From Caenibius sp. (GTDB taxonomy: Bacteria; Pseudomonadota; Alphaproteobacteria; Sphingomonadales; Sphingomonadaceae): 36,913 bases of DNA. A program made the position numbers and the translations under genes. Position 1 is the first letter of the stretch. Each line of letters starts with the position of its first letter. The notes beneath the pieces were generated by a model. It was not told where the DNA came from. It saw only the letters and a program-made list of their open reading frames with translations, and searched no databases. This document shows, one piece after another, positions 1 through 36,913 of the stretch. The stretch lies in the NCBI GenBank assembly GCA_030830695.1, contig JAURML010000027.1, positions 1-36,913 on the forward strand, in the 5' to 3' direction.

Positions 1-401
1 ATGACACCTTTGAAGCCGGGATCGCCCTGACCGGCACCGAAGTGAAAAGCCTGCGTTTCGGCGAAGGGTCGATCGCGGAAAGCTATGCCGAGGTGAGGGG
101 CGGTGAAGTGTGGCTGGTCAATTCCAATATCCCCGAGTTCAGCCACGGCAATCGCTTCAATCATGAACCGAAGCGCCCGCGCAAACTGCTGCTGCACGAG
201 CGCGAGATTGCCCGGCTTCAGGGGGCGGTGGAGCGCAAGGGGATGACACTGGTCCCGCTATCGGTCTATTTCAATTCACGCGGACGGGCCAAAGTCGAAC
301 TGGCCCTTGCCAAGGGCAAGAATGCGGCGGACAAGCGCCACACCATCAAGGAACGGGACTGGAAACGGGACAAGGCGCGGCTGTTGCGCGAGCGCGGCTG
401 A
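1..401 (+). CDS. smpB: SsrA-binding protein SmpB (5' end missing)
   Basis: This is the tmRNA-binding protein of trans-translation. It brings tmRNA to stalled ribosomes so that the trapped peptide is tagged and released. The reading frame is open from base 3, so the gene begins before the window. 132 residues are visible, and full-length SmpB proteins are about 150-160, so roughly 20-25 N-terminal residues are lost. The family core is clear: the [18 protein letters not shown] stretch at the visible start, then ESYA, the [13 protein letters not shown] segment, and the basic C-terminal tail ([16 protein letters not shown]) that enters the decoding centre. The start is off the edge and cannot be assigned. 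The next gene begins 188 bases downstream on the same strand. Identification is by recognition of family motifs and is secure. Confidence 0.97.
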
Positions 402-589
402 CGCATGTCTGCACCGCTGTGCCGATGCCCGCTTGCGCTTTGCCGCCGGCTTGGCAATGGGCTTCTTCGTTAAGCCCTTGTTCGCCAGGGCTCGCTTATC
501 GACGATACCCGCCCGCCACATTGGCGGGACAGATGAGAGTGAAGACAGGCGCGGTGATAGTAACGATAATAACCTGGACAAGGCGCAAC
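402..589. other. Gap between smpB and the DUF2062 gene
   Basis: This is non-coding sequence as far as I can see. The downstream frame stays open back to an ATG at 419, but that extension has no family resemblance. A hairpin GGGCTT-N7-AAGCCC (459-477) followed by a poor T stretch could be a weak smpB terminator. A second inverted repeat, CCCGCC-N5-GGCGGG near 510-530, has no T tail. I see no recognisable small RNA or promoter. Confidence 0.4.
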
Positions 590-1120
590 ATGCCCACCCG
601 CGAGCAGATGGAACGCAACCGTCTGGTGCGGCCTTTCGCACATCGCGTTCTGCGCTCGGAATTGTGGCGTTTCACGCGGCGTTCCGTTCCGCGCGGCGTG
701 GCGCTGGGAATTCTGGTGGGAATCATCATCCCTTTCGCCCAGATTTTCTTCGCCGCTTTGCTCAGCTTTTCGGTGCGTGCCAATGTTCCGGTCGCGGCGC
801 TGACCACATTTATCACTAATCCCTTCACAACACCGTTGATCTGGATCGTCGCTTACCGGCTTGGCAGTTGGTTGCTGCAGGTCGACGCGATGACCGTGGT
901 GGCACCAGTGAACACTGCGATGGAGCACACGGAGTTGCAGGATGCGCTGCAGTGGCTGACGGGGGCAACGCTGGTCACCGCCTTCGGTCTGGTCGTCCTC
1001 GCAATCGTTTCCGCCGCCGTCGGATATCTGGTAACCAGTCTTGGCTGGCGCCTGTGGATCGCACGCAAACGCAAGGCGCGTCTGGCAGGCATGCGAGTGC
1101 GGCTGATCGAACAGATATGA
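590..1120 (+). CDS. DUF2062 domain membrane protein
   Basis: This is a small inner-membrane protein of 176 residues whose function is unknown. The DUF2062 family is recognised from the N-terminal block (MPTREQMERN..RPFAHRVL..ELWRFTRRSVPRGVALG) and the FITNPFTTPLIW motif around residues 74-85. Three hydrophobic segments are visible at about 37-61, 68-96 and 125-150, and the protein ends in a basic tail (RKRKARLAGMRVR). I chose the ATG at 590 because the family alignment begins there, and a purine-rich AAGGCG lies just upstream. The frame is open back to 419, but the extra 57 residues do not resemble the family. cckA begins 33 bases downstream, so the two genes may be co-transcribed. The family call is confident; no function can be given. 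Confidence 0.88.
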   Translation: MPTREQMERNRLVRPFAHRVLRSELWRFTRRSVPRGVALGILVGIIIPFAQIFFAALLSFSVRANVPVAALTTFITNPFTTPLIWIVAYRLGSWLLQVDAMTVVAPVNTAMEHTELQDALQWLTGATLVTAFGLVVLAIVSAAVGYLVTSLGWRLWIARKRKARLAGMRVRLIEQI

Positions 1121-1153
1121 GGACGCAGGAGTGATCGTCAGGGGGCGTGTTTG

Positions 1154-3610
1154 ATGCCGGACATTTCGGGACAGGAATTGCGCCGCCCCGCATCGGTTGA
1201 GCTTTATGCAGTTGTGCTGGCCCTGCTGGCCAGCCTGGCCCTGATTTGGGGCATCACCGGTGAACCGCTCGTGGCAGTGGCCTATGGCGGCACGCTGCTG
1301 GTGCTTGGAGTTGCCGGATTTGCAATGTCCCGGCGCCGCACGGTGCCCCATGCCGATGTGCCCGGCGAAGCTGACTGGTCAGTCACCGTTGCGGCGATTG
1401 AGCAGCCGGATTGCGCCATTGCGATCACGGACCGCGCTAATCGTCTGGTATGCGCCAATTCCGCCTTTCAGAAATGGTTCGGCGTGGAACATGCCCCGCC
1501 TGAAATCAGGGTGGATGGGCCATCGCACGAGCGGCTGGCCAGGGCGGCGCGCGCCGCCTGGCGCGATGGTTCGGCACGGGCCGAACACATCGCCGCTGCT
1601 GATGCTGGCGGATTGTGCTGGGATGCGGCGGTGGTGTGTTGCGGGCGTGGCGGCGATTACCTGTCCTGGCGATTCGAACCGGTTGTTGCGGCTGACCCGG
1701 TCGAAACGATGGCGCAGGTCCTTGCCGGCAGCATCGGCGCCTGTTTTTCTGCCGCCGGCGTCGAAGCGGCAATCGTTGGGCCGGAAGGCGCGATTCGCGC
1801 GGCCAGTGCCGGCTTTGCGGGCCGCACCTCAGGTGATGCGAGCGCCAGCATGGCTGGTCAGGATTTCGCCAGCCTGCTGCGGGTCGATGAGCGCGATCGC
1901 ATCTATTTCGCGCGTGAAGGGCGGCAGGGCGATCCGCAAACGCTGGTTCAGGTTCCGCTTGGCGATCCGCGCGAGGCGGACGGGATGCCGTCTGCGGATA
2001 TGACCCCTTCGCTGATGCTGTTGCTCGATTCGGGCATAGGTATCGGCGGCGGAGCGGTGGCCGAAGGCGGTTCAGCTCCCCAGCTTGACGCGCTGCTGGC
2101 GCAGTTGCCGCTGGGTCTGGCGCTGGCGGATCGTGACGGGCGGTTCCTGTTTGCCAATGCGGCATTCCAGCGCGCAGCAGGCATTGAAGGCAAGCCGCTG
2201 CCGCCCTATCCGTCCGATCTGGTGGTCCGCGAAGACAAGGCTGCGCTGGTCGACGCGGTGCGCCGCTTTGCGCAGGGCGCGCCGAGTTCGGGGGACATGG
2301 CGGTGCGCCTGCGGCGGATGGCGGACGAACCGGTTTCGCTTGGCCTTGCCGGGGTGCGCGGTCTGGGCGAAGCGGCAGTGCTGCTGAGCCTGGTTGACAC
2401 GACGGAGGAGGCGCGGCTCAAGCGGCAGGTGGCGCAGGCGACCAAGATGCAGGCGGTGGGGCAACTTGCCGGCGGCGTGGCGCATGATTTCAACAATGTG
2501 CTGACTGCCATCATTGGCTATTGCGACCTGATGCTGCTGCGCCATACGCCGGGTGACAGCGATTATGACGATATCCAGCAGATCCGCGCCAATTCCAATC
2601 GCGCCGCATCGCTCACGCGACAGCTGCTCGCTTTTTCGCGCCAGCAAACGCTCCGCCCTGAAATCCTGCAATTGCCGGATGTCGTTTCTGAAGTATCGCA
2701 ATTGCTGAAGCGGCTGCTGGGCGAAAAGATCAAGTTCAAGGTCCACCATGACCGCGATCTGGGTGCTGTCCGGGCTGACCCGCAGCAACTTGAACAGGTG
2801 ATCGTCAACCTTGCCGTCAATGCCCGCGATGCGATGCATGCACGCGGTGACGGATCGGGCCAGCTGACCATGGCCACGCGGCGCATCATGGCCGCTGACA
2901 TTCGCCGGATGAAGAGCGATATCATCCCGATCGGCGATTATACGGCGCTGATCGTGGAAGATACCGGCGGCGGCGTCCCGCCCGAATTCCTGGGCAAGAT
3001 ATTCGAGCCATTCTTCACCACGAAGGAGAAGGGGAAGGGGACCGGCCTCGGCCTCTCGACCGTTTACGGCATCGTCAAGCAGTCGGGTGGCTTCATCTTT
3101 GCCGAGAATGTGCCCGGTGCGGCCGGAGGCCGGGCAGTGGGCGCGCGCTTCATCGTCTATCTGCCGGTTCATCATGCAGTGGCGGAAAGCCGGACGGAAC
3201 GGCCGGTCGCAAAGCAGGCAAGCTGGTCGGGCGGCGGGCGTATCCTGCTGGTAGAGGATGAAGACATGGTCCGGGCGGTTGCCGAACGTGCGCTGGCGCG
3301 CGAAGGCTATGAGATTGTCACGGCCGCCGATGGAGAGGAAGGGCTGGAGCATGTCACTGATTGCGGGCGCTTTGACCTGGTCGTAAGCGATGTGGTCATG
3401 CCCGGCATGGACGGCCCCGCGATGGCCCGCGAACTGCGCAAGATCGCGCCCGACCTGCCGGTACTGTTCATGTCGGGCTATGCCGAGGAACAACTGCGTA
3501 ACCAGATTGACCTTGAGAACATGCATTTCATTGCCAAACCGTTTTCGGTCCAGCAGATCGGCGAAAAAGTGGCGGAAGTGTTGAGTTCTGCCCGCCATAT
3601 CTCGAGCTGA
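1154..3610 (+). CDS. cckA: Hybrid sensor histidine kinase CckA
   Basis: This is the bifunctional kinase/phosphatase at the top of the CckA-ChpT-CtrA/CpdR phosphorelay that controls the alphaproteobacterial cell cycle or motility. The protein has 818 residues. Two membrane helices lie at about 17-34 and 39-57, followed by PAS-like regions near 75-115 and 310-420. The HisKA dimerisation domain has the H-box GGVAHDFNN with phospho-acceptor His444. The ATPase domain has its N-box ([10 protein letters not shown], about 550), G1 (DTGGGVP, about 603) and GTGLGL (about 628). A C-terminal receiver (about 695-818) contains EDED, Asp746 in [10 protein letters not shown], and FMSGYAEE. This order and the H-box are typical of CckA. 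I chose ATG 1154 because AGGGGG lies about 8 bases upstream; an in-frame TTG directly precedes it. The gene ends 10 bases before the recA LexA box. Confidence 0.93.
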
Positions 3611-3620
3611 AAAAATTTTC

Positions 3621-3658
3621 GTTCCCTACTTGTTCCATAAGAACAAACGCGATACAAA
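3621..3658 (+). promoter_or_regulatory. recA LexA (SOS) box and promoter
   Basis: GTTCCCTACTTGTTC at 3621-3635 fits the alphaproteobacterial LexA box GTTC-N7-GTTC exactly. Its second half-site also forms a perfect palindrome, TTGTTC-N5-GAACAA (3630-3646). A promoter can be read as -35 TTGTTC (3630-3635), a 17-base spacer and -10 TACAAA (3653-3658), which places the operator over the -35 element. The box match is seen directly. The exact -10 and the start of transcription are inferred. Confidence 0.85.
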
Positions 3659-3713
3659 CTCTGCAGGCAGATCGGAACGCAAGGCCGATTTGGAAACTGA
3701 CGGAGGTCATGGC

Positions 3714-4784
3714 ATGGCGACGCAACTGAAACTGGTTGAAGGTAAGGACAGGGATTCGATGGATCGTCAAAAGGCGCTCGAAGCTGCGCTCGCACAGATT
3801 GACCGTGCGTTCGGCAAGGGTTCGGCGATGAAGCTGGGCAGCCGCGAAGCGATGCAGGTGGAAGCGATTTCAACCGGCTCGCTTGGACTCGATATTGCAC
3901 TGGGCGTTGGCGGTCTGCCGCGTGGCCGCGTGATCGAGGTCTATGGGCCGGAAAGCTCGGGCAAGACCACGCTGGCGCTCCATGTCATCGCCGAAGCGCA
4001 GAAGACGGGCGGGACCGCGGCATTCGTGGATGCCGAGCATGCGCTTGACCCTGCCTATGCCAAGAAACTTGGTGTGGATATTGACGAATTGATCGTCTCG
4101 CAGCCCGATACGGGCGAACAGGCACTGGAAATCGTCGATACGCTCGTGCGCTCCAACGCGATTGATGTGCTGGTGGTCGATTCGGTGGCCGCGCTGGTGC
4201 CCCGGGCTGAAATCGAAGGGGAAATGGGCGACAGTCACGTTGGCCTGCAGGCCCGGTTGATGAGCCAGTCCCTGCGCAAGCTTACCGGTTCGATCAGCCG
4301 GTCACGCTGCATGGTGATCTTCATCAACCAGCTGCGCATGAAGATCGGGGTCATGTATGGTAACCCGGAAACGACCACGGGCGGCAATGCGCTGAAATTT
4401 TATGCCTCGGTCCGTCTCGACATCCGTCGTATCGGTCAGGTGAAGGAACGTGACGAAATCACCGGCAATGCGACGCGGGTGAAAGTGGTCAAGAACAAGG
4501 TCGCGCCGCCTTTCAAGCAGGTCGAATTCGACATCATGTATGGCGAAGGAATTTCCAAGGTCGGCGAAATCATCGATCTTGGCGTCAAGGCCGGACTAGT
4601 CGAAAAATCGGGTTCCTGGTTCAGCTATGACAGCATTCGAATTGGCCAGGGGCGTGAGAATGCCAAGCAATATCTGAAGGATAATCCGGAAGTTTGCGAT
4701 CGTCTGGAAGCTGCAATTCGCGGCCGAACCGATCAGGTCGCCGAGGAGATGATGTCGGGTCCGGACGCGGACGACGACGCCTGA
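3714..4784 (+). CDS. recA: Recombinase RecA
   Basis: RecA is the DNA-dependent ATPase that forms filaments on single-stranded DNA, catalyses strand exchange and triggers LexA self-cleavage in the SOS response. It has 356 residues, normal for the family. Visible motifs are the Walker A GPESSGKT at 78-85, Walker B LVVDS near 152-156, the DNA-binding loop region ([23 protein letters not shown]), the INQLR motif, the [17 protein letters not shown] block and an acidic C-terminus (PDADDDA). The frame is open upstream to a TTG at 3630. That codon sits inside the LexA operator, so I start at ATG 3714, which has GGAGG about 8 bases before it. The SOS box at 3621-3635 implies DNA-damage induction. An intrinsic terminator follows at 4825. 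Confidence 0.98.
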
Positions 4785-4824
4785 TCCTCAAGAGGCGCGC
4801 TGACCTGCGCGCTTGCGGAAACGG

Positions 4825-4865
4825 GGCCGACGCGAATTGCCTTTATTGGCGCGCGTCGGCCTTTT
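4825..4865 (+). terminator. Intrinsic terminator after recA
   Basis: A perfect 10-base stem, GGCCGACGCG (4825-4834) and CGCGTCGGCC (4852-4861), encloses a 17-base loop and is followed by TTTT. It lies 40 bases after the recA stop and separates recA from the methyltransferase gene. Confidence 0.8.
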
Positions 4866-4910
4866 CCATTTCCCCCTTGCAGTCTGTGGATGGGCGGCTA
4901 GACCCGGCAG

Positions 4911-5735
4911 ATGGCAACCAAAGCTGACTGGCAGGATGCGACGGGCAAGGTCTGGGCGCGCAGCTTCGACCGGACTGACCGTGCGTTCGCGGGCCTGACC
5001 CAGATCATGCTGGAACGGCTCTCGTCCATGCCAGGCGAGACGATACTCGACATTGGCTGCGGGGCGGGGGAATTGTCGATCGCGCTTGCCACGGCGCGCC
5101 CGCATGCACGGATCACGGGCATCGATGTGTCGTCTGAATTGATCGAGACATCGCGTCGGCGCGGCGCGGCCTGCCCCAATCTTGCTTTTGAATGTGCCGA
5201 TGCCGCCATTTGGACCGATCCGGCGTTTAGCCCGGACCTGCTCACGTCGCGTCACGGGGTGATGTTCTTCGACGACCCCGCAGCCGCGTTCGGCAATTTC
5301 CATGCGATTGCGCAAGCCGGTGGGCGCTTGCTCTTTTCCTGTTTTCGCCAGCCTTCGCTGAATGCCTGGGTGACTGAGCCTTCCCGTTTGCTCGACCTGC
5401 CCGCTCCGGACGACCCCTTCGCACCCGGGCCGTTTGTTTTTGCGGATGAGGATCGCACCCGTTCGATCCTTTCGAAGGCAGGCTGGCGCGACATTGCTTT
5501 CGAGCCGGTGGATTTCGGTTTCGTGGTTGGTGCGGGTGACGATCCGGTCTCGGATGCGCTCGCGTTCTTTCGCAAGATCGGGCCGCCTGCGCGGGTCCTG
5601 TTCGAAATGGACGAAGCGGCGCGTGACGACGCACTGGGCAGGATTGCGCGCTGGCTCGCGGGCAAACCGCATGATGGAGGGGTGCTTGCCTTGCCTGCAG
5701 CGGCATGGATCGTTACCGCCCGCAAGGCAGGTTGA
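4911..5735 (+). CDS. Class I SAM-dependent methyltransferase
   Basis: This is a 274-residue soluble protein with the seven-strand Rossmann methyltransferase fold. Motif I is ILDIGCGAGE at 45-54, followed by the acidic end of strand 2 in GIDVS (about 70) and an acidic residue in ECADAA (motif III region). An HGVMFFDDP stretch stands where motif IV usually lies, and AQAGGRLLFSCF matches the post-motif strand. It resembles the UbiE/Methyltransf_11-25 group, but nothing here names the substrate. The gene starts 45 bases after the recA terminator and ends 72 bases before alaS on the same strand. I see no strong Shine-Dalgarno before ATG 4911. It could modify a small molecule, RNA or protein; only the broad class is supported. 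Confidence 0.85.
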   Translation: MATKADWQDATGKVWARSFDRTDRAFAGLTQIMLERLSSMPGETILDIGCGAGELSIALATARPHARITGIDVSSELIETSRRRGAACPNLAFECADAAIWTDPAFSPDLLTSRHGVMFFDDPAAAFGNFHAIAQAGGRLLFSCFRQPSLNAWVTEPSRLLDLPAPDDPFAPGPFVFADEDRTRSILSKAGWRDIAFEPVDFGFVVGAGDDPVSDALAFFRKIGPPARVLFEMDEAARDDALGRIARWLAGKPHDGGVLALPAAAWIVTARKAG

Positions 5736-5807
5736 AGGGCGGGTTCATGCGCGCTGGCGCGGTTTATACGCTTGTCCAGGCCCGATGGCTCGCCTAACTG
5801 GCAGCGC

Positions 5808-8465
5808 ATGACTTCTACGAACGATATCCGCCGCTCATTCCTCGCGTTTTTCGAAGCGAACGGGCACGAGCCGGTGCCGTCCGCGCCGCTCGTTCCTTAT
5901 AACGATCCCACGCTGATGTTCGTCAACGCGGGCATGGTCCCGTTCAAAAACGTGTTTACCGGCCTTGAAACCCGGGAAATTCCTCGCGCTGCCAGTTCGC
6001 AGAAATGCGTGCGGGCAGGGGGCAAGCATAATGATCTCGATAATGTCGGCTACACCGCCCGCCACCACACGTTCTTTGAAATGCTGGGCAATTTTTCCTT
6101 CGGCGATTATTTCAAGGAACAGGCGATCATCCACGCCTGGACCCTGCTGACCAAGGAATGGGCGATCTCGCCAGACAAGCTCACCGCCACAGTCTACCAC
6201 ACTGACGATGAAGCTTTCGATCTTTGGCGCAAGATTTCAGGCCTGCCGGAAAGCCGGATCATTCGAATTCCCACCAATGACAATTTCTGGTCAATGGGCG
6301 ACACCGGCCCGTGCGGACCGTGCAGCGAGATATTCTACGATCATGGCGACCATATTCCGGGCGGACCGCCCGGATCTCCTGATGAGGATGGGGATCGTTT
6401 TATCGAGATATGGAATCTGGTCTTCATGCAGTTCGACCAGGCGGCAGACGGAACCCGCAGTTCGCTCCCGCATCCCTCGATTGACACGGGGATGGGGCTG
6501 GAACGCATTTCGGCCGTCATGCAGGGCGTGCATGACAATTACGATATCGACACATTCCGCGAACTGATCGCGGCGTCCGAAGGGCTGACCGGGGTCAAGG
6601 CGCAGGGTGACCAGCGCGCAAGCCATCGGGTAATCGCCGATCATTTGCGCTCGACCAGCTTTCTGCTGGCTGACGGGGTGCTGCCCTCGAATGAAGGGCG
6701 CGGCTATGTCCTGCGCCGGATCATGCGCCGCGCCATGCGTCACGCGCATCTGCTGGGCGCGAAGGACCCGCTCATGCACCGGCTGGTGCCCGCGTTGGTC
6801 AGCGAGATGGGTCAGGCCTACCCCGAACTGGTGCGCGCGCAACCGCTGATCGAGGAAGTGCTGGAACGGGAAGAAACCCGTTTCCGCCAGACGCTCGACA
6901 AGGGGCTGAAGCTGCTCGACGACGCGACGTCGGCATTGAGCGAGGGTGACGAGCTGCCCGGTGAAACCGCCTTCAGGCTCTACGACACTTACGGTTTTCC
7001 CTATGACCTGACCGAAGATGCGCTGCGCGCCCGCGGAATCGGGGTGGATCGCGCCGGGTTTGACGAGGCGATGGCCGGACAGAAGGCAGCCGCGCGGGCG
7101 GCGTGGAAAGGTTCCGGTGCGGCGGCGGATGGCGAATACTGGTTCGACATTGCCGAGCGCGAGGGGGCGAGCGAATTTACCGGTTATGCTTCCACCCGGG
7201 GTGAGGGCAATGTCGTCGCCCTGATCCTGGATGGGAAGGAAGTGACTGCCGCCGCTGCGGGCGACGAGGTCATTGTCCTGACCAACCAGACGCCGTTCTA
7301 CGGCGAAAGCGGCGGCCAGGCGGGCGATAGCGGCAGCATCAGTACCCCCGCAGGCCTGTTGATCGAGGTTCGGGATACCTCGAAGCCGCTGGGGCGGCTT
7401 CATGCGCATCACGGCACGATCAAGGCCGGGGCCATCGCGCTGGGCGATACGGTCCATCTTGAGGTGGATAGCGCGCGCCGAGACGCGATCCGCGCCAATC
7501 ATTCCGCCACACATCTGCTTCATGCGGCATTGCGTAACCGGCTGGGCCAGCACGTGACGCAAAAGGGATCGCTCGTGGCTGAGGAGCGGTTGCGCTTCGA
7601 TTTCTCGCATCCCAAGCCGCTGACGGACGAGGATATGGCGGCGGTCGAGGCGGAAGTGAACGCCGAAATCCGCCTCAACGAACCGGTCGTGACGCGGCTG
7701 ATGAGCCCGGAAGATGCGATCGATGCGGGGGCGATGGCCCTGTTCGGCGAGAAATATGGCGAGGAAGTTCGGGTCCTTTCCATGGGCCGGAACAACTGGA
7801 GCGGCACGGGCCGCAGCTATTCGGTTGAGTTATGCGGCGGGACGCATGTGAAGGCACTGGGCGATATCGGCCTGTTCAGGATCATTTCGGAAAGCGCCGT
7901 GTCGTCTGGCGTGCGCCGGATCGAGGCGCTGACCGGGGAAGCGGCGCGGCAATGGCTGGTCGGACGCGAGGATGCGCTGAAGGCGATTGCCGGTGCGCTC
8001 AAATCCGCGCCGGATGACGCGGTGAGCCGGGTCGCGACGCTGATCGAGGAACGCAAGCGGCTGGAACGCGAACTTGCGGATGCCAGGAAGGCGCTTGCTC
8101 TGGGTGACGGCGCGGCAGGTCAGGCCGCCGCCGATGAAGACATCAATGGTGTGAAATTCTCGGGCCAGGTGCTGGAAGGGCTCGACCCCAAGGAACTGCG
8201 CGGCCTGCTTGACGAGGCGAAGAAGCGGCTTGGTTCGGGCGTGGCCGCGGTCTGCGCCGTCAATGATGGCAAGGCCGCCTTCGCGGCGGCCGTGACAGAC
8301 GATCTGGCGGGCCGCATCAGCGCGGTCGATCTGGTGCGCGCGGGCGTTGCGGCACTGGGCGGTAAGGGGGGCGGTGGCCGCCCTGACATGGCGCAGGGCG
8401 GCGGGCCGGATGGCGACAAGGCAGAAGCGGCGCTGGCGGCGGTAAGGGACGTGCTGGCCGGCTAG
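5808..8465 (+). CDS. alaS: Alanyl-tRNA synthetase
   Basis: AlaRS charges tRNA-Ala with alanine and edits mischarged Ser/Gly. The protein has 885 residues, typical for a bacterial AlaRS. The N-terminal catalytic domain shows motif 1-2 features ([54 protein letters not shown]) and motif 3 ([12 protein letters not shown]). The editing domain has zinc ligands in NHSATH (His565, His569) and CGGTH (Cys676, His680). A glycine-rich C-Ala domain ends the protein ([16 protein letters not shown]). I chose ATG 5808; an in-frame TTG at 5772 would add 12 residues with no family support. recA, a methyltransferase and alaS run in the same direction. The stop codon overlaps that of the convergent kefB by four bases. 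Confidence 0.98.
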
Positions 8466-10228
8466 GCCTCGGTGGTAGAGGTGCGCAGCTTGGGCTTGTA
8501 GCCCAACTTGCCTTCTTCCTGAATCTGGGCGCGATATTCGTCCCGCTTTTCGTGAATCGAGGCGATCACCGGGCCCATCGCCACACCCAGATCGACAAGA
8601 ACCGCCTCTGAAAGTTGCAGTGAGCTCTCCAGAGTTTCGGGCACAGCATGGCTGGCCCCGGCCCGGTAAAGGGCAGCGGCATGGCTGGTGTCGCGCGCAC
8701 GGGTAATGATTGCCAGATCGGGGAACTGGGTGCGCAGCTTGCGGGTGAGGCTTTGCGTCAGGATTGGTTCGTCCATCGTCAAGATGACGGCAGGTGCGGT
8801 TTCAATTCCCAGTCGCTGCAGGACGTCGTTGCGGGCAGCGTTGCCAAATATTGCCTGGTATCCTTCTGCCTTGGCTTCGCGGATCAGATCGGCATCGGTG
8901 TCGAGCCCGACAAAGGACTTGCCATGGACTGTCAGCATGTCAGCAACGAGGCGGCCCACGCGGCCAAAGCCGATGATGATGACCCGTGCGTCCCCTGCGC
9001 CGTCCAGCTCGAACCCGCCTGCACCGGCGTGTTCAATGCGGCGGCCGACCATCCGGCCCAGCTTGGCGAGCAGGGGCGTCACGGTCAGGCCGATAGCAGT
9101 CACGATCTGCCAGAACATCGCGGTGCCGGGTTGAATCAGCAGGGCCTGAGTTGCCGTCGCCAGCACGATCAGCGTGGTTTCGGAAGGGCTGGCCATCAAG
9201 ATGCCGGTTTCAGTGGCGGTGCTGCGCCGCGCCCCCATGAGGCGCAGCAGCACGCTGGTAACCAGTGCTTTCAGGGTAAGCACGCCAACGACCGCGAGGG
9301 CGATCGAACCGAGATTTTCCCAGATCGTCATGAGGTCAATGCTCATGCCAACGGTGATGAGGAATATCCCCAGCGCCAGCCCCTTGAACGGTTCGGTGAT
9401 GCCTTCCACTTCGGTGTGATATTCGGTTTCCGCGATCAGCAGGCCCGCCAGCAGCGCACCGACAATGGGCGAAAGCCCGGCTGCAGAGGTGGCCAGGCTG
9501 GCGCCGATCACCACCAGCAGGCTCGCCGCCAGGAACAGCTCAGGGCTCTTGGTGCGCGCGGCCTGCGCAAACAGGCGCGGCAGGGCGAGCCGTCCGACCA
9601 CCATCATTCCGATCACCACCAGCGCGCCAACCCAAAGCGTTTCGACCAGATTGTTGACGCCGTCGCTTGCAGCATAGGGAGCCAGTGCGCCGAGCAGGAA
9701 GATAATCGGCACGATGGCGATATCCTCGAACAGCAACATGGACAGCGCGGCGCGGCCCACCGGAGTTTTCGTGCCGGAAATCGGCAGCACCAGGGCAGTG
9801 GATGAGAGGGCCAGCGCCAGACCAAGGCCCAGTGCGCCTGTCCAGTATTGTCCAAGCATCGAAAGAAATGCCGCCAGCAGGCCGGATATGAAGATCAGTT
9901 CAAGTGCGCCCAGCCCGAACACCAGCCTGCGCATCGACCACAGCCGGTTGAAGGACAGTTCCAGCCCGATTGTGAACAGCAGCAGGATAATGCCGAACTC
10001 CGCAAAGGGTTCCAGCCCTTCCGGGTCGGTTATGGTGATATGGGCGAGCCACGGATGTTCATAGACCATCCGGCCCAGGCCAAACGGTCCAACGGCCAGC
10101 CCGACCAGAATGAAGCCAATGATCGGCGTGATACGGAAGCGCGCAAAAACAGGAATGACGATGCCCGCCGCGCCAAGAATGACGAGCGCATCGGATAGAA
10201 CAGGGGAGTTGGAAAGCTCTGCCGCCAT
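8462..10228 (-). CDS. Monovalent cation:proton antiporter (KefB/CPA2 type)
   Basis: This is an inner-membrane K+ or Na+/H+ exchanger with a cytoplasmic nucleotide-binding domain, 588 residues long. The N-terminal two thirds is a string of about 12-13 hydrophobic segments with CPA2 landmarks ([51 protein letters not shown]). The C-terminal third is a TrkA-N/RCK domain starting around [12 protein letters not shown], with the dinucleotide motif GFGRVG and the acidic residue in GLDTD. I chose ATG 10228 with AGGGG 9 bases upstream; the frame extends to GTG 10234 and TTG 10237. Known KefB/KefC proteins are glutathione-gated K+ efflux systems. No ancillary KefF/KefG gene is next to this one, so gating and ion are open. 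The gene ends convergently on alaS. Confidence 0.9.
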
Positions 10229-10357
10229 TGCCACCAACCCCTATCCCGCGTCCGCGAAAAAGGCCAGCATGGCGCGCGTGCGATCGGTCAACCGCCGCCC
10301 GGCCGCGCCTGCCGGACGACGAGGCGCGCCTTGGCTCCGGTTGCGCTCATGCCCCGC

Positions 10358-11581
10358 TCAGGACCAGGACGCCATTTCCTTTTCCAGATTTTCGACGATC
10401 GCCTCGAAGAACTGCTCGGTGGTCATCCAAGCTTGGCTCGGACCGATGAGCAACGCCAGATCCTTGGTCATCTTGCCGCTTTCGACGGTTTCGATGCACA
10501 CCCGCTCCAGCGTTTCGGCAAAGCGGACTACATCGGGCGTGTTGTCGAACTTGCCGCGATAGGCAATGCCGCGCGTCCACGCAAAAATGGAGGCGATGGG
10601 GTTAGTGCTGGTCGCCTTGCCTTGCTGATGCTGGCGGTAGTGGCGGGTCACCGTGCCATGCGCGGCTTCCGCTTCCACGGTCTTGCCGTCAGGGGCCATC
10701 AGCACCGAGGTCATCAGGCCGAGCGATCCAAAGCCCTGGGCCACCGTATCGGACTGCACATCACCATCGTAATTCTTGCAGGCCCAGACGAACTTGCCGC
10801 TCCACTTGAGGGCGCTGGCCACCATGTCATCGATCAGGCGGTGTTCGTAAGTGATGCCCTTGGCATCGAACTTTTCCTTGAAGCCTTCGTTGTCGAACAC
10901 TTCCTGGAACAGGTCCTTGAAGCGCCCGTCATAGGCCTTCATGATCGTGTTCTTGGTGGAGAGATAGACGGGCCAGCCCAGATTGAGGCCATAGTTGAAG
11001 CTGGCGCGGGCAAAATCGCGGATCGAATCGTCCAGATTGTACATGGCCATCGCCACACCGGCGCTGGGGAACTTGAAGACTTCAAGATCCATAGTCTGGC
11101 CATCTTCGCCATCGAACACCAGCCGCAGCGTGCCGGGGCCGGGGATCAGCGTATCGGTGGCGCGATACTGATCGCCAAAGGCGTGACGGCCAACCACGAT
11201 CGGGTCTGTCCAGCCCGGCACCAGGCGCGGCACATTGTCAATCACGATGGGTTCGCGGAAGACTACGCCGCCCAGAATATTGCGAATCGTGCCGTTCGGG
11301 CTCTTCCACATTTTCTTGAGGCCGAACTCTTCCACCCGCGCTTCGTCCGGCGTGATGGTGGCGCATTTCACGCCGACGCCGTGCTTCTTGATGGCGTTGG
11401 CGCAATCGACGGTGATCTGGTCATCCGTTTCATCGCGCATTTCGATGGAAAGGTCGTAATATTCAAGGTCCACATCGAGATAGGGGAGTATCAGCCGCTC
11501 GCGAATCCACTGCCATATGATCCGCGTCATCTCGTCGCCATCGATTTCAACAATCGGGTTCTGAACCTTGATCTTTGCCAT
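10358..11581 (-). CDS. icd: Isocitrate dehydrogenase, NADP-dependent (eukaryote-like type)
   Basis: This is the TCA-cycle enzyme that oxidises isocitrate to 2-oxoglutarate and CO2 with NADP. It has 407 residues. The sequence starts [23 protein letters not shown], which marks the homodimeric eukaryote-like NADP-IDH class common in alphaproteobacteria rather than the E. coli class. Further landmarks are [19 protein letters not shown] (substrate binding), [16 protein letters not shown], the Mg2+-binding aspartates in YDGDVQSD and DDMVA, and [12 protein letters not shown] (cofactor binding). ATG 11581 is chosen with AGGAAAG just upstream; the frame is open to 11644, but the extra residues are not conserved. 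A possible promoter lies at 11617-11644. The neighbouring phosphotransferase gene is on the same strand, 108 bases upstream. Confidence 0.97.
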
Positions 11582-11616
11582 GTCTTTCCTGTCTAGCCGG
11601 GAGGAGAGTTGCGGGC

Positions 11617-11644
11617 CCTTTAGCATCTGGGGAAGCAGGTGCAA
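11617..11644 (-). promoter_or_regulatory. Possible icd promoter
   Basis: On the minus strand TTGCAC (11644-11639) and TAAAGG (11622-11617) are separated by 16 bases, about 36 bases upstream of the icd ATG. The match is modest and rests on sequence alone. Confidence 0.3.
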
Positions 11645-11689
11645 GCAGGGGACTGGCCGGGTATTTTCGCTACCCGACCGCCACGCTGC

Positions 11690-13192
11690 CTAGCGCCCTG
11701 CGGTGCAGGCCAGCGCCTGAGCCATGAATTCGGGGGTCAGGTCGAGATCGATAATCCCGTAACGAATATCCGATACCGCCCCCTGCTGAAGGTTCTTGAC
11801 GCCCTTGTTGAAAATGACGCACAACCGCATCGCGGCGAAAGCCATGTAGAAATCCATGGCCGCCTGATTGATGACCGGACCGCCTGATGCTTCGTAATGA
11901 TCGATGAAGCGATCCCATTCGATATGCTGGGAAATGATCGGGCGAACATAGGCCAGATCCTGTTCGGGCGCGCCCATATTGGCGCATTCCCAATCGAGAA
12001 TACCGGTTATCCGGCCATCATCGACCAGTATGTTATGCACGTTGAAATCACCATGGACCAGCACCGGGCGCGCGGGATTGGCCGGCACGTTCTGTCCCAG
12101 CCAGTCGAGCAGATAGATCACGAAGGGAGCGGGCAGATGATCGCCGGCGGCATAGTAATCCTTCCATTGCGCGATCAGGCGGCGATAGCATTGCTCGACC
12201 GTTTCGTTCAGCACAGCCGGATTGTCATGCGCTGACAGGTAGGGGGCCAGCTCGTTCAGGTCGAGCTGATGCAGCCGCGCCATTTTTTCGGCCATTTCCA
12301 GAATGATGTTTTCCGGAATGCGTGCAGATGCCGCACCAAGGAACGAACTGGGCACTGCACCCGGAAGGGCCGACATGACATAGAAATCGGCATCGACCCC
12401 CGGGAAGTCCCTGGCCAGCCAGAGCGGTTCGGCGAGCGGTAATATGCCCGCGCCATGCACGGCGCGCAGCAGCGCGAATTCATTGGCGATGCTGAACGCG
12501 CCCATCGCCGTCATTGGCAGGGGATCGGATTTGCGCACGATCGCGTCATGTTCGATGCCCGCTGCGTCGGTATAGCGCAGGCGCGATGTTTGCTTGCCGA
12601 ACCCGCCTGGAATGGGTTTGAACTGGGTGACCGTGACCTTGCTTCCGTCGGGATGGACAGTGCGAAGGAAGGCTTCGAGCAGATCCTGAGTCAGGGGCGC
12701 GCCGCGATGCGCGGGTGCCTGCGGGGCAGGCGAAAGCGGGAGGGTTCGCTGCGCGCTGACGAAGGCTTCGTCCCACCGCGCCATGTCCAGCAGGAGCGCA
12801 GAAAGAGCACCTTGCTGATCGCCATCCAGCCCGGGTCGGGCATCAGCCAGCGCGGCGGCAAGTGAGCACAGCCGCTGCGACAGTCGTTCATGCTCCCCGG
12901 CGAGGGGCGAGAACTGCGATTCGTCGCTCCGGCCAGTATCGGCTGACGGGACGGCAGCTGGCAGATGTGTGTCGGCAAAATTGGTCAGCTTGTCGAGAAT
13001 GTCGCGGCCTGTTGCGAGATTCGCCGCAAGGGCCGGGGCAGACACGGTTTCACGCCGCGCCAGTTCGTTCAGCACCCGGCCAAGGATGGCAGCGGCGGCT
13101 TGTCCGTCGGGCGTGGTCATTTCGGGAGCGATCTTCGCTTCCAGTGTTTGCAGGGCAATGCGAAGATAGTCGCCCGTTTCGGTAATTTTCAT
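11690..13192 (-). CDS. Phosphotransferase (APH/choline-kinase fold) with an extra N-terminal domain
   Basis: The protein has 500 residues. The C-terminal portion (about 175-480) is an aminoglycoside-phosphotransferase-like kinase domain. FKPIPGGFGKQTSRLRY is the nucleotide-binding loop, IVRKSDP carries a probable ATP-contacting lysine, HGDFNVHN at 380-387 has catalytic Asp382, and GILDWE has metal-binding Asp400. Such genes are widespread in alpha- and actinobacteria, often near acyl-CoA dehydrogenases, and are mostly not resistance genes. The substrate cannot be told from sequence. Residues 1 to about 170 form a helical, Ala/Leu-rich region that I do not recognise. ATG 13192 has GGGAG 5 bases upstream; a GTG at 13219 is less likely. 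tRNA-Val lies upstream on the same strand. Confidence 0.82.
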   Translation of the reverse strand: MKITETGDYLRIALQTLEAKIAPEMTTPDGQAAAAILGRVLNELARRETVSAPALAANLATGRDILDKLTNFADTHLPAAVPSADTGRSDESQFSPLAGEHERLSQRLCSLAAALADARPGLDGDQQGALSALLLDMARWDEAFVSAQRTLPLSPAPQAPAHRGAPLTQDLLEAFLRTVHPDGSKVTVTQFKPIPGGFGKQTSRLRYTDAAGIEHDAIVRKSDPLPMTAMGAFSIANEFALLRAVHGAGILPLAEPLWLARDFPGVDADFYVMSALPGAVPSSFLGAASARIPENIILEMAEKMARLHQLDLNELAPYLSAHDNPAVLNETVEQCYRRLIAQWKDYYAAGDHLPAPFVIYLLDWLGQNVPANPARPVLVHGDFNVHNILVDDGRITGILDWECANMGAPEQDLAYVRPIISQHIEWDRFIDHYEASGGPVINQAAMDFYMAFAAMRLCVIFNKGVKNLQQGAVSDIRYGIIDLDLTPEFMAQALACTAGR

Positions 13193-13344
13193 GTCCACTC
13201 CCGCAAGTCTGTGACTCACCCGGGCAGTTTTGCCGGGCCTGTGCCTGCTGCTAAGGAATCCGGCATGGTTTCGGCAAGCTGCGCGAACACAATCATGCGT
13301 CCGCCCTGTGCGTATTTTCGGGGCTGATTACCGGAAGGCGCAAA

Positions 13345-13419
13345 TGGTGGGCGTAGGAAGGATTGAACTTCCGACCCCTGCGATGTCAACACAGTGCTCT
13401 ACCACTGAGCTATACGCCC
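13345..13419 (-). tRNA. tRNA-Val (anticodon GAC)
   Basis: Read on the minus strand, the gene folds into a full cloverleaf. The acceptor stem pairs GGGCGTA with TACGCCC, the D arm is GCTC-AGTGGTA-GAGC, the anticodon arm is CTGTG-TTGACAT-CGCAG with anticodon GAC, the variable loop is GGGTC, and the T arm is GGAAG-TTCAATC-CTTCC. The discriminator is A and CCA is encoded (13347-13345). The body is 72 nt plus CCA. GAC reads GUC/GUU valine codons. Confidence 0.97.
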
Positions 13420-13462
13420 CAACCATTCGTGCAGCGGCGCGCCATCAGGCGGCCGGGCTGCG

Positions 13463-13491
13463 CGTTTAGCGGCAGGTCCGCCGCTATGCAA
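13463..13491 (-). promoter_or_regulatory. Possible tRNA-Val promoter
   Basis: On the minus strand, TTGCAT (13491-13486), a 17-base spacer and TAAACG (13468-13463) lie about 44 bases before the tRNA 5' end. This is a reasonable sigma70-type match between the cpdR stop and the tRNA. Confidence 0.35.
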
Positions 13492-13515
13492 GCAGGTAAA
13501 ACGCGGTCCGGCCGA

Positions 13516-13890
13516 TCAGAGCCGGGCAGTGACCTGATCGGCGAAAAGCCGCTCTACCTCCAGCAACAGATCGCGCAGGTGAAACGGCTTGGACAACACC
13601 TTGGTGCGCGGAACCTCGCGCGATGCGCGCATGGAAACCGCCGCAAAGCCGGTGATGAACATCACGCGGGTGCGCGGCGCGATATCGGCACAAAGCTGGG
13701 CCAGTTCAATTCCGTCCATTTCCGGCATCACGATGTCGGACAGCAACAGATCGAAGTTCTGCGTTTCGAGCAGGGGTACGGCCGCCGTGCCGCGATCAAC
13801 CGAGACCACTTCATAACCTGCATTTTCCAGCGCGCGCGTCAAATATGTGCGCATGGCGTCATCATCTTCTGCCAGCAGAATGCGGATCAT
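13516..13890 (-). CDS. cpdR: Single-domain response regulator CpdR
   Basis: CpdR is a stand-alone receiver which, when unphosphorylated, primes the ClpXP protease for substrates in alphaproteobacteria. It is phosphorylated through CckA and ChpT. The protein has 124 residues, i.e. just one receiver domain. It shows the acidic triad EDDD at 8-11, phospho-acceptor Asp52 in LLSDIVMPEMDG, the Thr80 switch in FITGFAA, and Lys101 in VLSKPFH. The ILLAEDDDAMR start, FITGFAAV and VLSKPFHLRDLL phrases are the ones I associate with CpdR rather than DivK or other single receivers. ATG 13890 has GGAGGG 5 bases upstream, and the frame extending to 13986 lacks support. The gene diverges from the amidohydrolase gene with 69 bases between them. 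cckA is in the same window. Confidence 0.9.
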   Translation of the reverse strand: MIRILLAEDDDAMRTYLTRALENAGYEVVSVDRGTAAVPLLETQNFDLLLSDIVMPEMDGIELAQLCADIAPRTRVMFITGFAAVSMRASREVPRTKVLSKPFHLRDLLLEVERLFADQVTARL

Positions 13891-13959
13891 CGATGCCCTC
13901 CGTTCGTGAAGCGGAGGCATTAGCGCATCGCCCGTTAAAATTCTTACCACAATCTGCCG

Positions 13960-14955
13960 GTGACCAGCTTTGACACAGGGCCGCATTTGTTCCAGCTTGG
14001 CCCGGTGCAGGAAGATGTCGCCCCCAATTTCACCGATGGGCTAGTGCCGGGCGGCGATATTCCCGCAAGCGGCGGCTTGCCGGCTTTTTCCTTTCGGCAG
14101 AGTTCAGTCTCGCCGATCCCGGTGCTGGTCGCCGCGCCGCACGGCGGGCGCAGCTATCCACCGGCGTTGAGCGCGCAGATGCGCAACCCCGGACCTTGCG
14201 GCTTGCGACTGGAAGATCGTTATGCCGATTTGCTGGCCTTGCGGCTGGCTCAGGCGACGGGGGCCGAGTTGCTGATCGCCCATGCGCCGCGCGCGATGAT
14301 CGATCTCAACCGTTCGCTTGACGACATGGACTGGACGATGATTGAGCCCCCGGCCCGCGACGCCACCAATGCCCGACCAGAAAGCCGCCGGATGCGCGGC
14401 GGGCTGGGGCTGATTCCGCGCCGCCTGGCGGGGCTGGGCGAAATCTGGAAGGCGCCGCTGCCCGCTGCTGAGCTGGAGTTGCGGATGCAGGACATTCATC
14501 GGCCCTATCATGATCGTTTGCAGGCCATACTCGCCACGCTGCGGCGGCGCTGGGGTGCGGCCTTGCTGATCGATCTGCATTCAATGCCGCCGCTGGCGCC
14601 CGGCCCAGCCAACCGGACGCCTGCGCAAGTCGTGCTGGGCGACCGGTTCGGTGCTTCCTGCGTCGGCACGATCGCGGCGGCTGCGTTTGACGAGTTTGCC
14701 ATGCAGGGCCTTCATGCGGCGCATAACCGGCCCTATGCTGGCGGCTATGTGCTGGAGCGACATTGCAACCCGTCGAACGGTCTGCACGGCTTGCAACTGG
14801 AACTCTGCCGTTCGCTTTATCTCGATGCGCAGCTGGTCGAGCCGGGACACGGCTTCGATGCGACCCTGGCCATGCTGATCCGGCTGGTACGGCGACTTGC
14901 CGACGAAGTGGCTGCAACCGCGCGCGGCGGCGTGAGTGCACTAGCCGCCGAATAA
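13960..14955 (+). CDS. N-formylglutamate amidohydrolase family protein
   Basis: This is a 331-residue protein of the N-formylglutamate amidohydrolase (HutG-like) family, zinc hydrolases that cleave N-formyl-L-glutamate to formate and glutamate at the end of one histidine degradation route. Visible family marks are PVLVAAPHGGRSYP (about 54-67), LRLEDRYADLLA, APRAMIDLNRS, LLIDLHSMPP (zinc-site region), HNRPYAGGYVLERH and GLQLELCRSLYLD. The assigned start is GTG 13960. No good Shine-Dalgarno is visible and the first 45 residues are poorly conserved in my reading, so the true start may be a little downstream. It diverges from cpdR. No other hut genes are near, so a role in histidine catabolism is uncertain and another N-acyl substrate is possible. 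Confidence 0.85.
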   Translation: MTSFDTGPHLFQLGPVQEDVAPNFTDGLVPGGDIPASGGLPAFSFRQSSVSPIPVLVAAPHGGRSYPPALSAQMRNPGPCGLRLEDRYADLLALRLAQATGAELLIAHAPRAMIDLNRSLDDMDWTMIEPPARDATNARPESRRMRGGLGLIPRRLAGLGEIWKAPLPAAELELRMQDIHRPYHDRLQAILATLRRRWGAALLIDLHSMPPLAPGPANRTPAQVVLGDRFGASCVGTIAAAAFDEFAMQGLHAAHNRPYAGGYVLERHCNPSNGLHGLQLELCRSLYLDAQLVEPGHGFDATLAMLIRLVRRLADEVAATARGGVSALAAE

Positions 14956-14980
14956 TCTTTCGCCGGGCATTCCTGCCTAT

Positions 14981-15010
14981 AAAAAACCACCCCGTGCGAG
15001 CACGGGGTGG
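14981..15010 (-). terminator. Strong intrinsic terminator (minus strand)
   Basis: A perfect 10-base stem CCACCCCGTG / CACGGGGTGG with a four-base loop is followed on the minus strand by TTTTTT. It would end the candidate small RNA and also any read-through from sapC. In the plus direction it lacks a T tail. Confidence 0.9.
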
Positions 15011-15078
15011 CCAAGGTTCAGGGAGGAGGTGCAAAAATGCACCTGTCCGAACGAGCCATGAGGGAGAACCCGCCAGAC
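14981..15078 (-). ncRNA. Candidate trans-acting small RNA with anti-Shine-Dalgarno motifs
   Basis: In the gap between the amidohydrolase and sapC, the minus strand holds a complete small transcription unit: a promoter (15085-15113), about 98 nt of RNA, and a strong terminator (14981-15010). The RNA would have a first weak hairpin (GUCUG pairing with CGGAC) whose loop carries UUCUCCCUC. The second is a perfect hairpin, AGGTGCA-N4-TGCACCT (15044-15027). A single-stranded CU-rich linker, CCTCCTCCCTGAACC, leads into the terminator stem. CCUCC stretches that can pair with ribosome-binding sites are typical of several alphaproteobacterial sRNA families. The suhB/MmgR type is a candidate, but I cannot confirm a family. 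No open frame of note lies inside. It could alternatively be the sapC 3' UTR, but the internal promoter argues against that. Confidence 0.6.
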
Positions 15079-15084
15079 TTTCCT

Positions 15085-15123
15085 AAACTAAGCCTTATGC
15101 GACGGGTTTTCAAGGTAAACCCG
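15085..15123 (-). promoter_or_regulatory. Candidate sRNA promoter overlapped by an inverted repeat
   Basis: On the minus strand, -35 TTGAAA (15113-15108), a 17-base spacer and -10 TAGTTT (15090-15085) predict a start near 15079-15077. A perfect inverted repeat CGGGTTT-N7-AAACCCG (15103-15123) covers the -35 element, as a repressor operator would. Regulator unknown. Confidence 0.55.
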
Positions 15124-15213
15124 CCAAGGCGCAGATGATGTGCTAATCGGGCGCGCCGCAGCCCCGTAACTGGCGGTTGCCGCGCTTCCCGAATGTGGCT
15201 GGCCAGAGCTGGT

Positions 15214-15987
15214 TCAGGCGTTGGCAGGAACTTTCGGACCCTTGCCCTGCGCCACCTGCCGCCCGAAAACGACTCGCATCTGGTCCAGCGAGAAGAGGTG
15301 AGCGTAAACCAGCGCCAGAAATCCGTTGCGATTCCAGTTGCGCAGCTTGTCACCCCGGACTTCGCGCAGCTTCTCCTCGTTGATCATCTGGAAGCCACGA
15401 TAGAGGAACGGTTTGTCGGGTTCATTGTCGCGGCGAATGGCAACTTCGCCGTCCATCAGCAGGTCATTTGCCTTCAACTCTTCGATGAAGGCACCCGTGC
15501 GGCGTCCCGCTTCTTCGAAGCGCTGGCAGAATTCGAGCATTTCCTTGGTCCGCTGAGTCGGCTCCTTGTCCTCGAAGATCGCCTCGCCATCCTTGAATTC
15601 GCCGACAAGATCACTGGACGGGTCGAAGCAGAGCGAGAGTTCTTCCTTGTCAGCGCTCAGCCGGGCGAGAAGGAAGGGATAGCGGCGAACATAGGCCGGA
15701 ATATAGGCGCGATCATCCACCTTGCCGTCATCTTCGACAAAGGCGTTCACGCCTTCATTCAGCCCCATCAACGCCAGCGGAACCGGATTGTCACCACCGC
15801 TGAACACAATCGGATAGAAATGCTGGGCCTGCGGAAATTCCTCGACCGTCAGCGGGATCGCATGCTGCCCGACCAGCCAGCTTGCCTTGTTTGCGACACG
15901 CGTACGCCAGGTTGCATGATCGCGGCTGTTAAGCGGGGTCAGGTCATTATAGAACAGTGGGAGGGTGGATTGCGGCGCACTGGCCAT
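15214..15987 (-). CDS. SapC family protein
   Basis: This is a 257-residue protein of the SapC family, named after a gene near the S-layer secretion locus of Campylobacter; its molecular function is not established. Family marks are visible throughout: the N-terminal PLFYNDLTPLNSRDH, then FPIV-like HFYPIVFSGGDNPVPLALMGLNEG, YIPAYVRRYPFLLA, LCFDPSSDLVG, and the C-terminal LYRGFQMINEEKLREV. No signal peptide or membrane helix is obvious, so it looks cytoplasmic. The protein is rich in charged residues. ATG 15987 has GGAGAG upstream. It is preceded by a FAD oxidoreductase on the same strand, 65 bases away. In sphingomonads and Caulobacter, SapC genes often sit near tryptophan halogenase and TonB receptor genes, but none is here. 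Confidence 0.88.
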   Translation of the reverse strand: MASAPQSTLPLFYNDLTPLNSRDHATWRTRVANKASWLVGQHAIPLTVEEFPQAQHFYPIVFSGGDNPVPLALMGLNEGVNAFVEDDGKVDDRAYIPAYVRRYPFLLARLSADKEELSLCFDPSSDLVGEFKDGEAIFEDKEPTQRTKEMLEFCQRFEEAGRRTGAFIEELKANDLLMDGEVAIRRDNEPDKPFLYRGFQMINEEKLREVRGDKLRNWNRNGFLALVYAHLFSLDQMRVVFGRQVAQGKGPKVPANA

Positions 15988-16052
15988 GGCTGTCTCTCCG
16001 TGAGGGGCGATTGGAACGGGTGCGCTCGCGCGCAGGCTATGCTCGCGGCGCT

Positions 16053-17501
16053 TTAAGCGGTCATTTCACGCGGTGCAAGCGGGACCAGCTTGCCGGGATT
16101 GAGCAAGCTCCCGGGGTCAAGCGCGCGCTTGACAGCAATCATCATAGCGAGGCTCGCCGGATCGCCCAGCCGTTCGAGCTGGTCCAGCTTGGCCTGGCCG
16201 ATGCCATGCTCGGCGCTGATCGAACCACCCCATTGAGTGACCAGATCATAGACGAAGCTGGTGATCGGCCTGCCTTCGTTGAGTTGCCATTCGCCGTGAA
16301 CTGCCCCGGGCGGGGCCAGTACATGAAAATGAACGTTGCCATCGCCCAGATGGCCAAATGCAATGGCCCTGGTGCCAGGAAAGCGGTCTTCCACTTCCGC
16401 GCTGGCATGGCTGACGAAATCGGGCATCCTGTCCACCGGCACTGAAATATCGTGCTGCAGGGCGGGGCCCAGCGCGCGTTCGGCAGACGCGATCGAATCG
16501 CGCAAGAGCCAGAAGGCTTCGGCTTGCCCTTCGTTCGCCGCGATGGTCGCATCCTCCACCAGCCCGGCCGAAAAGGCGCTTTCAAGCAGGGATTGCGCGA
16601 GTTCGGGCAGTGCATCCACTGACGATGTATCAGCCACCAGTTCGATCAATGCGTGCCATTGATGCTGTCCTGCCAGTGGCGAGCGACTGCCGGGCAGATG
16701 ATCCAGTACCGCAGCCAGGCTGTGCGCAGGAATGACCTCGAAGCCTTCAAGCGCGTCACCCGCCTGCCGTTCGCAATGCAGCAGCAGCGCGCGCGCGGCC
16801 TGAATGGTGGGAACGCCCGCCCACAATACCGCGCGACCGGCAAGCGCCGGAAGCAGGGCGAGCGTGGCGGCGGTGACAATGCCCAAAGTGCCTTCCGAAC
16901 CGATCAGCAATTGCTTCAGGTCGAAACCGCGATTGTCCTTCTTCAGCACGGTAAGCCCGTCAAACCTGCTGCCGTCGGCCATTACGGCTTCCAAACCCAG
17001 AACCTGCGCGCGCATGCAGCCGTGCCGCAAGACCTGCGTGCCGCCGGCATTAGTGGAAACAAGCCCGCCGACCGTGGCCGAGCCCTTGCCGCCCAGTGTC
17101 AGCGGAAATCGAAGGCCCTCGCGCCCTGCTGCTTCGTGCAGATCCTGCAGAATGACGCCCGCTTCGCAAATGATCTGTCGCGCCTCGGCATCGAGGCTGC
17201 GAATCCGGTTCATCCGGCGCAGCGACAGCAGCAGCGAACGGCCGCTTTCATCCGGAGTTGCACCGCCCACCATGCCGCTGTTGCCGCCCTGCGGCACGAT
17301 TGGCACGCCATGACTTGCGCACAGGCGAACGAGCGCGGCAAGTTGTTCGGCAGACGCGGGGGAGGCAAGTGCCAGTGCCGCCCCGGTATAGACGCCACGC
17401 CAGTCAGTCAGCCAGGGTGAGACAAGGTCGGGGTCGCAAGTAAGTCCCGAGGGGCCGAGCAATTCGGCGGCTTCGGCAAGAAATTGGTCTGTATCGTTCA
17501 T
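16053..17501 (-). CDS. FAD-binding oxidoreductase (GlcD / D-2-hydroxyacid dehydrogenase type)
   Basis: This is a 482-residue flavoprotein of the PCMH/vanillyl-alcohol-oxidase superfamily. The FAD-binding_4 domain is in the N-terminal half, with PIVPQGGNSGMVGGATP (FAD pyrophosphate loop, about 69-85), LGGKGSATVGGLVSTNAGGTQVLRHG and LLIGSEGTLGIVTAATL. The C-terminal FAD-oxidase_C domain has AFGHLGDGNVHFHV (metal-binding histidines) and SISAEHGIGQAK. This architecture fits D-2-hydroxyglutarate, D-lactate or glycolate dehydrogenases, which reduce an electron-transfer flavoprotein, quinone or cytochrome; the substrate is not decided by what I see. It lacks the iron-sulfur extension of fused GlcD-GlcF proteins. 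I start at ATG 17501; a TTG just before it is also in frame. It diverges from the next gene across 168 bases. Confidence 0.88.
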   Translation of the reverse strand: MNDTDQFLAEAAELLGPSGLTCDPDLVSPWLTDWRGVYTGAALALASPASAEQLAALVRLCASHGVPIVPQGGNSGMVGGATPDESGRSLLLSLRRMNRIRSLDAEARQIICEAGVILQDLHEAAGREGLRFPLTLGGKGSATVGGLVSTNAGGTQVLRHGCMRAQVLGLEAVMADGSRFDGLTVLKKDNRGFDLKQLLIGSEGTLGIVTAATLALLPALAGRAVLWAGVPTIQAARALLLHCERQAGDALEGFEVIPAHSLAAVLDHLPGSRSPLAGQHQWHALIELVADTSSVDALPELAQSLLESAFSAGLVEDATIAANEGQAEAFWLLRDSIASAERALGPALQHDISVPVDRMPDFVSHASAEVEDRFPGTRAIAFGHLGDGNVHFHVLAPPGAVHGEWQLNEGRPITSFVYDLVTQWGGSISAEHGIGQAKLDQLERLGDPASLAMMIAVKRALDPGSLLNPGKLVPLAPREMTA

Positions 17502-17669
17502 CAACCCGGCCTATGCACAATTCACCGCAAGCACACCAGTCCCCGTCAACTCTTGTGCGGCGCAGCGCGCGGGTTAAGGCAACATTCAAGCTCAGCCGCT
17601 ATTGCCAGCCTGTGGCGCGGTTCTGTAGCGCCTTGAAAATTGCTGACCGGGGAGTTCGATTTTTTATTC

Positions 17670-18224
17670 ATGAATGGGCTCATCGCCATGGCTCTGCCCA
17701 TCGCCCTGCTGGCGCTTCCCGCGACAGCGCCTGGCGACGCGATGCTGGCGCCGCCGCCTGACGAAGCTGCGGCGGGCACTCAGCCTGAGGGCGCGGGCGG
17801 GGCGCTTGGCTTCGAGGAATTTCGCACGATCCCTGTTCAGGACCAGGTGCGGATCGAGCGCCGGGTCATCATCCGGGTCGCGCCGCGTCAGCCGCTCGCT
17901 CCGCAAGGCTTTGTGGGCGATCTGCCGCGTGATGAAATGCCACGGCAGTTCGAGGAACGCAGGATGAGTGAATGCGTCCCTGTGAAAGCCATCGCCGGGG
18001 TGCAGGTCGACAAGGGCAATCGCCTGATCCTGTTCATGCGCGACCGAAGAGTGGTGGGCGCCTCGCTGGAAAGCAGCTGCCGCGCCCGCGATTTTTATTC
18101 GGGCTTCTATGTCGAACGCAATGAGGACGGCATGCTGTGTGCGCGGCGCGACCGCCTGCAATCCCGTTCGGGTGCGTCCTGCGACGTGCGGCATTTGCGG
18201 CGGCTGGTCCCGGCAAAGGACTGA
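17670..18224 (+). CDS. Secreted hypothetical protein with four cysteines
   Basis: I do not recognise this 184-residue protein. From ATG 17670 it begins with a hydrophobic stretch (MNGLIAMALPIALLALPATA) that looks like a signal peptide, followed by a Pro/Ala/Gly-rich linker to about residue 48. The mature part has FEEFRTIPVQDQVRIERRVIIRVAP, a basic RRMSECVPV segment, and strand-like VDKGNRLILFMRDRRVVGASLESSC. Four cysteines (in SECVP, SSCRA, MLCAR and ASCDV) could form two disulfides in the periplasm. The ribosome-binding site is poor (GGGAG is about 15 bases away), and ATG 17688 is an alternative start. The codon usage looks like that of its neighbours. It is probably a conserved sphingomonad protein; no function can be assigned. 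Confidence 0.7.
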   Translation: MNGLIAMALPIALLALPATAPGDAMLAPPPDEAAAGTQPEGAGGALGFEEFRTIPVQDQVRIERRVIIRVAPRQPLAPQGFVGDLPRDEMPRQFEERRMSECVPVKAIAGVQVDKGNRLILFMRDRRVVGASLESSCRARDFYSGFYVERNEDGMLCARRDRLQSRSGASCDVRHLRRLVPAKD

Positions 18225-18355
18225 GCACCATTTCTTGACTTTTGGCCCGATCTGGGCAAAGGGCGCGCCGACCTTCGCGGAGTTTTCAGGACATCGCGTT
18301 GCGCAGACAGGGGCGTTGTGTGCCTGTCGTCGCATTCCGGAACAATACGCTGCCT

Positions 18356-19711
18356 ATGAATTTTGCCGACCTCGGCCTGTCAGAGGAATTGCTGCAAGCG
18401 GTCTCCGCTGCGGGCTATGATTCGCCGACGCCTATTCAGGCGCAGGCGATCCCTTCAGTGCTGATGATGCGCGATCTGATCGGCATTGCCCAGACCGGCA
18501 CCGGCAAGACCGCCAGCTTTGTCCTGCCGATGATCGATATTATGGCGCACGGCCGCCGCCGGGCCCTGATGCCGCGTTCCATGATTCTCGAACCGACCCG
18601 CGAATTGGCGGCGCAGGTTGCCGAAAATTTCGAGAAATACGGCAAGAATCACGACCTCAAGATGGCGTTGCTGATCGGCGGCGTGCAGATGGGTGACCAG
18701 ATCAAGGCCCTGAATGAGGGCGTTGATGTGCTGATCGCCACGCCCGGCCGGCTGATGGACCTGTTCGAACGCGGCAAGATCCTGCTCACCGGCTGCGAAT
18801 TGCTGGTGATCGACGAGGCGGACCGGATGCTCGACATGGGGTTCATCCCTGATATCGAATTCATCTGCTCCAAATTGCCCGCGACGCGCCAGACCCTGCT
18901 GTTTTCGGCCACCATGCCCGCTCCGATCAAGAAGCTGGCAGACAAATTCCTTTCCAATCCCAAGCAGATCGAAGTCGCGCGTCCGGCCTCGGCCAACGAG
19001 AATATCGTGCAGCACAAGGTGCCCGTTGCGGCCAGGCGCAAGCGCGAGGTGCTGCGCCATCTGCTGCGCACGGATAATGTGAGCACGGCCATTGTCTTCT
19101 GCAATCGCAAGACGACTGTGCGCGAACTGGCAAAAAGTCTGAAAGGTCATGGTTTCGCGGTGGGCGAAATTCATGGCGACATGGACCAGTCAAGCCGGAT
19201 TGCAGAACTGGACCTGTTCAAGTCGGGCGACATCAACATTCTGGTCGCTTCGGATGTTGCCGCCCGTGGACTGGACATCAAGGGTGTCAGCCATGTCTTC
19301 AATTTCGACACGCCCTGGCATCCCGACGATTACGTCCACCGGATCGGCCGTACGGGCCGCGCGGGGGCGAAGGGGCGTGCCTTTACTTTCGTGGCCGACG
19401 AAGATGCCGAAGCGATTGCCAATGTCGAGAAGCTGACCAAGTTCAAGATTCCGGTCTTTGAAGTGACGGACGCCGAAGCCGGGACTCCGCAGCCATCTCG
19501 CCGTGAACAGCCGCGCGAGGAAAAGCCTGCGCCGCGGACCGGGAAGAAGCCCGGAGATGCGCGGCCTGAAAAGCGCGCGCCCAAATCCGAACGAAGCGCC
19601 GCGCCGAAGAAGCAGCCGCGTCGCGCTGCCGCCCCCGAGTCGGCAAATGACCGGGCGGATGAAGGGTGGAATGGCCCGATCCCGAGTTTCCTGACGCTTT
19701 CTTCGGACTGA
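18356..19711 (+). CDS. DEAD-box ATP-dependent RNA helicase (RhlE-like)
   Basis: This ATP-driven RNA-unwinding enzyme acts in RNA decay, ribosome assembly or cold adaptation. The protein has 451 residues. It shows the Q motif (FADLGLSEELLQAV..PTPIQAQAIP), motif I QTGTGKT at 46-52, Ia PTRELAAQV, TPGRLMDL, motif II DEAD at 153-156, motif III SATMP, and motif V-VI (ARGLDIKGVSHVFNFD, HRIGRTGRAGAKG). After about residue 375 comes a low-complexity basic tail rich in Lys, Arg, Pro and Ala that probably binds RNA, ending in GWNGPIPSFL. That tail and the core resemble RhlE. I start at ATG 18356, where the Q-motif region begins; the frame is open to 18242 without support. It is convergent to uvrD with 31 bases between the stops. 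Confidence 0.94.
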   Translation: MNFADLGLSEELLQAVSAAGYDSPTPIQAQAIPSVLMMRDLIGIAQTGTGKTASFVLPMIDIMAHGRRRALMPRSMILEPTRELAAQVAENFEKYGKNHDLKMALLIGGVQMGDQIKALNEGVDVLIATPGRLMDLFERGKILLTGCELLVIDEADRMLDMGFIPDIEFICSKLPATRQTLLFSATMPAPIKKLADKFLSNPKQIEVARPASANENIVQHKVPVAARRKREVLRHLLRTDNVSTAIVFCNRKTTVRELAKSLKGHGFAVGEIHGDMDQSSRIAELDLFKSGDINILVASDVAARGLDIKGVSHVFNFDTPWHPDDYVHRIGRTGRAGAKGRAFTFVADEDAEAIANVEKLTKFKIPVFEVTDAEAGTPQPSRREQPREEKPAPRTGKKPGDARPEKRAPKSERSAAPKKQPRRAAAPESANDRADEGWNGPIPSFLTLSSD

Positions 19712-19742
19712 TTCGCGCCAGGCGGAACCCGATGGCGGCGAA

Positions 19743-22058
19743 TTACTCCGCAAGCCGGACGAAGCTGTCGATCACCTTCTTCAAGCCTGCCGTTTCGAAT
19801 TCGATTTCCAGCTTGTTGCCATCTTGCGCCAACACCTGGCCATAACCGAATTTCTCGTGAAACACGCGCGCGCCGATGGCGATATTCGCACGCGGTTTCG
19901 CCGCGAAACTGGCGGCGCTGCGATGATTTTCCGAAATACGCCGCGGGGTCGGCTCGTAGCCGGTTGAAGCTGCACGCTGCCAGCCGGGGCCGCGCGTTTG
20001 CGCGCGCTGCGGGCGATCGCGCGCGACATGAGCGAAGGGGTCTTCACGTTCCGACCAGTTCGCCCTCCAGAGCGAGCCGCCGCCGGTTAGTGTGCTTTCC
20101 CGCTGGATATGCGCAGGCGGCAACTCCTCGATAAAGCGGGAAGGGATGGAACTGTTCCATTGCCCATAAATACGCCGGTTGGCCGCGTGAAGAATGGTGC
20201 AGCGCCGTCGTGCCCGCGTGATCGCCACATAGGCCAGGCGCCGTTCCTCTTCCAGGCTGGCCAACCCCCCTTCATCCAGCGCCCGCTGGCTCGGGAAGAC
20301 CCCTTCCTCCCATCCGGGCAGGAAGAGATTATCGAATTCCAGCCCCTTGGCGGCGTGAATGGTCATGATCGTGACCTTCTCCGCGTCGTCCGCCGCGTCA
20401 TTATCCATCACCAGGCTGACGTGTTCCAGAAACGCGCCCAGCGATTCATAGTCTTCCATCGCGCGCGCCAGTTCGGAGAGGTTTTCCGCGCGTCCCGCAC
20501 TTTCGGCTGACCGGTCTGCCGCAAGCATGGCATTATAACCGCATTCCTCCATCACCATTCGCAGCAGTTCCGCAGGGGAGAGCATATCGGATGCCTCGCG
20601 CCAGCGCGCGAGATCGCGCAGCAGGGCTGCGACTGTGCCGGTCGCACGCCGGGGGAGGCCGTCGGCATTGGCGAGATCGAGCGCGGCGGCGGCCAGCGGC
20701 TTGCCCGTGGCCCGGGCATGGCGGTGCATCGCCTCCAGCGCCTTGGCGCCCAGTCCGCGCTTGGGCTGATTGTGGATCCGTTCGAACGCGAGATCGTCCG
20801 ACGGCTGAGCAATGAGCCGCAGATAGGCGAGCGCGTCACGGATTTCGGCGCGTTCATAGAAGCGAAAACCACCAATTATCCGATAATTAAGGCCAATTTG
20901 TATGAAACGATCTTCAAATTCGCGGGTCTGGTATTGCGCGCGCACGAGGATCGCCACCTTGTCCAGCGGAGCGCCTTCGATTTCTAGCCGCTCAATCTCT
21001 TCACTTACCCGCCGGGCTTCTTCAGGCCCATCCCACACGCCGATCACGCGGACCAGATCGCCGCCCGCCTGCTCGGTCCACAAATTCTTGCCCAGTCGCT
21101 GGCTGTTTTCGCCGATCAACCCCGATGCCGCTGCCAGAATATCCGGGGTAGACCGATAATTCTGTTCGAGCCGGATGATCTTTGCGCCCGGAAAATCCTT
21201 TTCAAATCGAAGGATATTGGCGACTTCTGCGCCACGCCATGAATAGATCGACTGATCGTCATCGCCCACCACGCAGACATTCTTGCGGGACTGGGCCAGC
21301 AACCGCAGCCAGAGATACTGAACCGCATTGGTATCCTGATATTCGTCTACCAGCACATATTTGAAGCGCTGCTGATATTGTTCCAGTATATCACGTTCGC
21401 GCCGGAAAATATTGAGAATATGCAGTAAAAGATCACCAAAATCGCAGGCGTTAAGCGCTTTCAGCCGCTGCTGATAGATGCGATAGATTTCCTGTCCGCG
21501 CCCGTTGGCATAGGCTTCATTCTCGGCCGCATCGAGATCATCCGGATTGAGCCCGCGATTTTTCCAGCGATCAATCAGTCCCGCCAGCTGCTTGGCCGGC
21601 CAGCGTTTTTCATCCAGCCCACTGCCCGTGATGATCTGCTTGAGCAGCCGCAGCTGGTCATCCGTATCGATAATGGTGAAATTGCTCTCAAGCCCGACTA
21701 CTCCGGCGTGACGGCGCAGCATTTTCGCCCCGATGGAATGGAAGGTGCCCAGCCAGGGCATGCCTTCCACCGCCGGGCCGATCAGCTGACCCACTCGTTC
21801 CCGCATTTCGCGCGCGGCCTTGTTAGTGAAGGTGACGCACAGGATTTCGCTCGGCCAGGCAAGGCGCGAATGAACAAGATGCGCGAGCCGGTGCGTAAGT
21901 GCGGCGGTCTTGCCCGTGCCCGCGCCGGCCAGCATCAGTACCGGCCCTTCGGTGGTCAGCACGGCTTCGCGCTGGGGCGGGTTCAGATGGGCCAGCCAAT
22001 CCGCGCCGTCATGCTCCTGCTGTGCGTCTGCCGCGCCTGATTCCTCGATATCGCTCAC
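19743..22058 (-). CDS. uvrD: ATP-dependent DNA helicase UvrD/PcrA
   Basis: This 3'-5' superfamily 1A helicase acts in nucleotide excision and mismatch repair. It has 771 residues from the chosen start. Motifs are the Q-motif LNPPQREAV, motif I AGAGTGKT (44-51), Ia TFTNKAAREM, Ib GTFHSIGAKMLRR, motif II DEYQD (about 238-242), III GDDDQSIYSWRGA, IV LEQNYRST, V TIHAAKGLEFDNLFLPGWEEG and VI VAITRARRR. A C-terminal Tudor-like segment (GARVFHEKFGYGQVL..NKLEIEFE) binds partner proteins in relatives. The frame is open to 22094, with ATG at 22079. A LexA box occupies 22063-22077, and the family starts close to DWLAHLNPPQ, so I choose GTG 22058. No Shine-Dalgarno is visible there, so it may be leaderless. 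The gene is very probably SOS-controlled. Confidence 0.94.
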   Translation of the reverse strand: MSDIEESGAADAQQEHDGADWLAHLNPPQREAVLTTEGPVLMLAGAGTGKTAALTHRLAHLVHSRLAWPSEILCVTFTNKAAREMRERVGQLIGPAVEGMPWLGTFHSIGAKMLRRHAGVVGLESNFTIIDTDDQLRLLKQIITGSGLDEKRWPAKQLAGLIDRWKNRGLNPDDLDAAENEAYANGRGQEIYRIYQQRLKALNACDFGDLLLHILNIFRRERDILEQYQQRFKYVLVDEYQDTNAVQYLWLRLLAQSRKNVCVVGDDDQSIYSWRGAEVANILRFEKDFPGAKIIRLEQNYRSTPDILAAASGLIGENSQRLGKNLWTEQAGGDLVRVIGVWDGPEEARRVSEEIERLEIEGAPLDKVAILVRAQYQTREFEDRFIQIGLNYRIIGGFRFYERAEIRDALAYLRLIAQPSDDLAFERIHNQPKRGLGAKALEAMHRHARATGKPLAAAALDLANADGLPRRATGTVAALLRDLARWREASDMLSPAELLRMVMEECGYNAMLAADRSAESAGRAENLSELARAMEDYESLGAFLEHVSLVMDNDAADDAEKVTIMTIHAAKGLEFDNLFLPGWEEGVFPSQRALDEGGLASLEEERRLAYVAITRARRRCTILHAANRRIYGQWNSSIPSRFIEELPPAHIQRESTLTGGGSLWRANWSEREDPFAHVARDRPQRAQTRGPGWQRAASTGYEPTPRRISENHRSAASFAAKPRANIAIGARVFHEKFGYGQVLAQDGNKLEIEFETAGLKKVIDSFVRLAE

Positions 22059-22062
22059 CAGT

Positions 22063-22094
22063 GAACAACTAGGGAACATCGCCGCATCGTTCAA
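22063..22094 (-). promoter_or_regulatory. uvrD LexA (SOS) box and promoter
   Basis: On the minus strand, GTTCCCTAGTTGTTC (22077-22063) is GTTC-N7-GTTC and differs from the recA box by one base in the spacer. A possible promoter is -35 TTGAAC (22094-22089), a 17-base spacer and -10 TAGTTG (22071-22066), which puts transcription start at or near the GTG start codon. The box is seen directly. The -10 is weak. Confidence 0.8.
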
Positions 22095-22639
22095 CTCGCC
22101 AGGCGCAGCAGGTTGATACGCGCCTTGCCCACTTTTCGTTCTGTCTCCAGCGCACAGCTTTTCACGTCCAGCCGTTCGTCAAATGCGCATTCGGCGCTGA
22201 TCCATGTCGCCGGGCCGATCCAGCCGAGCCGGGCCAGCCGGTCAAGCGCCACCGCGCCTGCACCGGTGCCATAGGGCGGGTCGAGTAGGATCAGGTCCAG
22301 CGGCTGTTTCGCAGGGCCGAGCGCGAGGACGGAGGCGGCGCGCACGTCGCAGCGCGGCTGGGCGCGGAGCGCGGCGATATTGCCGCGCAGGGCGCGAATC
22401 GCGGCGGAGTCCTGTTCCACGAACAGGCAGCTTTGCGCTCCGCGCGACAGCGCTTCCAGCCCAAGCGCGCCGGAACCGGCGAAGAGATCGGCGACCTGCA
22501 AGCCTTCAAAGGAACCAAGCCGACTGGCCAGCATGGAAAACAGCGTTTCGCGGGTGCGGTCGGCAGTCGGGCGGGTCGTGTCGCCTTCAGGAACCTGAAG
22601 TTTGCGCCCCCGCCATTCCCCGGCGATGATGCGGATCAT
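22091..22639 (-). CDS. rsmD: 16S rRNA (guanine966-N2)-methyltransferase RsmD
   Basis: RsmD methylates G966 of 16S rRNA in the small ribosomal subunit. The protein has 182 residues, the usual size. It begins MIRIIAGEWRGRKLQVPEGDTTRPTADRTRETLF, the RsmD hallmark. Motif I is VADLFAGSGALGLEALSRGA, followed by LFVEQD (motif II), and the N2-guanine methylase motif IV is LLDPPYG. ATG 22639 overlaps the stop of the upstream pseudouridine synthase as ATGA, which indicates translational coupling. The frame is open to 22837, but that part is antisense-like noise inside the upstream gene. The last codons of rsmD contain the putative uvrD -35 element, so the uvrD promoter begins inside rsmD. Confidence 0.96.
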   Translation of the reverse strand: MIRIIAGEWRGRKLQVPEGDTTRPTADRTRETLFSMLASRLGSFEGLQVADLFAGSGALGLEALSRGAQSCLFVEQDSAAIRALRGNIAALRAQPRCDVRAASVLALGPAKQPLDLILLDPPYGTGAGAVALDRLARLGWIGPATWISAECAFDERLDVKSCALETERKVGKARINLLRLAS

Positions 22640-23394
22640 TTCTTCTGCCTGTCCAGCTGCTTGCGGAAGCGTTCGACTTCCACCTGTTTGACTTCCTGTG
22701 CGCTCCCTCGCGGCAGGTCGCCCAGCACGAAGGGGCCATAGGCAAGGCGCATTAGCCGCGAAACCTTGAGGCCCAGATGTTCCAGGACGCGCCGCACTTC
22801 GCGATTCTTGCCTTCGGTCAGGGTCAGTTCGATCCACTGGTTGCGCCCGGTGCGCCGTTCCAGGTTGGCATTGATCCGTCCGTAACGAACCCCGTCAATC
22901 GTCAGGCCGTGAATCAGCTCTTCAAGCTGGGCCTGGGAGACATCACCGAAGGCGCGCGCGCGGTAAGTGCGCGGAATGCCGCTGGACGGCAGTTCCATTG
23001 CGCGTTTCAGCCCGCCATCATTGGTCAGCAGCAGCAACCCTTCCGTGTTGAGGTCGAGCCGCCCGACCGGCATCAGCCGGGGCGTGCCGGGCGGCAGGGC
23101 ATTGCGCAGCGCGGTGTAGATCGTCGGACGGCCTGAAAAATCGCGCTCCGCCGTGAGCAGGCCGTCAGGCTTGTTGAAGCGGAACAGGCGGGCCGCTTCG
23201 GGTGCGGCCACCGGCTTGCCGTCCACGGTCACGCCGTGCAGGTTGGGCACGATCGTGGCCGGGGTTTGCAGCACATTGCCGTCCAGCGCCACGCGCCCTT
23301 CGCCGATCATCCGTTCGACTTCGCGGCGCGAGGCGATCCCGGCGCGGGCAAGGAGTTTGGCAATCCGTTCACCGTCAGGGCGTTTTTCTGTCAT
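22636..23394 (-). CDS. Pseudouridine synthase, RsuA/RluB/RluF family
   Basis: This rRNA-modifying enzyme converts uridine to pseudouridine. The protein has 252 residues. An N-terminal S4 RNA-binding domain (ERIAKLLARAGIASRREVERMIGEGRVALDG) is followed by the catalytic domain with RFNKPDGLL, the GRLDLNTEG motif containing catalytic Asp114, LLLLTNDG, YRARAFG and the C-terminal LTEGKNREVRRVLEHLGLKVSRLMRLAYGPF. The family includes RsuA (16S) and RluB/RluE/RluF (23S). The length and LTEGKNREVRR block favour RluB (23S position 2605 in E. coli numbering), but I do not fix the position. I chose ATG 23394 with GGAG upstream. The frame stays open to 24879 only because it is antisense to the transporter gene. 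It is coupled to rsmD by ATGA. Confidence 0.92.
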   Translation of the reverse strand: MTEKRPDGERIAKLLARAGIASRREVERMIGEGRVALDGNVLQTPATIVPNLHGVTVDGKPVAAPEAARLFRFNKPDGLLTAERDFSGRPTIYTALRNALPPGTPRLMPVGRLDLNTEGLLLLTNDGGLKRAMELPSSGIPRTYRARAFGDVSQAQLEELIHGLTIDGVRYGRINANLERRTGRNQWIELTLTEGKNREVRRVLEHLGLKVSRLMRLAYGPFVLGDLPRGSAQEVKQVEVERFRKQLDRQKK

Positions 23395-23514
23395 GCTCCG
23401 GTCCTTAGCCGGGCGACGGGCCGGGGGAAAGCGGGGACAGGTGGCGCGGATGGCCTTCCCAACAGGAAATCCGCCGCTAGTTTCGCGATCACGCAAATCG
23501 GGAAGGCAGGCAGG

Positions 23515-25224
23515 ATGGATCAGGCACAGGCAAGCGATGACAAGCCCGGCTGGCGCAGGCTGATCGCGGCGCTGGGCAATCGCAAGACCGGCTTCATGGC
23601 GTTGTTCGGTTTCGCCAGTGCGCTGCCTTATGCCTTGTTGCTCGGCACGCTTTACGCCTGGCTTTCCGACGCGAAGGTGGACCTCGAAACGATGGGGGTC
23701 TTCTCGCTCATCGGGCTGGCCTATGCCTTCAAATTCCTCTGGTCGCCCCTGCTTGACCGCATCAACATTCCGCTGGTGCGCGGGCTGGGGCGACGCAAGC
23801 AATGGATCGTGTCGGCCCAGCTGCTGCTCGGCGGGATCTTGCTGGTGCTGTCCACGCTTGATCCGCAGGGGGCAATCGGCTGGTTCTCGCTGCTCGCAGG
23901 AATTGGGGCCTTTGCTTCGGCCACTCAGGATGTGGTCGTGGATGCCTGGCGCGTCGATGTGGCTGATGAAGAGGCGACCATCGATATGCTCTCCACCGTC
24001 TATCAGCTGGGCTACCGTTCCGCCGTGCTGGTGGGCGGTGCGCTGGCCCTGTTCATGGCCGACGCATTGGGATGGCCCACGGTCTATGCGATCATGGGCG
24101 GATTGATGCTGGCGGTGGGCGTGGCGAGCCTGTTCGCCCCCGAAAACGCACAAAGCATGGCTAGCATCGCTGCCGATGCGGATACGCTGGCGGAATTGCG
24201 GGCCGCAGGCCAGCTTACTCCGCGCGTGCGCGGCATGGCGCTGGGCGTGGTGGCCGCGCTGTGGGCCTGGGCGCTGGTGACGGTGGGCGTGTTCATGGTC
24301 CGCTCGCTGGGCAGCGATCCGGCCGCGCGCCCGGATTCGACGGAATTCATCAAATATCAGGGGCCGATGATCGTGATCGCCACGGTTGTCGTACCGGCCA
24401 TTATCGCCGCCCTGCTGGTGATGCGGCAGAAACAGGGCCGCAACGTTCTGGCAGAGCCTGCGGCCGCCAGCGGCACGGCGGATGCGATCCTCGATCATGG
24501 CTATCGCGCGCTGATCCTGCCGCTCACTGATATTGTCGGGCGGTTGCAATGGGCGACGGTGCTGGTGCTGGCGCTGGTGCTGTCCTACCGCATAACCGAT
24601 ACGATCTGGGGGACATTCGCCTATCCCTTCTATCTGGGTGAGCTCGCCTATTCCAAGGAAGAGGTGGCCATTGCGTCCAAGTTCTTCGGGGTTGGCGCGC
24701 TGATGCTGGGTGTGGCGCTGGGCGGCGTGCTGTTCGCCTATATCGGCCGGATGGCGGTCATGACGCTTGGTGCGTTGACGGCAGCCCTGACCAATCTGCT
24801 CTATGCCGATCTTTCGGTCGGCGGCGCGGTGATGGCGGCGGGATCCAGGCTGATCGGCTTTACCTGGCTGGTCGAACATCTGGGCGGGGATGAACGGCTG
24901 GCCAAGCTGATGTTCGCGATCGCGGGTGAAAATGTGGCGGGCGGCATCGCGGGGGCGGCGCTGGTCGCCTATCTTTCCTCGATTACCTCAAAGAAATACA
25001 GCGCGGTCCAATATGCGCTGCTGTCCTCACTGACCTTTCTGGTGGGGACGCTGGGCCGGGGCGCGCTGGGCCGGATGATCGAACAGCAGGGCTATTACCA
25101 CGTCTTCATTCTGACCACCGGCATCGGCTTTCTGGCCGTTGTCCTGTGCCTGCTCGAATGGGTGCGGATTCGCCGACTCGGCAAGGCAGCGGGGCTGGAC
25201 GCGGCGGCGCTGGCCAATGCCTAG
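23515..25224 (+). CDS. AmpG-like MFS transporter (muropeptide permease family)
   Basis: This inner-membrane carrier of the major facilitator superfamily has 569 residues and about 14 hydrophobic segments. It resembles AmpG, which imports GlcNAc-anhydroMurNAc peptides for cell-wall recycling. Support comes from GFASALPYALLLGTLYAWL near the N-terminus, GLAYAFKFLWSPLLDRINIPL, GRRKQWIV, the ASATQDVVVDAWRVD motif (about 140-155) and STVYQLGYRSAVL. The length fits the longer AmpG proteins with two extra helices and an inter-domain loop (about 205-235, NAQSMASIAADADTLAELRAAG). ATG 23515 has a GGCAGG-type site upstream. It is divergent from the pseudouridine synthase gene (120 bases) and ends in a CTAG overlap with folC. 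No ampC beta-lactamase or ampR is visible in the window. The exact substrate is inferred. Confidence 0.87.
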   Translation: MDQAQASDDKPGWRRLIAALGNRKTGFMALFGFASALPYALLLGTLYAWLSDAKVDLETMGVFSLIGLAYAFKFLWSPLLDRINIPLVRGLGRRKQWIVSAQLLLGGILLVLSTLDPQGAIGWFSLLAGIGAFASATQDVVVDAWRVDVADEEATIDMLSTVYQLGYRSAVLVGGALALFMADALGWPTVYAIMGGLMLAVGVASLFAPENAQSMASIAADADTLAELRAAGQLTPRVRGMALGVVAALWAWALVTVGVFMVRSLGSDPAARPDSTEFIKYQGPMIVIATVVVPAIIAALLVMRQKQGRNVLAEPAAASGTADAILDHGYRALILPLTDIVGRLQWATVLVLALVLSYRITDTIWGTFAYPFYLGELAYSKEEVAIASKFFGVGALMLGVALGGVLFAYIGRMAVMTLGALTAALTNLLYADLSVGGAVMAAGSRLIGFTWLVEHLGGDERLAKLMFAIAGENVAGGIAGAALVAYLSSITSKKYSAVQYALLSSLTFLVGTLGRGALGRMIEQQGYYHVFILTTGIGFLAVVLCLLEWVRIRRLGKAAGLDAAALANA

Positions 25225-26546
25225 TCGGGTAACTCGTTGTTTGCCCTCAGCACTTGCCCGGCGAGGTAGAGTGAACCGGTGATGAGTACATTGCCTGCGC
25301 GGCCATCGGTCTCGCGGGCAATATCGCGCAGCGCGCCCTCGATGCTGTTCATCGCTGTTGCCTGAAGCCCAAGCAGGCCCGCCATCTCTGCCAGTTCCTG
25401 CGCATCGCGCGCTTCATATCCGGCAATGGGCACCGTGCGGATCGCACAATCCATACCTTCGAAACAGGCAAGAACGCCGCGCGCATCCTTGTCCTTGAGC
25501 AGGCCCATGACAATCTGCAGTCGCTCCCCGGCGTGCATTTCATCGCGCAGGTGGCGGATGACCGCGGTCATCGCGGCCGGATTATGCGCCCCGTCCAGCC
25601 AGACCGTGCTCTGCGCTGGCAACAGTGCGGTGAGCGGGCCTTGGGCCAGCCGCGAAAGCCGTGCGGGCCAGCGCGCCCTGGCAATCCCTTGCGCCAGTGC
25701 CGTTTCATCAATGCTGACTGACTGCTGATGGCGCAGCATGGCAATGGCAAGTCCCGCATTATCAGCCTGATGCGCGCCGGGCAACGCGGGCAGGGGCAGC
25801 ACAAGCTCACCCCGCGCATCCCGGTAATGAAGATGGCCCGGGGCGATCTGCGCATCCCACGCCGTGCGCTTTGCCAGCACTGGCGCGCTGGCCGCAGCGG
25901 CGGCTTCAGCCACGGCGGCAGCAATTGACAGCGGGTAATCCAGCGTCACCAGCGGCACGCCTGCTTTTGCGATGCCAGCCTTTTCGCGCGCGATTCCTTC
26001 CAGCGAGTCGCCCAGGAAGGCCTGATGGTCCAAGCCAAGCTGCGCGATCCCGCAGGCGACCGCGCCCGCCAGCACATTGGTGGCATCCAGCCGCCCGCCA
26101 AGCCCAACCTCGATTACGCAGGCGTCTGCCGGATGGCGTGCGAAGCCAAGGAAGGCAGCGGCGGTGGTGGCTTCGAAAAAGGTGGTCTCGTCACCCTTCA
26201 CCGCGTCCAGCACATCCGCCAGCAGCGCGGCCAGTTCCGCATCCCCGATCAGCCGGTTGGAGATGCGGAAACGTTCGTTCAGCCGCACCAGATGCGGGCT
26301 GGTGAAGACATGAGCGCGCAGGCCCTGCGCCTCCATCGCCGCGCGCAGATAAGCGCAGACGGATCCCTTGCCATTGGTCCCCGCCACATGAAATGTGGGC
26401 GGCAGGTGGCGTTCGGGATTGCCGAGCCGGTCCAGCAGGCGGCGCAGGCGTGAACGGCCCAGCTTGTCTTGCCCTGCGCTCATCGTGCGCAGCCGGTCAA
26501 GCTGCGCCTGGACAAGAGGGTTTTCGGATGTCGCCTTGTCAACCAT
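25221..26546 (-). CDS. folC: Folylpolyglutamate synthase / dihydrofolate synthase FolC
   Basis: FolC adds glutamate to dihydropteroate and extends the polyglutamate tail of folates, using ATP. The protein has 441 residues. The P-loop is HVAGTNGKGS (residues 53-62), followed by FTSPHLVRLNERFRI, FFEATTAAAFLGFA and CVIEVGLGGRLDATN (Mur-ligase family catalytic and metal site). LGLDHQAFLGDSLEGIAREKAGI and the C-terminal WLDGAHNPAAM follow. ATG 26546 lies 20 bases after the accD stop with GGGCGGGG upstream, so the gene is the last member of the lapA-to-folC run. Linkage of accD and folC is common in bacteria. The stop TAG overlaps the transporter stop on the palindrome CTAG at 25221-25224, and no terminator sits between the two genes. 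Confidence 0.96.
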   Translation of the reverse strand: MVDKATSENPLVQAQLDRLRTMSAGQDKLGRSRLRRLLDRLGNPERHLPPTFHVAGTNGKGSVCAYLRAAMEAQGLRAHVFTSPHLVRLNERFRISNRLIGDAELAALLADVLDAVKGDETTFFEATTAAAFLGFARHPADACVIEVGLGGRLDATNVLAGAVACGIAQLGLDHQAFLGDSLEGIAREKAGIAKAGVPLVTLDYPLSIAAAVAEAAAAASAPVLAKRTAWDAQIAPGHLHYRDARGELVLPLPALPGAHQADNAGLAIAMLRHQQSVSIDETALAQGIARARWPARLSRLAQGPLTALLPAQSTVWLDGAHNPAAMTAVIRHLRDEMHAGERLQIVMGLLKDKDARGVLACFEGMDCAIRTVPIAGYEARDAQELAEMAGLLGLQATAMNSIEGALRDIARETDGRAGNVLITGSLYLAGQVLRANNELPD

Positions 26547-26566
26547 TGGCGACCCCGCCCGGGCGA

Positions 26567-27415
26567 TCAGGCCGCTTGCGCGGGTGCCAGATAGTCAAGC
26601 AGGTCCGCAAGGCGTTCGCGCAGATCCTTGCGCTCCACCACCATGTCCACCATCCCGTGCTTGTGGAGATATTCAGCGCGCTGGAAGCCTTCGGGCAGTT
26701 TTTCCCGGATCGTATCCTGAATCACGCGCTGCCCGGCAAACCCGATCAGCGCGCCCGGTTCCGAAATATGAATATCACCCAGCATGGCATAGCTGGCGGT
26801 AACGCCGCCCGTGGTCGGATCCGTCAGCACCACAATATAGGGCAGACCGGCTTCCTTCAGGCGCCGGGTCATCACCGTGGCCTTGGGCATCTGCATCAGG
26901 CTGAGGATGCCTTCCTGCATTCGCGCGCCGCCAGCGGCGGTGAAAACGATAAAGGCGCATTTTTCGTCAAGCGCACGCTGCGCGGCGGCGACCAGCGCGG
27001 CCCCCACGGCCATGCCCATTGACCCGCCCATGAAGGTGAAGTCCTGCACCCCGACCACCGCCTTGTGGCCCATGATCGAACCCAGCGCGGCGGTGAAGGC
27101 ATCATGATGGGGGCTGGCGGCGCGGGCCTGCTTCAGCCGGTCAGAATAGCGTTTGCTGTCCCTGAATTTCAACGGGTCTTCCTTGACCCGGGGGGCGGGC
27201 AGCACGGAAAATCCGTCATCCATGATCTGGGCAAGGCGCTCGTCCGCCCCGATCCGGCCATGATGGCCGCAACGCGGGCAGACGAACAGATTCGCCTCAT
27301 ATTCGCGGGCGAACAGCATTTCCGCGCAATTGGGGCATTTCACCCACAGGTTCTCGCTCGACTCGCGCTTTGATTTGAAGGGGAGCCGGGAACGGATTCG
27401 GGTCAGCCAGTTCAT
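26567..27415 (-). CDS. accD: Acetyl-CoA carboxylase carboxyltransferase subunit beta
   Basis: AccD is one half of the carboxyltransferase that makes malonyl-CoA, the first committed step of fatty-acid synthesis; it works with AccA, which is not in this window. The protein has 282 residues. The N-terminal zinc finger has Cys27, Cys30, Cys46 and Cys49 (KCPNC, VCPRC). The crotonase-fold core shows [57 protein letters not shown] and [24 protein letters not shown] 27415 overlaps the trpA stop as ATGA, so translation is probably coupled. In E. coli, AccD's zinc finger also binds its own mRNA; whether that holds here is not visible. All expected residues are present. Confidence 0.97.
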
Positions 27416-28212
27416 GCGTCCGCCTTACGCGATTCATGCACCGCATGCGAGAGGGCGCGGGTCAATTCGCGCACCGGCCCGGCGGCGTCCGTGCCGTGTC
27501 TGGCCACAAGATCGATCAGGGCGGAGCCGACGACGACGCCATCGGCAACCTTGGCAATGGGGCCGGCCTGTTCTGGGGTGCGCACGCCAAAGCCGACCGC
27601 AACGGGAATGTCTGATGCCGCTTTCAGCTTCGCCACCGCCGCTTCGATGCTGGCAAGTCCGGCCTGCTGCATGCCAGTGATGCCCGCGACCGAGACATAA
27701 TAAAGGAAGCCCGACGATCCTTCGAGCACGGCGGGCAGCCGCGCGGCATCGGTCGTGGGGGTGGCAAGGCGGATCAGCGAAATGCGTGCGGCGCGCAGGA
27801 AGGGGCCGAGTTCGGCGTCCTCTTCCGGCGGGATATCGACGCAGATCACGCCGTCGATCCCGGCCTTTGCGCATTCATCGGCAAACCATTGCGCCCCGCG
27901 CGTGACCATGGGGCTGGCATAGCCCATCAGCACCAGTGGCACATCCGGGTGGCGCGCGCGGAAGGCGGTGGCAATGCGGAAAATGTCCGCCGTGCTTGTG
28001 CCTGCAGCCAGCGCGCGCAGGTTCGCGGCCTGGATCGCCGGGCCATCGGCCATCGGATCAGTGAAGGGCATGCCCAGTTCGATCACATCCGCGCCGCCTT
28101 CGACCAGCGCATCGAGGATGGCAGGCGTGGCGTCCGGTGTCGGATCGCCGCCGGTGACGAAAGTGACGAGCGCGGGGCGACCCTTGCTGAAGGCGGCAGA
28201 GAGGCGGGTCAC
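27412..28212 (-). CDS. trpA: Tryptophan synthase alpha chain
   Basis: TrpA cleaves indole-3-glycerol phosphate to indole and glyceraldehyde-3-phosphate and passes indole to TrpB through a tunnel. The protein has 266 residues, the family norm. It is a TIM barrel with [11 protein letters not shown], catalytic Glu45 (VIELGMPF) and Asp56 (MADGPAIQ), [11 protein letters not shown], and the phosphate-binding [11 protein letters not shown] and VVVGSALI. I start at GTG 28212, whose first four bases GTGA overlap the trpB stop. The frame remains open upstream to 28377, but that lies inside trpB and has no TrpA features. The stop overlaps accD (ATGA). Order trpF-trpB-trpA-accD-folC with no trpE, trpD or trpC beside it is common in alphaproteobacteria. 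Confidence 0.97.
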
Positions 28213-29420
28213 AGCTTCACCCCCAGATGCTCCGCGACCGAGAAAATATCCTTGTCGCCGCGCCCGCACAGATTGGCGATGATGATCTGGTCCTTGTCCA
28301 TTGTCGGTGCGACCTTGGTCACGGCAGCGATGGCGTGGGAGGGTTCCAGTGCGGGGATGATGCCTTCGGTGCGGCACAGCAGCTGGAAGCCTTCGAGCGC
28401 TTCCCTGTCAGTCGCCGAGGTATATTCGACCCGGCCGGATTCCTTGAGCCATGCATGTTCCGGCCCGATGCCCGGATAATCCAGCCCTGCGCTGATCGAA
28501 TGCCCTTCGAGAATCTGGCCGTCATCGTCCTGCAACAGATAGGTCTTGTTGCCATGCAGGATACCCGGACGTCCGCCGGCGAGTGAGGCGGCATGTTCCT
28601 TGTCGAGCCCGTGGCCCGCCGCCTCAACGCCCAGCATCTTCACCGAGGAATCATCGAGGAAGGGGTGAAACAGGCCGATGGCGTTGCTGCCGCCACCGAT
28701 CGCCGCGACCAGCAGGTCGGGCAGGCGGCCCGTGCGGGACAGCATCTGTTCGCGCGCTTCGCGCCCGATCACGGACTGAAAATCCCGGACCAGTTCGGGA
28801 TAGGGGTGCGGCCCTGCGGCGGTGCCGATGATATAGAAGGTGTCATGCACGTTGGCGACCCAGTCGCGCAGTGCTTCGTTCATGGCGTCCTTCAACGTCG
28901 CTGCCCCGGCGGTGACCGGCACCACTTCGGCGCCCAGCAGCTTCATGCGGAACACATTGGGCCCCTGCCGCGCCACGTCGGTCGCGCCCATATAGACCGT
29001 GCAAGGCAGGCCGAAGCGGGCGCAGACCGTGGCCGTGGCGACGCCGTGCTGGCCCGCGCCGGTTTCAGCGATAATTCGCGTCTTGCCCATCCGCATGGCC
29101 AGCAGGATCTGGCCTATGCAATTATTGATCTTGTGGGCGCCGGTGTGATTAAGCTCGTCGCGCTTGAACCAGACCTGCGCCCCGCCAAGCTCTTCCGTCA
29201 GCCGCGGCGCGAAATAGAGCGGGCTGGGCCGCCCCACATAATGTTCCAGCAGATCGTCAAATTCGGCCTCGAAAGCCGGATCGGCCTTGGCCGCGCGATA
29301 TTCCCGCTCAAGCTCCAGGATCAGCGGCATCAGCGTTTCGGCGACATAGCGCCCGCCGTACGCGCCGAAATGGCCACGTTCGTCAGGTTGGTTGCGGAAG
29401 GAGTTCGGGTTCGTGCTCAT
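28209..29420 (-). CDS. trpB: Tryptophan synthase beta chain
   Basis: TrpB is the pyridoxal-phosphate enzyme that condenses indole with serine to give tryptophan. The protein has 403 residues. The N-terminal [21 protein letters not shown] block and the PLP lysine Lys97 in [10 protein letters not shown] are clear. Further marks are [17 protein letters not shown] (catalytic glutamate region), [16 protein letters not shown], the phosphate-binding GGGSNAIG, and the C-terminal LCGRGDKDI. It is the TrpB1 type. ATG 29420 overlaps the trpF stop as ATGA, and its own stop overlaps trpA as GTGA, giving tight coupling of the two synthase subunits. The only tryptophan genes here are trpF, trpB and trpA; the early pathway genes must lie elsewhere. 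Confidence 0.98.
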
Positions 29421-30055
29421 GTCCGTGCCGCTTGGCAGAAGGCCGCAATCCTGTCCACATCCTTGACGCCCGGCGCGCTCTCGACGCCCGAGGATGTATC
29501 CACCAGCGGCGCGCCGCTGATCCGGATCGCTTCGGCCACATTGCCGGGATTGAGCCCGCCCGCCAGCCCCCAGGCCAGACTGTGCTTCACCCCGGCGACC
29601 AGCGACCAGTCAAACGCCAGACCCATTCCACCGGGCAACCCCCCTTTCGGCGTTTTTGCGTCGAACAGAATCAGGTCCGCTGCGCTGCGATAGGCCTGCG
29701 CGCGTTCGACATCGGCCGCGCAGGACACGGGCAGGGCTTTCCATACCGGCAGGCCGAAGCGCAATTTTATCTGCGCCGCGCGTTCCGGACTTTCCGCGCC
29801 ATGCAATTGCAGCGCATCGAGCCGGGCGGCCTTGATCGCTTCGCCAATTTCCAGATCATCCGCGTTCACGAACAGCCCGACCGTGCCGATCCGTGTTCCG
29901 GCGCGTGTGGCAAGGTCCGCCGCTTCGCCGGGCGTCACATGGCGCGGGGAAGGCGGGAAGAATACAAACCCCGCATAATCGGCGCGCACGGCGATGCAGG
30001 CGTCCAGCGCCTCTGCCGTGCGGATGCCGCAAATCTTGATTTTTGGGCTGGTCAT
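29417..30055 (-). CDS. trpF: Phosphoribosylanthranilate isomerase
   Basis: TrpF isomerises N-(5'-phosphoribosyl)anthranilate to the 1-deoxyribulose form, the third step from chorismate to tryptophan. The protein has 212 residues, typical for a monofunctional TrpF. It begins [13 protein letters not shown] with catalytic Cys9, and continues with [28 protein letters not shown], the general-acid Asp in [16 protein letters not shown], and the phosphate-binding AGGLNPGNV and [16 protein letters not shown] chose ATG 30055; the upstream open frame has no family support and runs into pyrF. It lies 40 bases downstream of pyrF and overlaps trpB by four bases. I see no leader peptide or attenuator ahead of it. 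Confidence 0.97.
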
Positions 30056-30095
30056 GGTTGATGGCGTTAGGCCAAAGCGCCGTCGGGGTGAAGCC

Positions 30096-30770
30096 TTACA
30101 AGGTGCCTTCGATTGCCCGGGCGGCGGCCAGCGGATCATCCGCCCGGCTGATCGGGCGGCCGATCACCAGCACGCTGGCACCATCGTCGCGCGCCTTGCG
30201 CGGGGTGACCACACGCTTCTGATCGGCTGTGGCCTTGCCGCCGGGGCGTAGGCCAGGCACCACAAAGAACCCGTGTTTCCACTGCTTGTGCACCGCACCA
30301 ACCTCCTGGCCGGAACAGACAATGCCATCCAGACCTGCGGTTTGTGCCAGTTCGGCCAGCCGCATGACCTGATCGTGCGGCGTCCCTGCGATGCCGGTGC
30401 GGGCCAGATCTTTTTCATCGAGGCTGGTCAGCATGGTGACCGCCACAACCCGGGTGTGTTCGCCAGCTGCAGCCTTGGCGTCTTCCATCATCGCCCGACC
30501 GCCACTGGCATGCACCGTGACGATGGCCGGTTCCAGCACATGAATGGCCTGCATCGCGGATGCGACGGTGTTGGGTATGTCATGCAGTTTGAGATCGAGG
30601 AATATCGGCAGGCCGATCTGCGCCATCTCGTGTACGCCATGATGGCCATGAGCGCAGAAGAATTCGAGGCCGAGCTTGAGCCCGCCGATGTGCGATTTGA
30701 CCTGACTGGCCAGTGCCTTGGCCGCGTCAATCCGGGGGACGTCCACGGCGAGGAAGATCGGATTGCTCAT
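30096..30770 (-). CDS. pyrF: Orotidine 5'-phosphate decarboxylase
   Basis: PyrF decarboxylates OMP to UMP, the last step of de novo pyrimidine synthesis. The protein has 224 residues. TIM-barrel landmarks are IFLAVDVPR, GGLKLGLEFF, the catalytic block FLDLKLHDIPNT (Asp59, Lys61, Asp64), VTVHASGG, and the phosphate-binding VVPGLRPGG and VIGRPISRADDP near the C-terminus. This is the short bacterial form. ATG 30770 overlaps the lapA stop as ATGA. In other alphaproteobacteria that I recall, lapA is followed directly by trpF, so pyrF between them may be a lineage feature. Confidence 0.97.
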   Translation of the reverse strand: MSNPIFLAVDVPRIDAAKALASQVKSHIGGLKLGLEFFCAHGHHGVHEMAQIGLPIFLDLKLHDIPNTVASAMQAIHVLEPAIVTVHASGGRAMMEDAKAAAGEHTRVVAVTMLTSLDEKDLARTGIAGTPHDQVMRLAELAQTAGLDGIVCSGQEVGAVHKQWKHGFFVVPGLRPGGKATADQKRVVTPRKARDDGASVLVIGRPISRADDPLAAARAIEGTL

Positions 30771-31081
30771 TGGGCCTCTTGTTCGGGGAGGGCAGGCGCC
30801 GGGGTATCGACGTGTTCGGCTGGGGCACTGGACAGCGCTGCACTGCGGGCAGCGCCTTCCAGTGCTGCGATGCGCCGGTTGAAGCGCCAGACCGCGCCGC
30901 GATGATAGAGCCAGACCGGCACCAGTCCCAGCAGGAAGGAGAAAATGACCAGTGCGGGCACCTTGGTTTCGAGCACGAGATCTTCCCAGATCTTCACTTC
31001 GATCGGGCGCCAGTTGTTGATGGTGAACAGCAGCAGCAGCACCAGGATCAACACCCAGATGATCGTTCTGACAATTTGCAT
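30767..31081 (-). CDS. LapA domain (DUF1049) membrane protein
   Basis: This is a 104-residue inner-membrane protein with two helices at about 4-20 and 41-58 and the LapA/DUF1049 signature: FTINNWRPIEVKIW after helix 1 and a second helix with LLGLVPVWLYHRGAVWRFNRRIAALE. In E. coli the related LapA works with LapB in regulating lipopolysaccharide synthesis. Here LapA function is only inferred from the family, and the Ala/Pro/Glu-rich tail is variable. I chose ATG 31081, with GGAGG about 10 bases upstream. The frame extends to 31123 without support. It heads the tightly spaced pyrF-trp-accD-folC run and lies 102 bases after purB on the same strand. The ihfB gene often found just upstream in relatives is absent here. 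Confidence 0.85.
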   Translation of the reverse strand: MQIVRTIIWVLILVLLLLFTINNWRPIEVKIWEDLVLETKVPALVIFSFLLGLVPVWLYHRGAVWRFNRRIAALEGAARSAALSSAPAEHVDTPAPALPEQEAQ

Positions 31082-31183
31082 GGACTGCCAGCCTCCTTCC
31101 CTCGGTTGCAGCATTTGCGGCAATGCTAGGCGGGTTGCCCGGTGATGGGAAGGGCTGACTTCCGCTTTCGGCCTTCGCGCCGC

Positions 31184-32494
31184 CTAACCGAATACCCGTT
31201 CGAAAATGCGATCGACCTGGGCGAAATGATATTCGAGGTCGAATTTTTCTTCCAGTTCGGCAGGGCTGAGCGCCGCGGATACTTCCGGGTCAGCCTTGAG
31301 CAGATCAAGCAGGGAAAGCTGCCCGTCCGATTCCCAGACCTTCATCGCGTTGCGCTGGACCAGGCGGTAGGCGTCTTCGCGGCTGACCCCGGCCTGAGTC
31401 AGCGCCAGCAGCACGCGCTGTGAGTGGACCAGCCCGCCCATGCGGTCGAGATTCTTCTGCATCCTTTCAGGGTAGATCAGCAGCTTGTCGATCACCCCAG
31501 TCAGCCGCGCCAGCGAGAAATCGAGTGCGATGGTGGCGTCGGGGCCGATGTAGCGTTCCACCGACGAGTGGGAGATGTCCCGTTCATGCCACAATGCCAC
31601 ATTTTCCAGCGCCGGAACGGCATAGCCGCGAATGACGCGCGCCTGCCCTGTCAGGTTTTCGGTCAGCACCGGATTGCGCTTGTGCGGCATGGCGCTGGAA
31701 CCTTTCTGGCCGGGGGAGAAATATTCCTCGGCCTCCAGCACTTCGGTGCGCTGCAGATGGCGAATCTCGACGGCCAGCCGTTCGATCGAGCTGGCGATGA
31801 CGGCCAGCACCGAAAAGAACATCGCGTGCCGGTCACGTGGGATCACCTGGGTGGACACAGGCTCGGGGGTGAGACCCAGCCTGACGGCGACGTGTTCTTC
31901 CACCGCAGGATCGATATTGGCGAAAGTGCCGACCGCGCCAGATACGGCGCAGGTGGCGATTTCCGCGCGCGCTGCGATCATCCGCTGCTTGCAGCGGTCG
32001 AATTCGGCGTAAGCCTGCGCCAGCTTGAGGCCGAAAGTGGTCGGCTCGGCATGAATGCCATGGCTGCGCCCGATAGTGGGCGTATATTTATGTTCCTGCG
32101 CCCGGCGTTTGATGGCGGCCAGCAGTTCGTCGAGGTCCGCCAGAAGAATATCGCTGGCCCGCGCCAGTTGCACTGCCAGCGTGGTGTCCAGCACATCCGA
32201 ACTGGTCATGCCCTGATGCATGAAGCGCGCTTCATCGCCCACCTGTTCCGCCACCCAGGTGAGGAAGGCGATCACATCATGCTTGGTGACGGCTTCGATG
32301 GCGTCAATCGCGGCGACGTCGATCGTGGGGTTGGTGGCCCACCAGTCCCACAGGGCCCTGGCCGCGCTTTCGGGCACAACGCCCAGTTCACCCAGCTTTT
32401 CGGTGGCATGCGCCTCGATCTCGAACCAGATGCGGAATTTCGCTTCAGGCTCCCAGATCGCGGTCATCGCAGGGCGGGAATAACGGGGGACCAT
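31184..32494 (-). CDS. purB: Adenylosuccinate lyase
   Basis: PurB catalyses two beta-eliminations in purine synthesis: SAICAR to AICAR, and adenylosuccinate to AMP. The protein has 436 residues, typical of the shorter bacterial class. Key segments are MVPRYSRPAMTAIW, FMHQGMTSSDVLDT, GRSHGIHAEP with catalytic His145/His148, the superfamily signature SSAMPHKRNP (266-275) in the flexible loop, and HERDISHSSVERYIGPD. The start ATG 32494 has GGAG upstream. It is followed 102 bases downstream by lapA on the same strand; I see no convincing T-tailed terminator between them, so read-through into the lapA run is possible. Linkage of purB with pyrF puts purine and pyrimidine synthesis side by side. Confidence 0.97.
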   Translation of the reverse strand: MVPRYSRPAMTAIWEPEAKFRIWFEIEAHATEKLGELGVVPESAARALWDWWATNPTIDVAAIDAIEAVTKHDVIAFLTWVAEQVGDEARFMHQGMTSSDVLDTTLAVQLARASDILLADLDELLAAIKRRAQEHKYTPTIGRSHGIHAEPTTFGLKLAQAYAEFDRCKQRMIAARAEIATCAVSGAVGTFANIDPAVEEHVAVRLGLTPEPVSTQVIPRDRHAMFFSVLAVIASSIERLAVEIRHLQRTEVLEAEEYFSPGQKGSSAMPHKRNPVLTENLTGQARVIRGYAVPALENVALWHERDISHSSVERYIGPDATIALDFSLARLTGVIDKLLIYPERMQKNLDRMGGLVHSQRVLLALTQAGVSREDAYRLVQRNAMKVWESDGQLSLLDLLKADPEVSAALSPAELEEKFDLEYHFAQVDRIFERVFG

Positions 32495-32543
32495 GTTCGA
32501 CTCCGGTTTTTGGGGACGCGCAGCCGCTAGGGGCAGGGGGGCT

Positions 32544-33266
32544 TCAGATCAAGCCCTTCGCCTTCAGCGAGACATGTCCCTGCCGCCCGATGATGACATG
32601 ATCGTGGACCACGATTCCCAGTAATCGTCCGGCTTCTGCAATGCGATTGGTGATCTGGATATCCGCCCGGCTGGGTTCGGGCGACCCTGATGGATGATTG
32701 TGAACGAGGATCAGCGCGGTGGCCCCGATGTCCAGCGCCTTGCGGATCACCTCGCGCGGGTGAATCGCCGCCTCGTCAATCGAACCGTCACCGACGTGAT
32801 GATCCAGCACCAGCCGGTTCTGCGCGTTGAGATAGAGCACCCGCACCCGTTCCACCGTAAGATGCGCCATGTCGATGGTCAGATAATCGAGCAGCGCCTG
32901 CCAACTGCCCAGCACGGGTTTCTGTGCAACTTCGCTGCGCGCCATGCGCCGCGCGGCCAGCGCCACGATCTTGAGCGAGGCCGCGCTCGCCTCTCCCATG
33001 CCGTTGACATCGCGCAGCGCGCCGGGATCGGCGTTCAGGACGGCAGCAAGCGAGCCGAAACGTTTCAGCAGCGCCTTGGCGACTGGTTTGGTATCGCCCC
33101 GCGCCTGCGCGGCAAACAGCAGATATTCCAAGACCTCGTAGTCCGCCAGGGCTTCTGCCCCGCCATCCAGCAGCCGCTTGCGCAGACGCGCGCGATGGCC
33201 CGCGCCATCATGGGCCTGCTTGCTTACCGCCAGACCGGGCAATTCGTCCTGCGCTCGCTCGTTCAT
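32544..33266 (-). CDS. radC: RadC family JAB/MPN metalloprotein
   Basis: This is a 240-residue RadC (DUF2466) protein. The N-terminal half has a UPF0758/HhH-like region (LLDGGAEALADYEVLEYLLFAA, LRDVNGMGEASAASLKIVALAARRM). The C-terminal half is the JAB/MPN metalloprotease-like domain with the zinc motif HNHPSG-N6-AD (His189, His191, Asp202). The old link of RadC to recombination repair in E. coli is now doubted and the biochemical role is unclear. I chose ATG 33266; AAAGG is the only weak ribosome site, and the open frame to 33536 lacks family support and overlaps ydbH. It diverges from ydbH with 48 bases between starts. No LexA box is visible upstream, unlike recA and uvrD. Confidence 0.93.
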   Translation of the reverse strand: MNERAQDELPGLAVSKQAHDGAGHRARLRKRLLDGGAEALADYEVLEYLLFAAQARGDTKPVAKALLKRFGSLAAVLNADPGALRDVNGMGEASAASLKIVALAARRMARSEVAQKPVLGSWQALLDYLTIDMAHLTVERVRVLYLNAQNRLVLDHHVGDGSIDEAAIHPREVIRKALDIGATALILVHNHPSGSPEPSRADIQITNRIAEAGRLLGIVVHDHVIIGRQGHVSLKAKGLI

Positions 33267-33314
33267 CTGCTGTGCATTGCCTTTGTGCAGGCTCAGGCGC
33301 AAGTGTAGGAAGCG

Positions 33315-36300
33315 ATGGCAGAAACCGGGGACGAAGCAGAGCACGACTGGGAAGCGCCCGCCCCGCGTCAGCGGCGGCGGCGCAGCGTGCTGGCAATTGC
33401 CGCCGCACTGCTGGTCGCGTTGCTGGCCTATGGCTGGTTCACGCGCGTCGATCTGGCCGACCGGCTTCTGACCAGTCAGCTCGATTCGCTGGGAATTCCT
33501 GCCACATACCGGATTGAATCGATTGGTCCGCGCCATCAGGTGCTAACCGATATTGTTGTGGGCGATCCGGAACGACCGGATTTGACCATCGAACGGGCGG
33601 AAATCCGGATCGATCCGCAATTCGGCCTGCCGGCCATCGGTAGCGCGCGGCTGGTGCGTCCGCGCCTGTATGGCACCCTGCATGACGGGAAGCTGAGCTT
33701 CGGTTCGCTGGACAAGGTGATCTTTGCCAAGCGTGATACGCCACAGGGCTTGCCGGACATGGAGCTTGCCCTGGTCGATGGCCGTGCGCTGATTGAAAGC
33801 GATTACGGTGCCCTCGGCGCGAAGGCCGAAGGGGCGGGCTCGCTGCATGATGGTTTTCAAGGCCTACTTGCGGTGAATGCGCCGCTCCTGCAGCATGGCG
33901 ATTGCGCGGCGCGCCAGGTGACGCTGTTCGGTTCGATCCGTGTCAGCGACCGCAAACCGGCCTTCAAGGGGCCGCTGCGGGTCGGCGGGGCAAGCTGCGC
34001 GAACGGAACGCGGTTCGCTGGCGGTGGCGCATCCCTGTCCGTGGCTCTTGCAGAACTGCTCGAAGGCGCGACTGGCGATGCGGATCTGCGCCTCGGTGCG
34101 GCGAACAGCGGCGCGAATCGCCTGTCTGGCGTGCAGGGCAAAGGCCATCTCGAATGGGAGGGCAGCAGCGTAACCGCGCGTTATGATCTGACGGCGCTTG
34201 GCCTGGTCACTGCACCGGCAGTGATCGGGCGATTGAATGGAACCGGTCGGCTGCGCGCGCGTGACGGGTTGGCCCGGCTGGAATGGGAAGCGGACTGGGA
34301 TGGCACCGGGTTGCGGCTGGGTTCCGGCCTTGGTTCCACGCTGGAAATGCTTGTCCGCTCGGGCGAGGGCAGTCTGGTCGGTGACCTGGCGCAGGCGGTC
34401 GGCACGGCGCTGCGCAAGGAAGAGCGGGGTAGTACCTTTGCCGCCAACACGGTGCTGCGGCTGGAAGGTGACGAGCGCAATCTGGTCATTCCCACCGCCC
34501 GCCTGCGGGGGGGCAGCGGGCAGACCTTGCTGGCGTTGTCCCGGGTCCGGGCGACAGCCAAAAACGGCGATCCGCTTCGTCTCCTTGGCAATTTCTCGAC
34601 CGGTGGGGCGGGATTGCCGCAGATCACGGGGCGAATGGAGCGCGATGCGACCGGGCGCGCGGTTCTCTCGCTCACCATGCCGCAATTTGCGGCGCGCGAA
34701 AGCCGTGTCGCAATTCCGCAGCTGCTGCTGGTGCAGAACGACGCCGGCGCGCTGGGGTTTTCGGGCAGCATTCGCGCTGACGGGCCGCTTCCCGGCGGGA
34801 TGGCGCGCGGCCTGACTGTGCCACTGTCCGGCAACTGGTCATCTCAGTTCGGCCTGGCGCTGTGGCGAAGCTGCACGCGAATGAGCTTTGATGTGCTCCA
34901 GATTGGCGGCATTGCGATGGAACGGCGTGGACTGACCCTGTGCCCGGGCAGCAATGGCGCGATCCTGCGCAGCGACGCGGGCGGCACGCGCATCGCCGCC
35001 GGTTCGCCGGGGCTGGATCTTGCCGGGCACCTTGGCGAGAGCCCGGTGCGGATCACCAGCGGCCCGCTCGGCCTTGCCTTTCCCGGATCGATCTATGCGC
35101 GCAAGCTGAATGTCCTGCTGGGCCCGGAAGAGACGGGGACGCGCTTCAGCCTTGACGATGTGCATGCGCAACTGGGCGCGGAGGTGGCAGGGCGTTTTGC
35201 TGATGCCGATATCAGCCTGGCGTCGGTCCCGCTCGACCTGCTTGATGCGGCAGGGGCATGGCGCTTCGCTGGCGGCAGGCTGGAATTGTCGGGCGTAACC
35301 ATGCGGGTGGAAGATCGCGAGGCGCTTGACCGGTTCGAACCGATGGTGGCGAGCGATGCGCGGCTCACGCTGGCGGATAATATGATTACGGCTGACACGC
35401 TGCTGCGCGAACCCGTCAGCGGGCGCGTGGTAACCGGCGTAACGATTGCGCATGATCTTGGCAGCGGCGCGGGCCATGCCGATCTCGCTGTCGACCGGCT
35501 CGTCTTCGATAATGCGCTGCAGCCTGACATGCTGACCGGCCTGGCGCTTGGCGTGGTCGCCAATGCCAGGGGAACAGTGACGGGCCGGGGGCGGATCGAC
35601 TGGAATGAGTCAGGGGTGACGAGCAACGGACAATTTTCATCCGACGATCTCGATTTTGCAGCTGCGTTCGGGCCGGTTGAAGGGGTCGCCGGAACGATCC
35701 TGTTCACAGACCTTCTGGGTCTGGTCACCGCTCCTGGCCAGCGCCTGACCGTCCGGTCGATCAATCCGGGCATCGAAGTGAATGACGGTGTGCTGTTATT
35801 CGCCCTGGTGCCGGGCAACCGCATGGCGGTGGAGGGGGCAAGCTGGCCGTTCATGGGCGGCCAGTTGCGCATGCAGCCGGTGACCATTCCACTCAGCGCT
35901 TCGGAAGAGAGGCGCTTCACGCTGGAGATTTCGGGGCTGGATGCGGCCAGCTTTGTCGAGCGCATGGAGCTGTCCAACCTTGCGGCGACGGGGACTTTCG
36001 ACGGGACGCTGCCGCTGGTGTTCGACAAGGATGGCGGCCATCTGCAGGGCGGATTGCTCGTCTCGCGCCCGCCGGGCGGCAATGTCGCCTATGTCGGGGC
36101 GCTGAGTTACAAGGACCTGTCGCCCATGGCGAATTATGCGTTCGATGCGCTCAAATCGCTCAACTATTCGGAAATGCGGATCGGCATGGATGGCGAACTG
36201 ACCGGCGAACTGGTCACGCGCGTGCGTTTTGAAGGGGTCAAGCTGGGCGCGCGTACCAGGCAGAACTTCCTGACGCGGCAGGTGGCGCAGCTGCCCGTGC

Positions 36301-36524
36301 GCTTCAATGTCAACGTCCGCGCTCCCTTCTACAAGCTGATTACCTCGGTAAAGGCGATGTACGACCCCGCCTTCATCCGCGACCCGCGCGAGATCGGCCT
36401 GATTGACAGCACGGGCAAGGCTTTGCGTCGCGAGGCCGCAGAGCATTCCGCGCGCACGGCCGGCAACAGCAATCCTTCAGGTGAATCGCCCGTTCAGGCC
36501 CCGGCAAGAGAGACCATGCCATGA
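33315..36524 (+). CDS. ydbH: YdbH family intermembrane phospholipid transport protein
   Basis: This is a large AsmA-like protein (1069 residues) anchored by one N-terminal helix (about 24-41, after a basic RQRRRR stretch), with the rest in the periplasm as repetitive beta-strand material. In E. coli, YdbH, TamB and YhdP form bridges that carry phospholipids from inner to outer membrane. Recognition rests on the overall layout, the conserved C-terminal YdbH domain (about 800-1010; GGNVAYVGALSYKDLSPMANYAFDALKSLNYSEM, MDGELTGELVTRVRFEGV), and the genes that follow: a YnbE lipoprotein and a YdbL protein, its known partners. ATG 33315 has AGGA 5 bases upstream. The stop codon region holds an ATGA at 36521, but the next gene probably starts at 36608. 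Individual repeats cannot be delimited by eye. Confidence 0.88.
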   Translation: MAETGDEAEHDWEAPAPRQRRRRSVLAIAAALLVALLAYGWFTRVDLADRLLTSQLDSLGIPATYRIESIGPRHQVLTDIVVGDPERPDLTIERAEIRIDPQFGLPAIGSARLVRPRLYGTLHDGKLSFGSLDKVIFAKRDTPQGLPDMELALVDGRALIESDYGALGAKAEGAGSLHDGFQGLLAVNAPLLQHGDCAARQVTLFGSIRVSDRKPAFKGPLRVGGASCANGTRFAGGGASLSVALAELLEGATGDADLRLGAANSGANRLSGVQGKGHLEWEGSSVTARYDLTALGLVTAPAVIGRLNGTGRLRARDGLARLEWEADWDGTGLRLGSGLGSTLEMLVRSGEGSLVGDLAQAVGTALRKEERGSTFAANTVLRLEGDERNLVIPTARLRGGSGQTLLALSRVRATAKNGDPLRLLGNFSTGGAGLPQITGRMERDATGRAVLSLTMPQFAARESRVAIPQLLLVQNDAGALGFSGSIRADGPLPGGMARGLTVPLSGNWSSQFGLALWRSCTRMSFDVLQIGGIAMERRGLTLCPGSNGAILRSDAGGTRIAAGSPGLDLAGHLGESPVRITSGPLGLAFPGSIYARKLNVLLGPEETGTRFSLDDVHAQLGAEVAGRFADADISLASVPLDLLDAAGAWRFAGGRLELSGVTMRVEDREALDRFEPMVASDARLTLADNMITADTLLREPVSGRVVTGVTIAHDLGSGAGHADLAVDRLVFDNALQPDMLTGLALGVVANARGTVTGRGRIDWNESGVTSNGQFSSDDLDFAAAFGPVEGVAGTILFTDLLGLVTAPGQRLTVRSINPGIEVNDGVLLFALVPGNRMAVEGASWPFMGGQLRMQPVTIPLSASEERRFTLEISGLDAASFVERMELSNLAATGTFDGTLPLVFDKDGGHLQGGLLVSRPPGGNVAYVGALSYKDLSPMANYAFDALKSLNYSEMRIGMDGELTGELVTRVRFEGVKLGARTRQNFLTRQVAQLPVRFNVNVRAPFYKLITSVKAMYDPAFIRDPREIGLIDSTGKALRREAAEHSARTAGNSNPSGESPVQAPARETMP

Positions 36525-36607
36525 TCCTTCCCGAATTGACCGCTCCGTTCCTTGCTGCGACAAGCGCCACCATGCGCAGATGCAGAACCGGAACGGAGGG
36601 GGCCGCG

Positions 36608-36793
36608 ATGCGGGCATGTCTTGGCCTGGCGGCTGTTGTGTGGAGCGCGCTGGCGCTTGGCGGATGCGTTTCGGTGAGCGCACCTGACAAGCCGATCGTC
36701 ATCGAGCTCAACATCAACATCAAGCAGGAAGTGATTTACCGCCTGGCCGCCGATGCCGGGAACACGATTGACGAGAATGCGGAGATTTTCTGA
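36608..36793 (+). CDS. ynbE: YnbE family outer-membrane lipoprotein
   Basis: This is a 61-residue lipoprotein, the same length I recall for E. coli YnbE. It has a signal peptide MRACLGLAAVVWSALALGGC with lipobox L-G-G-Cys20, then a short conserved mature part (KPIVIELNINIKQEVIYRLAADAG). In E. coli YnbE pairs with YdbH by strand addition to form the outer-membrane end of the lipid bridge. I start at ATG 36608 because GGAGGG (36595-36600) is well placed. An in-frame ATG at 36521 would overlap ydbH by ATGA and add 29 residues ahead of a normal signal peptide, which is unlikely. The stop TGA overlaps the ydbL ATG by one base, implying coupled translation. Confidence 0.9.
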   Translation: MRACLGLAAVVWSALALGGCVSVSAPDKPIVIELNINIKQEVIYRLAADAGNTIDENAEIF

Positions 36794-36913
36794 TGAACAT
36801 GCCGGTTATTCGCACCAAACTGCGCCGGATTGCTCTGAGCGCTGCGGCTGTGGCTCTCGCCATCGGGGGTGTGGCTGGCATCGCTTACGCACAGCGTGAC
36901 CCCGCTTATGATG
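36793..36913 (+). CDS. ydbL: YdbL family periplasmic protein (DUF1318), 3' end missing
   Basis: Only about 40 residues lie inside the window. They begin MNMPVIRTKLRRIALSAAA with a basic n-region and a hydrophobic core, and a signal-peptidase site after about residue 33 (AYA), so the protein is exported. The mature start QRDPAYD fits the YdbL/DUF1318 family as I know it. In E. coli YdbL is a periplasmic chaperone for the YdbH-YnbE complex. The ATG shares its first base with the ynbE stop (TGATG). Family assignment leans on position after ynbE as much as on sequence. Confidence 0.75.
   Translation, partial: MNMPVIRTKLRRIALSAAAVALAIGGVAGIAYAQRDPAYD

Follow-up and report, generated by a model that had tools for sequence, protein, structure and literature searches.

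The DNA analysed here, referred to as the window, is the whole 36,913-nucleotide stretch of a Caenibius sp. genome (family Sphingomonadaceae; assembly GCA_030830695.1, contig JAURML010000027.1). Within it, the gap between a gene for N-formylglutamate amidohydrolase (FGase) and a gene for a SapC-family protein contains a small RNA gene on the minus strand. The first-pass annotation had claimed such a gene in this gap, and all the parts that it described are found on the minus strand where it placed them. The locus is laid out as follows:

13960 to 14955, plus strand: FGase gene, convergent with the RNA (Pfam PF05013, E 7e-59)
14981 to 15078, minus strand: small RNA gene of about 98 nt, its start inferred from the promoter and its end placed at the T run
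14981 to 15012, minus strand: intrinsic terminator, stem 15012-14985 followed by six T (helix 3)
15009 to 15027, minus strand: conserved core UCCUCCCUGAACCUUGGCC with the anti-Shine-Dalgarno seed CCUCCCU, near-invariant in 75 aligned sequences
15015 to 15029, minus strand: C-rich linker CCTCCTCCCTGAACC, read from the sequence
15027 to 15044, minus strand: middle hairpin AGGUGCA-UUUU-UGCACCU, perfect 7 bp (covarying helix 2)
15045 to 15078, minus strand: 5′ hairpin with loop UUCUCCCUC, its C-rich loop motif at about 15068-15060 (covarying helix 1)
15085 to 15090, minus strand: -10 element TAGTTT (family consensus TATNTT), placed by conservation
15108 to 15113, minus strand: -35 element TTGAAA, 17 nt from the -10 element, read from the sequence
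15214 to 15987, minus strand: SapC-family protein gene (sapC), upstream of the RNA and co-directional with it (Pfam PF07277, E 1e-68)

The sole tRNA in the window, a tRNA-Val (GAC), lies at 13345-13419 on the minus strand.

The window RNA has a folding energy of -47.6 kcal/mol, compared with a mean of -30.3 for shuffled sequences (z = -5.45), and none of 200 shuffles was as low. Covariation across sphingomonad genomes had been proposed as a check, and all three hairpins covary, with compensatory changes in 327 cells where shuffles give 101 ± 8. Two-sided changes occur in 24 of the 28 pairs and 93.5% of cells are paired, while control structures slid by 1-3 columns pair just 36-52% of cells. 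Every pair of helix 1 (9/9) shows two-sided changes, with 84% of cells paired over the 75 sequences. The same is true of helix 2 (6/6; 93.7%), and the perfect 7-bp hairpin that the earlier reading put at 15027-15044 is also borne out by the sequence. Helix 3 has 13 pairs, nine of them with two-sided changes, and 99.6% of its cells are paired. This terminator stem had been described as 10 bp long and needs correcting: the predicted fold gives it 12 bp and the family consensus 13 bp, the outer two pairs of the latter being G-U. Because no T run follows it on the plus strand, the terminator serves the minus strand only.

The core UCCUCCCUGAACCUUGGCC was itself the means by which part of the sequences were collected, through an 18-base exact match inside it, and it is equally near-invariant in the sequences found by overall similarity (blastn). 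Its seed CCUCCCU is complementary to GGGAGG-type ribosome-binding sites. Upstream of it, the 5′ hairpin is conserved and covarying in the family, with a C-rich loop that reads UCCCUCAU in one group and CCCCCCUUU in another. For the window RNA alone, the conserved fold has an energy of -43.9 kcal/mol versus -47.6 for an alternative in which some of the core is bound by the 3′ arm of the 5′ hairpin, leaving the linker partly paired. In the predicted ensemble of this RNA, several core bases have an unpaired probability of about 0.5-0.6. That the 5′ domain could in addition gate the seed, given the pairing of some core bases in the minimum-energy fold, is a speculation from one sequence. The loop of the 5′ hairpin holds an ATG at 15060; the frame that starts there runs for 13 codons to the TGA of CCCTGAACC, so that the locus could encode a small peptide, MARSDRCIFAPPP, with its stop inside the core. 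An ATG is absent from this place in 67 of 123 loci, and in the other 56 the frames relative to the core are mixed (25, 20 and 11) and the lengths range from 2 to at least 100 codons, which leaves a peptide product extremely improbable.

The minus-strand -35/-10 pair noted in the first pass is present and conserved, although it fails a simple sigma-70 scan: the stock consensus scan called no promoter here. The promoter is instead accepted because it is conserved in sequence and in position. In 106 of 109 related loci a TTGNNN lies 16 or 17 nt from the -10 element. With a stricter re-scoring, 89 of the 109 have at least nine of twelve matches to TTGAAA/TATATT, compared with 1.35 in mononucleotide shuffles. 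Between the last base of the -10 element and the core lie 57 to 64 nt in 94 of the 109 loci, against 6.1 in shuffles. The first-pass annotation would have been undone by a lack of conservation of the stem pairs or the promoter in related genomes; both are conserved there.

This conservation also bears on whether the RNA is anything more than the 3′ end of the sapC transcript (its untranslated region with the terminator, or a fragment derived from that region), lacking a promoter of its own. The arrangement of the genes would allow it: in a neighbour survey, 125 of 149 loci have an upstream, co-directional sapC, and a scan of 14700-15400 for further terminators returned none besides that of the RNA. 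Such a region would not be expected to have a promoter whose sequence and spacing are conserved, however, and three covarying hairpins are more than a terminator. Moreover, RNA and promoter are kept in loci without an adjacent sapC (e.g., L022, L027, L125 and L129). A sapC untranslated region is consequently a quite improbable explanation; sapC is conserved context and separate from the RNA itself.

The gene is widespread in its family. Of 150 genomes from the GTDB family Sphingomonadaceae, 111 have blastn matches. A covariance model (R1), built from an alignment (A1) of 75 non-redundant sequences, finds exactly one copy per genome in 132 of the 150, covering 88 of 96 genera. In the Caenibius genome itself its sole match at E <= 1 is the window RNA (14980-15087, 94.3 bits, E 4.7e-19). 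The RNA of the FGase/sapC gap is thus a real small RNA gene, and widely conserved. Its surroundings are equally stable: a convergent FGase follows immediately past the terminator in 132 of the 149 loci of the neighbour survey, several of the exceptions being edges of contigs or of the fetched sequence. Sphingobium loci L073, L114, L135, L143 and L168, together with L028 and L031, which are similar in sequence, keep sapC and the RNA and have no adjoining FGase.

A few observations stand apart from this distribution. The Caenibius genome carries a second FGase-family gene (G000:C43:534-1130, 123 bits) with no RNA alongside. One assembly labelled Actinobacteria bacterium 21-64-8 (L109, CAJCHR010000165.1) contains a Novosphingobium-like copy of the RNA and its locus, and is probably mis-binned or mislabelled. 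Two exact pattern matches, in contigs of Agrobacterium rubi and Levilactobacillus, were dismissed as chance, having neither FGase, sapC nor the sRNA structure.

The earlier reading had suggested that the RNA might belong to a family such as suhB/MmgR or be new to sphingomonads, and had proposed a search with Rfam covariance models. At gathering scores, Rfam reports the tRNA alone in the window. Below that level, the best match of the RNA is indeed suhB (RF00519), over the full model length, but at 30.1 bits (E 1.8e-4) it stays under the gathering score of 41 bits. None of 47 relatives from the FGase/sapC locus that were tested reaches the RF00519 cut-off either, the best scoring 38.3 bits. Two other families were rejected by score: ar14 (RF02344; 27.4 bits against a cut-off of 58.8) and anti-hemB (RF02837; 18.9 against 49.5), weak matches that share CCUCCUCCC motifs and a three-hairpin or two-hairpin layout.

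Model R1, built solely from sphingomonad sequences, gives 22 matches in 21 genomes outside Sphingomonadaceae (E <= 1e-3), and 22 of the 22 coincide with RF00519 matches. Of 29 loci holding the best RF00519 match of other alphaproteobacterial families, 25 have a convergent FGase nearby. RNAs of this kind, known as alpha-r8, occur in most species as one copy beside FGase, and the Caulobacter gene sisA is located downstream of FGase (PMC12559287). The window RNA has the same FGase neighbour, identified by Pfam, in the same convergent orientation, as well as the rho-independent terminator at the 3′ end that marks alpha-r8 RNAs. Because FGase synteny and the coinciding R1 and RF00519 matches point the same way, the window RNA is best read as the syntenic orthologue of MmgR and SisA, an orthology that is based on synteny together with profile matches. 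Both halves of the earlier suggestion therefore hold in part: the RNA is homologous and syntenic to suhB/MmgR/SisA, yet in sphingomonads it has diverged and lies under the Rfam cut-off.

SisA is the alpha-r8 sRNA of Caulobacter crescentus, with siblings SisB-D and the sponge CrfA. It shares with the window RNA an FGase-linked locus and the order of a hairpin, a C-rich anti-Shine-Dalgarno stretch and an intrinsic terminator (PMC12559287). The SisA 10-mer UUUCCUCCCU is identical in 8 of 10 positions to CCUCCUCCCU of the window RNA, which follows a covarying hairpin and is partly single-stranded in the predicted ensemble. The two RNAs differ in that the SisA 10-mer was probed at G33-C45 whereas the window seed occupies approximately nt 50-59 and is preceded by an extra 5′ hairpin with a CU-rich loop. 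With MmgR of Sinorhizobium meliloti the window RNA has in common three stem-loops, an anti-Shine-Dalgarno motif and full-length alignment to RF00519, and its middle hairpin lies where MmgR-type RNAs have their GCCC..GGGC hairpin; what sets it apart from MmgR is the sub-threshold score given above.

A complication is that the Caenibius genome encodes another RF00519 RNA that does exceed the cut-off (G000:C125:14870-14947, 53.5 bits). That copy and the window RNA are two different genes. Copies above the cut-off are found in 121 of 150 family genomes. Those examined (GCCUUUCAGGCAUCCUCUCCCAAAACUUCC...) have a core, AUCCUCUCCCAAAACUUCC, that differs from that of the window RNA, and they are not adjacent to FGase; in several genomes a gene for a CDC48-type AAA+ ATPase adjoins them. 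The SuhB RNA of Sphingopyxis granuli TFA is 61 nt long and represses thnR with Hfq (PMC6563040). Likened by their length near 60 nt, the above-cut-off sphingomonad RNAs probably correspond to TFA SuhB. The window RNA, a separate gene of about 98 nt, would be of the same class of Hfq-assisted RNAs in the same bacterial family.

About 100 nt upstream of the SuhB-type RNAs in loci L042-L055, two palindrome-like elements are conserved: TTGCA..TGCAAC, which a simple pattern locates in 12 of 14 loci, and TTTTCGCACTTGCGAAA. Both also precede the C125:14870 RNA of the Caenibius genome. They look like operators of some regulator.

The existence of two such genes raises the alternative that the window RNA belongs to an independent sphingomonad family of anti-Shine-Dalgarno sRNAs that arrived at the MmgR layout by convergence, and that it sits beside FGase by chance, the true alpha-r8 orthologue being the separate SuhB gene. 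This would account for RF00519 scores under the cut-off throughout the RNAs of the FGase/sapC locus, for the 53.5 bits attained by another RNA of the same genome and for the failure of model R1 to match that second RNA at E <= 1. It is harder to reconcile with the convergent, alpha-r8-like FGase linkage, which is a property of the window RNA and absent from the high-scoring copies. In addition, R1 matches only RF00519 sites outside the family, and the homologous string CCUCCCU-N-A-A/G-AC-CUU-GGCC is shared. Convergence is therefore unlikely. Very probably, the window RNA is an independent trans-acting sRNA gene and the FGase-linked, vertically inherited Sphingomonadaceae orthologue of alpha-r8 (MmgR, SisA), diverged below the RF00519 threshold and most likely masking ribosome-binding sites with Hfq. 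For the sphingomonad RNA that carries the suhB label, the best reading is then a relocated relative.

The orthologues appear to have parted ways in their transcriptional control. PhaR/AniA binds the mmgR promoter, as determined by gel shift, and represses it, with the consensus YGCRNYGCR (PMC12542648). Among FGase-linked RNAs of other families (L178-L206), 18 of 25 promoters contain matches to this consensus, compared with 2.1 in dinucleotide shuffles; these are consensus matches only. Such a pattern suggests that carbon-storage control of the FGase-linked alpha-r8 RNA may be ancestral. In contrast to mmgR, promoters of the window type show no enrichment of the operator: in Sphingomonadaceae upstream regions the consensus occurs in 15 of 122 against 8.7 in shuffles (maximum 15), no real excess. 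The match in the window itself, TGCGGCGCG, is GC-rich and lies upstream of the promoter. A phaR-type gene (PF07879) is present in the Caenibius genome, so it is the operator that was lost and not the regulator.

As for mechanism, transcription would proceed from the conserved sigma-70-like promoter, starting at about 15078, and stop at the terminator at 14981. The C-rich anti-Shine-Dalgarno sequence would be exposed in the linker after the second hairpin (CUCCUCCCUGAACC) and again in the loop of the 5′ hairpin (UCUCCCUC), with hairpin and terminator protecting the RNA ends. Together with Hfq, the RNA would most likely base-pair at GGGAGG-type ribosome-binding sites on several mRNAs and, on the model of SisA, block translation initiation. 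SisA pairs through its anti-Shine-Dalgarno 10-mer to ribosome-binding regions of mRNAs and represses them with Hfq (PMC12559287), and MmgR, which also depends on Hfq, has three stem-loops plus an anti-Shine-Dalgarno motif (PMC7143759). Judging from these relatives, a block of translation initiation is the most likely mode of action. The Caenibius genome has an Hfq gene; at G000:C176:8899-9327, two tandem Hfq domains occur in a single open frame of 245 aa.

Candidate targets were sought among GGGAGG-type sites whose complementarity reaches further (TTCAGGGAGG or CAGGGAGG ahead of ATG). The search returned scattered genes and found no recurrent or conserved target. By eye, two matches resemble TonB-dependent receptors, and those in the Caenibius genome include a 74-aa ribosomal protein S18-like frame, a PQQ-dehydrogenase-like and an aminotransferase-like gene and a response regulator. 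As the matches are no more than general Shine-Dalgarno signals would give, no target is claimed.

A more tentative proposal, plausible though short of probable, is that the ancestral alpha-r8 regulator became two in Sphingomonadaceae. At the copy beside FGase, the PhaR/AniA operator would have disappeared and a second CU-rich loop for target binding would have been added; on account of these two changes, this copy may now be a housekeeping repressor uncoupled from carbon storage. The translocated SuhB copy, beside the CDC48-type ATPase in several genomes, would have taken on new operators and the role linked to growth rate and carbon.

Sequence comparison indicates that what is known here is the alpha-r8 kind of RNA, with strong homology and synteny, and what is new is its diverged sphingomonad form beside FGase. 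Model R1 and its 132 placements can be used directly for annotation. Sphingomonads are pollutant degraders and bacteria of plants or water. Rfam annotation overlooks this gene in essentially the whole family, and what it calls 'suhB' there is a different RNA; experiments in sphingomonads have therefore probably never examined the syntenic counterpart of MmgR and SisA. That counterpart offers a testable case of an anti-Shine-Dalgarno sRNA that altered the surroundings of its seed, its 5′ domain and its transcriptional control at an unchanged genome position.
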